64,000 bases of DNA, taken from the NCBI GenBank assembly GCA_013816805.1, contig JACDDS010000001.1, positions 209,001 through 273,000 of the forward strand, in the 5' to 3' direction. The stretch comes from Chitinophagales bacterium. Lineage in GTDB: Bacteria; Bacteroidota; Bacteroidia; Chitinophagales; UBA10324. Both the position numbers and the translations under genes were made by a program. Every line of letters begins with the position of its first letter. Within the stretch, counting starts at the first letter, position 1. Of the stretch, positions 1 through 64,000 are shown piece after piece. A model generated the notes under the pieces. The model ran no database searches and was not told the origin of the DNA. It worked only from the letters and a program-made list of their open reading frames with translations.

Positions 1-756
1 ATTACCGGACTTTTGAAGGAACTATTCCGGCGGGAAATTACGGCGCCGGCATTGTAGAAATTTGGGATCAGGGAACCTATACTCCGGTAGATGAAAAACA
101 TAATCTAATTACTGAGAAAGCCATATTACAGAATCTTGAAAAGGGAAATATAAAATTCAGTATCCAGGGAAAAAAATTGAAAGGAGAATGGGCCCTTGTA
201 AAAATGAAAACAGCAGAAAATAACTCCTGGCTGTTGATTAAACATAAGGATGAATACGCAACGAGTGAACCGTATGATAGTGAAAAGCTAACGCCAGCAT
301 CTTCCCTTATTAATAAAGAATTAAAAAAGGTAGTATCAGCAAAGACTAAGGAATAATGCATCGATGAAATACTTCAGAATGGCTGAAAATCAAATACCAT
401 TATGAGCAGGAGGCCATCATTATAGGATTTACCACTCCAAAGGGTGGAAGAAAATATTTCGGATCGCTGTTATTAGGTGTGTATAATGCTGGAAAGCTAA
501 TATATGTTGGCCACGCCGGAACAGGGTTCAATGATAAGAGTCTTAAAGAACTGTTTGAAAAAATGAAACCATTAACCACTGAAAGATCTCCATTAACTAC
601 CCGGGTTTCTTCCAACGGACCTGTAACGTGGGAAAGCCTGTATTAGTCAGTAATATCAAATTCTCAGAATGGACTCAGGATTGTCAAATGCGCCATCCTG
701 TATTTTTGGGATTGCAAAAAGATAAAAGTGCAAAAGAGGTTGTAAAAGAAATATAA
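1..756 (+). pseudogene. ligD: Decayed LigD-type ATP-dependent DNA ligase, 5' truncated by the window
   Basis: Frame from base 3 reads a LigD 3'-phosphoesterase domain: FEGTIPAGNYGAGIVEIWD near the start and WLLIKHKDEYA before a TAA at 354-356. From about base 380 another frame reads the end of the ligase core and its OB-fold domain: EWLKIK (nucleotidyltransferase motif V), then GFTTPKGGRKYFGSLLLG and YVGHAGTGF, up to a TAG at 644-646. A third frame from about base 631 completes the OB fold with FSEWTQDCQMRHPVFLGL and stops at 754-756. The nucleotidyltransferase core with the KxDG lysine, expected between the two domains, is missing. The locus therefore carries a large in-gene deletion plus frame changes and cannot make a ligase. 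LigD normally works with Ku in non-homologous end joining. The phosphoesterase piece alone might still be translated if the upstream part is intact. Confidence 0.85.
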
Positions 757-895
757 GAAGGTAATGTTCAGGATTTGCATCCAATGAAAGTTATTCATTT
801 CGCAAACGTTGCTTTGAAAGCTAAGTTTAGTATTAATCTTTTATTTATAAAGATTAATCACTTTTGTTAATAGCGCTCTTGTTTAATTTTACAAA

Positions 896-1786
896 ATGCA
901 GGTTGTAGCTTATTATCTCGCTTTGCCATTCATTTATTTGATATCCATTCTTCCTTTTCCGGTTCTTTATCTGTTTTCTGATCTGTTATTTACCGTCATT
1001 TATCATATTATTGGATATAGAACAGCAGTAGTTTACCAAAACCTACGAAATGCTTTTCCTTCTAAAAGTGAGCAGGAAATAACGACTATTGCAAGGGAAT
1101 TTTATCAGCATTTTTGTGATCTTTTGATGGAATCCATTAAGTCATTAACGATCTCGAAAAAAGAGATAATAAACCGGTGTCAATTTGCTCCCGGGTCTAT
1201 GGCTGTATTTAATAATTTCTTTTCAGAAGGTGTAAATGTAATTGCTTTGATGGGCCACTACGGTAATTGGGAATGGGCTGGGTTAAGCATGAGTAGTCAG
1301 TCTCCCTATCAATTGAATGTAGTATATCGCCCTTTGACTAATCACAACTTCGATAAATTAATCTATAATCTACGGAGCAGGTTTGGGGCAAGACCACTGC
1401 CAATGAATTCCGCCATTCGGAAAATGCTTAGCAATAAAAGCACATTGTCAACTACTGTTTTTATTGCCGATCAAACTCCACCAAGGGAAACAGAGCTGTG
1501 GATGAAGTTTTTAAATCAGGATACGCCTGTTTTTCAGGGTGCTGAATTAATTGCGGCTAAGCTTAAATATCCGGCAGTCTATGCGGGGGTTAAGAAAATA
1601 AAGCGCGGCTATTATTATATATATATTGAAACACTGGATAACCATCCTGAACAACTACCAAAGGCGGCCCTTACGCAACTTTTTAATCAGCGGTTGGAGA
1701 AAGATATTATAGAAAAGCCCGCTACCTGGCTCTGGAGCCACCGAAGATGGAAGCATAAGCGAAATGTTCCGGTTTCAACATTATAG
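896..1786 (+). CDS. Lipid A biosynthesis acyltransferase (LpxL/HtrB family)
   Basis: A 296-residue protein of the lysophospholipid acyltransferase superfamily, which moves a fatty acyl chain onto lipid A precursors or a related glycolipid at the inner membrane. The N-terminus is hydrophobic (about residues 5-40, a membrane anchor). The catalytic H(X4)E motif is GHYGNWEW with His121 and Glu126. Typical family blocks follow: VVYRPLTNHNFDKLI, an RFGARPLP segment and FIADQTPP. Length matches the family (about 290-310). It stands alone, convergent with the response regulator whose stop lies 4 nt away. I cannot tell from sequence whether it is the primary or secondary acyltransferase, or an ornithine-lipid type enzyme, so no symbol is given. 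Confidence 0.88.
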   Translation: MQVVAYYLALPFIYLISILPFPVLYLFSDLLFTVIYHIIGYRTAVVYQNLRNAFPSKSEQEITTIAREFYQHFCDLLMESIKSLTISKKEIINRCQFAPGSMAVFNNFFSEGVNVIALMGHYGNWEWAGLSMSSQSPYQLNVVYRPLTNHNFDKLIYNLRSRFGARPLPMNSAIRKMLSNKSTLSTTVFIADQTPPRETELWMKFLNQDTPVFQGAELIAAKLKYPAVYAGVKKIKRGYYYIYIETLDNHPEQLPKAALTQLFNQRLEKDIIEKPATWLWSHRRWKHKRNVPVSTL

Positions 1787-1790
1787 ATTA

Positions 1791-2492
1791 TTAACGATCA
1801 GTAAATTTATATCCCACACCTCTTATAGAATGAAAATATTTTGGTTTGCGGGAATCAGGTTCAAAGTATTTCCGAAAGGTTAATATAAAATTATCAATGG
1901 TTCGGGTGGAGGGAAAAACATCATAGCCCCACACTGTTTGCAAAATTTGTTTTCTCGATACTACTTCATTTTTCCGTTCTACTAATAATTTCAGCAGCGC
2001 AGTTTCGCGCTTGGTGAGGCGAATTTCTTTTTGATCTTTTCCTTTGGCAGTAAAAGTGGAAAAGTTAATCTCATTGTCGCTGAAGTGAAAGGTGGAACTA
2101 TCTTTTTCCATTTCAGTTCCTTTAAAGCTGTGCCGGATTAATACCCGTGCACGAAAGAGCAGTTCTTCAAGGTTAAATGGTTTGGTCAGGTAGTCATCAG
2201 CCCCAACTTTGAACCCGTTAATTTTATCTTCACTGGTATCTTTGGCTGTTAAAAATAAAATGGGCATTTCACTGTTTGTAACCCTGATTGTCTGGCAAAC
2301 CTGATAACCATCCAACTCCGGCAACATAATATCCAGAATCACCAAATTGAATCGCTGTTGAGAAAATTTTTTAAGCGCAAGCGGACCCGTATTGGCTTCT
2401 TCCACTTCATATCCCTCCAGCTCCAGGTTCATCTTTATAACATCAAGGAGATTTTCCTCATCTTCTACGAGCAGCACACGTGGTTGTAGCAT
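1791..2492 (-). CDS. OmpR/PhoB-family response regulator
   Basis: A 233-residue regulator. The receiver domain (about residues 4-118) has the acidic pair Glu10/Asp11, phospho-acceptor Asp54 in LVILDIMLP, Thr82 and Lys104 in LTKPF. The C-terminal winged-helix DNA-binding domain (about 138-232) has the usual LTKRETALLKLL start and the SIRGVGYKF wing. It lies 65 nt downstream of a histidine kinase on the same strand, so that kinase is the likely phosphodonor. The target genes are unknown. No unusual residues were seen in the active site. Confidence 0.93.
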   Translation of the reverse strand: MLQPRVLLVEDEENLLDVIKMNLELEGYEVEEANTGPLALKKFSQQRFNLVILDIMLPELDGYQVCQTIRVTNSEMPILFLTAKDTSEDKINGFKVGADDYLTKPFNLEELLFRARVLIRHSFKGTEMEKDSSTFHFSDNEINFSTFTAKGKDQKEIRLTKRETALLKLLVERKNEVVSRKQILQTVWGYDVFPSTRTIDNFILTFRKYFEPDSRKPKYFHSIRGVGYKFTDR

Positions 2493-2557
2493 AAATTGAT
2501 TGTTCTTATGAATAAATTATTATACGCATTAATTTTTTAGCAGCAGTTAGTTTACAA

Positions 2558-3562
2558 TTATAATGCTTTTGGAAGTGATACCTCGAATACTGATCCATTA
2601 GGCTGATTATCCTTTACACTAACTTTTCCCTGATGAAGTGCCAGAATACGGTCAACTATGTATAAACCTAATCCCGTACCTCGTGCTTTACGCGTCTCCT
2701 CATGACCAACCCGGTAAAATTTCTGAAAAATTTTTTTCTTTTCACTATCCGGAATCCCAAAACCATTATCAGCAACTGTTAACTGGGCCCGGTTATTCTC
2801 TTCTGAAAGTGAAACCCGGATAAGGTTTCCTTCAGGAGAGTACTTTACAGCATTCTCCACCAGGTTGGTGACTACACTGGTTAATCCCATTCTATCTCCA
2901 AGCACCATTACGTCAGGGAGGATGTTAGTTTCAAAAACCCTGCGTTGCGAAATTGCTTCTTTGGTTTTCTCCACTACTGATTTCGTAATATCACTTAGGT
3001 CACAGGCATCTTTTCCCATTTCAAAAGTATGGTCTTCAATTTTTGTAGCAAGCAGTAAATTTTCTACCAGACCCTGCAAGCGGTCCATATCCTGAACAGA
3101 ATTATTTAATAGAATCTCATATTTTTCTTTTGCCAGGTTAGGATGCTTCAATAAAGTTTGTAAGGCTACTTTGGAAGAAGCAATTGGAGATCTGAGCTCA
3201 TGAGTAATGGATAACAAAAAGTTCTTTTGTTGTCGGTTCACACGCACTTCATGTCTGAGGCTTTTAGTAGTCTTCCAGGTTACAATAAGAAGGATAATCA
3301 GAAATACAGAACCTTCTCCAAAAATCATTATAATCTTCCGATGCTGATCCTGATTAATGCTTGCAAGCTCCGTTTGATGGTTGCTGTTAGGGCGCGCAAT
3401 AAATTTTTCATTTAACTCCGTTAATTCTTTTTTTTCGTTATATGCCTGGCTTGTGATTCGGGCCAATAGAATAATCCACCAGCCAAATGCAACGAATATA
3501 TATCCGACAAGGAGGTAAAAAATTAATAAGGGACGTCGGTTCATGGCGAGAGGTGAAAACAA
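2558..3562 (-). CDS. Membrane sensor histidine kinase
   Basis: A 334-residue kinase with two membrane segments (about residues 12-34 and 76-97) bracketing a short extracytoplasmic loop of about 40 residues. No HAMP is evident. The H-box is SITHELRSPIASSK with His121, followed by the N-box NLVENAVKYSPEG, the G1 box DNGFGIP and the G2 box GTGLGLYIV. A second start at Met7 (base 3544, MNRRPL) would remove six residues and is equally plausible. It is transcribed ahead of the OmpR-type regulator (gap 65 nt) and after the large NtrY-like kinase (gap 70 nt). The small loop suggests sensing within the membrane or through a partner rather than through a ligand-binding domain. Confidence 0.92.
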   Translation of the reverse strand: MFSPLAMNRRPLLIFYLLVGYIFVAFGWWIILLARITSQAYNEKKELTELNEKFIARPNSNHQTELASINQDQHRKIIMIFGEGSVFLIILLIVTWKTTKSLRHEVRVNRQQKNFLLSITHELRSPIASSKVALQTLLKHPNLAKEKYEILLNNSVQDMDRLQGLVENLLLATKIEDHTFEMGKDACDLSDITKSVVEKTKEAISQRRVFETNILPDVMVLGDRMGLTSVVTNLVENAVKYSPEGNLIRVSLSEENNRAQLTVADNGFGIPDSEKKKIFQKFYRVGHEETRKARGTGLGLYIVDRILALHQGKVSVKDNQPNGSVFEVSLPKAL

Positions 3563-3632
3563 GTTACTGGATTACATAATATAATTTATGTGTAAAAAAT
3601 AAGTTATTGAATATGATGGTTTAATGACATTT

Positions 3633-6600
3633 CTAATTTTCTGAAATGAGTGGCAACTGAATAAAAAAGGTAGTCCCGTTATTTTTTTCAGAAGAGAACG
3701 AAATGCTGCCACCAAAATTTTCTATAATATTTTTTGTAATGGCCAATCCCAGTCCGGTGCCAGAAGACTTAGTGGTAAAGTTTGGTGTAAATACTTTTTT
3801 TTCTTCATCTACTGAAATGCCAATACCGTTGTCACGAATAGATATAATAAGATGACCGTTGGAATTTTCCGTTACTACATCCACCTTGCCGGCTTTTTCA
3901 GGAGGTATTGCCTGAACCGCATTTAGTATCAAATTATTGAACACCCGAAGCAATTGCTTTTTGTCGGCTGAAACCATAGAATGCTCTGCATACGAATGAA
4001 GATGCACGGTTATCCCTTCCTGTTCCTTATAGAGATCATAGCTGGAATTCAGCACCTCATTCACATCTACATTTTCAATTTGAGGCTTTGGCATTTGTGC
4101 AAAATTTGAAAATTCAGTTGCGATATGACTTAAATTGTCGATTTGTCCAATAAGTGTTCGCGTTACTTTTTGAGTCAATTCTTCCAGATGTGGTAACTTT
4201 TGTTCGTAGGCACGCTGCAAATGCTGAATGCTTAACTTCATCGGAGTTAATGGATTCTTTATTTCATGCGCCACTTGCTTTGCCATTTCTCTCCAGGCAG
4301 ATTCCCGCTCCGACTTTGCTAAGAGAGCGGCGCTGCGCTCCAGCTCCGCTATCATTTTATTAAACTCCTCCACTACACTTCCAATCTCATCATTGGCAAG
4401 CCATTCAATAGGTTCATTGGCCGCACCAACTTTTACTTTTTTAAATTTTTCGCCGATAATAGCCAGCCTCTGAGTAATGAGACGCGAAATAAATGGGGCA
4501 AAAAGCCCTGCAAGTATGGTTGCAAAAACAAGAATGTTTACAAGCGTAACAAAGAAGAACCCGACCTGCTCATTCAATTGCTGACCGGAGTTAAAGTAGG
4601 GTATATGAACAAAGAGCATAAGGTTTCCATCTTCATCACGAATGGCCTGGTAACCCGCAAAATATTTGAGACCTCCTACTTTTTCTTCTTTTACCAGGCT
4701 AACATCATTTTCGTCATTCATTTCATAAAACGCTACAGGATTTATTTTTTTTGATATCAGTTCTTTTTCAAAAATACTGGGCTGTGAAGAAGCTATTTCA
4801 GTACCACTTAAATCAAAAATATTAACATCCACCTGCTGGATACGGGCCAATCCATTTATGCGCTTCTTTAAAACAGAATTAATGTCCTGCCAGTCAGTAG
4901 CCTTAAGCATTGCTTTTGAATTTAATACCGTAAGCATGGACTCATTTACTTCCTGAAGCTTTTGAGAAACACTTTGTTTTGTAAGATTATCGAATTGCAT
5001 GAGAAAAAACTGCCCGGTTATTAATCCGATTATCAGGATCAGAGCAAAAATCATGACCATAAAGAAACTCTGTATAAGTGTTCTGAGCGGGGATGTACGG
5101 AGCAACTGGCTAATGGAAATTTGAAAAGCTCCTTCAGCAACCGTATTGATAATTAAAATGATGAGTGTTAAAACAAACATCACTACAAATAAAAATGAAA
5201 AGTGAGAGGTAAAAGAACCGAGCCAGTCTATTTTTTTAGAAACAACAATTATCATATGGTCACCGGAGTTATATACCAGGTGACTGCTTCCTTCATCATT
5301 TATATATTGTGACTCCCGCTTTGGATCAATCGACCAGTCCAAAAGGTAATCGTAACCGAAGTAGCCCCCTTTATCGAGCAATTGGTCATTATGGTAAACA
5401 GCATAAGAGTAATCGGGAAAAGCAATAGGAAGCTTATCCTTTTCATCAAGTAACAATTCCGGGTATACTGCTGCACCTTTATATGCATTAGTGGTAAGCT
5501 GAACAAATAGTTTCCCCAGAAAATGATCACCCTCTTCAATCCTGTATTCTGCCAGGTAGGTGATGTTTCCATTAGGCGAATAGGAATAATATAGCGAAGA
5601 ATCATCAGGCACTGGTGCCATCCCTGATTTTACAATAGATTCTGAAATATAGGCGCTGTTATCACTCCCCAACTCAGGGAGCTGGTCGCCGTAAGCATCA
5701 AGTGGAAAAAATGCAACCTGATATCTGTTGAATCTTTCCTGAAAATATCTTTGCTGAAGATGGCTGCTGAATGACTTTTCATCTATCAGTTGGTTTCGAA
5801 AACTGCTGATTAAGATTTTGTCGTTTGAAATTTGTGGCTTCAAATCACTTAATAAGAATTCGGAGACAGCATCTTTGGTATTGATCAGTTTTTTAGCATA
5901 CGTAATTCGGGTTGCTTTCTCTTTCTGATCGCTGTACAATTGCAGCATCATTGCGCCGGAACCTGACATAAATACCATCATTAAAAAAAGCGTCCCGAAT
6001 TTCAGATGAAAATTTCCGCGGTAATAAAAAAAAGGAAGAATCAGAATAAAGATATTTATCCATACTACGATCCATAGACCTGTATCCAGGAGGTCTTTTA
6101 ATAAATAATACCACACTCCGGTGAAGCTGCAAATGCAAAGGATGATAGAGGCATCTAATTTATTTATTGGATTTACATTAAGCAATCCGATTATTTTTCC
6201 CGAAATAAGAAAAAGGCAGATAAAAATTATTGCAATACACAGCACGCCCACGATGCTGTAATAATCAGGATCAAGCGGATTAAGAAATGAAAACTGTATT
6301 TTACTATCACGCACTAGTGCCCGAATCGTATCTACAGTATAAATGGTAAGAAGAAATACAATAAGGTATCCTGCAAGATGGATAAGATAATTTTGAGCAG
6401 AAGAAATGCTGAGTCGAACATGTAATTGAAGGTGTTTAGTTAAATGGATACATGCCCACAGCAGAAATAACAATTGTATAAGTAAAGCTCCGATGGATGA
6501 TGCCACGCCGGAAGAAGCGAAAAGATCCGGATCAAACAATCTCCAGTTACGTACTCCTCTTGGCAATAAAATTTGCTGCGATAAAAAAACTGAAAGCAGT

Positions 6601-7490
6601 AAAAACAGAGCAAGCAGAATTAATGGACGTAGAAATAAATATTTCTCTGTAGGCAATAGTTGGAGCAACCAGCCAAAAGAAAAAATCAGAAAAAGAAACC
6701 CGGCAATAAAAAGAAGGAGGGAACCTAACAGTGGATGGTTTTCAAAGTTGACGTCATCCACACTAAGGTAAAACAGAGTTTTACCATATGCATCGGTAAT
6801 AGGTAAGCAATCTTTGTCTGCCGATGGAGAAATTCTAAAATAATTGGCAAGAGGAAATAAGCCGGAAAACTGCGGCTGTAAATAAGTATTAGTCACTTCA
6901 TACTCAAACTTTACAGGAATTATTGCCAGCATGCTGCAGGCTATTGAATCACCCGGTAGTAATAAGGTTTTTGCATCTACTAAATAGTAACCGTTTCTAA
7001 ACTTTTGAAAGCTAAAGCCAGGTGAAAAACTTGCGGAAGCTTTGGTAGGAATTATATCATTACTATTCCAGAAGATAAGCGAATCTCCCTGATAAAAAAG
7101 AAGTTCATAAGGCAACGAATGAAGTTGATTAATATCATTCCAGTAACGCTTCGCTACAATTAGCTTCCTGATTACGGAATCCGAAAATTTTGTATCGAGC
7201 TCCTTTTCAAGCTGATTTGTCTTATCGGTGATACCCTTTGCTGCTTTCTGCAATTCAGTTTTTTTATTATTGAAAAACCCGTATTCGTAAGAGCAGAAAA
7301 CACATCCCACAGCAAGCAGTAAAAGGTATAAATGATATTTTTTTTCGTAACGCACAGAAAGGAGATAAAAAATCCATTCGAAATTACAATATTCAAATGA
7401 GGGGTTTAATCTCTCTTCACTGAACGATATGCAGAGATTTCTACTGTAGTAAGTACGATTCGGAAAGAATTGTTTTTTATTTTTATCCAC
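3633..7490 (-). CDS. Giant NtrY-like polytopic sensor histidine kinase
   Basis: At 1285 residues this is far larger than standard kinases. By eye it has about nine hydrophobic segments in the first 550 residues, an extracytoplasmic region of about 200 residues, two more membrane segments, a second extracytoplasmic loop and a last membrane segment near 960-990. A HAMP-like linker then leads to the kinase core. The H-box is MAKQVAHEIKNPLTPMKLS with His1075; the HEIKNPLTPMKLS form is typical of NtrY/NtrC-partner kinases. N-box NLILNAVQAIPP, G1 DNGIGIS and G2 GTGLGLAITKNII are intact. No NtrC-type regulator is adjacent; the downstream genes encode another kinase and an OmpR-type regulator. The first 50 residues precede the first membrane segment, so a later start is possible. 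Confidence 0.88.
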   Translation of the reverse strand: MDKNKKQFFPNRTYYSRNLCISFSEERLNPSFEYCNFEWIFYLLSVRYEKKYHLYLLLLAVGCVFCSYEYGFFNNKKTELQKAAKGITDKTNQLEKELDTKFSDSVIRKLIVAKRYWNDINQLHSLPYELLFYQGDSLIFWNSNDIIPTKASASFSPGFSFQKFRNGYYLVDAKTLLLPGDSIACSMLAIIPVKFEYEVTNTYLQPQFSGLFPLANYFRISPSADKDCLPITDAYGKTLFYLSVDDVNFENHPLLGSLLLFIAGFLFLIFSFGWLLQLLPTEKYLFLRPLILLALFLLLSVFLSQQILLPRGVRNWRLFDPDLFASSGVASSIGALLIQLLFLLWACIHLTKHLQLHVRLSISSAQNYLIHLAGYLIVFLLTIYTVDTIRALVRDSKIQFSFLNPLDPDYYSIVGVLCIAIIFICLFLISGKIIGLLNVNPINKLDASIILCICSFTGVWYYLLKDLLDTGLWIVVWINIFILILPFFYYRGNFHLKFGTLFLMMVFMSGSGAMMLQLYSDQKEKATRITYAKKLINTKDAVSEFLLSDLKPQISNDKILISSFRNQLIDEKSFSSHLQQRYFQERFNRYQVAFFPLDAYGDQLPELGSDNSAYISESIVKSGMAPVPDDSSLYYSYSPNGNITYLAEYRIEEGDHFLGKLFVQLTTNAYKGAAVYPELLLDEKDKLPIAFPDYSYAVYHNDQLLDKGGYFGYDYLLDWSIDPKRESQYINDEGSSHLVYNSGDHMIIVVSKKIDWLGSFTSHFSFLFVVMFVLTLIILIINTVAEGAFQISISQLLRTSPLRTLIQSFFMVMIFALILIIGLITGQFFLMQFDNLTKQSVSQKLQEVNESMLTVLNSKAMLKATDWQDINSVLKKRINGLARIQQVDVNIFDLSGTEIASSQPSIFEKELISKKINPVAFYEMNDENDVSLVKEEKVGGLKYFAGYQAIRDEDGNLMLFVHIPYFNSGQQLNEQVGFFFVTLVNILVFATILAGLFAPFISRLITQRLAIIGEKFKKVKVGAANEPIEWLANDEIGSVVEEFNKMIAELERSAALLAKSERESAWREMAKQVAHEIKNPLTPMKLSIQHLQRAYEQKLPHLEELTQKVTRTLIGQIDNLSHIATEFSNFAQMPKPQIENVDVNEVLNSSYDLYKEQEGITVHLHSYAEHSMVSADKKQLLRVFNNLILNAVQAIPPEKAGKVDVVTENSNGHLIISIRDNGIGISVDEEKKVFTPNFTTKSSGTGLGLAITKNIIENFGGSISFSSEKNNGTTFFIQLPLISEN

Positions 7491-7503
7491 TTTGTGACAA
7501 TTT

Positions 7504-7511
7504 TATTTTTG
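7504..7511 (+). promoter_or_regulatory. Candidate Bacteroidota -7 promoter element before kynU
   Basis: TATTTTTG matches the Bacteroidota -7 consensus TAnnTTTG and lies 38 nt before the kynU ATG, in the 59-nt gap between divergent genes. A TTTG is present upstream at 7491-7494, but its spacing is too short for a standard -33 box, so support is from the -7 motif alone. Confidence 0.4.
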
Positions 7512-7549
7512 TCATTCACCTATTGGTTCTCTCTTAACAGCATAAAAAA

Positions 7550-8818
7550 ATGCATTTTATTAATTCAGTTGATTTTGCGAGACAGATAGACACTGCTGAT
7601 CCTTTAAAAAAATATCGTGAATGCTTTCATGTACCCAGGACAAATGATAAAGAAGTAATATATCTGGCCGGTAATTCCTTAGGCTTGTTGCCAAAGTCAG
7701 CCCGTGAATATGTTGAACAGGAATTTATGGATTGGTCGAAATACGGTGTTGAAGGTCACTTTACAGCTAATAACCCGTGGTACTATTATCACCATTTTTG
7801 CGAAAACGCCTTAGCAAAAATTACAGGTGCACAAAAAGTGGAAGTAGTAGCAATGGGTTCTCTAACTGCTAACCTTCATCTTTTGATGGTCTCCTTTTAC
7901 AGGCCTCAGCCGGACAGGTATAAAATTCTGATGGAAGCCAATGCATTTCCATCCGACCAATATGCAATTGAAACACAAGTAAGGTATCATGGTTATGATC
8001 CGCAGAACGCAATCATTGAAATAATGCCCCGAGAAGGAGAAACCATTTTGCAGCTGGAGGACATCCTATCTGTTATAGAGCAAAACAAAGATCAGCTCGC
8101 CTTAATTATGATTGGCGGTGTTAATTATCTGTCGGGTCAACTATTCGATATGCAAGCAATTACTGAGGCGGGTCATAAGGCAGGCGCCTGCGTCGGGTTT
8201 GACCTTGCTCATGCAATTGGAAATGCGGAGCTGCACCTTCACGATTGGAATGTTGATTTTGCATGCTGGTGCAGCTATAAGTACCTGAACAGCGGACCCG
8301 GAGGTGTTGCAGGTATTTTTGTCCATGAAAAACATGGTAATAATTCTGATTTGCCGCGCTTTGCAGGATGGTGGGGCAATGTTGAAACTACCAGGTTTAG
8401 AATGGAAAAGGGATTTTACCCGCAAAAAGGTGCGGCCGGATGGCAACTCAGTAATGCTCCGGTTTTTTCATTAGCAATTCATCGTGCCGCTCTGGAAATT
8501 TTTATGGATGCGGGCTTGTCTAACCTTCGAAAAAAAAGTAAAGCCCTTACAGCCTATCTTGAATTTATAGTAGAGGATTTCAATACACATCATCCCGATA
8601 GAACCCTTAAAATAATTTCTCCCCGGAATGCTGAAGAACGCGGATGTCAGTTATCGCTTGTTGATACATCGGGCGGAAAAGAAATTTCTAATGGATTAAA
8701 GGCAAATCAAATAGTAGCGGATTGGCGTGAACCTAATGTAATTCGTATGGCCCCGGTACCTCTCTATAACTCTTTTGAAGACGTCTGGAAAGTTGGAGCT
8801 TTTTTAAATACATTATAA
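7550..8818 (+). CDS. kynU: Kynureninase
   Basis: This 422-residue PLP enzyme cleaves kynurenine or 3-hydroxykynurenine to (3-hydroxy)anthranilate plus alanine. The PLP-binding lysine is Lys244 in CWCSYKYLNSGPGG, the family signature. AGNSLGLLPKSA near the N-terminus and the FDLAHAIGN segment (cofactor aspartate) also match kynureninase. Length is typical for the enzyme. The next gene, 3-hydroxylating kynurenine monooxygenase, starts 9 nt after the stop, so the two form an operon for consecutive steps of tryptophan catabolism or de novo NAD synthesis. Tryptophan 2,3-dioxygenase and 3-hydroxyanthranilate dioxygenase are not in this window. Confidence 0.96.
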   Translation: MHFINSVDFARQIDTADPLKKYRECFHVPRTNDKEVIYLAGNSLGLLPKSAREYVEQEFMDWSKYGVEGHFTANNPWYYYHHFCENALAKITGAQKVEVVAMGSLTANLHLLMVSFYRPQPDRYKILMEANAFPSDQYAIETQVRYHGYDPQNAIIEIMPREGETILQLEDILSVIEQNKDQLALIMIGGVNYLSGQLFDMQAITEAGHKAGACVGFDLAHAIGNAELHLHDWNVDFACWCSYKYLNSGPGGVAGIFVHEKHGNNSDLPRFAGWWGNVETTRFRMEKGFYPQKGAAGWQLSNAPVFSLAIHRAALEIFMDAGLSNLRKKSKALTAYLEFIVEDFNTHHPDRTLKIISPRNAEERGCQLSLVDTSGGKEISNGLKANQIVADWREPNVIRMAPVPLYNSFEDVWKVGAFLNTL

Positions 8819-8827
8819 TTGGGAATC

Positions 8828-10210
8828 ATGATTCATAAAGACGTATCTATTATTGGTGCAGGTCTGGTTGGTTCTCTGCTTTCCATTTATCTGGCCCGCC
8901 GCGGATATGCTGTTTCTGTCTTTGAGAGACGTCCCGACATGCGGAAAGAAAAAATAGCTGCCGGCCGTTCTATAAACCTCGCTTTAAGCGACCGAGGCTG
9001 GCGTGGGTTAGATAATGTTGGTCTTAAAGATGAAGTAACAAAAATTGCCATTCCAATGTATGGAAGGATGGTACACGGAACAGATGGTAAACAAAATCTT
9101 CAGCCATATGGAAAAACAGATCAGGCAATATATTCCGTTTCCAGAAGTGCCTTAAACAAACTGTTACTGAATGTTGCCGAACAACAGCCAAATATCCGGA
9201 TTAATTTCAATAATAGAGCTGACAGGATAGATCTGGACAGGCGGGAAATTATATTTAATGTGCAAACCTTTTTCATTGAAAATAATACCAATTTTTCCGC
9301 CAGTACCTCTTCTCAAAAAGTACAATCATTTGACCTGCTTTTCGGTGCAGATGGTGCTTATTCTGCTCTACGCCATAGCATGCAATTTACCGATCGCTTT
9401 AATTATTCTCAATCATATATTGAACATGGATATAAAGAATTAACTATTCCAGCCGGAATTAATGAGCATCATCTTCTTTACAAAAATGCTTTGCATATAT
9501 GGCCCAGAAAAAACTTTATGCTGATTGCATTGCCGAATCTTGACGGAAGCTTTACCTGCACACTGTTTTTTCAGTTTGACGGATCACTCTCATTTTCAAC
9601 ATTAAAAACGGAAGCTGACATTCAGCATTTCTTTGAAGAATATTTTCCGGATTGTATTCCATTAATGCCTGCTTATAAAGAGGATTTTCTAAATAATCCG
9701 GTAGCATCTCTTGTTACTGTAAAATGCTTTCCATGGACCTCGGAAGATAAAGCCAGCCTTATTGGAGATGCCGCGCATGCTATGGTGCCCTTTTTCGGTC
9801 AGGGTATGAATTGTGGATTTGAAGACTGCACTGTGCTGGATGATTTAATCTCCAGGCATGGAGAAAACTGGCAGTTGATCCTATCTGAATTTGAGAGCTT
9901 ACGGAAACCAAATGCAGATGCGATTGCAGAATTGGCATTGAATAATTTTATTGAGATGCGCGACCTGGTTGCCGATCCGCATTTTCTTAAAAAGAAAAAA
10001 ATTGAAAAGCTTCTAACGGAAAAATATCCACAGGAATTCATCTCACCCTATTCTATGGTTTCCTTCAGCCACATCCCGTATGCTGAGGCTTTGCGCAAAG
10101 GAAAAGCTATCAAAGAGCTTTTAGAGAAACTGGCAAATGAAGAACATATAGAAACGGCAATTGAAAGACCGGAGATTTCAGAATGGATGAAATCGTTCGC
10201 AAATAGTTAA
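8828..10210 (+). CDS. kmo: Kynurenine 3-monooxygenase
   Basis: A FAD-dependent aromatic hydroxylase that converts kynurenine to 3-hydroxykynurenine using NADPH and oxygen. The Rossmann fingerprint is VSIIGAGLVGSLLSIYLARR at the N-terminus. GRSINLALSDRGW is a KMO signature block, and LIGDAAHAMVPFFGQGMNCG is the second FAD-binding DG motif, with the expanded form found in KMO. ATG at 8828 is preferred over the TTG at 8819, because it puts the Rossmann strand close to the N-terminus. The protein is then 460 residues, the usual family length. The C-terminus has no evident membrane anchor, unlike the mitochondrial enzyme. The stop overlaps that of scpB by 4 nt on the opposite strand. Confidence 0.95.
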   Translation: MIHKDVSIIGAGLVGSLLSIYLARRGYAVSVFERRPDMRKEKIAAGRSINLALSDRGWRGLDNVGLKDEVTKIAIPMYGRMVHGTDGKQNLQPYGKTDQAIYSVSRSALNKLLLNVAEQQPNIRINFNNRADRIDLDRREIIFNVQTFFIENNTNFSASTSSQKVQSFDLLFGADGAYSALRHSMQFTDRFNYSQSYIEHGYKELTIPAGINEHHLLYKNALHIWPRKNFMLIALPNLDGSFTCTLFFQFDGSLSFSTLKTEADIQHFFEEYFPDCIPLMPAYKEDFLNNPVASLVTVKCFPWTSEDKASLIGDAAHAMVPFFGQGMNCGFEDCTVLDDLISRHGENWQLILSEFESLRKPNADAIAELALNNFIEMRDLVADPHFLKKKKIEKLLTEKYPQEFISPYSMVSFSHIPYAEALRKGKAIKELLEKLANEEHIETAIERPEISEWMKSFANS

Positions 10211-10773
10211 TTCTCGGAAGGGTTTCCAATCACATTATCCGTTGATTGCTGGATGTCTTTTAATTTTGGAAGATCATTTACTGAATTAATACCGAAGTAA
10301 TTCATAAAAAAAGTACTTGTGCCATACAAAATCGGCTTGCCTAATTCTTCACTTCTCCCAAGGATGGTGATCAACTCTTTTTCCAATAATTTATGAATGG
10401 TATAATCGCAATTCACGCCTCTTATTTTTTCAATTTCTGTTTTGGCAATTGGCTGACGGTAAGCAATAATGGAAAGTGTTTCCAGCGCATTGGTGGAAAG
10501 TCTTTTATTGAGTTTATGCTTTAAAAATTCACTTACTGTTGGCTGAAAAGCCGGCTTGGTTAGAAACTGATAGCCACCTGCCAGCGGCACTATTTCAAAG
10601 GCAAATTCGCCTTCATGGTATTTTTGAATCAGGATTTCCACGTGTGATTCAATTTCTTCTTTACTCAACGATAATCCAACCATCCGAACCAGGCTTTCCT
10701 GCATGTCTTTAAGAGACACTGGTTGCTCAGCAACAAAAATCAATGCTTCAATATGTGATTGTAAACCCTCCAT
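10207..10773 (-). CDS. scpB: Segregation and condensation protein B
   Basis: A 188-residue ScpB, the tandem winged-helix subunit that joins ScpA and SMC in chromosome condensation. The N-terminus (HIEALIFVAEQPVSLKDM) and the second winged helix, with LSTNALETLSIIAYRQPI and RGVNCDYTIHKLLEKELI, match the family, as does ILYGTSTFFMNYFGI. The 12-residue end after LPKLKDIQ is variable. scpA is not adjacent, which is common in Bacteroidota. It is convergent with kmo, overlapping it by 4 nt. Confidence 0.94.
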   Translation of the reverse strand: MEGLQSHIEALIFVAEQPVSLKDMQESLVRMVGLSLSKEEIESHVEILIQKYHEGEFAFEIVPLAGGYQFLTKPAFQPTVSEFLKHKLNKRLSTNALETLSIIAYRQPIAKTEIEKIRGVNCDYTIHKLLEKELITILGRSEELGKPILYGTSTFFMNYFGINSVNDLPKLKDIQQSTDNVIGNPSEN

Positions 10774-10833
10774 AAATATTTATAAATTATTAGAATGCCC
10801 CAATTCTTATAGCAGTGGTTGCGGGATATGGCT

Positions 10834-11616
10834 CTATTTTTTCTTCTTTACAATACGAGGTTTATGAACAGTTGTATCTGAGGTGGCCGGTACGTTATTT
10901 TGTTGCGTAAAGGTTGTTCCTTTATTGCTAAGAAGTGCAGGGTTTCTTTTAAATTCTTCCCTGTTTTTTCTAAGATTGTTTGCCAGGTGGCTGGTGCTGG
11001 TATCTTTTGGTAATAGCTGACTTGCTTCATCTAATTTAACAGTTGCCGAATCTACATTCCCGTTTCTCATATCATTTATAGCACTTTGCTTTAATGATTC
11101 AGCCTTATTTATCCTTCTCACAGGTTCCGTATTTTCAACATTCGCAACAGCTTTGTTTATGGAAGGGTCATTAAATTGTTTTGCTGTATTTATTTGTTTT
11201 TGAACCGAGCGCATAGCTGCAGGATCACCTGTGGATGCTTTTTCAGCGAGCTCAGTAGCCTGCTCTTTAAAATTAACTGCAAATGTTTGAGTAAGCAATG
11301 ACCGCACACTATCTTTAAAACGCCTATCGTCGAAAACCTTTTGAACAAATCCCAGTTTAAGATCTAATTTCTCTTTATTAAAATTACTGTCGCCCATTAC
11401 TTCTTTCATCAGATTATCAGCAACTCCTATCTTTTGAAATTCCAATTGATGCTCATTGAATTGATTCGTAAAATAAAACCCTATAATACCCAAAGCTATA
11501 GGCAATGCTGCCTGAAAAATGAAATGCAGCCAATCCGGAGTTTTCTTAGCCTGATTTTTTTGAGCAAGCAACTGGTCCAGCTTTCGGTTAAGCTCATCTA
11601 ATTTGTTCTCATCCAT
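10834..11616 (-). CDS. Hypothetical single-pass membrane protein with coiled coil
   Basis: I do not recognise this 260-residue protein. Residues 1-22 form a short charged helix (ENKLDELNRKLDQLLAQK) of coiled-coil type. One membrane segment follows at about 30-48 (FIFQAALPIALGIIGFYF). The rest is hydrophilic and helical with many Lys, Asn and Gln residues, and the tail is basic (KPRIVKKKK). The region at about 130-215 (AEKASTGDPAAM..., AESLKQSAINDMRNGN) loosely resembles TPR or SlyX-like helical repeats. It stands alone between scpB and a divergent outer-membrane gene. No enzymatic motif is visible. Confidence 0.7.
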   Translation of the reverse strand: MDENKLDELNRKLDQLLAQKNQAKKTPDWLHFIFQAALPIALGIIGFYFTNQFNEHQLEFQKIGVADNLMKEVMGDSNFNKEKLDLKLGFVQKVFDDRRFKDSVRSLLTQTFAVNFKEQATELAEKASTGDPAAMRSVQKQINTAKQFNDPSINKAVANVENTEPVRRINKAESLKQSAINDMRNGNVDSATVKLDEASQLLPKDTSTSHLANNLRKNREEFKRNPALLSNKGTTFTQQNNVPATSDTTVHKPRIVKKKK

Positions 11617-11794
11617 CGATCTTGATTTTCGGCAAATTTACATGATCAGAACTACTCTGAAGTATATTAGCCTAATCCGGTAACGATATTCATCTTAACG
11701 CTTCATTAACAATTATTTAGTTCGCGTTAACAATGTTAGACTCCGCATATTATTTAAAATCCTGATTTTTGTATTCTTAAATCAAAAAAATTAT

Positions 11795-12907
11795 ATGGCT
11801 GTTTTTACCCGCCCATTTCTAAAATGTATTTTATCATTTTTGCTGTTTCTTGTTATCATGGATGTTCAGCCATTAATCGCAGGCGGACCGTGGGTATTAG
11901 GTAAAGGTCAATCTACACTGAGCCTTGGTTTTAGCCGTAAGGTTGGGAAGGAGAGATGGAGCGCTACTATAAAGGGTGTCACAGAAACTCCAACAGATTT
12001 TTCAGACGATGTTGTAAAATATTCTCTTATTACACCTGCTGATTCAACAACTGTTGATGGCAAATTTCACGATTTTCGTTACTATTATTTTCAGGCTGCT
12101 ATAGGCATATGTAAAAATTTGGAATTGGACGCTACTATTAACTACCTCGTGGGCCGCGAAGCAAGCAGAACAAATCCGTATACAGGAAAGCTTTATCAGT
12201 TTGATGGTCAAACCGGACCTAATTCACATTTTGCCATTTGGGAAATAAACAGGGGTTTTACCGATTCCTGGCTTGGTTTAAAGTACCAGTTTCTTCATGG
12301 TAGCTGGCCGATGGCATTGGAAGTTAATTCCAGGTTTCCTGACCTGTATAATCAACCCGGCGTAGCATACTCAAGATACAACTATCAATATACGTCGGCA
12401 ACAGATCCTGTGACAGGAAAGGTTGTCAGAGACACGATTATTGAGCCAAGCAGCGAGTGGCGCGGACTATTAAAGCGGGATTTTGCCGGTATTATACACA
12501 TTGGCCATTCCTTTTTACAGGACGGTTCATTGTATACTCAAGCCTATGCCGGATACAATATTCGCCAGGGTGCTTACGCAGATCAGATCATGTTTAATAT
12601 AAATGCAGGTTATAATTGGAAAGTTCGACAGAATATTAATATTATTCCAAATCTGCTGTGTGATTATATCGGTGGAATAGGTAATGGTGGTCAGCCGGAT
12701 ATTACAGACCGGTTCAACAACGTATACAAAAATTTTAATTTTAATAATTCAAAGACGTTTCGTGGTTATGCGAGTGTAGATGCAATTTTTAATAACCGCT
12801 TAGATGCAAAGGTGGGTGCAGGAAAATGGCTGTGGGGAAAAGGTGCCGTAGATTATACGGAAATGTTTGTGCAGGTAACCTATTTAATTGACCGAAAGTG
12901 TAAGTAA
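11795..12907 (+). CDS. Predicted outer-membrane beta-barrel protein, function unknown
   Basis: A 370-residue protein with a Sec signal peptide (hydrophobic stretch at about residues 10-28, cleavage near IAGG). The mature part is rich in alternating aromatic and polar strands, for example LDATINYLVG, SLYTQAYAGYNIRQG and MFNINAGYNWKV, with Gly and Tyr spacing typical of a transmembrane barrel. It ends in MFVQVTYLI followed by a short basic tail, not the terminal Phe seen in many outer-membrane proteins. It resembles the general fold of outer-membrane transporters related to phenol-degradation MetA-like barrels, but I cannot assign a family. It stands alone, divergent from the coiled-coil gene. 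Confidence 0.65.
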   Translation: MAVFTRPFLKCILSFLLFLVIMDVQPLIAGGPWVLGKGQSTLSLGFSRKVGKERWSATIKGVTETPTDFSDDVVKYSLITPADSTTVDGKFHDFRYYYFQAAIGICKNLELDATINYLVGREASRTNPYTGKLYQFDGQTGPNSHFAIWEINRGFTDSWLGLKYQFLHGSWPMALEVNSRFPDLYNQPGVAYSRYNYQYTSATDPVTGKVVRDTIIEPSSEWRGLLKRDFAGIIHIGHSFLQDGSLYTQAYAGYNIRQGAYADQIMFNINAGYNWKVRQNINIIPNLLCDYIGGIGNGGQPDITDRFNNVYKNFNFNNSKTFRGYASVDAIFNNRLDAKVGAGKWLWGKGAVDYTEMFVQVTYLIDRKCK

Positions 12908-12996
12908 AATTTTCCTTAGACTACCCCGTAACATTTAAGTAAGTATTCCACAAATATTCTATTAGCCAGACCACTGATTGCTGATATCCTTTACGG

Positions 12997-14751
12997 CTAT
13001 CTAACAACCATCACCGTTCCCTTTTTTTCTATCTTTTGATTGTCACTGGTTGAAACAGAAATGAAGTAGGCATACGTTCCCTGTTGTACAACTATACCAT
13101 TATATTTTCCATCCCAGCCTGCTTCAGGATCCGTAGAGGAAAATATTTTTAATCCCCAACGGTTAAAGACAGTAAGCTGATAGAAGGTAATATTTCGAAC
13201 ATTCAATATAGGCTTGAATAGCTGGTTATTTCCGAAGGGAGCAAATGCATTAGGAGCATAAATTTGAGAAGGTGGCTTTAGGCATAAAATATTGGAGTGA
13301 CTTGCTACCTGGTCTATAGTTCCATTAGGGAAAATTGCGGAATGGAGTGCTTCAACGTAATAACATACTGTATCCCCTAATGTTGAATTCGATTCCTGAT
13401 ATGTGAAGGCAGAGTTGCTTAGTGAAGCCACCAGGGAAAAGCCATTTCCTTCATCCCGATAAATATTAAAGCCTGTAACCGTACTAAAATCAATAACAGA
13501 CGAATCCCAATTCAGGTAGTTTGTAAAGTCACCAAAAGAATAACCACTTAATAAAATGCTTTTCCCCGAGGAAGAAGTATAGAGCATATTGCAGCTATCT
13601 ACTGTTATAAGACGGTAGTAAAAGCTCTGATAATCTGGATAGGCTGAATTATCAGAATAAATATTTATTCCTGACAGATCCGGAGAAGGTGGTATAGTGG
13701 CAATAGGTTTATATGAAATTCCATCAATGCTTCGGTCAATTTCAATATTCAGAATATCAGCTAAAGGATCCAATGAATAATATACATCTACCTGACCTGG
13801 CTGTGCTACGGTTACGTTCCGGATATAGAAATCGTTTGGCAATTGTACCACATTAGGAGTAGTGCAAATGGTATTGGACGCGGAAGTAAACGGCCCCGAG
13901 GCTTGTTCCGCAATAACTGTCAAACAGATCAGATCTCCATCGTTAAAATTCCGTATAGTATCCGTATTAGCTGTTGGAGGTAAAGAATCTACCAGAACAG
14001 GTGCAGTGTTATTTATACCCATATATACCTTGTAATTTTGAACACCATTAGGCCAATTGTCATAAGAGTTCCAGGCAATCGAGATGTAGTGCTCACATCG
14101 TTCAGTGTTTTCAGTTAGAAATATAGTACGGTGAAAGGATGTATTAATCGGCCCCGTGCTGAAACAGCTATCGATTGCAGCTATGTCATAATAAAGTGAA
14201 CCGCTTCCCGGATCGTTTATAAGATCAGTGTATGTAGTATTGGCACTGCCATAGATAGTATCAATTGGTTGGGAAAAAGTGTCAGCTAAGTCAAATAAAT
14301 AAATGATATAGCCATATGTTTCAGGAGAAATACTGGGCTTCCAGTTAAGCTCAACTTTTCCGTTAATAACGGTAACATAATTAATTTCCGGGGGCACCGG
14401 ATCAAGATTGTCAATGGTATCAGAGTTCAGTGTGGGCAAGCCACATGTATAACTACTGTTCATGAAGTAGTAGTAAACTGTACGGTTTCCGTTACCAACA
14501 GGGTCAGTATAAAAGGTAACAAGAGAATCATATTCTGTATGAATTAATGTAAAGGTTGGATCAATGGAAGTGCTGCGGAATATATTGTAGGAAAGAAACC
14601 GGCCACAGGAATTGGTAGTATTTGTCCAATCGAGTCTAACGTCTTGATTATTTAATGTTCTTACACAATTCAGAGACGGAGGATTAATAAACTGAGATCT
14701 TGCATTGTAAAAAATAATCAGCATCAAACTTATTAACAAATTCCTTTTCAT
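12997..14751 (-). CDS. Secreted fibronectin III-like protein with T9SS type B sorting domain
   Basis: A 584-residue exported protein. A signal peptide (residues 1-19) is followed by several beta-sandwich repeats resembling fibronectin type III (for example NCVRTLNNQDVRLDWTNT and YVTVINGKVELNWKPSIS). The C-terminus is a 'gliding-motility-associated' CHU_C / T9SS type B domain: YAPNAFAPFGNNQLFKP, then FNRWGLKIFSS, GWDGKYNG and QGTYAYFISV. Such proteins are carried over the outer membrane by the type IX system and stay on the surface or are released. No enzyme domain is visible, so adhesion or a structural role is inferred. The stop of the following M16 gene (14763) lies 11 nt upstream of this start, so they may share a transcript. 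Confidence 0.88.
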   Translation of the reverse strand: MKRNLLISLMLIIFYNARSQFINPPSLNCVRTLNNQDVRLDWTNTTNSCGRFLSYNIFRSTSIDPTFTLIHTEYDSLVTFYTDPVGNGNRTVYYYFMNSSYTCGLPTLNSDTIDNLDPVPPEINYVTVINGKVELNWKPSISPETYGYIIYLFDLADTFSQPIDTIYGSANTTYTDLINDPGSGSLYYDIAAIDSCFSTGPINTSFHRTIFLTENTERCEHYISIAWNSYDNWPNGVQNYKVYMGINNTAPVLVDSLPPTANTDTIRNFNDGDLICLTVIAEQASGPFTSASNTICTTPNVVQLPNDFYIRNVTVAQPGQVDVYYSLDPLADILNIEIDRSIDGISYKPIATIPPSPDLSGINIYSDNSAYPDYQSFYYRLITVDSCNMLYTSSSGKSILLSGYSFGDFTNYLNWDSSVIDFSTVTGFNIYRDEGNGFSLVASLSNSAFTYQESNSTLGDTVCYYVEALHSAIFPNGTIDQVASHSNILCLKPPSQIYAPNAFAPFGNNQLFKPILNVRNITFYQLTVFNRWGLKIFSSTDPEAGWDGKYNGIVVQQGTYAYFISVSTSDNQKIEKKGTVMVVR

Positions 14752-14762
14752 AAGCCGGCGTA

Positions 14763-16052
14763 TTAGTTGCGGGGATTATTTCCAACTACAATTTCCAGCA
14801 TTGAACCCGGATCAAAATATTGAACCGCCAGTTGAAGCAATTCTTCTGAAGTAACACTTTTAATTTTTTCAATCATATTATAGAAAAATGATTCTTTTAA
14901 TTCATACACTTTTAATCCCCGGACTATATCTGAAACATTAAATGGTCCATCAGCATCAGCCAGGAAAACACCCAGCATATAATTTTTTACCAGCCGGAGC
15001 TCTTCCCCGGGTATCATCTCCGTTCTCAAACGATTCACCTCCTTATAAATTTCGTCTACAGCCTGCCAAACCACTTCATCACCTACTTCTGTGGTTATAT
15101 ATAGATGAGCATCGTGTAAATAGGATGAAACACCAGAGTGAACGCCATAACAAAAACCATGGTCTTCTCTCAGATTTTGCATCAGCCTGCTCCCAAAATA
15201 TCCGCCCAGAACTGTATTCAAAACCCTCAGGGAAACATAATCAGGATGCAGCTTATTTACCATTTTTTTCCCTATTCGAATGCCGGACTGTACAGCATCT
15301 TTTTTTTGCTGGAAAACATTTGATGCCGGCACTTCAGTAAAGTTCTGATTATTAGGTGAAAAGTACTTAGCATAAAGACCTCCAAAATAATTATCAATTT
15401 TAGCGATTATGCTTTCATTCACATTTCCGGATGCGAAAACCATCTTTAACCCGGAGCAATAACGTGACTGATGAAAATCTTTTAATAGCTTAAAATTGAT
15501 TTCAGAATAGTCCTTAGCTTCTGTTGTATATCCATTGGGATGGTTCCTGCCATACAGTTGTTCGTTAAAAATCTTTTGAGCAAGGAAATCCACTTTCTCC
15601 ATATTTATTAAAAGCCGCTGGCTGCTATTCTGGATATAAGTGACTAATTCCCTTTCAGGAAATATGGGTTGATAAATTATTTCCTGAAGAACGGGTAATA
15701 CATGATCAAGATGCTTCGTAAGGGTATACATGGTAACAGAAGCATAATCCACTGAAGCATCAGTATGAATAGAAGCCCCGTAAAAGTCAATTGTTTCCGC
15801 TATTTGCTGAGCTGTTTTGTTAACAGTGCCTTCTGTCAGCATTTTACTGGTAGTGGAAGCTACAGCACGTAGCGGTTCAGTCCACCTTCCGGCATCAAAA
15901 AGCAATTCAATTTTTAAAACTTCCTGTTCTCCTCCGGCAACCATATATAAAGGCACTCCATTCTTTAAAAAATATTCACCTATTAAGGGTAGGTTAATAG
16001 ATTCGATGTCACGTATTAAAGGAGCAGTCGATCGGTCTATAGTAGTAGTCAT
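14763..16052 (-). CDS. M16 (pitrilysin-family) protein lacking the zinc motif
   Basis: A 429-residue M16B-type protein with the two-half clamshell layout, including YLHDAHLYITTEVGDEVV and the NLREDHGFCYGVHSGVSSY segment (R/Y substrate-binding region). At residues 66-70, where active members have HxxEH, it reads STTSK, so it cannot bind catalytic zinc there. Bacteroidota usually encode such an inactive subunit next to an active one. The active partner here is at 17712-18950 on the same strand, separated by a relic gene and an inverted esterase gene. The likely role is the non-catalytic half of a periplasmic or cytoplasmic heterodimeric peptidase. No signal peptide is visible. Confidence 0.88.
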   Translation of the reverse strand: MTTTIDRSTAPLIRDIESINLPLIGEYFLKNGVPLYMVAGGEQEVLKIELLFDAGRWTEPLRAVASTTSKMLTEGTVNKTAQQIAETIDFYGASIHTDASVDYASVTMYTLTKHLDHVLPVLQEIIYQPIFPERELVTYIQNSSQRLLINMEKVDFLAQKIFNEQLYGRNHPNGYTTEAKDYSEINFKLLKDFHQSRYCSGLKMVFASGNVNESIIAKIDNYFGGLYAKYFSPNNQNFTEVPASNVFQQKKDAVQSGIRIGKKMVNKLHPDYVSLRVLNTVLGGYFGSRLMQNLREDHGFCYGVHSGVSSYLHDAHLYITTEVGDEVVWQAVDEIYKEVNRLRTEMIPGEELRLVKNYMLGVFLADADGPFNVSDIVRGLKVYELKESFFYNMIEKIKSVTSEELLQLAVQYFDPGSMLEIVVGNNPRN

Positions 16053-16115
16053 AGCCGCTAAAATACAATAAAGCGATGTCGGAAAAATGGAGTTTATTGA
16101 CCTGACCGGCTCATA

Positions 16116-16720
16116 TTACTGATGAACAATCAGCAATTCCTTTTTAAAAGACTGATTTTCAGCATATAATTTCACTTGGTAAATTCAACCCGTAAATTTA
16201 TGGTAGCTACAGTAAGTTTATAATTCCTTCCCAAAGGCAACCATTAGCCACTTCTTTACTATTCTTCTTAATTCGTCTATATTGGTTAATCTGCAATTCA
16301 TTGTGTATGGAAGCTCAAAACCAATCTCCACTTCATTATTGCCGGAATTGGGATAAGGATCAAAAAGTATAGAGGATACCGGCTCCATGTTATCTGTGGC
16401 AGTAACAGCTTCCGCCATAAAATGAAAAGTTCCTTTAGGAGCCACCAATGGTTTTGTTGACATGTGGTTATTATATGATTTTGCTTCCAGGTAATAATAG
16501 ATAGTGGATCCAACCCGGTTGGGGTAGAATAAAAGCAGTGAATAGCACCCAGCTGTGAAATAATAGGGGCAAAACCGTTATCACAGTCAATGCCTACAAT
16601 GTTGTAGCTGAGGATTTCAAAATAATTTTAACTGAGATCGGAATTATTAGATACAGATAACGTTATACCTCCATTTGTAATCCAGGGGACTTAACCAAGC
16701 ACTATTCACATCAATATAAT
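16116..16720 (-). pseudogene. Relic of a secreted protein with T9SS type A sorting domain
   Basis: The 744-nt gap between the M16 and esterase genes is not empty. The reverse strand keeps coding fragments in shifting frames. One frame (16218-16463) reads APKGTFHFMAEAVTATDN, then PYPNSGNNEVEIGFELPY, which matches the Y-P-N-P...V-x-I-x-F-x-L start of a type A sorting domain. A shifted frame then reads IYQVKLYAENQSFKKELLIV and ends HQ at the TAA complement 16116-16118, the classic last strand of that domain. Upstream pieces (YYYLEAKS, NIVGIDCDNGFAPIISQLG) continue the same direction with stops between. It looks like a T9SS cargo gene decayed by several indels. The upstream boundary near 16720 is approximate. 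Confidence 0.65.
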
Positions 16721-16796
16721 ATTTTATACTTAGTACGTATTTATTATACAGTTATAATCTCGGCAACTACCAAATAGAGTCTGAAAGAGCTTAAGT

Positions 16797-17711
16797 ATGT
16801 CAAAACTATGTTTAAAGTTATTGTTCATAGTACTTCTATCATTTATTTCAATGGATCTCATGGCACAACAGGATTTGAGAATAAAAGAGCTTCAGGACAA
16901 GGTTATTGCACCAGGGCAGACTATCAGGAATATGGAATATGCAAAGGTAAATGGACAATCCTTGCAGCTTGATCTGTATCTTCCTGCTAGTAAAGACTCT
17001 TTTCCCGTAATCGTATTTATACATGGTGGTGGATTCACTGCAGGCGATAAAAGCAGCGCAGCGGCATATGCTCCATTCTTTACTGCCAGGGGATTCGCGA
17101 TAGCATCCATCAATTATCGTCTTGCTCCGGCTGCTATTTTCCCGGATCAGATTTACGATGTAAAAGGTGCTATCCGTTTCCTTAGGGCACATGCCACTCA
17201 GTTTCATCTCGACCCTGACCGGCTTGCTGTTTTTGGTACATCTGCCGGAGGAGCGCTCGCGTCTTTAGCCGGGGTTTCCTGTGATGTTGCAAATTTGGAA
17301 GGGACGGTGGGAGGTAACAGCAAATATTCCAGTTGTGTACAGGCAACTGTAAATTGTTTTGGCTCTTTCAGCTACGAGAATATGATGAATACGGGTTTTG
17401 CCCCCTCCCGCGAAATTCATCTGGAGGAATTGTTTGGATGTAAGGATATATATTCAGAGGCGTGCAGGGAAAAAATTAAAATGATGGCGCCCGAAAGCTA
17501 TATCGATAAAGCAGATGGTCATTTTCTCATTCTTCATGGTGAAAAAGATACAAGTGTGCCTCTGCAAAACAGTATTGATTTTGATAAAAAATTAAAAGCC
17601 GGTGGAGTTTCCTCCATTTTAATTACTGATCCGCATTTTGGTCACGGAGAAGGAATTATTAAGGCTCATTTTTCTGAAATCATTGCCTTTTTAACGAAGG
17701 CATTACAGTGA
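16797..17711 (+). CDS. Secreted alpha/beta-hydrolase (esterase/lipase, HSL/BD-FAE-like)
   Basis: A 304-residue protein with a signal peptide (residues 1-23, LLSFISMDLMAQQ). HGGGFTAGDKSS is the oxyanion-hole HGGG motif. The nucleophile elbow is FGTSAGGA with Ser149; the acid is likely in HGEKDTSVP and the histidine in DPHFGHGEG. Between them, INYRLAPAAIFPDQIYD matches carboxylesterases of the hormone-sensitive lipase and acetyl-xylan or feruloyl-esterase-like type. Substrate unknown. Its stop abuts that of the convergent active M16 gene with no gap, and it lies opposite to the two M16 genes it separates, which suggests insertion into a former M16 operon. Confidence 0.88.
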   Translation: MSKLCLKLLFIVLLSFISMDLMAQQDLRIKELQDKVIAPGQTIRNMEYAKVNGQSLQLDLYLPASKDSFPVIVFIHGGGFTAGDKSSAAAYAPFFTARGFAIASINYRLAPAAIFPDQIYDVKGAIRFLRAHATQFHLDPDRLAVFGTSAGGALASLAGVSCDVANLEGTVGGNSKYSSCVQATVNCFGSFSYENMMNTGFAPSREIHLEELFGCKDIYSEACREKIKMMAPESYIDKADGHFLILHGEKDTSVPLQNSIDFDKKLKAGGVSSILITDPHFGHGEGIIKAHFSEIIAFLTKALQ

Positions 17712-18950
17712 TTAGTTGTTAGAATAATAGTAGAGGGTAGAGCAATTTGATTCTCTGAAAATTTCTATGGCGATATTTTGTATCTCTTCTGCAGTGGTAT
17801 TCAAGTAATAGGCTGCTTCTTCATTCACCAGGTTTGCATTTCCCAGTAATTCACAATAAGCAAGGTTCATGGCTTTATTCAGCACTTCCATTTCAGAAAA
17901 AGCAATTTGAGATTCAACCCTATTTTTAATTTTCGTAAGCTCCTGATCATTGATAATCTCAGCTTTGATTTTTATAACTTCCTCATTAATAGCATTTTCG
18001 GCCTCTTCCATTTTAACTCCTTTCACCAGCTTTCCTTCAATCACCATAAGCCCCGGATCAATTGATCCCGTATGGTAGGCATGTACTTCAGAAAACATTT
18101 TTTTCTCTTTTACCAAAGCCTGGTAGAGCCGGCTTGATTTTCCACCTGATAAAATATCACTGAGTAAATCTGCGGCATAGTAGGTATCATCCATGCGTCC
18201 GGGCATATGCCATGCTTTATAGATGGCATCAAGTGGTACATTCGAATGCAAGGTAAGTGAGCGTGGTTCGGTTTGAACAGGTTCCACGGGTAACTGACGA
18301 TGAAAATCTTCCCCTTCGGGAATACTTTCAAACCATTTTTCAGCCAGGGAAAAAACATCTTCAGCCTTAACATTGCCTGCTACTACCAAAATGGAGTTAT
18401 TAGGCCGGTAATACCGGAAGAAAAATTTTTTCACTTCATCAAGAGAAGCCTGCTCGACATGTTCCAGTTTTTTTCCAATAGTCGGCCACTGGTAGGGATG
18501 CTGCCTATAAGCAAGAGACCTTAATTGGTGCCATACATCACCATACGGCTGATTGATGTAGTGCTCTTTGAACTCTTCACACACCACTTTCCGCTGCACA
18601 TCCAGTGAATGATCATCAAAATTTAAGGAATTCATTCGGTCGGATTCCAGCCAGAAGGCAGTTTCAAGGTTTATTGCTGGGAGCGATTCATAATAGTTGG
18701 TAATATCGTTAGACGTAAAAGCATTGTTTTCCCCGCTTGCCTGTTGAAGAGGTTCATCAAATAAGGGTACGTTTTCTGAACCTCCAAACATAAGGTGCTC
18801 AAACAGATGCGCGAAACCAGTATGGCTGGGATTTTCATCCCGCGCACCTACATTATACAAAATATTCACTGCCGCCAAAGGCGTAGCATGGTCTTCATGA
18901 ACTATTACTTTTAATCCGTTACTTAGGCGGTGGCTTTTAAAATTGATCAT
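17712..18950 (-). CDS. M16 zinc peptidase (insulinase/pitrilysin family), catalytic subunit
   Basis: A 412-residue M16B peptidase. The inverted zinc motif HxxEH is present as His48-Leu-Phe-Glu51-His52 in GFAHLFEHLMFGGS, and the third ligand Glu lies in VVCEEFKEHY about 75 residues on. The C-terminal half has GGKSSRLYQALV, the usual substrate-side segment. No signal peptide is visible, so cytoplasmic or otherwise anchored. It probably pairs with the zinc-less M16 protein at 14763-16052. In many Bacteroidota the two genes are adjacent, but here about 1.7 kb of other sequence intervenes. It is divergent from mqnC. Confidence 0.94.
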   Translation of the reverse strand: MINFKSHRLSNGLKVIVHEDHATPLAAVNILYNVGARDENPSHTGFAHLFEHLMFGGSENVPLFDEPLQQASGENNAFTSNDITNYYESLPAINLETAFWLESDRMNSLNFDDHSLDVQRKVVCEEFKEHYINQPYGDVWHQLRSLAYRQHPYQWPTIGKKLEHVEQASLDEVKKFFFRYYRPNNSILVVAGNVKAEDVFSLAEKWFESIPEGEDFHRQLPVEPVQTEPRSLTLHSNVPLDAIYKAWHMPGRMDDTYYAADLLSDILSGGKSSRLYQALVKEKKMFSEVHAYHTGSIDPGLMVIEGKLVKGVKMEEAENAINEEVIKIKAEIINDQELTKIKNRVESQIAFSEMEVLNKAMNLAYCELLGNANLVNEEAAYYLNTTAEEIQNIAIEIFRESNCSTLYYYSNN

Positions 18951-19088
18951 GTGAGATGATTAATTGAATTCGGGCAAAGATAAGGCAGATCGCAGGCAAT
19001 ATTATAAAAGGCTTTATAGACCACTTAAAAGTCCCTTTATCTCTTGTTTTGCACTTCATCTCAATTAATTTCCTAACCATTTCCACTC

Positions 19089-19096
19089 TATCTTTG
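19089..19096 (+). promoter_or_regulatory. Candidate Bacteroidota -7 promoter element before mqnC
   Basis: TATCTTTG fits TAnnTTTG and lies 11 nt before the mqnC ATG, which would give a very short leader. I found no clear TTTG at the -33 position, so this rests on the -7 element and its placement. Confidence 0.45.
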
Positions 19097-19107
19097 TTGT
19101 TCTACAG

Positions 19108-20232
19108 ATGAATGCAGAGCAACTACTAAACCGAGCATTAAATTTTGAATTCCTTTCAGCGGAAGAAGGATTATTTCTTTTTGAAAATGTTCCCACTCCT
19201 GAACTGATGGCAGTAGCTCATTCTCTCCGAATGATTCAAAAGCCTAAAAAGGTAGTTACCTGGATCATTGACCGTAATGTGAATACAACAAATGTTTGTA
19301 TTGCTAACTGCAAATTTTGCAACTTCTACCGAAGACCGGGACATACGGAGGAATATATTACCACCATAGATCAGTATAAGCAGAAAATTGAAGAAACGTT
19401 TCGCTACGGAGGTGATCAGCTGTTATTACAAGGCGGTCATCATCCTGATTTAGGGTTAAGGTTTTATGTGAAACTTTTTAAAGAATTGAAATCACTTTAT
19501 CCCTCGCTTAAGCTCCACTCACTGGGACCTCCTGAAATAGCGCACATTACTAAGTTAGAAAAATCAACACACAGTCAGGTACTCAAGGCATTGATTGAAG
19601 CAGGCTTGGATTCATTGCCCGGCGCAGGTGCTGAAATCTTGAATGACCGGGTACGAAGGTTAATTTCAAAAGGAAAGTGCGGCGGACAAGAGTGGCTAGA
19701 CATTATGCGCGCAACCCATCAATTAGGACTGACCTCGTCTGCAACCATGATGTTTGGCCATGTGGAAACATTATATGAGCGGTTTGAGCACCTGGTTCTG
19801 CTGAGGCAGGTTCAGTCAGAAAAGCCTGAAAGCTCAAAGGGCTTTATCGCCTTTATTCCCTGGCCGTTTCAGGACCAGGGGACTTTGCTTCGTAAAATTC
19901 GCGGGGTCAGAAACCAGGTAACGGGCGATGAATATGTACGTATGATTGCTTTAAGTCGCATCATGCTTCCCAATATTTTGAATATTCAGGCATCCTGGCT
20001 TACGATTGGGAAAGAAGTAGCCCAGCTTTGTCTTCATGCAGGTGCAAATGATTTTGGTTCCATAATGATTGAGGAAAACGTGGTAAGCGCCGCTGGTGCT
20101 CCGCACCGGTTTACTTCTAATGGTATTCAGCAAGCAATTCGGGATGCCGGGTTTGAACCGCAATTGCGAAACCAGCAGTATGAAAACAGGCTGATCCCTG
20201 TTTCCACAGAACAGCAATTAATCAATTATTAA
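19108..20232 (+). CDS. mqnC: Cyclic dehypoxanthinyl futalosine synthase
   Basis: A 374-residue radical SAM enzyme of the futalosine pathway to menaquinone, which cyclises dehypoxanthinyl futalosine. The 4Fe-4S ligands are Cys64, Cys68 and Cys71 in NVCIANCKFCNFYR. GGDQLLLQGGHHPDLGLRF and LHSLGPPEIAHI are typical of MqnC, and EENVVSAAGAPHRF near the end distinguishes MqnC/MqnE from cofactor-F420 CofH enzymes by context. Length matches the family. Other mqn genes are not in the window. The presence of this gene implies menaquinone made by the alternative route, which fits the nuo genes further along. Confidence 0.94.
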   Translation: MNAEQLLNRALNFEFLSAEEGLFLFENVPTPELMAVAHSLRMIQKPKKVVTWIIDRNVNTTNVCIANCKFCNFYRRPGHTEEYITTIDQYKQKIEETFRYGGDQLLLQGGHHPDLGLRFYVKLFKELKSLYPSLKLHSLGPPEIAHITKLEKSTHSQVLKALIEAGLDSLPGAGAEILNDRVRRLISKGKCGGQEWLDIMRATHQLGLTSSATMMFGHVETLYERFEHLVLLRQVQSEKPESSKGFIAFIPWPFQDQGTLLRKIRGVRNQVTGDEYVRMIALSRIMLPNILNIQASWLTIGKEVAQLCLHAGANDFGSIMIEENVVSAAGAPHRFTSNGIQQAIRDAGFEPQLRNQQYENRLIPVSTEQQLINY

Positions 20233-20549
20233 TACAATTTTTTTCTTTTTTCTTACCAAAAAAGCAAAACCTAGCCCCATACTTCGTCAAGAAATGTTTT
20301 ATTAAAAAAAAGCATAACAAAATTTTATATTTTCAACTAATTGATTGTTAATTTTTTATTTTAATTTTTCTTACCTGTTTTTTTATTTTGGTTTACTTGA
20401 AAGAAAGAGGAAATGTTTATATTCATCACAGTTGTGTAAGTTTTTAAAACATCTGAAAACAATTCACTTAATTTCGCCGTACAAAAGCTACCTATAAATA
20501 GTTACCCCCAAAATACCAAACCAAGTAAATACCTAATATTTAAATTAAC
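20233..20549 (+). other. AT-rich 317-nt intergenic leader
   Basis: No ORF or clear hairpin was found. The stretch is very AT-rich with several long T and A runs, and probably holds the promoter and leader of the downstream secreted glycosidase. No unambiguous TAnnTTTG element close to the start was identified. Confidence 0.4.
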
Positions 20550-23534
20550 ATGCTTAAAAAACGCCATTTTTTTAGCGCTGCACTACGTGTGTTTATAATA
20601 ATTGCAACTTCAACGTTTTCCCTCGATGCTCAAAATGTCCAGCTCATGCTGGGCGTTCGTCAGCCACTCTCACTGGATTACATTGGCTATAATGGAATGA
20701 ACACCACCCACAGTGGTGAATGGTGGAATGAACCAGACCTGATGAGTCATGTGCCATTATTAAAAGCAAAGACGCTCCGTTATCCCGGGGGCAGCATTGC
20801 CAACTGGTGGGATTGGAAGAAAGGCTGGTTCATTGATCGCAAAGATCTTCCTCAAAAATATAAAGACCTTGCCCCAAAGGCCAACACGCTGGAAAACTTC
20901 AAAAAAACACTTGACAGCTGCCATGCTACTACCGTTTATGACTTAAACATGATGACCTCAACCGTCAGCGACCAGATTAAAATGCTAATGCATGCTCAAT
21001 CTATAGGAATGGATGTTACCTACATTGAGCTTGGCAATGAGTTCTATATCCTGGGCACAGACAATGGAGAAGGCGATGGAGATTCTTCTTTACTGATGCA
21101 GGAATTTCCTACAGCAAATTCCTATGGAGACACGTGCACCATCTGGATCGATTCTATCCGCCGTTATTTTCCCAACGCGAAAATTGCTGCCCAGGGTACC
21201 TTTAACAAGACCGGTGAAGACCGCAGGGAAACATGGGATGAGCTGATGGCAACCACACTAAAAGGCGAAGATGCTGTTACTTATCATACCTATTATGGTG
21301 GTGAAAATCCAAAATGCAATAACCCCGGCCAATACTTGTCATCCGATATTCCTGAATTTCTATGGCGTCCATTTGATGCCTGGAACACCTTATATACTAA
21401 GGACCTAAGCATTTTACGTAAAGGAGATGAGGCATGGATTACAGAATATAACCTCGATGATTTTCAAAAACCTGTGCATGGCTCCTGGGGTCATGCCCTG
21501 TTCCTTGCGAACTTCAGCATGCAATTTTTGCAGGATGCACGCATTACCATGATTGAATGCCATGATATGAACGGCAGCGCTGTTCATGGTACTTATTTCG
21601 AGAGTACCGGTGGGTTAAGTTTTACAGGTGATAAAGGTTATATTTCTCCACCTAATCCACCAAAAACTACCGCCTGGGATCTTACTGCAGCAGGAATATC
21701 CATGAAGGTACTAGGACTTGCTATGGATAAAAACAACTATACTGCACCGTTATACTTCGGCACTTCCCCTACAATCACCTTTAAAAATGAAGAAGGCGTA
21801 AGCATTACATATCCGGCTTTATTTGGATTTCACTTCTGCAACAGCAACTCCTCTGATGCTGTAATTTTAAATCTTTCCAGTAAGACCTATAAAATTACCA
21901 CTACCGACATTTTTCCTCAGGGTGGGACCTATGAGCGTTACGACGCAGACCCGCTTTCATATCCCGCTAAAGAGTCACAGGTGAATGATGTTACCGGTAA
22001 CCTTTCCTCAACCCCTGTTACATTGAAGCCCTATTCGATTACCCACATCACATCAAACAGTGTTCCGCCGCCGCCTCCTCCGACTGCTTTGAAAATCAAG
22101 GTTAATGGTCCTTCGCTTTTCTGTGAAGGCGACAGCGTACAATTAGATGCAGGACCGGGGTACGTCAACTACAAGTGGTCAACGGGAGCAACATCACAGA
22201 AAATATGGGTATATGATGAGGCTGATTATTCTGTGAGAGGCTATACAAACCAATTTGGCTATGCGGTGGCAGATACAGTAAGCATAAGTGTGAATCCAAA
22301 ACCAAAGGCACCCCATGTTAATCCCTCCTCAGGTAAAAGGATATTCTGTGAAGGAGGTAATGTAGTCCTCAGTCCGAGCTTCGACCTATCGGGCTATGAC
22401 GTACTCTGGAATAATGGCCTGACTACGCAATCGATCACGGTTACAACAGGTGGAAATTACTGGCTTACTATTACCGATGAAAATGGATGCAAAGCCAATT
22501 CCGATACTGAAGCTATTACAGTAAATCCGCTTCCAAAGCCATTGATTACTGCTAAAGGTCCTACTGCATTCTGCTTTGATCAAAGTGTTACGCTGGATGC
22601 AGGAAAAGGATATAAATCTTATAACTGGTCGAATGGAAAACATGGTCATTCCGTTTCCATCAATAAGCAAGGCCATTACACTGTAACGGTGAAGGATAAT
22701 AACAGCTGTTCCGGGACTTCTGATTCAGTATACATTGAAGTATGGAACCGTCCTGATCCTATCATTACAGTATATGGTCCTGATGAATTTTGTGAAGGAA
22801 CCTCACCAACCTATTTGTTGACGCAATGGAACTATAACATGCAATGGCAAAAAAATGGAGTAGGTATTGAGGGAGCTATTGAAAAGAAATATTATCCAAC
22901 TGAAAGCGGGAATTACAGTGTAATAAGCATGGACAATCATACATGTACCAAAATCTCTGACAGTACCCCTATTACTGTAGATCCGGCACCATTAGCAGAA
23001 ATTACAATTTCCGGTTCAATCAATTTATGTTATGGCCAGACAACGATACTTCAGGCAAAAACTGGCACTGGTTATCAGTATCAATGGCAATTAAACGGCG
23101 TGGATATTTTTGGAGCAATACTTTCCTCTTTCGTGGCCATTGCTCCCGGAGACTATACGTATACGGTAACTGATTCGTATGGTTGTTTTGCCATTGCTCC
23201 CGCTGTAACTATTACGTCTTATTGCAAGAATGGCTCTGTATCAGCATCGAATGAAAGTAAGGCCGGATTGATGATCGTGTTTCCAAACCCTGCTCAATCT
23301 AAAATTCATGTACAACTGTCCTTGAAAGCGCTGAACAACCGAGCTTGTCATTTAGAGATCAGTAATCTTTTAGGAGAAGTGCTGTTCGAAGAAGAAAAAA
23401 TGGCCGAGGGAAATTCATTTTCCGATGATATTTTTCTGACTCCACTCTTCTCAGAAGGGCCTTATCTTGTAAGAATAATATCGGGGGATGAAATTTACCA
23501 CAAGGAATTTATAGTGGTTGCAAAGAAAGATTAA
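20550..23534 (+). CDS. Secreted clan GH-A glycoside hydrolase with Ig/PKD-like repeats and T9SS type A domain
   Basis: A 994-residue exported enzyme. The signal peptide (1-27) is followed by a TIM-barrel region of about 400 residues with LRYPGGSIANWWDW, the acid/base Glu164 in YIELGNEFY (the GNE motif of clan GH-A) and a likely nucleophile Glu299 in WITEYNLDDF. This recalls GH51/GH79/GH30-type alpha-L-arabinofuranosidases or glucuronidases, but the exact family is unclear. A small beta domain comes next, then a proline linker (VPPPPPPTA, about 508-516) and about five Ig/PKD-like repeats of about 80 residues, each opening with a G-P-S/D-x-F-C-E-G pattern. The end is a type A sorting domain (VFPNPAQSKIHVQLSL ... 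GPYLVRI). The substrate is presumably a plant or algal polysaccharide (inference). Confidence 0.85.
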   Translation: MLKKRHFFSAALRVFIIIATSTFSLDAQNVQLMLGVRQPLSLDYIGYNGMNTTHSGEWWNEPDLMSHVPLLKAKTLRYPGGSIANWWDWKKGWFIDRKDLPQKYKDLAPKANTLENFKKTLDSCHATTVYDLNMMTSTVSDQIKMLMHAQSIGMDVTYIELGNEFYILGTDNGEGDGDSSLLMQEFPTANSYGDTCTIWIDSIRRYFPNAKIAAQGTFNKTGEDRRETWDELMATTLKGEDAVTYHTYYGGENPKCNNPGQYLSSDIPEFLWRPFDAWNTLYTKDLSILRKGDEAWITEYNLDDFQKPVHGSWGHALFLANFSMQFLQDARITMIECHDMNGSAVHGTYFESTGGLSFTGDKGYISPPNPPKTTAWDLTAAGISMKVLGLAMDKNNYTAPLYFGTSPTITFKNEEGVSITYPALFGFHFCNSNSSDAVILNLSSKTYKITTTDIFPQGGTYERYDADPLSYPAKESQVNDVTGNLSSTPVTLKPYSITHITSNSVPPPPPPTALKIKVNGPSLFCEGDSVQLDAGPGYVNYKWSTGATSQKIWVYDEADYSVRGYTNQFGYAVADTVSISVNPKPKAPHVNPSSGKRIFCEGGNVVLSPSFDLSGYDVLWNNGLTTQSITVTTGGNYWLTITDENGCKANSDTEAITVNPLPKPLITAKGPTAFCFDQSVTLDAGKGYKSYNWSNGKHGHSVSINKQGHYTVTVKDNNSCSGTSDSVYIEVWNRPDPIITVYGPDEFCEGTSPTYLLTQWNYNMQWQKNGVGIEGAIEKKYYPTESGNYSVISMDNHTCTKISDSTPITVDPAPLAEITISGSINLCYGQTTILQAKTGTGYQYQWQLNGVDIFGAILSSFVAIAPGDYTYTVTDSYGCFAIAPAVTITSYCKNGSVSASNESKAGLMIVFPNPAQSKIHVQLSLKALNNRACHLEISNLLGEVLFEEEKMAEGNSFSDDIFLTPLFSEGPYLVRIISGDEIYHKEFIVVAKKD

Positions 23535-23564
23535 TTATCTGTATGGCGTGCTAAAAGATTTTAA

Positions 23565-23590
23565 GTATGGTATGGCATGCCATTACATAC
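23565..23590. repeat. 26-bp near-perfect inverted repeat
   Basis: The arms GTATG-nn-ATGGCA and TGCCAT-nn-CATAC meet with no loop, with only a 2-nt mismatch on each side; the central 12 bases ATGGCATGCCAT are a perfect palindrome. It starts 30 nt after the glycosidase stop. No T-tract follows, so it is not a standard intrinsic terminator. It could be an operator dyad or a cruciform-type 3' processing signal. Confidence 0.45.
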
Positions 23591-23688
23591 AGTTAGTCAT
23601 TGATTAGTTAAAACAGATTAATGTATCTGCCTTCGTATTATACTAAATATTCCCGTGCTATAAGTCATTCACTGGCTACACTAAATTA

Positions 23689-23829
23689 TTAGACTGTATC
23701 AGCAGCGAACAATACTTTATCAGGTGTATAATTACCAGCATCAAAGTAACTCCTGTTAACTGGTGATTTCAGATTCTCTTCAGAATCAACCTGCATTTTT
23801 GCATAATGAACATCATGCTGTAAAAGCAT
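23689..23829 (-). pseudogene. Possible coding remnant (46 codons), unidentified
   Basis: The reverse strand holds an ORF with protein-like composition, including YFDAGNYTPDKVLFAADTV just before the stop. Reading frame remains open a little upstream of the ATG, to near 23860. It has no recognised family and no visible ribosome-binding site. The composition looks like the C-terminus of a larger protein, so it may be the last piece of a deleted gene, but chance is possible. Confidence 0.22.
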
Positions 23830-23874
23830 TATTTTGCCCGATGCAAAAATTATAAATTTTGCTTTTCATCAGCT

Positions 23875-25131
23875 ATGATTTTTTGGAAGCGTACGATAAT
23901 ATTTTCCTGTATTTATTTTTTTTGGAATAATGCAACCTTCTCACAGTCACGTGATCTGGATTTTTATGTGAAAACGGCAATTCAGAACAGTCCTCTGCTT
24001 AAAGACTATCAGAATCAAATCCGAAGCAACCACATTGATAGTTTAATTCTCAGGGCAGGTATGAAGCCCCAGATTGCCGGCACGGCGGGTGCATACTACC
24101 CTCCGTTGATAAACGGTTATGGCTATGATCCTGCCATTACCAATTATGGAAGTTACAGTGCTTTATTGGGGATTAGAAAAGATTTATTTCGGGGGGGAGA
24201 ATTTAATAACAGATATTTTTCCTTGCATTACATAAGTGATTCCATATTATATGCAGCCGGGGTTTCAGAAAGGGATTTAAAAAAAACAGTCATTGCACAA
24301 TACATTATCGCATATGGGGATTTGGAACAAATGCATTACCATTCGGAGTTGCTGCAGTTCTTAGGAGATGAAGATCAGGTTCTGAAAAAAATTACGGAAC
24401 AAGGTATCTACAGGCAAACTGATTATCTAACTTTTCATGTACTGTACCAGCAACAACAGTTGCAATTGAAGCAACTTGAAATTCAGTATAAACTGGACTA
24501 TGAAATTCTTAATTATATCTGTGGATTAGTGGACACTTCCTCCATTATACTATCAGATCCTTCCTTAGTCAACTCTTTACTTCCTACACTCAATCAATTG
24601 CTGTTTTCAAAACCCTTTATAAGAGATAGTTTGGCCTTGCATAATAGAGATTTGCTTATTGATTTAAACTACAGACCCCGACTAAGCATTTTCGGGGATG
24701 CTGGTTATGAAACCTCTTTTACCTTTCATTCTGAAAAAAATTTTGGAGTCAGCTTTGGAGCAAATTTTACTATCCCTTTATATGATGGAAAGCAGCGCAG
24801 GCTGCTGCATGAAAAAATTCAACTGCTTGAAGATACCAGAACCCGGTATCGAGATTTCTTTGTTTCTCAGTATCAACAGCAAATAAGGCTGCTCACGGAA
24901 CAGCTTAAGAATACTGAAGATCTTATACGGGATTACCATGACCAGTTAAAGTTTTCTGAAGGGTTAATTGAAGCAAATAAGAAGTTAATTGCTACAGGCG
25001 ATGTTCGCATTTCGGATTTTTTGCTTGCAATAAACAATTATATGGTCGCAAAAAATGCCTTACTTCAATTCAATATCAGCCGTTATCAGGTTATCAATCA
25101 ATTAAATTATTGGAATAGCCCAGTTCAATGA
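23875..25131 (+). CDS. TolC-family outer-membrane efflux protein
   Basis: A 418-residue protein with a signal peptide (1-23, WNNATFSQS). The mature part has the two long helical hairpin repeats of TolC-like factors: AIQNSPLLKDYQNQIRSNHI in the first and SLALHNRDLLIDLNYRPRLSIFGDAGY in the second, with the second ending FNISRYQVINQLNYW. It forms the outer-membrane channel of the RND pump encoded by the next two genes; its stop overlaps the adaptor start by 4 nt (ATGA), indicating tight translational coupling. Channel substrate unknown. Confidence 0.9.
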   Translation: MIFWKRTIIFSCIYFFWNNATFSQSRDLDFYVKTAIQNSPLLKDYQNQIRSNHIDSLILRAGMKPQIAGTAGAYYPPLINGYGYDPAITNYGSYSALLGIRKDLFRGGEFNNRYFSLHYISDSILYAAGVSERDLKKTVIAQYIIAYGDLEQMHYHSELLQFLGDEDQVLKKITEQGIYRQTDYLTFHVLYQQQQLQLKQLEIQYKLDYEILNYICGLVDTSSIILSDPSLVNSLLPTLNQLLFSKPFIRDSLALHNRDLLIDLNYRPRLSIFGDAGYETSFTFHSEKNFGVSFGANFTIPLYDGKQRRLLHEKIQLLEDTRTRYRDFFVSQYQQQIRLLTEQLKNTEDLIRDYHDQLKFSEGLIEANKKLIATGDVRISDFLLAINNYMVAKNALLQFNISRYQVINQLNYWNSPVQ

Positions 25132-26051
25132 AAATTATAGATTCCTTTTTCATAGTCTTTTTTTGTATGGCGGCTTCTGCCTGCAAAAACAGTAAAACAA
25201 CAGAAGAGTCTTCCATTCCGGAAGGTACTCCTGTTTCAGTTACTTCCATTGCTTATGATACTCTGGAAGAAATTTCGGAGCTAAACGCCACCTCGGTATA
25301 TCTTATTAAAACACCCATAAAATCTTCCGTAAATGGATACATTCAAAAAGTGAATGGAACTCTTGGAAGCGCGGTCCGTATAGGCCAGCTTTTATTTGTT
25401 TTGAAAACAAAGGAAGCAAACAGCCTGGGAAATTCTATAAATGCTCTCGACACCTCATTTCACTTTTCAGGAATTGTTACCGTCAAATCTCCCAATACCG
25501 GTTTTATCGTTCAATTAAATAATCAGCAGGGAGATTATGTGCAGGATGGCGAACAGCTCGCGGTAATTAGTGATGCCGGAAGTTTTTATTTTATGATGAA
25601 TGTTCCTTACGAAGAAAAATTTTTTTTACCTGGTAATAATAAACTTATACTCGAACTTCCGGATGGTGAAAAAATAGATGGAGTTCTGCAGTCTCCTTTA
25701 CCCGTGATGGATTCGGCATCGCAAACAATAAGCTATAAAATCAAAGTGAACACTAAACAAACCATTCCTGAAAAGCTGATTGCTAAAGTAAAGCTGGTAA
25801 AATATTTTAAACCAAATGCAATTTCACTTCCGAAAGGCACTATTCTTTCTGATGAAACCCAGCAGGATTTTTGGGTAATGAAGATGATTAATGATTCCAC
25901 TGCGGTAAAAGTGCCTATTCACAAGGGAATTGAAAATGATACCAGGATTGAAATTCTTTCACCCTCATTCACCGCCGGAGATAAAATTTTATTGACCGGT
26001 AACTATGGATTGCCGGACACTGCAAAGGTTACGGTGGTAACACCTGATTAA
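25128..26051 (+). CDS. RND efflux periplasmic adaptor lipoprotein (short, apparently hairpin-less)
   Basis: A 307-residue membrane-fusion protein. The lipoprotein signal ends at a lipobox (AASAC, Cys19), so it is probably anchored by lipid. Two half-lipoyl motifs are seen: IKSSVNGYIQKVNG...VRIGQLLFVLKT and VTVKSPNTGFIVQLNN...VQDGEQLAVI. Only about 25 residues lie between them (NSLGNSINALDTSF...), where most adaptors have a long alpha-helical hairpin that docks to TolC. A beta-barrel and membrane-proximal domain follow (LPKGTILSDETQQDFWVM). It is encoded between the TolC and RND genes, overlapping the former by 4 nt and 22 nt before the latter. Confidence 0.88.
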   Translation: MKIIDSFFIVFFCMAASACKNSKTTEESSIPEGTPVSVTSIAYDTLEEISELNATSVYLIKTPIKSSVNGYIQKVNGTLGSAVRIGQLLFVLKTKEANSLGNSINALDTSFHFSGIVTVKSPNTGFIVQLNNQQGDYVQDGEQLAVISDAGSFYFMMNVPYEEKFFLPGNNKLILELPDGEKIDGVLQSPLPVMDSASQTISYKIKVNTKQTIPEKLIAKVKLVKYFKPNAISLPKGTILSDETQQDFWVMKMINDSTAVKVPIHKGIENDTRIEILSPSFTAGDKILLTGNYGLPDTAKVTVVTPD

Positions 26052-26073
26052 TGCAGCCGGGAGTCTAATCAAT

Positions 26074-29000
26074 ATGAAAAATTACCTGCAGATATATAAA
26101 AATCCAGTAACAGTGATTATCGCAATCATTATTATGGGAGGTGTATTTGCTTATACCAATATGCATACAGCATTATTTCCTGAAATAACTTTTCCAAAGA
26201 TAAAGGTGATTGCAGATGCAGGTAAACAACCGGTAGATCAGATGATGATAACGGTAACCCGACCTCTGGAAAACACGATCAAGCAGGTACCGGACTTGCA
26301 GGATATTCGAAGCATCACCAGCAGAGGCAGCTGTGAAATCAGCGCATATATGGACTGGAATGCAAACATTGATTTAAGCCAGCAGCGAATAGAATCGAAA
26401 ATTGCTGAAATAAAAAATAACCTTCCTGCTGATGTACACATTACGGTGGAACGAATGAATCCGTCAATTCTCCCGGTAATCGGTTACACGCTCGAGAGTT
26501 CGAATCGTTCTCCTATTGAGTTGAAGCTTCTGGCTATTAATACTATTAAACCTTTTCTTTCTCAGGTATCCGGTATTTCGGAAGTGAGGATTATTGGTGG
26601 TCAGGATAAAGAATACAAGGTAATGCTGAACACTCAAAAAATGAGTACCCTGGGAGTTACTCCTGACGCTTTGAGTACTGTTTTTTCTCAAACAAATTTT
26701 GTTAAGTCGAATGGATACCTATCTGATTATCGCGTGCTTTATCTCACTACAACCAATGCACTGGTCGATTCTAAAGAAAAACTTGAGAACCTGGTGGTCA
26801 CAAACAGTGGAAGACGAATAGTTACCTTAAAGGATATTGCAGACGTGCAGATTGGACAAGCCAGGCAATACATAAAAATAAATGCCAATGGTAAAGAGGG
26901 TATACTCGTTGCTGTGGTAAAGCAACCCGGCACTAACCTGATTGACCTTTCCAATGAGATGGACCAGAAGCTTAATGACTTAAGGAAAACACTTCCTAAG
27001 GATGTTACTATAAAACCCTATTATCTCCAGGGAGATTTTGTAAAAGATTCTATTAAAAGTGTACGCGATAGTTTATTGGTCGGGTTACTACTTGCCATAT
27101 TGGTAGCCGTAATTTTTTTGCGCTCGCTCAAGTCCAGTGTTACCATTTTTATAACCATCCCGGTAACCCTTTGCCTCTCCCTTATGATTTTATACTTAAT
27201 GGGGCAGACCTTTAATATCATGACTCTTGGTGCAATAGCGGCAGCAATCGGACTTATTATCGATGATGCAATTGTTGTGGTGGAACAAATTCACCGAACC
27301 CATGAAGAGCATCCCGAAGATTCAGGCGCCGCACTGGTTAGCAAAGCGCTTCATTATTTATTTCCTGCAATGGTTGGTTCTTCTTTAAGCACCATTGTAA
27401 TCTTATTGCCTTTTATGCTTATGAGTGGTGTTGCGGGCGCTTATTTTAAGGTAATGACTAATTCGATGACTGTCATTTTAATCTGTTCTTTTTTTGTAAC
27501 CTGGATTGCTTTGCCCATTATCTATTTGCTATTAACGAAAAAGGAAAAGAAGCGTCATACCGCCGAAGTATTACCGGAAGATTGGGAGGCTATAAAAAAT
27601 AATATTTTACAGGAGAAAGAGGAAAATATTTCTGTTGGGCATAAAAGGCCGCGTCCTGTTAAAACACAGCGATGGGTTTCTTACTTCATAAAAAGACCGT
27701 GGATTAGCATGCTGATTTGCGGCATTCTGCTGGTATCCATTATACTGATTCTTCCTCACTTACAAACAGGATTTCTGCCCGAAATGGATGAGGGCAGTAT
27801 TGTTTTGGATTATATCTCGCCAGCAGGAACATCCCTGGAAGAAACCGATCGAATGCTACGCGAAGTTGAAAAAATAATTGTAAAAATCCCTGAGGTGCAG
27901 GCTTATTCAAGACGGACCGGAACTCAAATGGGCTTTTTTATCACCGAACCTAATAACGGTGATTACCTCATTTCTTTAAAGAAAAACAGGACGCGCACTA
28001 CTGATGAGGTAATTGAAGATATAAGAGAAAGAGTAGAGGCAACGCAGCCTGCCCTTCAGATTGATTTCGGACAGGTAATTGGTGATATGCTTGGGGATCT
28101 TATGGCTAGTGTTCAACCGATAGAAGTGAAGGTATTTGGAACGGATCGAACCACACTGCAACAACTCTCCAAACAAATTGCATCTGTTGTGGAACAAGTA
28201 CCGGGAACGGCAGATGTGTTTGATGGAATTGTTATTGCCGGACCTTCCGTAACCATAACACCAAATGCTTCTGCAATTGCTCAGTACGGTTTGTCAGCCC
28301 TGAATCTGCAATACCAGCTTCAAAATTCCCTGGAGGGAAATGTTGTTGGAAATGTTTTTGAACATGAGCAGTTAACCCCTGTAAGAATGCTGTATTCCAG
28401 TAAAGCAGGCAATAGTCTTGAAGACATAAACGCCCTTCAGATTTTTCTCCCTTCAGGTAAGCTAATACCCATAAACGAACTGGCCGTTGTTACCGTAAAT
28501 GCCGGGGATGCCCAAATTGAACGGGAAAATCTTGAAAGTATGGGGGTAATTACATCACGCCTGAACAATAGAGATCTGGGAAGTGTAATAAAAGATATTC
28601 AAAAGCAGATCACATCAAAAATTTCACTTCCTTCCGGCTATCACATTGAATATGGAGGTACTTACGCTCAGCAAAAGCAATCTTTCAATGAATTGCTGGT
28701 GATTTTAATACTGGCATCATTGCTGGTGTTTTGTGTAATCCTATTCCTGTTTAAAGATTTGAGGGTTGCTTTAATTATAATCAGTATTTCCATTTTGGGA
28801 GTTGCGGGAAGTTATCTGGCCCTTATAATTACCAATACGCCTCTGAATGTAGGAAGCTATACAGGGCTTATTATGATTGTAGGAATTATTGGAGAAAATG
28901 CAATTTTTACTTTTTGGCAGTTCAGGGAATCGCTTAAAGAAAAATCACTGGATGATGCAATCATTTTTTCCATTTCTACGCGCCTTCGCCCTAAGCTTAT

Positions 29001-29211
29001 GACTGCACTCGGTGCCATTATTGCGCTGATGCCTATTGCCCTGGGCATCGGAGCAGGGGCGCAGTTACATCAGCCATTGGCAATTGCAGTAATCGGAGGT
29101 TTTCTTGCAGGTCTGCCCTTGCTCCTTATTGTGCTTCCGTCGATGATACATTTAATACTCAAAAATTACAAAAGCACTGCTGTTTTTTCGGGCCCTGATT
29201 CAGGTGTCTAA
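26074..29211 (+). CDS. RND-family efflux transporter (inner-membrane pump)
   Basis: A 1045-residue RND pump with the duplicated architecture: 12 membrane segments and two large periplasmic loops. TM4 has the proton-relay pair Asp397-Asp398 in IGLIIDDAIVVVEQ, as in hydrophobe/amphiphile (HAE1) and heavy-metal (HME) pumps. FPEITFPKIKVIADAG at the start of the first loop and FLPEMDEGSIVLDYISPAG in the second resemble CusA/CzcA-like pumps; the CusA methionine triad was not recognised. Exports drugs, metals or lipids through the TolC partner, powered by the proton gradient. Last gene of the three-gene operon. Substrate class cannot be fixed from sequence alone. Confidence 0.92.
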   Translation: MKNYLQIYKNPVTVIIAIIIMGGVFAYTNMHTALFPEITFPKIKVIADAGKQPVDQMMITVTRPLENTIKQVPDLQDIRSITSRGSCEISAYMDWNANIDLSQQRIESKIAEIKNNLPADVHITVERMNPSILPVIGYTLESSNRSPIELKLLAINTIKPFLSQVSGISEVRIIGGQDKEYKVMLNTQKMSTLGVTPDALSTVFSQTNFVKSNGYLSDYRVLYLTTTNALVDSKEKLENLVVTNSGRRIVTLKDIADVQIGQARQYIKINANGKEGILVAVVKQPGTNLIDLSNEMDQKLNDLRKTLPKDVTIKPYYLQGDFVKDSIKSVRDSLLVGLLLAILVAVIFLRSLKSSVTIFITIPVTLCLSLMILYLMGQTFNIMTLGAIAAAIGLIIDDAIVVVEQIHRTHEEHPEDSGAALVSKALHYLFPAMVGSSLSTIVILLPFMLMSGVAGAYFKVMTNSMTVILICSFFVTWIALPIIYLLLTKKEKKRHTAEVLPEDWEAIKNNILQEKEENISVGHKRPRPVKTQRWVSYFIKRPWISMLICGILLVSIILILPHLQTGFLPEMDEGSIVLDYISPAGTSLEETDRMLREVEKIIVKIPEVQAYSRRTGTQMGFFITEPNNGDYLISLKKNRTRTTDEVIEDIRERVEATQPALQIDFGQVIGDMLGDLMASVQPIEVKVFGTDRTTLQQLSKQIASVVEQVPGTADVFDGIVIAGPSVTITPNASAIAQYGLSALNLQYQLQNSLEGNVVGNVFEHEQLTPVRMLYSSKAGNSLEDINALQIFLPSGKLIPINELAVVTVNAGDAQIERENLESMGVITSRLNNRDLGSVIKDIQKQITSKISLPSGYHIEYGGTYAQQKQSFNELLVILILASLLVFCVILFLFKDLRVALIIISISILGVAGSYLALIITNTPLNVGSYTGLIMIVGIIGENAIFTFWQFRESLKEKSLDDAIIFSISTRLRPKLMTALGAIIALMPIALGIGAGAQLHQPLAIAVIGGFLAGLPLLLIVLPSMIHLILKNYKSTAVFSGPDSGV

Positions 29212-29343
29212 ATATCATCCATATCCTGCTGTTCCATTAGCACAAAAATTCTAGCTTAGAACAATTTTAAATCTTTATGCGTTACATTACATCGCTACTG
29301 TTTAAGTTTATAAAAACTAAAATAGGCAATGAAAGTTGCCCCT

Positions 29344-29351
29344 TATTTTTG
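29344..29351 (+). promoter_or_regulatory. Candidate Bacteroidota -7 promoter element before the VOC gene
   Basis: TATTTTTG matches TAnnTTTG, 87 nt before the ATG at 29439, in a 227-nt gap. A longer leader than for other genes here; another less perfect element (TATTGCATCTTAG) lies nearer the start. Confidence 0.3.
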
Positions 29352-29438
29352 CGAATGTTTAAATTATTTACTTTATAATGTACTTTCAAATATTGCATCT
29401 TAGCGCCTGTAACAGGTATTAATAAAATAGATATCAAT

Positions 29439-29873
29439 ATGGCAGTAAACCCAATTCCACCAGGATTTCACAGCATCACTCCTTACTTTAGCGTGAATGA
29501 TGCCAAGCAGTTTATGACGTTTTTAAAAAAGGCTTTTAGTGCTGAAGAGCATTTTCGAATGAACCGGCATGACGGCACTATTGCACACGCTTCCATGCAA
29601 ATAGGAGATTCAATGATTGAAGTAAGTGATGCCCGACCAGAATTTCCTGCAGTGTCAATGTCGGTACACTTGTTCGTAGAAAATGTAGACGCTGTTTATA
29701 ATTGTGCTGTTTCAGCGGGCGCTGTTTCTGTTATGGCTCCTATGACTCAATTTTATGGTGACCGTGAATCGTATGTTAAAGATCCGTTTGGAAATAACTG
29801 GTATATTGCCACTCACGTAGAAGACGTGCCTGAAGATGAAATAGAGCGAAGGATGAAGGCCCAGGACCAATGA
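29439..29873 (+). CDS. VOC-superfamily (glyoxalase/PhnB-like) protein
   Basis: A 144-residue protein of the vicinal-oxygen-chelate fold in the PhnB/YcbJ-like subgroup. It shows two beta-alpha-beta-beta-beta modules: ITPYFSVNDAKQFMTFLKKAF and SVHLFVENVDAVYNCAVSAGA. DRESYVKDPFGNNWYIATH is the typical end of the second module. Likely metal-binding positions are His in GTIAHASMQIGD and Glu/His near the ends of the modules. Members act in small-molecule modification or resistance, and the substrate cannot be inferred. It stands alone; a hairpin overlaps the stop codon. Confidence 0.88.
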   Translation: MAVNPIPPGFHSITPYFSVNDAKQFMTFLKKAFSAEEHFRMNRHDGTIAHASMQIGDSMIEVSDARPEFPAVSMSVHLFVENVDAVYNCAVSAGAVSVMAPMTQFYGDRESYVKDPFGNNWYIATHVEDVPEDEIERRMKAQDQ

Positions 29874-29894
29874 TGCTAACCACATTTAGCATCA
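29871..29894 (+). terminator. Hairpin overlapping the VOC stop codon
   Basis: TGATGCTAA (29871-29879) pairs perfectly with TTAGCATCA (29886-29894) across a 6-nt loop, starting at the TGA stop. The following bases are not a clear T-run, so it may be a weak terminator or a 3'-end stability hairpin. Confidence 0.45.
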
Positions 29895-30000
29895 TTCAGG
29901 TACAGCATTTTGTAATCAATGTGGTCCGATACAAGCGTAATTGATAAAGATGTTGTTAACCGGATTATTTTTGATTAAATTTAAAAATTGCTGAACAGAG

Positions 30001-31940
30001 CTATTGCTTTACAAATTTTTTCATCAGCACAGTTTTACTGTCAGCTAGTTTTATAAAATAAATTCCTGCGGGAAGTTTCTCAATATTTATAGACACGTTA
30101 TTTACTTTATTCGGAACTATATTTTCTGAAATTATCTTTATTCGTTCCCCTTTCATATTCACGATTTCCAGGTTGTTAGAATTTTTGCCTGACACGTGGC
30201 AGGTTACACCTATAACATTTGACGATGGAACGGGGTAAACATCAATAAAATCTACAGACTGTGACTCACTGTTTATATTGGTAAGCGTATTATAAGCAGA
30301 CAATATCCAAAGGTCCGGATCAAAGACTGCGTTTGTCGGGCTAAATCCTAAATTAACAGAAAAGCTTTGGCCGGAAAATGTGTTCTGTAAAACTACAATC
30401 GTATCATGTGAGGCGTCCGTAAATTCTACCGGTACCGGCATTGAAAAGAAAGACACAGAAGGATGGGAGGTTGTTTGTTCAATTGTAATATCTACAGAGG
30501 TATCGGTCGGGTTCCATAAGGTATAATAAGAAGGATAGCCTTCACCATAATACCATTGATTAAAAAAGTCAGAAAGGTCTTTGCCGCTGGCCAGTTCCAT
30601 ATTTCGTTGCAGGTCAGCAGTTCGCGCATAACCATAAGAAATAGCGGCATCGGTTAAATAATACTTTAAACCCTGAAAGAAAGCAGAATCACCAACCACC
30701 CACCGCAGCATGTGAAGTACATAAGCACCTTTAGCGTACGTTAATCTACCGTCAAAAATTCGATTGATTTCAGTAGTATCATTACAAAATACTGAACCGC
30801 CGGCATTACTTACTATGTAGCCGATCTCCTTTGCCTTCCAGGAATACCAATCGGACTGATACAGGAATTCATTTGTTAGTCCTTCACAATAGGTAGCAAA
30901 ACCTTCATTCAGCCATATATCGCTCCAGCTGCCGCAGGTAACCATATCACCAAACCATTGATGTGCACATTCATGGGCCAGCAAATCAATTCCAAACCCT
31001 GATACAAACGTCATAGTCTGATGTTCCATGCCTCCTCCCCAGCTAAACTGAGCATGGCCGTATTTTTCTTTTGAAAAAGGATATTGAATAAATAAACTGT
31101 CGTAAAGCCGGATAACATTTATAAGCTCATGTGTTCCGGACCGGGCCTCACCCAGATTTTCAGGATATACATAGTTCAGCATCTGAAGTGAATCACCATT
31201 TAATAGCGGAACATAGTCACTGTAACTGGAATAATTAGTTACCGCAAGTGCTACCAGATATGCAGCAATAGGGTAACGGCTTTTCCAATGATATGATTTG
31301 TAATCACCAATCTGAACTTCAGAAATCAGCACACCATTGCTGCCATCGCGATAATCTCTAGGACAAGTAACTATTATATCAATAGAATCTATTTTATCAT
31401 TTAAGGATTGCTTGCATGGCCACCAGTCTTTTGCTCCAAACGGCTCTGATAGAGTCCAGATAACAGGCACCCCACTGTGTGTGGTTTGAGAAAAGGAACC
31501 AAAGCCGGAGCCGGTGGGTATGCCTTCGTAATAAATGCTTACAGAATCTAAAATGCCATTAGTTATAGCGCAGGTAAAAAGATTGCCAGAACATCATCGC
31601 TACGTTGCGCATATCCGATACTGGAATTGTGATACCGGATGGAATCTATTTGCAGGTTGTAAGAGAAATCAAAATCCAATTCAGAGAAGTCATCTGTTTT
31701 CGGCACAAAATAAGTAGCTACAGAACCTGAAATATAGTATACATTAGGATCTATATTCCATTCACAGCGGTGATATTTAACATCATAGTTATCTGCTATT
31801 GTTTCTGAGGATTCTGACAACCGCAAAGCAATACGTTTTTCCGATTCCACTATCGTATTAAGATTTGGTGACAGCGGTACCTGTGCATGGATATACGATA
31901 CTAAAAAAGAAAAAATAAGAGCGGTAAAAAATGATTTCAC
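30001..31940 (-). pseudogene. Secreted M1 metallo-aminopeptidase with T9SS type A domain, frameshifted
   Basis: Two frames encode one protein. The N-terminal part (31940-31563) has a signal peptide (1-19, FLVSYIHAQ) and the M1 N-terminal beta domain, ending DVLAIFLPAL then TAA. The other frame resumes at once with ITNGILDSVSIYYEG and GFGSFSQTTHSG, continuing to the stop at 30001; deleting one base near 31570 would explain the break. The catalytic domain has zinc motif HECAH in LLAHECAHQWFGDMV and the downstream Glu in WLNEGFATY, plus WGGGMEHQTM (the GxMEN-like motif, with His in place of Asn). The end is a T9SS type A domain (VYPVPSSNVIGVTC ... PAGIYFIKL). Restored length is about 646 residues. 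It may be a true pseudogene or an assembly error. Confidence 0.85.
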
Positions 31941-32108
31941 AAACAGAGGAGTTTAACAAGTCAATTAAAGGTATGAGTTTTTGGAAGACGATATTTTTGA
32001 CGAATAAAAATAAGATAACAGCCTGTTTATTCTGCCTTTGGTGGGTTACTTATTTGATAAATACCGGTTTAGAAAGAACCTTTAAATTTGCTTTTATTTA
32101 GAATTAAG

Positions 32109-33269
32109 ATGAAAATAGCATTACTGATATTCCTGATAATGCCAACCCTGGCCTTTAGCCAATACCAAGTGCAGTTCCAGGAAATCAGTTTTGTACAAGC
32201 ACTTCAAAAATCCAGTGTAACTCATAAGCCTGTTTTTTTTATGGGCTATGCCTCCTGGTGTGAGCATTGCAAATACATGAAAGAGCAGGTGTTTACCGAT
32301 TCCGCTGTAGCAGGATTTTTAAATCAGCATTTTGTTTCATTTAAAATAGATATGGAAAAAGGCGAAGGCATCGCACTCGCAAAAAAGTTGGCTGTTAAAT
32401 CTTTACCAACGCTGATATTTTTAGACAGCAGTGGTAATACCCTTTATCGCATTGTAGGGGAATGGAAGAAAGATGATTTCTTAATCCAGGCAAAAAATGC
32501 ACTTACGCCGGAACTGCAATTGCCTTATCTAAGGAAACAATATGAATCCGATAAATCCAATCCTGAAAAATGCTATCCCTACATCCGTGCCTTGCGGAGA
32601 GGAAATATGGATGTTCAGCAAGTGGCCGATGAATATTTTTTAACACAAAGCGATTCACAATTGTTGAGTGAAATAAACTGGAAAATACTTGCAAATGGAG
32701 AATTCGATATCACTTCTCATCCTTTTAAATTTCTTATCGCGCATCAGAAAGAATTTGCAGCAATTACTTCACCGGAGCGCGTAGAAAGAAAGCTTTTAGG
32801 TACAGTTGCTGAAGTGCTCAGTCCTTTAATTACCAATAAAGATTCGTTGAAATATTTTGAATTAAAATCTGCAGCTGTTGCTATTCGTGACTATAAAATA
32901 GATTCACTTCTTTTCACAATGGATATCACCCTTATGGAAAGTACCGGTAACTGGAGTGGATATCAAAAAGTAACTTCTGAATCCGTAACAAAATACCTTT
33001 GGCAGGATTATGTACAATTAAAAAATATCTGTGATCAGTATTTGAAACATATAACAGATCTGAAAGCACTCATTGCTGCAACAGAATGGGCATCGAGAAC
33101 AGTACAGCTGCATGAGGATTACGGCACCTGGTTACTTTGTTCACGATTGTATTTGAAGGCAGGAAAAAAACCAGAAGCTTTTCAAATGGCTCAAAAAGCC
33201 AAGAATACAGCAGTTAAAAATGGATGGAGCACTGACGAAGCTGATGTGTTACTTAAGCAAACTCAATAG
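32109..33269 (+). CDS. Periplasmic thioredoxin-fold protein
   Basis: A protein of 386 residues from ATG 32109, chosen because MKIALLIFLIMPTLAFSQ is a clean signal peptide; the upstream ATG at 32088 adds seven residues. The thioredoxin domain (about 20-130) has the CxxC motif WCEHCKYMK and cis-Pro KSLPTLIFLDSSG. The remainder (about 140-386) is helical and probably TPR-like, with KAGKKPEAFQMAQKAKN near the end. The domain organisation recalls 'thioredoxin family protein' lipoproteins of Bacteroidota used in periplasmic disulfide reduction; the partner is unknown. It lies between a divergent M1 gene and the convergent cytochrome-like lipoprotein. Confidence 0.85.
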   Translation: MKIALLIFLIMPTLAFSQYQVQFQEISFVQALQKSSVTHKPVFFMGYASWCEHCKYMKEQVFTDSAVAGFLNQHFVSFKIDMEKGEGIALAKKLAVKSLPTLIFLDSSGNTLYRIVGEWKKDDFLIQAKNALTPELQLPYLRKQYESDKSNPEKCYPYIRALRRGNMDVQQVADEYFLTQSDSQLLSEINWKILANGEFDITSHPFKFLIAHQKEFAAITSPERVERKLLGTVAEVLSPLITNKDSLKYFELKSAAVAIRDYKIDSLLFTMDITLMESTGNWSGYQKVTSESVTKYLWQDYVQLKNICDQYLKHITDLKALIAATEWASRTVQLHEDYGTWLLCSRLYLKAGKKPEAFQMAQKAKNTAVKNGWSTDEADVLLKQTQ

Positions 33270-33295
33270 TAACAGAATTTAAAAAATTTTTTTCA

Positions 33296-33679
33296 TCAAT
33301 TACAGTTTGCTCCCTGGTTCACCCAAAGCTCCAATTTTTGTAATGCAGTATCCGCTATTTGTGTGGGCCCAAGGGAATAGGAGGGAGGCATGCCTCCTGA
33401 AGGGCTAAAAACACGGCTTTGCAATGAACCGTTATTTACTTTGTCTATCAGTCCTGCACAAGTAGTAAAATCCCCATTTGATCCCTGGTTGCTGTTTGTT
33501 ACGTGACACTGCTGGCCGCCTGTTCCGTAACAATAAACCTGAAGAATAGGCACAATATCTTTAGAGAAGCTTATAACCGTATCTTCAATCAGCACTTTAG
33601 GAGCAGGCATGGCTGTTTTATCATTGGAACAACCAATAAAAAATAAACACGCACAAGCAACTACAAATAGATATTTCAT
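33296..33679 (-). CDS. Small cytochrome c-like lipoprotein with atypical haem motif
   Basis: A 127-residue lipoprotein: signal peptide with lipobox FIGC (Cys17). The rest resembles the 'SFSKDIVPILQVYC' cytochrome module seen in Bacteroidota and Planctomycetes lipoproteins. Instead of the usual CxxCH or CxxxxCH, the sequence is CYGTGGQQCH, which is Cys-X7-Cys-His. A Met that could be an axial ligand lies in SGGMPPSYSLG, and the C-terminus ELWVNQGANC is typical of the family. Either haem is attached through an extended loop or the protein has lost haem and kept the fold. Convergent with the thioredoxin-fold gene. Confidence 0.75.
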   Translation of the reverse strand: MKYLFVVACACLFFIGCSNDKTAMPAPKVLIEDTVISFSKDIVPILQVYCYGTGGQQCHVTNSNQGSNGDFTTCAGLIDKVNNGSLQSRVFSPSGGMPPSYSLGPTQIADTALQKLELWVNQGANCN

Positions 33680-33893
33680 GAAAAATATTTAAATGGAATA
33701 CTTAAACTCATTGAAAAAATCAAACTTACATGAACTGGGACATAGTATTTTTAAAATGATAATCTAATTATCACAATTGTGTCATTTAATCTTAATTAAT
33801 ATCATAACAAATAAAGAATATGGCGAATTCAATGACTTTATCAGCTGTTTCTGAACAGGGCGGCGGTGTATTGTATATTATCTGTTGAAAGTT

Positions 33894-36800
33894 ATGAGCG
33901 CTCAAAACAGTAAACAACTGCTGCTGGTTTATTTTATAACTCTTACTCTGGCAAGCAAAGGAGAAACGCCGGATTTTCATTTTGAAAATTTTACCACTGA
34001 AAACGGACTTTCTAATAATGAAGTCAGTTGCTTCTACCAGGATAAAAATGGCTTTTTATGGATTGGAACTAAATTTGGCCTGAACAAATTTGACGGCAAC
34101 CAGTTTCAGAGTTTTTATCATAATCCGAATGATAGCAATTCCCTCTCGGGAAATCAGATTGTAGATCTATTGCAGGATGAAAACGGTGTATTCTGGGTTG
34201 CTACTAAAGATGGAGGTTTAACGCGGTACGATCCCCTTGCACAACATGGCAAACAATTCGATCAGTTTATCAACAGTCCTGAAAACCCTTTGTCTTTTCC
34301 TACGAACCGTCTGAATTGTGTTTTTAATTATAGCAGCAAATATATTATGGCAGGTGCTGAAGGTTTTCCTATTGTTTTAATAGATAAAAAATCATTAAAG
34401 GTGGTGCGATGGACTGCGGTGATGGATACTTCCGATTTGTTTTCCTTATTTAATGCAGATATCAAACAACAACTATTGTGGTCTCCATGGGTTCACAAGA
34501 TCAAGCGACAAAATGATACGCTATTTATCAGTTTCCTTTCCGCAACTATAGTGTATCGTATTGTAAAAAATAGGCTGTATAATCCAAAGTATAATCCTTC
34601 CATAGAGGCAGATCCTTCAGGAATATTGACAATCCCTGATTTTTGTATAGATGGAAAAAAAATTTGGTGTACAAGCTGGAAGCAAGGGTTATTTCTGCAG
34701 CAAGATTCTTTTTTTAATGATCATTGGACTATCAGTACAAAAAAATTTGGTGACTTTAATGATGTCGCAAAAGCGGTGAGTAATTATAATCAACAATATT
34801 TATTAGTTGCCTCAGCCTCCACAGGATTATATTTAATCGATAAAAACAATGGTAAAAAGATTTCTTTCAGGAATAGAAAAAGTGAGCCGTACAGTCTGGC
34901 TTCAAATCAAACTACCTCATTATTTAAAGACCGTGATGGCAATTGGTGGATTGGTACTTTAGAAGGCTTTTCACGCTTTGATTCTAAGCAATGGCAAATA
35001 AAAATAACTCCCATTCTTTCAGATGCCTTTCCTGATTTTACATCGTTCAGCATTTTTGAAGATGATGAAAACATTTTGCGGATCTGCACAAGTGACGGAA
35101 TTTATAAAAAAGCTTCGGGTGAAAAATCTTTTCATCTTGTCCCGTTTGAATTTAGAAATAAGCTGCTCAGTACCACGCTAATCCATGAATATGCACCTGG
35201 CGAATTTATTTTAGGAACGGAACTTTCTTTTTTCAAATATTATCCGCGCAGTGAAACTATTGAACCAGTTCCGGAAGACAAGCAATTTAATTTCCATACA
35301 GGGCTATACGATTTTGGAACCTTCCAGATTCGAAGCATGGTATCAGATACTCTTCATCAGCATCCGGTCCTGATGTATGCTCCACTAGGATGGGGACTTG
35401 GTCTCTACGATTTGGTAACAAAGGAACGGTTCGATTTTATTGTCAACCATTCGATAAAAAATTCTATTGGAAATAATCTTTCCAGAAAAATTATTAAAGA
35501 TAAAATGGGAGTCATTTGGGTTGCAACTTCAGGAGGGCTTTTTAAATGGAGAGGTCAATCTGAATTAATCAATGATTTTGATTCATACTTCCACATACCG
35601 AATGATTCTTCTTCTATTTCTTCAAATGACATATCGGATATTTTTGCAGATGCGAATAACCACCTATGGATAACTACGATTGGCGGAGCACTTAATGAAT
35701 TCGACGGTAATCGATTTACATGCTATCGCGCTGATCTGCCACAATCAAATCTGATGTATGGCATATACGCCGATAGAAGCAACCGTTTCTGGATACCAAG
35801 TGCCGCTGGCTTTGAAGTTTTTGACCGTGCGGAGAAGAGATTTTTTCATGTGCGGGTTTTCAATAGCACCATAATGCTAAGGCCCCCGGCCCAAATTATG
35901 CTAGATAAGAACGGTACTATGATGTATGCTGCAAAAAATTTTCTGGTTTCGTTCCAACCTGACTCTTTAAGATTTGATAAGACGTTTCCCAAAATTTATC
36001 TCACAGATTTTAAAGTGATGGACCAAAGCATTTTTCAGACTTCTGTATACTCGAATTTGAGATTGCCCTACAATAAAAATTTTATTACTATTGATTTTTC
36101 ATCACTGCAACTATCACACTCTTCCCAGGTTAAGTATCAATATCAGCTTGCAGGCTTAAACGACGAATGGTTTTTTGAAGATGCAGATGGAAAAGCAAAT
36201 TTCATGAGTTTGCCCCCGGCAAATTATACATTTAAAGTAAAGGCTGCCAATGCTGAAGGTAAATGGAGCGATGCCCTTAACCTTGTTTCTTTCACCATAT
36301 TAAAACCTTATTGGCAGGAATGGTGGTTTTATATGTTAGTGCTTGCAGTGATAATATTTATTACCTGGTATATTATTTCCCTGCGTTTTCGTCAAATACT
36401 ACGTCTTCAAACAGTCAGAAACCGCATTGCAAATGATCTGCATGACGATGTTGGTTCTGCCTTGAGTACAATCAGTCTTTATACAGAAGTAGCTCAGCTT
36501 AAATCGAGTGATGAAATAGGATTAAAACAAATCCTGACTAAGATATCCGCCACAAGCCAGGAAATGCAGGAGAATATGAACTTTATTGTGTGGAGCATTC
36601 AGCCACGTAACGATCGTTTCGATCATATGGTGCTGCGGATGAAGCAATATGCAATTGAGGTGCTTCAAACCAAAAATGTGCAGGTTCAGTTTGAATACGA
36701 TGAAAAAGTACAGGCTATTAAATTTTTCGCCGAGCAGCGAAAAGAAATCTTTCTGATATTTAAGGAAACCGTTAACAATATTTCAAAGTATGCCAATTGC

Positions 36801-37007
36801 AGATCAGTTTCCATTTGCCTGGAAAGAAATGGAAATCAATTTAGGATGACTATCAGTGATGATGGCTCAGGATTCATCTATAAGGATAAATATGCAGGAA
36901 ATGGACTGCACAGCATGAACGAGCGGGCTCGCACCCTGAATGGAATAATAAATATTCGCTCAACTCCCGGAAAAGGTACAGTAGTGGAATTACAATTAGT
37001 AGTATAG
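33894..37007 (+). CDS. Sensor histidine kinase with Reg_prop propeller and Y_Y_Y domain
   Basis: ATG 33894 is preferred to the TTG at 33885; it gives 1037 residues with signal peptide KQLLLVYFITLTLASKG. The periplasmic part holds two-component-regulator propeller repeats with the hallmark DKNGFLWIGTKFGLNKFDG and NWWIGTLEGFSRFD, followed by a Y_Y_Y domain (YQYQLAGLNDEWFFED, NYTFKVKAANAEG). One membrane segment (about 812-836, FYMLVLAVIIFITWY) leads to a HisKA_3 domain with His850 in NDLHDDVGSALS and an HATPase with DDGSGF and GNGLHSMNERA. This is the LuxR-type kinase class. The NarL-type regulator 79 nt downstream is its likely partner. In Bacteroidota such kinases often sense oligosaccharides. 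Confidence 0.93.
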   Translation: MSAQNSKQLLLVYFITLTLASKGETPDFHFENFTTENGLSNNEVSCFYQDKNGFLWIGTKFGLNKFDGNQFQSFYHNPNDSNSLSGNQIVDLLQDENGVFWVATKDGGLTRYDPLAQHGKQFDQFINSPENPLSFPTNRLNCVFNYSSKYIMAGAEGFPIVLIDKKSLKVVRWTAVMDTSDLFSLFNADIKQQLLWSPWVHKIKRQNDTLFISFLSATIVYRIVKNRLYNPKYNPSIEADPSGILTIPDFCIDGKKIWCTSWKQGLFLQQDSFFNDHWTISTKKFGDFNDVAKAVSNYNQQYLLVASASTGLYLIDKNNGKKISFRNRKSEPYSLASNQTTSLFKDRDGNWWIGTLEGFSRFDSKQWQIKITPILSDAFPDFTSFSIFEDDENILRICTSDGIYKKASGEKSFHLVPFEFRNKLLSTTLIHEYAPGEFILGTELSFFKYYPRSETIEPVPEDKQFNFHTGLYDFGTFQIRSMVSDTLHQHPVLMYAPLGWGLGLYDLVTKERFDFIVNHSIKNSIGNNLSRKIIKDKMGVIWVATSGGLFKWRGQSELINDFDSYFHIPNDSSSISSNDISDIFADANNHLWITTIGGALNEFDGNRFTCYRADLPQSNLMYGIYADRSNRFWIPSAAGFEVFDRAEKRFFHVRVFNSTIMLRPPAQIMLDKNGTMMYAAKNFLVSFQPDSLRFDKTFPKIYLTDFKVMDQSIFQTSVYSNLRLPYNKNFITIDFSSLQLSHSSQVKYQYQLAGLNDEWFFEDADGKANFMSLPPANYTFKVKAANAEGKWSDALNLVSFTILKPYWQEWWFYMLVLAVIIFITWYIISLRFRQILRLQTVRNRIANDLHDDVGSALSTISLYTEVAQLKSSDEIGLKQILTKISATSQEMQENMNFIVWSIQPRNDRFDHMVLRMKQYAIEVLQTKNVQVQFEYDEKVQAIKFFAEQRKEIFLIFKETVNNISKYANCRSVSICLERNGNQFRMTISDDGSGFIYKDKYAGNGLHSMNERARTLNGIINIRSTPGKGTVVELQLVV

Positions 37008-37086
37008 GCTTATTGCTCTTGATTGTGACCCGCAAGATTTTGCAGGTGAAACATAAATTAATCCATGGCATTTTTGCATTTCAATC

Positions 37087-37725
37087 ATGAGCATTCGTGT
37101 AACTATTTTCGAAGACAATCCTACCCGGCGCGACGGATTAAAGTTACTGCTGGACAGTTCGCCAGGCTTCGAATCAGCGGGGGCATTTGAAAACTGTAAT
37201 AATGTATTAAGTGATGTATTAAGCACGCAGCCGGATGTGGTACTGATGGATATAGAATTACCAGGCATAAGTGGCATTGACGCCGTACGTAAAATTAAGG
37301 AAGAATATCCTGCCATGGCCGTTATGATGCAAACGGTATTTGATCATGATGAAAAAGTATTTCAATCGATTCTGGCGGGTGCCACCGGTTATATATTAAA
37401 GAAAACTCCGCCTGTTAAACTGCTGGAAGCCATACAGGAAATTTATGAAGGAGGCGCCCCCATGACCCCGGAAATTGCAATGAAAGTCTTGAAATTTTTT
37501 AGGAATAAAGAAGCTCAAAAAATACAAGTGCACTACTTGTTAACTGAAAAGGAAAAAGAGATTCTTACCGGACTGGTGGACGGCTTAAGCTATAAAATGA
37601 TTGCAGACAGACTCAGTATCAGCTATCATACAGTCAACTTTCACATTCGTAATATTTATCAAAAACTACACGTACATTCTGTGAGTGAAGCTGTCGCAAA
37701 AGCTATAAAAGAAAAGATTGTCTGA
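37087..37725 (+). CDS. NarL/LuxR-family response regulator
   Basis: A 212-residue regulator. The receiver domain (about 4-122) has Glu9-Asp10, phospho-acceptor Asp55 in VVLMDIELPG and the ILKKT lysine. The C-terminal LuxR-type helix-turn-helix (about 148-210) includes LTEKEKEILTGLVDGLSYK and the recognition segment YHTVNFHIRNIYQKL. It sits 79 nt after the propeller kinase and is its likely partner; the pair reads as one operon. Targets unknown, with the PPC-repeat secreted protein downstream (37917) a natural candidate. Confidence 0.94.
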   Translation: MSIRVTIFEDNPTRRDGLKLLLDSSPGFESAGAFENCNNVLSDVLSTQPDVVLMDIELPGISGIDAVRKIKEEYPAMAVMMQTVFDHDEKVFQSILAGATGYILKKTPPVKLLEAIQEIYEGGAPMTPEIAMKVLKFFRNKEAQKIQVHYLLTEKEKEILTGLVDGLSYKMIADRLSISYHTVNFHIRNIYQKLHVHSVSEAVAKAIKEKIV

Positions 37726-37730
37726 ATGAA

Positions 37731-37759
37731 AATATATAATTGCATAATAATTATATATT
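37731..37759 (+). terminator. AT-only hairpin after the response regulator
   Basis: AATATATAATT (37731-37741) and AATTATATATT (37749-37759) form an 11-bp stem of A-T pairs over a 7-nt loop, 6 nt after the stop. Without GC pairs or a T-run this is weak as a terminator. Confidence 0.3.
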
Positions 37760-37916
37760 CAATAAAGGTATTCTTGCATTTATAGCTACTGCTAATACAA
37801 CCTGCAACACATCTGATCCTATCCATTATAAATATCCATGCCTTACCTGCGAGATTTAGTAGTTGTAAAATCTGACCCGCAGAGATAGGTTTGTAGAAAA
37901 ATTAAAAAAGATAAAC

Positions 37917-40265
37917 ATGAAAACAAAATACCTACTTCTGGGCATGATGTTCTTTTTACTGTGTGCAAATACTTTTGCTGCGGAAATAGAACCCAATGAC
38001 ACCAAGGCGAAAGCTACTAAGCTGAATCTTAATGGCAGTAATACAGGGGCAATCAATCCTGTAGGGGATGTTGATTGGTGGCAGGTAGCCACTACTTCTG
38101 ATGGGCAACTGAATGTTACTCTTACATCAACGAATGGTTTATATTGCTATGTTACCATATATGATAACAACGGCACTACGTTGCTTGCTTCTAATTATAC
38201 GAATGGTACGGTTACCATTTCAAAGGATGGTTTAGCTCCCGGAACTTATTTCATTTATATCTATCCCTATTACTCAGATCAGATGCCATCTTATACGCTT
38301 TCAAATGTATTTACACCTGCTGCTTTAACCAACGATCCTGAGCCAAATGATACCTATACAAATGCAAGTAACCTTCCATTAAACAAAAGCAAAACAGGAC
38401 ATATTGGCTTTTATTATAATCAAAAAAGAGATACGACAGATTTTTGGAAAATTACAACCACAGGTGACGGTTTAGTAAGACTTAGTCTGACCTCGCAGAA
38501 CGGACAGTATGTTTATTATCAACTATTCGATGCTGATGGTATCACGAATCTTCATAGCAGCTATACCAATGGATCTCAATCGTACGACGTTGTTGGTCTG
38601 GCGGCGGGAACCTATTATGTTAAAATATTTTGCTTCTACAGTGATGGCTTTGCTCCTTATACTCTTACTGACAGCCTGATTCCTCCTGTGCAGGCTAATG
38701 ACCCTGAGTCAAATGATTCAAAAAAGAATGCGGTCACCTTGAATTTAAACAGTACCGTTACCGGGCATATAGGATATTATGCAAACCTACAGCGGGATAT
38801 GGAGGATTGGTATAAGGTTACAACCAATAAAGATGGTATGATTTCAATCACGTTTACTTCTAACAATAACCAGTATGTGTACGCATACCTGTACGATAAT
38901 GATGGTAGCACACTGATAGGTGGAAATTACACCAATGGTACTTTTACCTTCAATACGGATGGTCTTATGGCAGGTACATACTATGTGAAAATTTTCCCCT
39001 ATTACTCCGATGGATTCGCACCGTATACGCTCACAAATTCATTATCCAAGTATGCAAATGCAGATGATGGCATTTCGAATGATGTTGCGAAAAAAGCCGC
39101 CACCTTACCGGCAAACACTACTACTCCTGGTCACGTAGGTTTTTATTATAAGAATTCCCGTGATTTAATAGATTGGTGGAAGATCAATTATACCGGGAAT
39201 GGTGATTTAACAGTAACTATGAATGTAGAACCATGGCTAAGCACTGGTGGAGTTCCCTACTCATATCTTCAGATTTATGAAGACACATTAGCAGCGCCCA
39301 TCTTTAACCAGTACAACAATTCCGGAACTGTTACGGCAACTCTTACAGGCTTGTCTAAGAAATATTACTATGTGGCAGTATTCCCTTTTTACAACACTGA
39401 ATGGTTTTCATACAATCTAACTCCAACATTTACTCAAAAGAACTGTGCCTCAATTAGCCTGGTACAAGCTACTTCAAATGGTTGTTCCAACAGCAGTCTG
39501 GAATACCAGGCAAGTGGAAGTCATGCACCCTATTCGGTTCAATTATACCGGTATGGAAAGCCGCTGGGATCTCCCATAGTAGTAAATAATGGGAATTCCT
39601 TCACATTCGATAATCTGGCCCCTGGCAATTATTACGCAACAGTTTACGGTGATGGAGCAACTGGAAGCTGCTCCAGCACAACACCTGTTACTACTATTAT
39701 GCCTGTTATAAAAGGGGAAACTACTTCTGGAATAACGTCAACCAAAGCAACGCTCAAATGGAACACAATTTCTTGTGTCGTCGAGTACAGTGTTCAATAC
39801 CGGGTGGAAGGAACTTCTTCCTGGACAACGAAAACAACAAACGGCAATGTGAATTCGTATCAATTAAAAAACCTGACTCCCAGCACTACTTATGAGTGGC
39901 GGGTGGCAGGTGTAGATATGGGTAATGGTGAAACAGCCACGGGAAAGTATTCTTCCATTACTACCTTTACAACGTTAGCATCTAAAAATGAAAACCTTCT
40001 GTCAACAGGAGGAGATAATTTAATAACTTCTTTGTATCCCAATCCTGTTTCAGATGTAATCAACCTTTCCATTGAACACGGTTCCGGACAGTTAAACCTC
40101 TCTATCGTTAATAATATTGGTCAGGTCATGGCTCAGCGTATCGTTCAGGCAGATGCTGCTGGCACTATTGTAAGCTGGAATGTTTCTGAATTCCCACAAG
40201 GAATATACCTGGTGAGAATTACGAATGGCACTTCAATAGAAACAAGACTGTTTAATAAGCAGTAA
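37917..40265 (+). CDS. Secreted protein with four PPC repeats, fibronectin III and T9SS type A domain
   Basis: A 782-residue exported protein with a signal peptide (1-21, LLCANTFAAE). Four pre-peptidase C-terminal-like (PPC) repeats of about 115-120 residues follow (about 22-135, 140-255, 262-380, 385-500). Each opens with D-P-E-P/S-N-D (first EIEPNDTKAKAT) and holds a D-x-W core (DVDWWQV, TTDFWKI, MEDWYKV, LIDWWKI) and a Y-Y-V-K-I-F/Y strand (GTYYVKIFPYYSDGFAPYTL in the third). Then come a linker, a fibronectin III domain (about 595-690, VEYSVQYRVEGTSSW ... YEWRVAGVD) and a type A sorting domain with SLYPNPVSDVINLSIEHGSG. There is no enzyme domain, so a binding or adhesion role is inferred. 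It follows the NarL-type regulator on the same strand. Confidence 0.88.
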   Translation: MKTKYLLLGMMFFLLCANTFAAEIEPNDTKAKATKLNLNGSNTGAINPVGDVDWWQVATTSDGQLNVTLTSTNGLYCYVTIYDNNGTTLLASNYTNGTVTISKDGLAPGTYFIYIYPYYSDQMPSYTLSNVFTPAALTNDPEPNDTYTNASNLPLNKSKTGHIGFYYNQKRDTTDFWKITTTGDGLVRLSLTSQNGQYVYYQLFDADGITNLHSSYTNGSQSYDVVGLAAGTYYVKIFCFYSDGFAPYTLTDSLIPPVQANDPESNDSKKNAVTLNLNSTVTGHIGYYANLQRDMEDWYKVTTNKDGMISITFTSNNNQYVYAYLYDNDGSTLIGGNYTNGTFTFNTDGLMAGTYYVKIFPYYSDGFAPYTLTNSLSKYANADDGISNDVAKKAATLPANTTTPGHVGFYYKNSRDLIDWWKINYTGNGDLTVTMNVEPWLSTGGVPYSYLQIYEDTLAAPIFNQYNNSGTVTATLTGLSKKYYYVAVFPFYNTEWFSYNLTPTFTQKNCASISLVQATSNGCSNSSLEYQASGSHAPYSVQLYRYGKPLGSPIVVNNGNSFTFDNLAPGNYYATVYGDGATGSCSSTTPVTTIMPVIKGETTSGITSTKATLKWNTISCVVEYSVQYRVEGTSSWTTKTTNGNVNSYQLKNLTPSTTYEWRVAGVDMGNGETATGKYSSITTFTTLASKNENLLSTGGDNLITSLYPNPVSDVINLSIEHGSGQLNLSIVNNIGQVMAQRIVQADAAGTIVSWNVSEFPQGIYLVRITNGTSIETRLFNKQ

Positions 40266-40278
40266 CAGAATGTATCTC

Positions 40279-40313
40279 AAAAAAAACGCGGCCCGCAAGC
40301 CGCGTTTTTTTTT
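40279..40313 (+). terminator. Rho-independent (probably bidirectional) terminator
   Basis: ACGCGGC (40286-40292) pairs with GCCGCGT (40299-40305) across a 6-nt loop, with a run of A before and a run of T after. The stem is far more GC-rich than the surroundings. It sits 13 nt after the PPC-protein stop and ends that transcript; the A-run makes it usable from the other strand as well. Confidence 0.88.
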
Positions 40314-40460
40314 GCTTAAAGCTACCCGCCATATTCTTTATTTCTTTATCGATTTATGCTCCTTTTGAAATATAACCTGAATAGGGATCAGTTTAGAAAA
40401 GCTGGTTAAACTAATCAGAGTGTTGCATCTTTGTAACAGCAGTAAACAATTATTTGACTG

Positions 40461-41489
40461 ATGAGAACAGTTTTGATTCTTTTTCTTCTTTACTCTTGTT
40501 CTTTTCAGTCTCCTCGGTCTGACAACACGTTGGCTTCTCATTTTCCTTCCGGGGAAAAAATTAATGGCGCAGGCCTGGTAGCCCCCTATTCCATGATTGA
40601 TGAAAGTGCCCTTGATTCACTTAGCAGTATTCACACAAATTATGTATGCTTAATGCCGTTTGCATTTGTGAAGCCGGACGAGGCGGCAATCTATTACAAC
40701 GGCAACCACCAGGCATGGGGTGAAAGCCCCAATGGCATTGCTTGCTGTATTAAAATGGCTCACGACCGCGGAATGAAAGTTATGGTGAAGCCGCAGCTTT
40801 GGGCGCACCATGGTGAATATACAGGTGATATTAAATTTTCAGATGTATCAGCATGGGAGAAATTCGAAGATGGATATTCAGATTATATACTGCAATTGGC
40901 CAAAGTTGCAGATTCCTCTCATGCAGATATTTTTTGCATCGGTACAGAATTGAATTGTTTTGTTGCCTCTCAAAATCAATACTGGAGTGGACTTATTGAT
41001 TCGGTTCGAAAAATCTATCATGGTCAGGTCACCTATGCTGAAAACTGGGATTGCTATCAGCGTATTCCTTTTTGGAATAAGCTGGACTACATTGGTGTGA
41101 ATGCCTATTTTCCCCTTTCAGATCATTCAACTCCTGAGGTTGAAGATCTGAAGCAGAAGTGGCAACCCTGGCTGCTAGCAATGAAATCGTTATCAGGCAA
41201 AAATCAAAAACCGGTTCTGTTTACTGAATACGGTTATCGAAGCATTGATGGCTGTGCCAAAGCCCCGTGGGAATTTTTTACTTCGGGAAAAACCAATTAC
41301 ACAGCACAGCAAAATGCCTATGAAGCCATGTTTGAAACCTTCTGGAATCAGGATTGGTTTGCAGGCGGATTTTTCTGGAAATGGTACGATAAGCTGGATG
41401 ATGAAGAATATCCAATAGATCAGGACTTCACTCCGCAGCAGAAGCCTGTTTTGCAGGTTATTCGTAAATGGTATGAAAAAAAATCCTGA
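40461..41489 (+). CDS. GH113-like glycoside hydrolase lipoprotein
   Basis: A 342-residue lipoprotein (lipobox LLYSC, Cys13). It is a TIM-barrel enzyme with the features of family GH113 (beta-mannanase-type): acid/base Glu163 in FCIGTELNCF and nucleophile Glu256 in VLFTEYGYRS. GGFFWKWYDK is the typical final barrel strand, and VKPQLWAHHGEYTGD is another family block. Lipid anchoring puts it in the periplasm or on the surface. The substrate could be mannan or another glycan; some homologues in Bacteroidota act on other linkages. It stands alone after a strong terminator and before valS. Confidence 0.85.
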   Translation: MRTVLILFLLYSCSFQSPRSDNTLASHFPSGEKINGAGLVAPYSMIDESALDSLSSIHTNYVCLMPFAFVKPDEAAIYYNGNHQAWGESPNGIACCIKMAHDRGMKVMVKPQLWAHHGEYTGDIKFSDVSAWEKFEDGYSDYILQLAKVADSSHADIFCIGTELNCFVASQNQYWSGLIDSVRKIYHGQVTYAENWDCYQRIPFWNKLDYIGVNAYFPLSDHSTPEVEDLKQKWQPWLLAMKSLSGKNQKPVLFTEYGYRSIDGCAKAPWEFFTSGKTNYTAQQNAYEAMFETFWNQDWFAGGFFWKWYDKLDDEEYPIDQDFTPQQKPVLQVIRKWYEKKS

Positions 41490-41560
41490 GAGAGCAATAT
41501 CTGTTCATAGCAAAATCTTCTGCCGGGCATTTCTGTAAATTAACCTTTACGCCAGGAATT

Positions 41561-41568
41561 TATCTTTG
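41561..41568 (+). promoter_or_regulatory. Candidate Bacteroidota -7 promoter element before valS
   Basis: TATCTTTG fits TAnnTTTG and lies 38 nt before the ATG. A good -33 TTTG was not found. Confidence 0.45.
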
Positions 41569-41606
41569 CATTTTTTCAGCAATTCATTGTAAACTTTTTT
41601 GCCGCT

Positions 41607-44381
41607 ATGGAGATGGAGAAGATTTATAATCCTTCCGGTATAGATGATAAGTGGTACCAGCGCTGGATGGATGCAAAGCTATTTCAATCAAAGCCCGATG
41701 AACGTGAACCTTATACTATAGTAATTCCGCCGCCGAATGTGACCGGTGTATTGCATATGGGCCATGCGCTGAACAATACCATCCAGGACATCTGTATCCG
41801 CCGTGCACGAATGATGGGAAAAAATGCCTGTTGGATTCCGGGAACTGACCATGCCTCTATTGCTACAGAAGCAAAGGTGACGGCAATGCTGAAAGTACAA
41901 GGGATCAGCAAGAAGGATCTTTCACGTGACGAATTTTTGAAATACTGCTGGGAATGGAAGGAAAAATATGGAGGAATTATTTTGCAGCAGCTTAAAAAAT
42001 TAGGCTGCTCACTGGATTGGAACCGAACAGCCTTCACCATGGATCCGGATTACTCCCGCGCAGTAATCGGGGTTTTCATCGATCTGTATAATAAAGGATA
42101 CATCTACCGCGGTGTTAAGATGATCAATTGGGATCCTAAAGCAAAGACAGCACTTAGTGATGAAGAAGTTATTCACAGAGAGGTAAAATCGAAACTATAT
42201 TACATACGGTACAGCCTGGATTCGAATTCAAATGATGGTGACCAAAAATCTGTAAATGAGACTTTGAATATTGGACAGGAGGAATACATTACCATTGCGA
42301 CTGTTCGGCCGGAAACTATATTAGGAGATACTGCAATCGCCGTTAATCCAAATGATCCTCGGTTCCAGCACCTCCATGGCCGGTTCGCTTTTGTACCCCT
42401 GATAAACCGCAGAATCCCAATCATTTTTGATGACTATGTGACCATGGAATTTGGGACCGGCGCGTTAAAAGTTACACCTGCTCACGACATAAATGATTAC
42501 AACCTTGGTTTAAAGCATCAGCTCCAGGTTATCGATACATTAAATGATGATGGCACGTTGAGCAATGCTGCGCAGCTTTATACGGGCGAGGATCGCTTCG
42601 AAGCACGGCGAAAAATTGTTCGTGATTTAGAAAAAAGCGGACACCTGGAAAAAACGGAAGACTACGTTAACCAGATCGGTTTTTCCGAGCGAACAGAGGT
42701 TGTGATAGAACCACGTCTATCCTTACAGTGGTGGTGCCGGATGGAAAATATGGCTAAGCCAGCTCTTAAAGCAGTATTGGATGAAGATATTAAGTTTTAT
42801 CCTGCAAAATTTAAAAATACGTATCGCCACTGGATGGAAAACATTCACGATTGGTGCATCAGCCGGCAGCTGTGGTGGGGACATCGCATACCGGCATGGT
42901 TTGCGCCAGACGGAAATCTTGCAGTGGCGGCAACGGCTGAAGAAGCAGCAGCAATTTTAAATGTAAAGAAACTGAATCTGGAAGCTACAATCGAAAATTC
43001 ACAGTTCGCTGATCCTGTTTCTTACTATGAAGCCAGACAGTTGCGGCAGGATGAAGACGTGCTCGATACGTGGTTCTCATCCTGGCTGTGGCCTTTCGAA
43101 GTATTTAAGGGATTAAGTGATCCGGGAAATGAAGAGGTGAAGTATTACTATCCCACAAACACGCTCGTAACCGCTCCTGAAATTATCTTCTTCTGGGTGG
43201 CGCGCATGATCATGAGCGGGTATGAGTATATGGGGAAAAAGCCATTCAGCGAAGTGTACTTCACCGGCATAGTACGGGACACCTTGGGAAGGAAAATGTC
43301 TAAATCACTTGGCAACTCTCCCGATTTGCTGGCTTTGATTGATCAGTATGGGGCCGACGCTGTACGGTTTGGTATTTTAATTTCATCACCTGCAGGCAAC
43401 GATCTTTTGTATGATGAGAAGCTGATTGAGCAGGGAAGAAATTTTAACAATAAAATTTGGAATGCACTGCGGCTGATAAAAGGATGGAGTATATCTGATA
43501 GCAATCCTCCTCCCGATTTATCACAGTCAACCGGTAATCAATTTTCAGTGGAGTGGTTCGAAAATCATTTGAATTTAACTGTAAAAGAATTAGAACGGCT
43601 GTTAAACGAATTTCAGATTTCTGCAGCATTAAAACTTTTATATGAATTGGTTTGGGTAGATTTCTGTTCCTGGTACCTTGAAATGGTGAAGCCCGGGTTT
43701 GAGCAATCAACTGATCAGGAAACCTACTCTAAAACAGTTGACTTTTTTGAGATACTAATGAAATTATTACACCCCTTCATGCCTTTTATAACTGAAGAGC
43801 TTTTTCATTTAATAAGGGAAAGAACGGAAACAGAATTTATAACCATTTCAGATTATCCAAAGTATATTAAAAAAGAAGGGTTCAACGAAAATTACGAAAG
43901 CGTACCATCGCTACCGATAAGTGAAACATTAAAAGAATTGGGTACAATAATTAAGGAAATAGTTACAGAGGTTCGTGAACAAAAAAATAGAAATAATATA
44001 AAGCAAAATGAAAAAGTGACATTGTATTATTTGGATGACCGCTATATAGTAAACAGTGACCTGCTAAAGAAGTTAGCAGGCTTAAGCAGCATTGAAAAAG
44101 TGACAGACATTCCGGAAAATTCGATCCGTTTTCTCTACCGGACGCAGGAATTTTTCTTGGCATCTCCCCGTGCAATTGATTTTTCTAAAGAAAGGCTGTT
44201 TTTAGAAAAGGAACTTACCTATCACCGTGGTTTCTTAGATTCGGTAATGAAGAAGCTTGGCAACGAAAAATTTAAATCGAAAGCTTCGGTTCAGATAATT
44301 GAAAATGAAAAGAAGAAAGCTTTCGATGCACAGGAAAAAATCAGGCTGCTGGAAGAGCGGTTGCATGTAATTATAAATTAA
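41607..44381 (+). CDS. valS: Valyl-tRNA synthetase
   Basis: A 924-residue class I aminoacyl-tRNA synthetase that charges tRNA-Val and edits misactivated threonine. PPPNVTGVLHMGHALNN is the HIGH motif and KMSKS lies at residues 563-567 in GRKMSKSLGN. The editing domain has TVRPETILGDTAIAVNP and FGTGALKVTPAHDINDYNLG. Near the C-terminus, LLHPFMPFITEELF is the anticodon-binding hallmark, and a coiled-coil arm ends the protein (ERLFLEKELTYHRGFLDSV). Length is normal. It has its own promoter element and is monocistronic. Confidence 0.97.
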   Translation: MEMEKIYNPSGIDDKWYQRWMDAKLFQSKPDEREPYTIVIPPPNVTGVLHMGHALNNTIQDICIRRARMMGKNACWIPGTDHASIATEAKVTAMLKVQGISKKDLSRDEFLKYCWEWKEKYGGIILQQLKKLGCSLDWNRTAFTMDPDYSRAVIGVFIDLYNKGYIYRGVKMINWDPKAKTALSDEEVIHREVKSKLYYIRYSLDSNSNDGDQKSVNETLNIGQEEYITIATVRPETILGDTAIAVNPNDPRFQHLHGRFAFVPLINRRIPIIFDDYVTMEFGTGALKVTPAHDINDYNLGLKHQLQVIDTLNDDGTLSNAAQLYTGEDRFEARRKIVRDLEKSGHLEKTEDYVNQIGFSERTEVVIEPRLSLQWWCRMENMAKPALKAVLDEDIKFYPAKFKNTYRHWMENIHDWCISRQLWWGHRIPAWFAPDGNLAVAATAEEAAAILNVKKLNLEATIENSQFADPVSYYEARQLRQDEDVLDTWFSSWLWPFEVFKGLSDPGNEEVKYYYPTNTLVTAPEIIFFWVARMIMSGYEYMGKKPFSEVYFTGIVRDTLGRKMSKSLGNSPDLLALIDQYGADAVRFGILISSPAGNDLLYDEKLIEQGRNFNNKIWNALRLIKGWSISDSNPPPDLSQSTGNQFSVEWFENHLNLTVKELERLLNEFQISAALKLLYELVWVDFCSWYLEMVKPGFEQSTDQETYSKTVDFFEILMKLLHPFMPFITEELFHLIRERTETEFITISDYPKYIKKEGFNENYESVPSLPISETLKELGTIIKEIVTEVREQKNRNNIKQNEKVTLYYLDDRYIVNSDLLKKLAGLSSIEKVTDIPENSIRFLYRTQEFFLASPRAIDFSKERLFLEKELTYHRGFLDSVMKKLGNEKFKSKASVQIIENEKKKAFDAQEKIRLLEERLHVIIN

Positions 44382-44575
44382 CTTGAAAAATGGAAGTGAT
44401 AATTAAAATTTGCTATTGTTGCTTCCGGTACCTTAATTCCTACGCTGCTGTTCCCATTTGAAATTGCAAGTACATAATTTCCTTTACGCAGAGACGCAAT
44501 AAAACATAATATTTCAGTATAGTCACTTTCTGTTTGTTTCAAACCGTAAAAAGCTTGCATTGACCTGCTATTCAA
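44378..44575 (-). pseudogene. Possible T9SS sorting-domain remnant
   Basis: A 65-codon reverse ORF between valS and the amidohydrolase. SLRKGNYVLAISNGNSSVGIKV resembles the last strands of a type A sorting domain (G-x-Y-x-L-x-I-x-N-G). It has no signal peptide and no plausible start context, and the tail (ANFNYHFHFSS) is not typical. Probably debris of a lost cargo gene, or chance. Confidence 0.3.
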
Positions 44576-44593
44576 ATTACATTGATCTTCTGT

Positions 44594-46213
44594 TTAATTC
44601 ACCTTTTCCCCATTAACATACGTAGCTAAAACTGTTGTTGAAAAAGTCTGTTCAATAGGAATGGTCATGATATCTTTTTCAAGCACCACAAAATCGGCAA
44701 ACTTACCCGGCTCGAGGCTTCCCTTTTCATTTTCTTCGAAGTTTGCCATGGCTGCCCAAATCGTCATACCCTGTAATGCTTCATAGCGTGTAAGTGCATT
44801 TTCAGTTTGAAATCCATCCGGAGGAAATCCTTTTTTGTCTTTTCGTGAAACAGCAGCATAATAGCCATAGAGCGGGTTAATGTTTTCTACCGGAAAATCA
44901 CTTCCATCGGCAATCCAACCGTTCTGAGCTAATAAAAATTTATAAGCATAAGCTCCCTTGATACGATAAATCCCAAGACGGTCAGCTGCCCAATACATAT
45001 CGCTGGTGGCGTGTGTGGGTTGCACAGACGGGATGATATTATATTGATGAAACAGCTCAAAATCACCCGGCGCTATCACCTGGCAATGCTCGATGCGCCA
45101 TCGCCTGTCATTTGGACCCCCTAACGCTTCTCCATAAATATGCAGCATCATCCGGTTCGCGGAATCACCTATAGCATGAGTGCACATCTGGAAACCGTGG
45201 TTATAGCAGAGTTGTGCCTGTTCCTCGAAATAATGTGTAGGCTTTTTTTGCAACCCTTTTGTTGCTGCATCGGTATAGGGTTTTAAGAGCAAAGCACCGC
45301 GGGAACCTAAAGCACCATCTGCATAATACTTAAATGCCCGGACATCCAGACGATCGGTTTTATAGGGACCATGTGCGAAATAATATTTTTTGTTTTCCTC
45401 ATTGTCGGTGGCCATAGCATACATGCGTATCTTAAGGTTAGCGGTCTTTTGCAGGGAATCAATAATATCGATAATTTTTTTTTCCAGGCCGGCATCATCG
45501 AGGGTGGTTAATCCCACTGCAAAACAATTCCTCTGAGCTTGTAATAATGCAGCGCTGATTTCTATTGCAGAAGGCTTAGGAATTTTTGTAATCACTGAAT
45601 CCATGGCGTTATCCAGAAGTACGCCGGTAGGTTTTCCATTTTTCAGAATAATTTCGCCACCAGGAATTTTAGATGCACCATCTATTTTAGTCATGTTAAG
45701 CACTGCCTGGTTTACAATGCAGGCGTGGCCGTCAATTCGCTCCAGGAAAACAGGGCGATCAGGAAAAAGTGAATCGAGTTTTTCCTTTGTTGGAAAATCT
45801 TTTTCTTTCCAGTCATTTTGATCCCATCCTTTTCCCAACAGCCAACCGCTTGAATTTGATGCTGCCTGTTGAAGTACTTTCTGAAGCACATCATCCCAGG
45901 AAGTAGTTCCGGTTAAATCTGCCTGTGCCAAGTTCATAGCATACTCAAAAAAGTGACAATGGGCATCAATAAATCCGGGGTATACGAATTGCCCTTTCAG
46001 ATCCACCCTGTTTGTAGCTGTATATTTATTTGATAGATCTGCTTCACTGCCTACTGACAATATCTTTCCATCCCTAACCACCATTGCATCGGCAATTGAA
46101 TCCTTTGGATTAAGAGTGTATATTTTTGCATGGTAAAAAAATATGTCGGCTGCAGGTTTATTGTTACATGACGATGCTAAGAGCCAAATCAGGAAAAGGA
46201 TAGGTGGTCGCAT
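44594..46213 (-). CDS. Amidohydrolase-family lipoprotein (YtcJ-like)
   Basis: ATG 46213 gives a clean lipoprotein signal (LIWLLASSC, Cys16), whereas the upstream start at 46282 adds 23 unlikely residues; the protein is then 539 residues. It is a metal-dependent amidohydrolase of family 3. The HxH ligand pair is AHCHFFEYA after FVYPGFID, and WLLGKGWDQNDW, RIDGHACIVN, ALGSRGALLL and CTHAIGDSANRM are further family blocks. A metal aspartate lies in WIADGSDFPVENINP. YtcJ-type homologues are of uncertain substrate (N-acyl amino acids or amides). The amidohydrolase barrel ends with FADFVVLEKDIM. It is divergent from the AsmA-like gene. Confidence 0.9.
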   Translation of the reverse strand: MRPPILFLIWLLASSCNNKPAADIFFYHAKIYTLNPKDSIADAMVVRDGKILSVGSEADLSNKYTATNRVDLKGQFVYPGFIDAHCHFFEYAMNLAQADLTGTTSWDDVLQKVLQQAASNSSGWLLGKGWDQNDWKEKDFPTKEKLDSLFPDRPVFLERIDGHACIVNQAVLNMTKIDGASKIPGGEIILKNGKPTGVLLDNAMDSVITKIPKPSAIEISAALLQAQRNCFAVGLTTLDDAGLEKKIIDIIDSLQKTANLKIRMYAMATDNEENKKYYFAHGPYKTDRLDVRAFKYYADGALGSRGALLLKPYTDAATKGLQKKPTHYFEEQAQLCYNHGFQMCTHAIGDSANRMMLHIYGEALGGPNDRRWRIEHCQVIAPGDFELFHQYNIIPSVQPTHATSDMYWAADRLGIYRIKGAYAYKFLLAQNGWIADGSDFPVENINPLYGYYAAVSRKDKKGFPPDGFQTENALTRYEALQGMTIWAAMANFEENEKGSLEPGKFADFVVLEKDIMTIPIEQTFSTTVLATYVNGEKVN

Positions 46214-46328
46214 TTCGAAAGATAAATACAAACTCCGATGTCCATTGACTTTAATTTGTGAAGACGGAGAACAAAACTTCATGATGAATTAAAAACAGAG
46301 TATTATTTTTAAATCTATAAATTTTCAA

Positions 46329-48830
46329 ATGGTCTGGTTAAAAAAAATTGGGAGATGGTTATTATATGCAGCAGCAGTATACCTCTTGCTGATGCTGGCA
46401 GTTGTGGGGTTTGTACTGCTTAAGAAGAAAGAAATTCTTGGTTACGTGACTGAAACTGTAAACCAGAAAATTAACGGTACCTTTTCTATTGCAGATTTCC
46501 ATATAACACCATTTGAAGATTTTCCCTACATCTCCCTTTTGTTAACGGATCCGGTTATCCGGGATTCCCTGTACAGTCAGCACCATCAGACATTGTTCGA
46601 AGCAAAAAAGATTTGCCTTGAAATAAATGTATTCAAACTGTTTAGCAAAACAGTGGAATTTCGAAGGGTCACCGTTTCAGATGCTGTAATTGCGATTTTA
46701 AAAACACAAACAGGATATTCAAATGCAAAAATTTTTAAGCCCCAGCCACCTTCAGACGGCCAGGCTAAAAACACGGCATTGTTTGGCATTGAGGACGTTG
46801 CTCTTCTGAATGTAAACTTTACACTGTCAGATTCCTTAAAGAATAAAAAATTCGGCATTCAATTCTTAAATGTGAAAGCCAATACACAGCATCTGGGATC
46901 TTCGCTGCGTGTTCACGCGCAGGGGGTGATACACTTTGAGGGACTCGGCTTTAACCTGGAGAAAGGAAGTTACCTTTTAAATAAAAATGCAGTAATAGAT
47001 TTAAATTTAGACTATTCCTCATCACAGAAAAAGCTGATCGTGTTTTCGTCAAAATTGAACATTGAAAATAATGATTACAATTTGATGGGAAGATATTTTT
47101 TTAATGAGCCTGCACATTTTCAGATGAGGATAAGTGCAAAAGATGTGATGCTTGATCAGGCGCTTTCACTGATCACCCAAAATACTGCTTCAAAACTAAA
47201 AAATTACAGGATCGAGCAGCCGCTTACGTTTGCCGTACTCGTTTCGGGAAAACTGGCCAACGGTAGTAAGCCTGCCGTGGATTTACTATTTAAATCCCGG
47301 GAGCCAACCACCATAATGGTAGGTCAAAACATGCTTTCGTATTCTGAACTGAACGGTATTTTCACGAATCACTTCGATTCCGCAATGGAAAATACAGACC
47401 AGAATTCTGTTTTTATGCTACCTGATTTTTCGGCTTCTTATCTTGGAATTATACCATTACGCTCCCGTATTGTTATCGCCAATCTTGCAGATCCAAGGCT
47501 CTTCATGAAAGCCCATGTAGATATGTCGCTACCTGATTTAAATGAAATAGTGGACTCTTCAAAGTTAAATTTCCTAAATGGAGAAGCACATGTTCAGTTT
47601 AAATATACCGGCAAGCTTGTTAATTTTGTTGATACCGTGAATAATAGACTGGATGCAGATCTTAGCGGTTCTGTGCATTTAAATGACGCAGACGTTGAAT
47701 ATGTTTCCAGGCATTATGATTTCAGTGGTATGAATGCTGTTATTCACTTTGATAAATCCACGCTTACACTGGATTCGGCAAGCGTAGCTTTAAATGATAA
47801 TCCGTTAAGAATTGAAGGCATTGTTGAGAATTTAATTCCTTCATTTTTTATTCCGGAGAAAAAACTGCTTGCAGATTTTAAAATAAGTACTCCGGTTTTA
47901 AATCTCAATAAGATTATAACTCCAGGAAGCTTTAAAAAGAAATCCCGAAAAAATATAGCTGCAAAAGATTCGTCAAAAGTTGTAAAACAGGAAAAGAAAC
48001 GCGCAGCATTGGCCGATAAAGGAACTCCGTTACCAGTATCTGTAAGAATTAATGAACTGCTTGATAATATGGTATTCCTGATTAAGCTGAATGCCGACCA
48101 ATTGCAGTACAGGAATTTTAAGGCAAATAATTTTGAAGGTGGACTCGAGTTCGGTTCGGATTACATCCATTTTAACAATATAAATATGAATACAGCGGGT
48201 GGCTCGTTTACGCTCCATGGTAATTTAACAAATACCGATCGTCCCAATGCTGCTTTAAGTATTACTTCAAGCCTTTCTAATGTGCGAATAAACGATCTGT
48301 TATATTCCTTCGATAACTTCAGTCAAAGTACCATAACTAACAAAAATATTGAAGGCCAGCTAAATGCCCAGATACTATTCAATGCGGGTATGCGAAAAGA
48401 TTATACAATTGTGCCAAAAAGTATGAATGGAAGAATTTTCTTCAGGTTAAAAAATGGAAAATTACTGGACTTTACTTCTCTGAGCCAAATATCAAAATAC
48501 GTTTTTAAAAACCGGGATTTCACCAATATTGATTTTGCAGTTTTGCAGGATACGGTTATTTTGAAAGGGCAGGACCTGCATCTTTCAAGAATGCAAATTG
48601 AATCCAACGTGCTTACTTTTTACGTTGGGGGTATTTATAGTTTTGCCGACAATACCAATCTCTCCATTCAAATTCCTTTAAGTAACCTCAAAAAGCGGGA
48701 TGAAGATTATGTTCCGAAGTATTCAGGCAATAAGAAAAGAGCAGGGATTAGCGTATTTCTAAAAGCAACGACCAAGGATGGAAAGATTAATATAGGATAT
48801 GATCCTTTCCCTGATAAAAAATTGCAATAA
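46329..48830 (+). CDS. AsmA-family protein
   Basis: An 833-residue protein with one N-terminal membrane segment (about 11-33, LLYAAAVYLLLMLAVVGFVLL) and a long periplasmic beta-rich part. VTETVNQKINGTFSIADFHI is the typical AsmA start, and the C-terminal region (about 690-820) is the AsmA-like domain with FRLKNGKLLDFTSLSQISKY. AsmA/TamB-type proteins form a hydrophobic groove that moves lipids between membranes and affect outer-membrane assembly. A Lys/Ser-rich linker lies around 535-565. The neighbours give no further clue to its role; it is convergent with the LamG gene by a 5-nt gap. Confidence 0.87.
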   Translation: MVWLKKIGRWLLYAAAVYLLLMLAVVGFVLLKKKEILGYVTETVNQKINGTFSIADFHITPFEDFPYISLLLTDPVIRDSLYSQHHQTLFEAKKICLEINVFKLFSKTVEFRRVTVSDAVIAILKTQTGYSNAKIFKPQPPSDGQAKNTALFGIEDVALLNVNFTLSDSLKNKKFGIQFLNVKANTQHLGSSLRVHAQGVIHFEGLGFNLEKGSYLLNKNAVIDLNLDYSSSQKKLIVFSSKLNIENNDYNLMGRYFFNEPAHFQMRISAKDVMLDQALSLITQNTASKLKNYRIEQPLTFAVLVSGKLANGSKPAVDLLFKSREPTTIMVGQNMLSYSELNGIFTNHFDSAMENTDQNSVFMLPDFSASYLGIIPLRSRIVIANLADPRLFMKAHVDMSLPDLNEIVDSSKLNFLNGEAHVQFKYTGKLVNFVDTVNNRLDADLSGSVHLNDADVEYVSRHYDFSGMNAVIHFDKSTLTLDSASVALNDNPLRIEGIVENLIPSFFIPEKKLLADFKISTPVLNLNKIITPGSFKKKSRKNIAAKDSSKVVKQEKKRAALADKGTPLPVSVRINELLDNMVFLIKLNADQLQYRNFKANNFEGGLEFGSDYIHFNNINMNTAGGSFTLHGNLTNTDRPNAALSITSSLSNVRINDLLYSFDNFSQSTITNKNIEGQLNAQILFNAGMRKDYTIVPKSMNGRIFFRLKNGKLLDFTSLSQISKYVFKNRDFTNIDFAVLQDTVILKGQDLHLSRMQIESNVLTFYVGGIYSFADNTNLSIQIPLSNLKKRDEDYVPKYSGNKKRAGISVFLKATTKDGKINIGYDPFPDKKLQ

Positions 48831-48835
48831 TCAGG

Positions 48836-49993
48836 TTATCTTATAATCAGATTCCTGACTTGTTTTTCGCCAGCCTCGTTCTGTATAACCAGTAAATATA
48901 AACCGCTAACCTTTACCGGTAGTCCAACATTATAGGTACCCGCGCCGATACATTTTTGCCTGTAAAGCTCAATACCATTTAAATCAGTAACTACCATTAA
49001 CATATTATTTTCCGGCACTATAACCTGGAAGTGTCCATCATTTGGGTTTGGATAAACGGCCACATTAAGGTCACCATTTTCCTTATTTTCAATTTCTTCA
49101 CGACTATTGATCAGCGGAGATTCGAAACTCCATACCGGACCCAGCGGGGAACCTCCATAATAAATAGTGCCATCAGAAGGGCTGGGTAAATATTTCGATT
49201 TATCATAAATAACAGAACCTCCCCCTTCGTTAAAATGATATATGGCTACTGTTTTTGTATCCGGTCCGAATTCCACAGGAATTGGGGTGAAGTTGATATT
49301 GTAGCGAAGGTTTTTACAGATTCTCATTTCATCTATATATCCGTTGTAAGAAGGAAAGTTAGGCCCCACATCACTTTTGTTTGCGCCAATTACGAGATAG
49401 GGATCCGTTTCAGGGTAATCGGTTAGCCTGCGGTCACGGTATCCTATTTTACCTTTTGGCCCCATTCCCATTGCCTCCACGGTTCCGTTTACATATAATT
49501 TCACGATTCCAGTTGCAGCATTTCGCGTTACGGCAATATGGTGCCACTGATTATCTGCCACATTCGATTTGCCAATAACCGTAACACCCTGTTCACCCTG
49601 TGCTATGCCAAAAGCAATAACACGAGTTACTTCTGATCCCCCAGCATATGAACCAATTGACAAACCGTAGTCTCCATAATCGCCGGCCCCATGAACATTC
49701 CGATCTACAATAGTATTGCCCATAGCCCAATCTCCACCATTAGAAGCAGACGCTTTAACTTTTCCATTGTTATCCCGGTAATCGGCTTTCATCCAGAATT
49801 CTATCGTAAAATTTTTACTTACATCCACCGCATGGCTGGGATTATCGAGAGGTATCTTAATACGATCTGCCCCGGGTGCCTGGTATCCGTTTCCATAAAA
49901 ACGTAAAGAATATTGCTGCGCAGAAGTAGAATGATTACCGCTCAATAAAAGACTAATTATCAAAAAAAAGGGAAGTGAGAATAGGTTTTTCAT
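48836..49993 (-). CDS. Secreted LamG-like (concanavalin A-like) protein with T9SS type A domain
   Basis: A 385-residue exported protein: signal peptide (1-25), then a LamG/concanavalin-A-like jellyroll of about 230 residues with FTIEFWMKADYRDNNGKV, WHHIAVTRNAATGIVKLYVNG and GYIDEMRI, the standard order of LamG blocks. The C-terminus is a type A sorting domain: VAVYPNPNDGHFQVIVPEN ... VSGLYLLVIQ. LamG modules bind carbohydrate or protein; no catalytic domain is present, so it is probably an adhesin or part of a surface layer. Confidence 0.88.
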   Translation of the reverse strand: MKNLFSLPFFLIISLLLSGNHSTSAQQYSLRFYGNGYQAPGADRIKIPLDNPSHAVDVSKNFTIEFWMKADYRDNNGKVKASASNGGDWAMGNTIVDRNVHGAGDYGDYGLSIGSYAGGSEVTRVIAFGIAQGEQGVTVIGKSNVADNQWHHIAVTRNAATGIVKLYVNGTVEAMGMGPKGKIGYRDRRLTDYPETDPYLVIGANKSDVGPNFPSYNGYIDEMRICKNLRYNINFTPIPVEFGPDTKTVAIYHFNEGGGSVIYDKSKYLPSPSDGTIYYGGSPLGPVWSFESPLINSREEIENKENGDLNVAVYPNPNDGHFQVIVPENNMLMVVTDLNGIELYRQKCIGAGTYNVGLPVKVSGLYLLVIQNEAGEKQVRNLIIR

Positions 49994-50109
49994 TGTGAAT
50001 ATTTAAAGATGAAATTACAATCTTTATTCGGGCTGCTAAAATGTTTTAAAGCACGAAAGTAATGTTTAGCGAAGCGGTGATTATAAAATTTTTTCACCGT
50101 ATTGAATCC

Positions 50110-51072
50110 TTATTGAGGAGGATTATTTATTTGATTATGAATAGGAGGAATCTGCATCAGATATGCAAATACCGCCTTAACCTCAGTTTCAGAAAGTTGA
50201 GGGTAAGGAATCATCGGGTAACGAACCGGATGACCATCTGGTTTTTGTCCGAACCGTAAAGCGTTGATAAATTGTTCTTCCGTCCAACCCCCGATGCCCG
50301 TCTGCCTATCGGGTGTAAGGTTTGCCGAATACATTTTTTGCTTTTCATTATTTAATCCGACCATATTTCCACCGCCCATAAATCCGACGCTTTTTTCCGG
50401 TTCAGGAATGTTCATCGTTTTAAAATCCGCTGAATGACAGGGATAGCAATCGAGCATTCCGGTAACAATATAACGGCCCAGGACTACTTTATCAGACGTA
50501 TCTGGTTTTGGGATAGCCACTGATGGATAGGGAAGTGGTTTGAAAACGGAGTTGGTAAGGAACTTTGCAAGCAAGGATGGTGCGCTGGCCGTATCCTGAA
50601 CAGAAGCTGCCTGTACCCAGGGATCGTTTGAATGCAAAAAAGCGATAATGCTTTCTACATCATAATCGCTCATGTGCGGAAGCTTTGGCATCCACGGTGG
50701 AGCATAACCCCCATTGCGCTTTATGCCTGTGCGTAACAGCCACATCAGCTGTCCATCAGTCCAGCTACCAATGCCATAGTCCTTATCCTGCGTAATGTTT
50801 GCAGAATAAATGGTTCCAAACTGTTCTATACCTTCCGTCATATTTTTTCCGGAAAATTTATCTGTAACATCGTTGTAATGGCATTGCCTGCAAAGCATTT
50901 CTGACAGTCTTTTACCATTAGCAATTTTTGCCGAATCGCTTTGAACCTTTATACCCGGGTCTTTGGCTTCATAAGATGGAATGCCTTTTACTTCCAGATA
51001 ACTTATAAAGGCAATAACCACAATCACTATAATAAAAAGTATGATTCCAAAAACTTTTAAAAACTTTTTCAT
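50110..51072 (-). CDS. Membrane-anchored dihaem cytochrome c
   Basis: A 320-residue protein with an N-terminal membrane anchor (about 4-26, FGIILFIIVIVVIAFISYLEV) and two c-type domains. The haem sites are CRQCH (in LSEMLCRQCHYND) and CYPCH (in MLDCYPCHSAD). Methionines that may be axial ligands lie in PPWMPKLPHMSDYDV and in PMIPYPQLSETEV, at matching places of the two domains, which fits duplication. Both have the Y-S-A-N-(I/L)-T segment (YSANITQDKDYGIG and YSANLTPDRQTGIG). A role in electron transfer, for example to or from a dehydrogenase, is inferred; partner genes are absent. Confidence 0.92.
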   Translation of the reverse strand: MKKFLKVFGIILFIIVIVVIAFISYLEVKGIPSYEAKDPGIKVQSDSAKIANGKRLSEMLCRQCHYNDVTDKFSGKNMTEGIEQFGTIYSANITQDKDYGIGSWTDGQLMWLLRTGIKRNGGYAPPWMPKLPHMSDYDVESIIAFLHSNDPWVQAASVQDTASAPSLLAKFLTNSVFKPLPYPSVAIPKPDTSDKVVLGRYIVTGMLDCYPCHSADFKTMNIPEPEKSVGFMGGGNMVGLNNEKQKMYSANLTPDRQTGIGGWTEEQFINALRFGQKPDGHPVRYPMIPYPQLSETEVKAVFAYLMQIPPIHNQINNPPQ

Positions 51073-51189
51073 GGCAGTTATTAATTATAATAAAATCAGT
51101 TGGTTTAAGTATGTCGCGAAAAATAGAAATATTTTTGTTTTGAAAGCAATAATTTATACAGTCAATTTGCAGGGTAGCACTTTTTTAAA

Positions 51190-51894
51190 ATGGAAAATTC
51201 CCTGGAACAAAGTCCCGAAAAAAGAAAACTGTCGATCAGCATATTTATCCCGCTGATGTTTGTAGTGCTGCTGTGGCTTGTTTTTATTATTCAATGGAGT
51301 ACCAGAGCTGATTTTTATAAGTATGGCATTTTACCCCGCCATGTGTCCGGTCTTGCAGGTATTGTTTTCACTCCTTTTATTCACGGCAGCTGGGATCATC
51401 TGTTTTCGAACTCTATACCACTTCTTATACTCGGCTCGGTGATGATTTATTTTTACAGAGATATTGCTTACAAGGTTTTCCTATGGATTTGGCTTGCAGA
51501 TGGACTTGGTGTCTGGCTGTTTGCCCGTGAAGAATATCATATTGGCGCAAGCGGTTTGGTTTACGGAATGGTAGGTTTTGTTTTTTTTAGTGGAATTCTG
51601 CGGAGAAACCGGAAGCTGTTGGCATTATCGCTGGTTATTATTTTTTTATATGGCAGTATTATCTGGGGAATATTGCCCTTTCTTATTGATATTTCATGGG
51701 AAGCGCATCTATTCGGACTTCTGGCAGGAATATTTTTTTCTGTTTATTATTTGCACAGGGGACCTTCTGATGATCCCGTTCCGGAATGGATGGAAGAAGT
51801 TGATGAAGACCATGACCAGGAACATCCGCCCGATACTATTCAAATGAATACAGATTTTTTACCTGAAAAAGAAGAGAAAGATAATGAATTGTGA
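51190..51894 (+). CDS. Rhomboid-family intramembrane serine protease
   Basis: A 234-residue membrane protein with about six hydrophobic segments. The catalytic serine is Ser121 in GASGLVYGMVGF (GxSG motif) and the histidine is His173 in EAHLFGLLAG. HGSWDHLFSNSIPLLILG carries the HxxxN-like oxyanion-side motif in the second segment. Cleaves transmembrane substrates within the inner membrane. A charged tail of about 35 residues (from DDPVPEWMEEVDEDHDQE) is cytoplasmic and acidic. Substrates unknown. The gene is alone, divergent from the cytochrome gene. Confidence 0.92.
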   Translation: MENSLEQSPEKRKLSISIFIPLMFVVLLWLVFIIQWSTRADFYKYGILPRHVSGLAGIVFTPFIHGSWDHLFSNSIPLLILGSVMIYFYRDIAYKVFLWIWLADGLGVWLFAREEYHIGASGLVYGMVGFVFFSGILRRNRKLLALSLVIIFLYGSIIWGILPFLIDISWEAHLFGLLAGIFFSVYYLHRGPSDDPVPEWMEEVDEDHDQEHPPDTIQMNTDFLPEKEEKDNEL

Positions 51895-52049
51895 TTTGAA
51901 TAGCTCTGACAAGTTCAAACATTAAGTAATTTACAGACTGCTTACCATTTGAAGTATTACCACTGAATAAGATTGAGCAGCAGATATTATTGCTGTTCAT
52001 CAATGTAGTCTACTGCGATTAATGTCTTTCTTGCACCAAAAAAGAATTT

Positions 52050-52057
52050 TATTTTTG
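52050..52057 (+). promoter_or_regulatory. Candidate Bacteroidota -7 promoter element before nuoL
   Basis: TATTTTTG fits TAnnTTTG and ends 17 nt before the nuoL ATG, giving a short leader. It suggests that nuoLMN has its own promoter rather than being the end of a longer nuo operon. Confidence 0.45.
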
Positions 52058-52074
52058 CGCCACGCAAACTTTAG

Positions 52075-53979
52075 ATGTTATCCCTTTCTCTTCTTATACC
52101 GCTACTGCCATTCATCGGCTTCCTTGTAAATGGGTTGGGTTTTAGAAGAATTTCTAAAGGCTTAGTCGCCAGCATTGGATGTGGCTCCATACTGGCATCC
52201 TTCATTATTGTTGCCGTTTTATTTGCTCAAACGTATTCATCTCCCGAAGTACAGAAAATTGATCTTTTCAACTGGATTGCAACAAGCAGCATAAATGTTT
52301 CTTTCTCATTCTGGATCGATCATCTGTCGCTCATTATGATGTTAATCATTACTGGTGTGGGCTTTCTTATCCATCTGTACTCTATAGGATATATGCACGA
52401 AGATGAAGGATACGGGAAATTCTTTTCTTACATGAACCTATTTATTTTTTTTATGCTGCTGCTTGTAATGGGAGCTAATTATGTAATCATGTTTATCGGC
52501 TGGGAAGGAGTTGGTTTATGTTCCTATTTGCTGATTGGGTTTTGGTGGAAAGATAAAAATTTTTCAGCGGCAGCAAATAAGGCATTTATTATGAACCGTA
52601 TCGGTGACCTGGGCTTTATACTCGGCATTTTTTTAATGTTTAAGACTTTTGGTTCTTCGGATTTTGATATAATTTTTTCCTCGGTTGCCCCTTTCAGCTT
52701 AAATGATCCGGTAATAGTGTCGATTACCCTCTTATTGTTTGTGGGAGCCATTGGAAAAAGTGCGCAAATTCCACTATTCACATGGCTTCCTGATGCCATG
52801 GCGGGTCCTACACCCGTGAGTGCACTTATTCATGCAGCTACCATGGTAACGGCTGGAGTTTATATGGTGGTACGCTCCAATATTTTATATTCATTGGCAC
52901 CATTCACTTTGGAAATAGTTTCAATTACCGGATTGCTGACTGCAATTCTAGGAGCTTTGATAGCTCTCACACAAAACGATATTAAAAAAGTACTGGCTTA
53001 TTCTACGGTAAGCCAGCTGGGATATATGTTTGTAGCGCTTGGATCATCTGCATATTCTTCCGGTATTTTTCATGTGATGACTCATGCATTCTTTAAGGCA
53101 TTATTATTTCTTGGCGCTGGAAGTGTGATTCATGCTTTGGGCGGAGAGCAAAATATTCGAAACATGGGTGGCTTAAAGAAATACCTTCCGGTTACTTCAG
53201 TAACATTTTTTATAGCCACTCTTGCCATTTCAGGATTTCCGCCGTTCTCAGGTTTTTTTTCGAAAGATGAAATCATCTTAATGTCTTATGCTAACAACCC
53301 TGTATTTTTTTATCTGCTTGTACTCACCAGCATTCTAACAGGAATTTATATGTTTCGTTTATATTTCCTGGTGTTTTGGGGAACATTCAGAGGTACCCCC
53401 CATCAGCACGATCATCTCCATGAATCGCCGCTTTCAATAATTGTTCCTTTAATGATTTTATCTTTTTTTTCAGTTTTTGCTGGGCTCCTGGGTTTACCGG
53501 AATTTATCACTGATCACCATTGGCTGAATACCTACCTCACTCCAGTTTTTTCTAACAATACTTATCTGATTAAAGAAGTACCCACTTCCACACTGGAATT
53601 CTTAACGATAATTTTTCTTGTATTGGCATTACTGTTAACCATCGCTGCTACTTACAATTTATATGTGAAGAAGAGGGTTGAAAGCTTGAATGAATCTCAT
53701 TCTTTTTTTTACAAGCTTTCCTATAATAAGTTTTACGTAGATGAACTCTACCATGTTTTATTTGTACATCCTTTGCTTTCATTTTCAAAATTCTTCAGGA
53801 ATTACATAGAAAATAATATTATTGATGGTTCTGTAAACGGAGCAGGAAATCTAACGGTTTATTTAAGCACGTGGATGAGAAAAATTCAAACAGGAAATAT
53901 TGGACTATATGTAATAATGATGGTAGCAGGTATTGTGGCCATTCTGGTTTTCGGATTGTCTAAACTGTTTGCATTCTGA
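52075..53979 (+). CDS. nuoL: NADH-quinone oxidoreductase subunit L
   Basis: A 634-residue antiporter-like subunit of complex I with about 15 membrane segments. SFWIDHLSLIMMLIITGVGF and WEGVGLCSYLLIGFWW are NuoL hallmarks, and LPDAMAGPTPVSALIHAATMV carries conserved lysine/histidine channel residues around it. DIKKVLAYSTVSQLGYMF is the other signature. It moves protons during NADH (or ferredoxin) oxidation. The stop is 4 nt before nuoM. No nuoA-K genes precede it; the previous gene is a rhomboid protease. Confidence 0.96.
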   Translation: MLSLSLLIPLLPFIGFLVNGLGFRRISKGLVASIGCGSILASFIIVAVLFAQTYSSPEVQKIDLFNWIATSSINVSFSFWIDHLSLIMMLIITGVGFLIHLYSIGYMHEDEGYGKFFSYMNLFIFFMLLLVMGANYVIMFIGWEGVGLCSYLLIGFWWKDKNFSAAANKAFIMNRIGDLGFILGIFLMFKTFGSSDFDIIFSSVAPFSLNDPVIVSITLLLFVGAIGKSAQIPLFTWLPDAMAGPTPVSALIHAATMVTAGVYMVVRSNILYSLAPFTLEIVSITGLLTAILGALIALTQNDIKKVLAYSTVSQLGYMFVALGSSAYSSGIFHVMTHAFFKALLFLGAGSVIHALGGEQNIRNMGGLKKYLPVTSVTFFIATLAISGFPPFSGFFSKDEIILMSYANNPVFFYLLVLTSILTGIYMFRLYFLVFWGTFRGTPHQHDHLHESPLSIIVPLMILSFFSVFAGLLGLPEFITDHHWLNTYLTPVFSNNTYLIKEVPTSTLEFLTIIFLVLALLLTIAATYNLYVKKRVESLNESHSFFYKLSYNKFYVDELYHVLFVHPLLSFSKFFRNYIENNIIDGSVNGAGNLTVYLSTWMRKIQTGNIGLYVIMMVAGIVAILVFGLSKLFAF

Positions 53980-53983
53980 TTCC

Positions 53984-55456
53984 ATGACAGCTCTGTTAAT
54001 TCTTGTCGCCCCCTTCATTTTGCTTCTGTCCATTTTGCTTGCTCCCGTATCTAAGAGCAGCCGCATTGCATTGATAGGATCATTAGTAATTCTAGCACTT
54101 ATCATTCTGGCTTTAGTAGAATTCTATAAAAGTGACTTTTTATCGCTTTCTAAAGATGTAACCTGGATTCCATCACTTGGAATTTCCTTTAACATAGGCA
54201 TAGACGGAATCAGCCTGATATTGGTATTGCTTACCGGAATATTATATCCATTCATAATTGCAACAACTTTAGGAAATAAAGTTAAAGACCCAAAGGCATT
54301 TTATTCTCTGATGATTCTTATGCAATTTGGATTGGTAGGCGTTTTTATTTCCAAAGATGCTTTTCTTTTTTATGTTTTTTATGAATTAACACTCGTTCCC
54401 ATTTATTTTATTTGTGCAATATGGGGAGCAAAAAACAGCATTCCGGTTACACTAAAATTTTTTATTTACACCCTTGCCGGCAGTCTGTTGATGCTTGTCG
54501 CAATTCTTTACCTCTATTTTAAGACACCGGGTACTCACACATTTGATATAGCGTCTTTTTATACCCTGCAACTTTCTTCGACTGAGCAAAGCTGGATTTT
54601 CTGGGCGTTTTTTATAGCCTTTGCAATTAAAATTCCTGTATTTCCTTTTCACACATGGCAGCCGGATACCTACACGGTGTCACCCGCCGCAGGCACTATG
54701 CTCCTGGCAGGCATCATGTTGAAAATGGGTATTTACGGGCTTATACGTTTTGTACTTCCCATTGTACCAAATGCTGTTTTAGAATGGAGTAATCTATCAA
54801 TAGCGCTTTGTATCATCGGTATTATATATGCATCTGTCATTGCTCTGCGACAAAACGACCTTAAAACATTAATTGCCTATTCTTCCATTGCCCATGTGGG
54901 CCTCATTACCGCCGGCGTGTTATCGGTTAATGTAAATGGAGTACAGGGTGCAATGATTCAAATGTTTAACCATGGGGTGAATGTGATTGCTTTACTTTTT
55001 ATGGTAGACCTGATAGAACAAAAATATGGAACTCGATTGCTGAGTGAATTAAGTGGAGTAGCAGGTCAAATGAAAAAGGTGAGTGTTTTTTTTATAATTG
55101 TTCTTCTGGGGAGTGTGGGTTTACCACTTACCAACGGATTCATCGGAGAATTCCTTTTGCTTATGGGCATTTATTTTTATAATCCATGGGCTGCCGCTTT
55201 TGCAGGTCTCACACTCATACTCAGTGCTTGTTACATGTTACGCTTATATAAAAATGTTTTTCTTGGCGAAGTTGCTCCTGCATCAGGCACTTACCAGGAT
55301 TTTTCAGTTATGAACGGCTGGATATTGGTTTCGCTGTGTTTACTTGTGATAGCAACAGGAATTTATCCTGCAATGCTCTTGAGTGTTTCAAGCACAGCAG
55401 TTCAGCATATTCTGGAAGTATTTGCAACCCATCAATCAGCATTAAGTACATTATGA
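53984..55456 (+). CDS. nuoM: NADH-quinone oxidoreductase subunit M
   Basis: ATG 53984 is preferred to the in-frame ATG at 53933, which lies inside nuoL; the protein then starts MTALLILVAPFILLLSILL and has 490 residues. NuoM hallmarks: FNIGIDGISLILVLLTGILYP, FYVFYELTLVPIYFIC, FPFHTWQPDTYTVSPAAG and NDLKTLIAYSSIAHVG. It is a second proton-pumping antiporter-like subunit. The stop overlaps the nuoN start (ATGA). Confidence 0.96.
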   Translation: MTALLILVAPFILLLSILLAPVSKSSRIALIGSLVILALIILALVEFYKSDFLSLSKDVTWIPSLGISFNIGIDGISLILVLLTGILYPFIIATTLGNKVKDPKAFYSLMILMQFGLVGVFISKDAFLFYVFYELTLVPIYFICAIWGAKNSIPVTLKFFIYTLAGSLLMLVAILYLYFKTPGTHTFDIASFYTLQLSSTEQSWIFWAFFIAFAIKIPVFPFHTWQPDTYTVSPAAGTMLLAGIMLKMGIYGLIRFVLPIVPNAVLEWSNLSIALCIIGIIYASVIALRQNDLKTLIAYSSIAHVGLITAGVLSVNVNGVQGAMIQMFNHGVNVIALLFMVDLIEQKYGTRLLSELSGVAGQMKKVSVFFIIVLLGSVGLPLTNGFIGEFLLLMGIYFYNPWAAAFAGLTLILSACYMLRLYKNVFLGEVAPASGTYQDFSVMNGWILVSLCLLVIATGIYPAMLLSVSSTAVQHILEVFATHQSALSTL

Positions 55457-56829
55457 ATGTATTGATAGCGCTTACCGTTTTAGGGTTGTTATCCATGTTT
55501 AGTGGAGTCTTCAAAATCCGCCTTATAATATTACCTGTTACTGTTGTTGGATTAATAATTTCATTGGTGCTCAATGTTATTATGTGGAACACTAATCACT
55601 CGTATTTCAATAATATGATGTTAGTGGACAATTATGCTATTGCATTTAATGCTATTACCATAGTAACCGTTCTATTTATTGTACTGTTTTATCATCAGTT
55701 TCATTATAAAGAAGAAGTTCACTATTCAGAAGTTTTCGCAATAATTCTCTTTACTGCAGTGGGTGCGGTAATAATGTATTCATTTACCAATTTACTGATG
55801 CTATTTCTGGGTGTTGAAATATTATCCCTCAGCTTTTATGTACTTGCCGGATCGAAAAAAAGAGATCTGTTGTCCAACGAGGCATCGCTCAAATATTTTT
55901 TAATGGGCACATTTTCCACCGGTTTTTTATTGTTCGGTATCGCTATGCTGTATGGAGCTTCCGGTTCTTTTTCTCTGAATGAAATTGCCGCTTATGGAAA
56001 AGATGCCGCCGTTAAACCAAATACTTTTTTAATAGCCGGAATCTTACTGATAATGACAGGATTGCTTTTTAAAGTAGCAGCTGCACCTTTTCAATTCTGG
56101 ACTCCTGATGTATACCAGGGTGCGCCCACACTGGTCACAGGCTACATGGCTACTACCGGCAAAATTGCTGCAGTAGCGGCCTTTCTTAGATTATTTGAAT
56201 TAACCTTTCCTTCCCTTAAAGAAAATTATCAGGAGGTATTGTGGGCAATATCAGTGTTAACTATGCTGGTCGGAAATTTCATTGCTATTTATCAAAGGAA
56301 TGTAAAGAGGATGCTTGCATATTCCAGTATTTCACACGCCGGATATATGCTTATTGCTTTAGTTACTCTTAATGCCAGCTCTAACAGTGCTATTCTTTTT
56401 TATTCCGTTTCCTATACACTTGCTTCACTTACAGCCTTTGTGATCATAAAGGTTATGGAGCAGAATAAAATGGGCGAAACTTATGATGCATTTAATGGCT
56501 TATCACGCTCTAATCCTTTGCTTTTATTTATCCTTGCCATAGCAATGCTCTCACTTGCGGGCATACCATTTACAGCCGGCTTTTTCGGTAAATTTTATAT
56601 TTTTTATTCCGCAATCTCAGGAGGATGGATGTGGCTTGTTATAGTTGCAGTTATTAACTCTTTTATAAGTGTGTATTATTATTTCCGCCCTATACTGGCG
56701 GGGATTAAATTTCAGGAACCGGGCAAGCCTGTAATCATTTCGCCAACAATTAAAATTCTTTTGCTTACGCTTACATTTCTTACTCTTCTGTTTGGATTAT
56801 TACCTGGGTTAATTTCAGGTATTATTTAA
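55453..56829 (+). CDS. nuoN: NADH-quinone oxidoreductase subunit N
   Basis: ATG 55453 overlaps the nuoM TGA by 4 nt and gives a 458-residue protein; an in-frame start at 55336 lies inside nuoM and is rejected. NuoN hallmarks: LFLGVEILSLSFYVLAGSKK, AAAPFQFWTPDVYQGAPTLV and NVKRMLAYSSISHAGYML. It is the third antiporter-like complex I subunit. The end of the operon is followed by an independent permease gene after a 108-nt gap. Confidence 0.96.
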   Translation: MNVLIALTVLGLLSMFSGVFKIRLIILPVTVVGLIISLVLNVIMWNTNHSYFNNMMLVDNYAIAFNAITIVTVLFIVLFYHQFHYKEEVHYSEVFAIILFTAVGAVIMYSFTNLLMLFLGVEILSLSFYVLAGSKKRDLLSNEASLKYFLMGTFSTGFLLFGIAMLYGASGSFSLNEIAAYGKDAAVKPNTFLIAGILLIMTGLLFKVAAAPFQFWTPDVYQGAPTLVTGYMATTGKIAAVAAFLRLFELTFPSLKENYQEVLWAISVLTMLVGNFIAIYQRNVKRMLAYSSISHAGYMLIALVTLNASSNSAILFYSVSYTLASLTAFVIIKVMEQNKMGETYDAFNGLSRSNPLLLFILAIAMLSLAGIPFTAGFFGKFYIFYSAISGGWMWLVIVAVINSFISVYYYFRPILAGIKFQEPGKPVIISPTIKILLLTLTFLTLLFGLLPGLISGII

Positions 56830-56937
56830 TGTCTGTTGCTGCATTGTCTTAAGCTTGTAATTATAGATAGAAACTTTTTCTTCTTTTAAAATTATTACTA
56901 TTTTGCTCTTTCACTAAATTTTGTGAGGCATCATTAT

Positions 56938-58446
56938 ATGGCAAACGGATTATTCGCACGTAAATCGATAAGTAAGATAATGGCGCAATCAGAAGGCAGC
57001 GCAAATGATTTTAAGCGTACGCTTGGCGTGGGTCATCTGGTTTTATTGGGAATAGGAGCCATTATTGGCGCAGGATTATTTGTGCGGACTGCAGCAGCAG
57101 CAGCAGAGCATGCCGGACCTGCAGTTACTTATTCTTATATAATTGCAGCAGTAGGCTGTTTGTTTGCAGGATTATGTTATGCAGAATTTGCTTCCACCAT
57201 TCCCATTGCAGGTAGCGCTTATACCTATTCGTATGCGACACTAGGCGAATTTGTTGCCTGGATTATTGGATGGGAATTAATCCTGGAATACGGCCTTGGT
57301 GCGGCAACGGTTTCCATTGCATGGTCAGAATATCTAAATAAGTTTCTTGCAAATTTTGATATGAGGGTTCCTTATCAATGGTGCCATTCTCCATTTCTTA
57401 TTTCTAATCTCAAAGCAGATGGAATTGAAGGAGTTCACGGGATAGCCAATCTGCCTTCGCTTGCAATCTTATTACTGTTAACAATGCTTCTCATTCGTGG
57501 AACACATGGCTCTGCCATAGTGAATGCATTGATAGTCATCCTTAAGGTTTCTATCGTTTGCCTTTTCATTTTGTTTGGATGGTCATTCATTAATTCCGCC
57601 AACCATACACCGTTTATTCCGCCTGCCGGCACTTACACTGATCCGCAGGGATCCTCGCATGCATTTGGAGGATTTATGGGAATTTTAGCAGGAGCGGGAA
57701 CAGTGTTCTTCGCCTTCATCGGTTTCGACGCTGTGTCCACTGCGGCGCAGGAAGCAAAAAATCCAAAACGGGATATGCCAATGGGTATTCTTTTATCACT
57801 TGCAATATGCACTGTACTCTACATATTATTTTCCTTTGTACTCACAGGTGTTGCAACCACTGAAGATTTTAGAACTGCCGGAAAGGAAGCCTCAGTTACC
57901 TATGCAATTCAAACCTACATGCAGGGTTACGGATGGCTTGCAAATTTTGTTACTGTTGCGATTCTCGCCGGATTTTCTTCAGTGATCCTGGTGATGCTGC
58001 TTGGACAGTCAAGAGTTTTCTACTCTATGTCGCGTGATGGCCTGGTCCCGAAAATTTTTTCCGATGTACATCCGAAATACAAAACACCTTACAAATCAAA
58101 CTGGATTTTCCTTTTATTCTGTGGATTGTTTGCTGCCTTCATTCCCGGTTCTCTCACCGGCGATCTTACGAGCATCGGCACCCTTTCAGCATTTCTGCTT
58201 GTTAGTGCAGGAGTATGGATTATGCGCGTTAGGCAACCTGAATTAAAACGTGCGTTCACAACACCCTTAGTTCCATTTGTTCCTATAATGGGAATCCTTG
58301 TTTGTGCCGCCATGATGTATGGGCTTGACAAACAAACCTGGGAGGGTTTTCTGGCGTGGACTGCAATTGGATTGGTGATCTATTTCTTATACAGCAGGCA
58401 CCATAGCTTAGTGAGGAAAGACTTGATGAATGATAAATTATCATAA
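56938..58446 (+). CDS. APC-family amino acid permease (cationic amino acid transporter type)
   Basis: ATG 56938 is preferred to the GTG at 56923. The 502-residue protein has about 12 membrane segments. LGIGAIIGAGLFVRTAAAAA is the G-A-I-I-G-A-G helix 1 motif of APC transporters, and FFAFIGFDAVSTAAQEAKNP is the helix 6 to loop 6-7 signature of the cationic amino acid transporter (CAT/YfnA) subgroup. A long loop between helices 3 and 5 (PYQWCHSPFLISNL) is typical of that group. Imports amino acids by proton symport; exact specificity is unknown. Confidence 0.92.
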   Translation: MANGLFARKSISKIMAQSEGSANDFKRTLGVGHLVLLGIGAIIGAGLFVRTAAAAAEHAGPAVTYSYIIAAVGCLFAGLCYAEFASTIPIAGSAYTYSYATLGEFVAWIIGWELILEYGLGAATVSIAWSEYLNKFLANFDMRVPYQWCHSPFLISNLKADGIEGVHGIANLPSLAILLLLTMLLIRGTHGSAIVNALIVILKVSIVCLFILFGWSFINSANHTPFIPPAGTYTDPQGSSHAFGGFMGILAGAGTVFFAFIGFDAVSTAAQEAKNPKRDMPMGILLSLAICTVLYILFSFVLTGVATTEDFRTAGKEASVTYAIQTYMQGYGWLANFVTVAILAGFSSVILVMLLGQSRVFYSMSRDGLVPKIFSDVHPKYKTPYKSNWIFLLFCGLFAAFIPGSLTGDLTSIGTLSAFLLVSAGVWIMRVRQPELKRAFTTPLVPFVPIMGILVCAAMMYGLDKQTWEGFLAWTAIGLVIYFLYSRHHSLVRKDLMNDKLS

Positions 58447-58480
58447 ATGATCGCAGAATTTTTTTAGTTAGAGGAAATTT

Positions 58481-58488
58481 TATATTTG
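58481..58488 (+). promoter_or_regulatory. Candidate Bacteroidota -7 promoter element before exbB
   Basis: TATATTTG fits TAnnTTTG and lies 36 nt before the exbB ATG; no clear -33 TTTG. It is the probable promoter of the operon running from exbB to beyond the window end. Confidence 0.5.
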
Positions 58489-58523
58489 CAATTCACCAAT
58501 ATTAACCCCTTAAACCAATCACA

Positions 58524-59321
58524 ATGCAGAAGACATCTAATAACTCCGGTTTATTTACCGGGATTGTTCTCGTAGGATCGTTTATAATAGCATGGCTCGT
58601 TTACGTTTTTGTATTAGGAAATCCTAATAATTTTATAGATAATAATCCTAATAACGCTCCTAAGGAAGGGAACTTTTTGGGGATAGTTTACAAGGGAGGT
58701 TTCATCGTTCCGTTTCTTATTACGATGCTACTGATGGTAATAACGGTATCCATCGAACGGTTTCTTACTATTGGAAAGGCAAAAGGTACAGGTAATGTAA
58801 ATCAATTTGTGAAAAAGGTACAATACAATCTGTCAAATAACGATGTTGATGCGGCTGAAAAGGAATGCGATCGTCAAAAGGGTTCGGTTGCAAATGTGAT
58901 TAAATCCGGTCTTAAAAAATACAGGGAAATGATGGGTGAGCGTACCATGGCTAAAGACCAGCGGTTATTGGCCATCCAGAAAGATGTGGAAGAAAGCACT
59001 GCATTGGAATTGCCTATGCTAGAAAGAAATTTACCTGTAATAGCTACTCTTGCTCCTCTTGGAACATTGACAGGTTTATTGGGAACTGTGTTTGGGATGA
59101 TCCGGGCATTTGCTGCGCTGGCGCACGCTGGTGCTCCGGATGCTGTTCAGCTTTCTACCGGTATTTCTGAAGCGCTTATTAATACTGCTTTGGGTATTTT
59201 GACATCCAGCTTGGCAATAATAATGTATAATGTGTTTACCACTCGTATTGATAGCTTAACTTACGGAATTGATGAGGCCGGTTACAGCCTGCAACAAAAT
59301 TTTGCATCTAAAAACAGTTAA
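58524..59321 (+). CDS. exbB: MotA/TolQ/ExbB proton channel protein
   Basis: A 265-residue protein with an extra N-terminal membrane segment (about 12-31) before the conserved core. The first core helix is FIVPFLITMLLMVITVSIER; the last two include PVIATLAPLGTLTGLLGTVFGM and ALINTALGILTSSLAIIMYN, the MotA/TolQ/ExbB signature. It forms the pentameric channel around ExbD that powers TonB. The next gene (exbD) starts 11 nt later, and the whole cluster to 62573 looks like one operon. Confidence 0.95.
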   Translation: MQKTSNNSGLFTGIVLVGSFIIAWLVYVFVLGNPNNFIDNNPNNAPKEGNFLGIVYKGGFIVPFLITMLLMVITVSIERFLTIGKAKGTGNVNQFVKKVQYNLSNNDVDAAEKECDRQKGSVANVIKSGLKKYREMMGERTMAKDQRLLAIQKDVEESTALELPMLERNLPVIATLAPLGTLTGLLGTVFGMIRAFAALAHAGAPDAVQLSTGISEALINTALGILTSSLAIIMYNVFTTRIDSLTYGIDEAGYSLQQNFASKNS

Positions 59322-59332
59322 GATAATTTACT

Positions 59333-59962
59333 ATGCCTAAAGTTAAAGTTCCAAGAAAGAGCACCACAATTGATATGACACCTATGGTTGACATGGCATT
59401 TCTGCTGGTAACTTTTTTCATGCTTACTACTCAAATGCGACCGGAAGAACCTGTTACAATAAAAAAACCCTCTTCTATATCTACCATTATCATTCCTTCC
59501 AAGGATATAATGACAATTACGGTGAGCAGTGAAGGAAAGGCATTTTTCGATCTTTCCGGAAAATACTTCAGACAGACATTAATCCAAAAAATGGCGGAGG
59601 AATATAACACCTCCTTCACACAGGACGAGATTAATACTTTTGCAGTGCTTACCACTGTTGGCGTTCCTATGGCGCAGATGAAACAGTTTCTTGATCTTCG
59701 TCCGGAAGACCGAAAAAAAATAAAGCAGAGCGGTATTCCGATAGATTCAATGGGGGGCGAGTTGAGATACTGGATCGGCAATGCCAGAGCTGTTGACGCC
59801 AATGCAATCATCACCATACAAGGCGATCAGGATGCCAACGTTAAAGCTGTAAAGCAGGTAATTGCTACTCTTCAAAACCAGGATGTAAATCGCTTCAGTC
59901 TTATTACAGATAAAGAAACTCCTCCCACAGGATATATTGCTGACACAAAAAAAACTAAATAA
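59333..59962 (+). CDS. exbD: ExbD-family biopolymer transport protein (first copy)
   Basis: A 209-residue ExbD. The single helix IDMTPMVDMAFLLVTFFML carries the conserved channel aspartate in M-V-D-M. The periplasmic domain is larger than the classic ExbD (about 140 residues) and holds an insert around 95-145 (VLTTVGVPMAQMKQFLDLRP). ITIQGDQDANVKAVKQVIA and QDVNRFSLITDKE match the closing half. The second exbD follows 4 nt after the stop. Confidence 0.92.
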   Translation: MPKVKVPRKSTTIDMTPMVDMAFLLVTFFMLTTQMRPEEPVTIKKPSSISTIIIPSKDIMTITVSSEGKAFFDLSGKYFRQTLIQKMAEEYNTSFTQDEINTFAVLTTVGVPMAQMKQFLDLRPEDRKKIKQSGIPIDSMGGELRYWIGNARAVDANAIITIQGDQDANVKAVKQVIATLQNQDVNRFSLITDKETPPTGYIADTKKTK

Positions 59963-59966
59963 AGCT

Positions 59967-60515
59967 ATGGCAGAATTAGAAGGCAAATCGGAAAGTCATG
60001 GTAAAAAGAAAGGGGGCGCCAGAAGTAAGAAAATGTCCACTCGCATTGACATGACCCCTATGGTTGATCTTGCGTTTTTGCTGGTGACCTTTTTTATGCT
60101 TACAACTACTTTCAGTAAACCTACGGCTATGGAAGTGGTGATGCCGGACAAAAAAAAACCACAGGATACCTCGGAAACCAAAGTGAGGGAGTCAGAAGCA
60201 ATGACCGTTATTATGGACAAAAACAACCGGATTTACTATTACTTCGGTATTACTAATCCACAGGTTCAAACTTCAAATTATTCGGCTAAGGGCATACGCC
60301 AGGCCTTGTTAGATAAAGATGCAGAAGTGCGGCAGGAGCAGGCCCATGTGGGCCGGGATCAGAATGGCGTGGTGGTGCTCATAAAGCCTACTAACCAGGC
60401 ACGTTATCAAAACCTGGTAGACATTTTAGATGAAATGAAAATTGCGCACATAAAAAGATATGCTATTGTGGACGTAACTCCCGATGAGTTAACCATGCTT
60501 CCACAATCGCAATAA
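59967..60515 (+). CDS. exbD: ExbD-family biopolymer transport protein (second copy)
   Basis: ATG 59967 is chosen because the earlier in-frame ATG (59937) lies inside the first exbD. The 182-residue protein begins with a charged stretch GKKKGGARSKK and then IDMTPMVDLAFLLVTFFMLT, with the channel aspartate. It resembles its neighbour most in this helix, and the periplasmic parts differ, so the copies probably form mixed ExbD pairs. The tonB gene follows after 56 nt. Confidence 0.92.
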   Translation: MAELEGKSESHGKKKGGARSKKMSTRIDMTPMVDLAFLLVTFFMLTTTFSKPTAMEVVMPDKKKPQDTSETKVRESEAMTVIMDKNNRIYYYFGITNPQVQTSNYSAKGIRQALLDKDAEVRQEQAHVGRDQNGVVVLIKPTNQARYQNLVDILDEMKIAHIKRYAIVDVTPDELTMLPQSQ

Positions 60516-60571
60516 GTGTGGTACTTATGGAAAACCCTGATTATAGTCATCTAAACACTAAATAAAGAAGA

Positions 60572-61372
60572 ATGGAATCCAGCAAAATATTAACCGCCGA
60601 CCTTGATGATATTATTTTTGAAAACCGGAATAAAAATTACGGCGCTTATTTTTTAAGGAAAATATATAACCGCCACATCATGGTGGCAGGTATGACCACT
60701 CTTGCTGCCTTTATAATTGCCTTCAGCATTCCTTATATAAAAGCATTGCTTCATAAAGATGTGGTAGTAAAAAAACCAGTTACCACAGTAACAGAGCTGA
60801 GCGCGCCACCCCCTTTGGATAAAACAGAACCGCCACCACCTCCCCCAGATCTTCCTCCACCGCCTCCGAAAACTATTAAGTTTACACCCCCGGTTATTAA
60901 ACCTGATGAACAAGTACCGCCCGACCAGGAGCCGCCACCTGTGGAAGAATTAAAGGAAGCAGAGCCTGCAGCTACAACCGTAGACCCTAATGCCAATGTA
61001 GATTTCAGCGCTGCTCCTCCTGAACAACAGGTTGTAGAAGAAAAGAAACCTGAGATTTTTATGTATGTTGAACAGATGCCGGAATTTCCCGGAGGTGTTC
61101 AGGAGCTGCAAAAATATCTTTCAAAAAACATCCGGTACCCTGCCGCCGCCCGTGAAAACGGGATTGAAGGGAAAGTTGTACTTCAGTTTGTGGTAAATGA
61201 GTCAGGAAATATTTCAGACATTCAAGTAGTAAGGGATATAGGGGGTGGCTGTGCAGATGAGGCTATAAGAGTAGTAAAGAACATGCCACCATGGAAAGCC
61301 GGGAAGCAAAACGGTAACCCTGTAAAAGTTTATTTTAAACTTCCTGTTACATTTAAACTTGGCACGGAATAA
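60572..61372 (+). CDS. tonB: TonB energy-transducing protein
   Basis: A 266-residue TonB. A cytoplasmic lead (TADLDDIIFENRNKNYGAYF) typical of Bacteroidota TonB precedes a membrane helix (about 36-58). A periplasmic Pro-rich region follows (PPPPPPDLPPPPPK, about 87-100, then PPDQEPPPVEELKEAEP), and the C-terminal TonB domain (about 170-266) contains MPEFPGGVQELQKYLSKNI, IEGKVVLQFVV and CADEAIRVVKNMPPWKAG. It couples the inner-membrane proton gradient to outer-membrane transporters. The downstream small membrane gene starts 18 nt later. Confidence 0.95.
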   Translation: MESSKILTADLDDIIFENRNKNYGAYFLRKIYNRHIMVAGMTTLAAFIIAFSIPYIKALLHKDVVVKKPVTTVTELSAPPPLDKTEPPPPPPDLPPPPPKTIKFTPPVIKPDEQVPPDQEPPPVEELKEAEPAATTVDPNANVDFSAAPPEQQVVEEKKPEIFMYVEQMPEFPGGVQELQKYLSKNIRYPAAARENGIEGKVVLQFVVNESGNISDIQVVRDIGGGCADEAIRVVKNMPPWKAGKQNGNPVKVYFKLPVTFKLGTE

Positions 61373-61390
61373 GTCAATCGAAGCATTCTA

Positions 61391-61594
61391 TTGAACAATA
61401 AAATTCTTTTTGCCTTCCATCTCTTTATGGTGTTATTCTACATCGGGGTGGGAGGCATTTTTGTCTTTACCGATCTTTTCCCCGGCATCGCTTCTTTACC
61501 GAGGTATATTTTTGGAGGCCTCCTGCTTTTTTACGGATGCTATAGATTTTACCTGGTTTATAACCGGTATTACCGGCAAAACAACGGAGAATAA
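61391..61594 (+). CDS. Small membrane protein of unknown function
   Basis: A 67-residue protein with TTG start (no upstream ATG in frame; an internal ATG would lose 12 residues). Two hydrophobic segments (about 6-28 and 38-54, including YIFGGLLLFYGCYRFYLVY) suggest two membrane passes with a short basic tail. It sits between tonB and the PstS-like gene, 18 nt after the former and 1 nt before the latter, inside the operon. It overlaps a longer ORF in another frame whose downstream part is the PstS-like gene. Its role is unknown; the position suggests a membrane partner of the cluster. Confidence 0.7.
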   Translation: MNNKILFAFHLFMVLFYIGVGGIFVFTDLFPGIASLPRYIFGGLLLFYGCYRFYLVYNRYYRQNNGE

Positions 61595-61595
61595 A

Positions 61596-62549
61596 ATGAA
61601 TATCTCACAACCTGTTGCTCATTGCTTATATCTTTTAGCAGTAATAATTCTACTTGCTTCCTGTAACAGGAATTCAAAAAACAGCCCAACGGATACACCT
61701 ACGTCGGGTGAAATTTCTATCTCAGCAGATGAAACCTTTGAGCCGATTATTAGAAATGTAATAACAAACTTTCAAAGAGTTTATACCAATGCTAAAATAA
61801 TCGCATCCTACAAGGCGGAAACGGAGGTAATCAATGATTTATTAAATGATAAATCCAGGGTAATTGTTATAGCCCGCCCTCTTAACAGTGATGAAATGAA
61901 TTATTTCCATCAGCGTCAGTTTGAGCCTCGCCAAAACAAAATTGCTACGGATGCCGTATGTTTCATTATCAATACAAATAATCCTGATACCAACCTTAGC
62001 CAAAGTAAAGTGAGGGATATTATGAGCGGGAAGCAACGTTTATGGAGCGAAATAGATCCTAATTCTAGCCTAAAAGATATCAGTATTGTGTTTGACAATA
62101 ATAGTTCGAGCATTGTGAGATATATTAAAGATTCGATCAACGGTAGTGGTCAACTCCCTTTAAACACATATGCAGCTGCTTCCAATGCTGCTGTTGTGGA
62201 TTATGTTGAGAAAAACCCGGCTGCAATAGGAGTAATCGGAGTGAACTGGATAAGTCAAGGTGATGACAGCATTGCAAATAATTTTCTTCGACGCATAAAA
62301 CCTGTTGCGATTGGATCCGCCAATCCATCAGATACCAATTTTTATAAACCATTTCAATATTATATAATGCAGCATCAATATCCTTTTTTGAGGGACGTTT
62401 ATGTCATAAGCGGTGAACCAAGGATGGGGCTTGGAACAGGGTTTGCAAGTTATCTTGCATCAGATGAGGGCCAACGCATTATTCTTCGTTCAGGGTTAAT
62501 GCCGGCAACACAACCTGTGAGAGTAATAGAATTAAGAAAAGGGTTTTAA
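61596..62549 (+). CDS. PstS-like periplasmic binding lipoprotein
   Basis: ATG 61596 gives a lipoprotein signal (LLASC, Cys23) and a 317-residue protein; the ORF reaches back to 61410, but that part overlaps the small membrane gene and is not a real start. The rest is a type II periplasmic-binding-protein fold of the PstS/phosphate-binding type: ISISADETFEPIIRNVITNF, then ATDAVCFIINTNN and VRDIMSGKQRLWSEI (typical PstS-like loops). DYVEKNPAAIGVIGVNW and the closing half follow. No pstCAB genes are present, so its function is not standard phosphate ABC uptake. It probably belongs functionally to the ExbBD-TonB cluster. Confidence 0.88.
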   Translation: MNISQPVAHCLYLLAVIILLASCNRNSKNSPTDTPTSGEISISADETFEPIIRNVITNFQRVYTNAKIIASYKAETEVINDLLNDKSRVIVIARPLNSDEMNYFHQRQFEPRQNKIATDAVCFIINTNNPDTNLSQSKVRDIMSGKQRLWSEIDPNSSLKDISIVFDNNSSSIVRYIKDSINGSGQLPLNTYAAASNAAVVDYVEKNPAAIGVIGVNWISQGDDSIANNFLRRIKPVAIGSANPSDTNFYKPFQYYIMQHQYPFLRDVYVISGEPRMGLGTGFASYLASDEGQRIILRSGLMPATQPVRVIELRKGF

Positions 62550-62572
62550 TTGATTACTAAATTATCAGAGAG

Positions 62573-64000
62573 ATGAAAACATTTAAAGGGGGGGTCCTGA
62601 TATTTCTGCTTGCTGTTTCCGCAGTTAAAGCACAAAGCCTGACAGATGGCATAAAAGCTATTGACTATGAAAATTATGCATCTGCCCGAAATATTTTTAA
62701 AAAGCTTATTGCACAGCAGCCATCGGAAGGAAAAAATTACTATTACCTGGGTCAGGCATATGATAATTTAGGAAAGCGAGATTCAGCACGTATGGCATAT
62801 GATGCAGGAACAAAGGCTGATCCTAAATCTTTTTACAATTTTATAGGAATGGGAAGAACTTATCTGGATGATAACAATGTTCAAAAGGCAACTGAGTTTT
62901 TTGACAAAGCGAAGGGATTGTCTTCTTCCAAGGACCCTCTTTATTATACGCTCGTAGCCGACGCTTACGTCAATAGCGAGCATCCTAATAAGCAGGAGGG
63001 AATTAACCAGCTTAATAAGGCCATTGGCTATAATGATAAGGTTGCTGAAGTGTATTGGCAATTGGGACAGGCATATGAATCCCTGAACAGGGGAGGAGAA
63101 GCAGTATCTGCTTATGAACGAGCAGCCGAATTGAATCCTTCTTATGCCAAGGCCCATACCCGGATAGGTGTGATATGGAGACTTGCAAGAAATTATAACC
63201 AGTCGCTTGCAAGTCTTGAGAAAGCATTGCAGATAGATCCTAACTTTCCCCCGGCATACCGTCAATTAGCCGAATTATACTATAACACTGCTCAGTATGA
63301 TAAGGCAAAAACTGCCTTCGAGAAATATCGTGATCTTGCTGATAAAGATGACAATACTCAATATCAATACGCACAATATCTTTTCCTGAGTAAAGACTAT
63401 AAAGGTGCCATTTCCATACTGGATGAGTTGCGTAAACGCATTAATACTCCTGTTAGCTGGCGCTTATCTGCCTACTCAAATTATGAGTTGCAAAATTATG
63501 ATATAGGTAAAAATCAACTGGATACATTTTTCAGGAAAACAGACACCTCAAAAATTCTTTCTCTGGATTATGAGTATTATGGAAAATTACTTGGTAAAAC
63601 CGGAAATGATTCCCTTGCAATGCTAAACTTGAAAAAGGCAATAAGCATGGACACTTCCAAGTATGCGCTATATAATGAGATCGGAAACATCCTGTTGCAA
63701 AGTAAACAATATCACGAGGCGGCAGTTGCGTACCAAAGCAAAATTTCTGCATCGCCTAAAGATGCCACGCTTCAGGATTTCTTTAACGTAGGAAAATCGT
63801 ACTATCTATCTAAAGAATTTCCACTGTCTGATACGGCTTTTGTAGGCATGACCAAATTAAATAAGGCCTGGCCTATAGGTTATGTGTGGCAGGCCCGGGT
63901 TATGACAAACTTAGATAACCCCGATTCAACTAAAGGACTGGCAGCACCTTTTTACCATATGACTATTGCCAAAACCATGCAATTGCCAGATACAAGTAAG
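62573..64000 (+). CDS. TPR-repeat secreted protein (3' end outside the window)
   Basis: The reading frame from ATG 62573 is open to the last base (476 codons so far). A signal peptide (about 1-20, LLAVSAVKAQ) is followed by tandem TPR units, for example YYYLGQAYDNLGKRDSARMAY, AEVYWQLGQAYESLNRGGEAV and AHTRIGVIWRLARNYNQSL, each about 34 residues. The first half of a typical PstS-TPR partner in Bacteroidota exb clusters has this look. It starts 23 nt after the PstS-like gene. As a periplasmic scaffold it may bring partners to the TonB complex (inference). Confidence 0.85.
   Translation, partial: MKTFKGGVLIFLLAVSAVKAQSLTDGIKAIDYENYASARNIFKKLIAQQPSEGKNYYYLGQAYDNLGKRDSARMAYDAGTKADPKSFYNFIGMGRTYLDDNNVQKATEFFDKAKGLSSSKDPLYYTLVADAYVNSEHPNKQEGINQLNKAIGYNDKVAEVYWQLGQAYESLNRGGEAVSAYERAAELNPSYAKAHTRIGVIWRLARNYNQSLASLEKALQIDPNFPPAYRQLAELYYNTAQYDKAKTAFEKYRDLADKDDNTQYQYAQYLFLSKDYKGAISILDELRKRINTPVSWRLSAYSNYELQNYDIGKNQLDTFFRKTDTSKILSLDYEYYGKLLGKTGNDSLAMLNLKKAISMDTSKYALYNEIGNILLQSKQYHEAAVAYQSKISASPKDATLQDFFNVGKSYYLSKEFPLSDTAFVGMTKLNKAWPIGYVWQARVMTNLDNPDSTKGLAAPFYHMTIAKTMQLPDTSK

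Follow-up and report, generated by a model that had tools for sequence, protein, structure and literature searches.

The seven-gene operon that closes the window (the whole stretch of 64,000 nucleotides that was analysed) probably encodes a Bacteroidota TonB motor with two ExbD proteins and an obligate periplasmic accessory module, made up of a small membrane protein, a PstS-fold lipoprotein and a TPR protein. Its core genes, exbB-exbD-exbD-tonB, make up a TonB system of a kind already known from Bacteroidota ("TonB2" in Riemerella), and a functional link between the extra genes and this ExbBDD-TonB motor is well supported by sequence comparisons.

Layout of the operon

The following features were located, all on the + strand:
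58481..58488, +, promoter-like -7 box TATATTTG of the Bacteroidota TAnnTTTG pattern, ending 35 nt upstream of exbB
58524..59321, +, ExbB/TolQ/MotA-family proton channel, 265 aa; PF01618 (MotA_ExbB), 4.1e-27
59333..59962, +, ExbD copy 1, 209 aa, short N-terminus; PF02472, 1.7e-19
59967..60515, +, ExbD copy 2 (ExbD2), 182 aa, Lys-rich N-terminus; PF02472, 4e-24
60572..61372, +, TonB, 266 aa; PF03544 (TonB_C), 1.6e-20
61391..61594, +, small membrane protein with two TM helices, 67 aa, TTG start; conserved family alignment
61596..62549, +, PstS-fold lipoprotein, 317 aa, lipobox LLASC; PF12849 (PBP_like_2), 2.7e-37
62573..64000 (window end), +, periplasmic TPR superhelix with signal peptide; Pfam TPR, 2e-26

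The ORF coordinates bear out the original prediction of seven same-strand genes separated by gaps of 11, 4, 56, 18, 1 and 23 nt. Its title had called them fused, which was a misnomer, as the genes are adjacent and form separate ORFs. While the order and the gaps stand, the set is not complete inside the window: the TPR gene, which encodes 642 aa in all, ends 501 nt beyond the window end (L005:7501) and is followed by a convergent gene. The TATATTTG box is only suggestive as a promoter of the operon, because the window holds no excess of the TAnnTTTG pattern (61 found vs. 78 expected). Some nuo genes flank the operon in the source genome and also in other lineages.

The motor core

Within this one operon PF01618, PF02472 (twice) and PF03544 all exceeded their curated Pfam gathering scores. 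The TM Asp is retained in ExbD copy 1 (DMTPMVDMAFLL); in the ExbD2 alignment the corresponding D34 is invariant, and the same motif is found in ExbD1 at many loci. TonB has a single TM helix, a Pro-rich linker and a TonB_C domain, and was the sole detectable match when the genome was searched for TonB_C. The same genome encodes 22 TonB-dependent receptors (22 Plug domains). The operon is the predicted main motor powering nutrient import across the outer membrane. With 22 receptors and a single TonB_C protein in the genome, the earlier idea of a dedicated device fits badly if it is taken to mean one substrate.

Operons with two ExbD genes have been described before. The TonB2 system of Riemerella anatipestifer is exbB2-exbD21-exbD22-tonB2, and tonB2 is required for iron and hemin use, the mutants being viable (PMC4446302). 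In the sections cited here, that study treats the four genes as the system and records a PstS-like neighbour without remark on its role; the small and TPR proteins are not considered there. The study also reports that exbBD-tonB1 energised a Riemerella hemin transporter in E. coli, and that exbBDD-tonB2, cloned without the downstream genes, did not (PMC4446302). The failure is as expected if partners were missing; expression or receptor match are also possible causes. Flavobacterium psychrophilum likewise has two exbD loci in a single TonB system (Alvarez et al. 2008, cited in PMC9618737); the likeness lies in the two exbD genes, and the citation as given there concerns an exbD mutant. In B. 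thetaiotaomicron, BT2664-BT2668 (a substrate-binding protein, ExbDs and ExbB) form a co-regulated locus that is 2.7 to 3.1-fold down under low iron (PMC10434189). This locus resembles ours in joining a substrate-binding protein to ExbDs and ExbB, and the evidence on it consists of expression data, with no function assigned (PMC10434189). Our literature search found no paper that treats PstS-like and TPR proteins as parts of a TonB system.

Conserved order and co-occurrence

The order ExbB-ExbD-ExbD-TonB-small-PstS-TPR recurs in a spread of Bacteroidota genomes, with PstS adjoining TPR at 48 loci. When loci were anchored on ExbD2 alone, the PstS-like gene lay at most five genes away in 43 of the 61 ExbD-ExbD-TonB runs surveyed. 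Conserved loci were found in Flavobacterium, Mucilaginibacter, Hymenobacter, Spirosoma, Chryseolinea and Prolixibacteraceae. As the identical order recurs phylum-wide, the gene set is far beyond chance, and the outcome that would have spoken against the original prediction, linkage confined to close relatives, was not obtained.

Of 43 genomes compared, 21 encode the whole trio of operon-type ExbD2 (counted as present from 130 bits upward), PstS-fold protein and TPR protein, and 22 encode none of the three; the genomes are related, and the counts are not independent events. Every genome with a strong PstS-like match had ExbD2 (21/21) and a TPR orthologue (21/21), and neither was found where the match was weak or missing (0/22). 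The all-or-none pattern holds inside genera g18 and g39, and also in family f2, where the two halves lie at a distance from each other in 4 of 10 genomes. Genomes free of the module are still rich in receptors, SusD and TonB_C proteins, so what was lost is the module as a whole, not TonB biology in general. Module presence made no clear difference to receptor or SusD numbers in the compared genomes. The association with the TonB operon is not universal, since Prevotella-like genomes (family f18) have an exbBDD-tonB operon without adjoining PstS and TPR genes, and their PstS-like proteins adjoin GGDEF and MacB genes. Conserved order and three-way co-occurrence together support the earlier view of one functional unit with the motor, and the shared retention and loss suggests that the three extra envelope proteins may be working parts of it.

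The three accessory proteins

The lipoprotein has the PstS-type PBP fold in its AlphaFold2 model (pLDDT 91.6), which VIA-align superposed on 4gd5 with Z 27.9. The phosphate-binding PstS proteins 4gd5, 4omb and 4q8r share this fold (Z ~28, rmsd 2.0 to 2.5 over 239-260 residues). The match is at the level of the fold: TIGR02136 (PstS) scored 84.8 bits against a cut-off of 206.6. PstS proteins carry a Ser and an Arg at the phosphate site, whereas the operon family has mostly Asp at both. Compared with real PstS, Ser42 is replaced by Asp in 85/93 operon-family sequences and Arg169 by Asp in 70/93, though the source genome's real PstS also lacks the latter Arg; the Arg at position 91 is retained in 89/93. 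The operon family does not keep the motifs GS(S)T and R..SGT, and pairwise alignments to two solved proteins, 4n13 and 4gd5, covered the site residues as well. The lipoprotein most likely works by binding the motor, TonB or a receptor, in the role of adaptor or gate.

The TPR protein forms a superhelix of ~15 repeats, modelled by AlphaFold2 with high confidence over residues ~23-535, and its residues 259-515 match the solved homologue 3u4t (E 7.8e-38). Identification as CpoB or MamA was rejected, as the scores were those of generic TPRs. The protein most likely bridges motor parts in the periplasm as a scaffold.

No Pfam or NCBIfam family matched the 67-aa small protein. Its own family is conserved, with the motif (F)G..LLYG.YR in the alignment, and an HMM of this family matches proteins in named genomes. 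Relatives of the small protein gave weak matches to DUF7649 and to a coronavirus NS7B model; these fell under the cut-offs and were discarded.

Alternative explanations

The PF12849 domain and the TIGR02136 match could mean that the lipoprotein is the PstS of the genome's phosphate transporter, encoded out of place, a reading we regard as extremely improbable. PstS proteins have an ABC transporter partner and this lipoprotein does not, no pstCAB genes being present in the seven-gene operon. On contig C8 the same genome has a full pstS-pstC-pstA-pstB-phoU operon that includes a PstS, and real PstS proteins group apart from the operon family in the tree (support 100/100). The lipoprotein is not a subunit of the phosphate transporter, and its proposed part as phosphate sensor or carrier is rejected because the site residues are replaced and a separate pst operon exists; the finding that could have undone the original prediction, a standard pst operon served by this PstS, did not emerge. 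The intact fold, predicted with high confidence and near to phosphate receptors, and the retained position-91 Arg with a newly conserved Asp at position 42, make the cleft look selected rather than decayed, and the lipoprotein might bind a non-phosphate periplasmic solute and gate the TonB motor or pass on imported cargo. Still, the operon offers a carrier neither an ABC permease nor any other partner, and one lipoprotein would need to serve a TonB common to 22 unlike receptors; we consider this role unlikely. Inheritance of gene order alone, with the three genes as separate housekeeping genes that stayed beside the TonB operon and nuo, has some appeal in that nuo genes flank the operon elsewhere too and some neighbours may be passengers. 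This explanation is weakened by the all-or-none co-occurrence, which persists across families, within genera and even when the genes are far apart, and appears very improbable.

Tol-Pal (TolQ-TolR-TolA-TolB-Pal-CpoB) likewise pairs a motor and transducer with a lipoprotein and a TPR protein, and both systems keep these in one operon. A Bacteroidota counterpart of Tol-Pal would use the lipoprotein and the TPR protein to move a partner in the outer membrane or cell wall, so as to maintain the envelope and not, or not only, for import. The best NCBIfam models point that way, being TolQ for ExbB (85.7 bits, cut-off 221) and TolR for both ExbDs (43.1 and 31.2 bits, cut-off 127.3), yet all fall under the equivalog cut-offs for Tol-Pal. 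Bacteroidetes had no tol-pal loci in one survey, and in PVC bacteria a TPR gene, a tolQ-like and two tolR-like genes stand beside another transducer (PMC12204202). Against this, the operon transducer has a clear TonB_C where Tol-Pal has a TolA domain, the lipoprotein is unrelated to that of Tol-Pal, and the TPR array is much longer. Neither a TolB propeller nor a Pal domain was found in the seven proteins (Pfam, NCBIfam), and YbgF/CpoB gave 22 bits on the TPR protein (cut-off 90.1). The viable Riemerella tonB2 mutants, impaired in iron and hemin use in the sections cited, also count against it (PMC4446302). Overall a Tol-Pal counterpart seems improbable.

Proposed machine

In the TonB motor with an accessory module that we favour, an ExbB channel holding two different ExbDs would be driven by the proton gradient and power TonB, which would act on the TonB-dependent transporters of the outer membrane. 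The accessory proteins (2-TM protein, PstS-fold lipoprotein, TPR superhelix) would belong to the TonB machine as structural or regulatory subunits; the lipoprotein, having lost the phosphate-receptor residue pattern, probably serves as adaptor or gate, and the TPR protein probably links lipoprotein, motor and transducer parts in the periplasm. We infer the ExbD heterodimer, the physical complex and the adaptor and scaffold roles. A bolder version, which we put forward as speculation, is that a PstS fold has become a mechanical or gating part of a seven-protein, proton-driven trans-envelope motor with an ExbD1/ExbD2 heterodimer, which in Bacteroidota would serve both nutrient import and a Tol-Pal-like function in the envelope.

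For glycans, iron and heme, Bacteroidota depend on receptors of the TonB-dependent kind, and TonB systems are usually described with three or four proteins. If the three accessory proteins are working subunits, textbook accounts would have left out parts of the motor.

Results

Genomic setting of the operon

The window (G000:C1:209001-273000) comes from a Bacteroidota genome of 3.57 Mb in 31 contigs, in which the following features were read.

58524-64501 (window): seven co-directional genes for ExbB, ExbD1, ExbD2, TonB, a 67-aa membrane protein, a PstS-like lipoprotein and a TPR protein
61391-61594 (window): two-helix membrane protein of a family of about 65-100 aa, found elsewhere in the slot before PstS
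L039:6739-8775 (contig C6): second ExbB-ExbD pair with a 296-aa TonB/TolA-like third protein lacking a Pfam match, TonB_C included

ORF reading reproduced exactly the originally stated intergenic gaps of 11, 4, 56, 18, 1 and 23 nt. The TPR gene ends 501 nt past the window end and is followed by a convergent gene, so the operon ends there. Pfam matches were obtained for all named parts except the small protein. Small ORFs in the slot before PstS at many loci align as one two-helix family, without a match among the Pfam and NCBIfam models. Judged by ExbD2, the nearest named relatives are two MAGs, one of unclassified Bacteroidota and one of Chitinophagales. Upstream of the operon lie nuoL-M-N-like NADH dehydrogenase genes (window 52075-56829).

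The originally proposed dedicated TonB device fits poorly: the operon TonB gave the only TonB_C match in a genome with 22 TonB-dependent receptor Plug domains, and is therefore most likely the organism's housekeeping TonB. Only three ExbD genes were found, two in the operon and one on C6. A full pstS-pstC-pstA-pstB-phoU-phoB-phoR-like operon on a different contig has its own PstS; the PstS-like protein is thus not a subunit of that transporter.

Conservation of gene order

PstS-like matches, ordinary PstS included, were found in 211 of 296 Bacteroidota genomes. Sixty neighbourhoods were read around PstS-like genes. The PstS-like gene is followed by the TPR gene in 48 loci (the window's included), usually in the order ExbB-ExbD-ExbD-TonB-small-PstS-TPR. 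ExbD2 alone, used as an independent anchor in named genomes, returned 66 ExbD-ExbD-TonB runs. After removal of five cut by contig ends, PstS lay within five genes in 43/61 and elsewhere in the locus in one more. Carriers include Flavobacterium, Mucilaginibacter, Daejeonella, Hymenobacter, Spirosoma, Chryseolinea, Sporocytophaga and Prolixibacteraceae; runs without PstS were mostly from Chitinophagaceae and Saprospiraceae. Linkage extends across many Bacteroidota genera and is not confined to close relatives.

Neighbourhoods read from family f2 have the small-PstS-TPR part separate from exbBDD, with its own TonB in several cases. The ORFs after it match in length the nuo genes confirmed by Pfam at one locus (nuoA-E-like, downstream of TPR, L048:8651-11929); by ORF length, nuoA-E-like genes also follow TPR in other f2, f4 and related loci. 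An uncultured Bacteroidales MAG (L147) has the halves swapped and still adjoining (small-PstS-TPR-ExbB-ExbD-ExbD-TonB). Six operons (L067, L087, L088, L093, L103, L126) hold two or more tonB-like genes, which suggests transducers sharing one motor. The operon also occurs in a MAG labelled Ignavibacteria (L155), its PstS-like protein grouping with Bacteroidia sequences in the tree, through either horizontal transfer or binning error.

Joint presence and absence

The strongest result is the joint presence or absence of ExbD2, the PstS-like protein and the TPR protein. ExbD2 and TPR alignments were searched against genomes with no (20), weak (2) or strong (21) PstS-like matches; as these are mutually related and were drawn from the PstS-like search list, no p-value is claimed. 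In all 21 strong-match genomes ExbD2 scored at least 130 bits and the TPR orthologue at least 334 bits. In the remaining genomes ExbD2 reached at most 57 bits and no TPR match was found at E 1e-40 (0/22 with either). Within genus g18, two genomes (G021, G057) carry all three and one (G084) none; within g39, G238 carries them and G230 does not. In f2 both halves are kept in 10/10 genomes: six have them separated by about 20 kb, and in the other four they lie far from each other or on other contigs.

The PstS-like and TPR proteins

The AlphaFold2 model of the PstS-like protein (mean pLDDT 91.6) has the PstS fold and superposes on 4gd5 with Z 27.9 and an rmsd of 2.1 across 241 residues. Ligand sites of 93 operon-family sequences were compared with six real PstS proteins. 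The SR arginine is retained in 89/93. The Ser in the N-terminal GS(S)T motif has become Asp in 85, as has the Arg preceding SGT in 70, and the second-loop glycines are replaced. Pairwise alignments with solved PstS gave the same changes. That Arg is missing from the genome's own real PstS too, which leaves the Ser-to-Asp change as the clearer mark. In the tree, real PstS proteins cluster as a single 100/100 group separate from the operon family. Together, replaced residues and tree make phosphate binding unlikely; the protein may instead bind a different ligand or have a protein-binding role alone. Operon-like PstS relatives in families f29 and f18 (L071:2861-6223, L079:6046-9498) adjoin a GGDEF diguanylate-cyclase gene without TonB genes, followed in L079 by a MacB/FtsX-type protein, which suggests that some Bacteroidota families put the PstS-fold family to a second use.

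The TPR protein carries a signal peptide, followed in its AlphaFold2 model by about 15 high-confidence TPRs (residues 23-535) and about 110 residues without confident structure. The solved TPR protein 3u4t, whose title does not mention TonB, matches residues 259-515 (E 7.8e-38); a crystal structure therefore exists for an orthologue or close homologue of the second half.

Discussion

Motors with 5:2 stoichiometry are known. By analogy, an ExbB pentamer would most likely surround one ExbD1 and one ExbD2, with force passing to receptors via TonB. The accessory module would place or gate TonB: the 2-TM protein would sit in the inner membrane, the PstS-fold lipoprotein would serve as adaptor and, as originally proposed, the TPR superhelix as scaffold. 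The rival readings are a sensor, originally proposed for the PstS-like protein, and a Tol-Pal-like system.

In the portion of the Riemerella study considered here (PMC4446302), tonB2 loss impaired iron and hemin use. A Riemerella hemin transporter was energised in E. coli by exbB-exbD-tonB1, and not by the four-gene TonB2 set cloned without downstream genes. That portion does not tie the failure to missing partners; we infer that missing downstream partners may account for it. B. thetaiotaomicron BT2664-2668 dropped jointly 2.7 to 3.1-fold in low iron (PMC10434189), a pattern that does not resemble a Fur-type iron-uptake operon.

The seven-gene set is real and conserved, built on a known TonB type and, as far as the searchable literature goes, largely overlooked. 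Genomes without the module still encode receptors (23 to at least 84), SusD proteins and TonB_C proteins (2-23). Taken with the joint presence and absence, this argues that genomes acquire or lose the module whole, and that it represents one type of TonB system among several.
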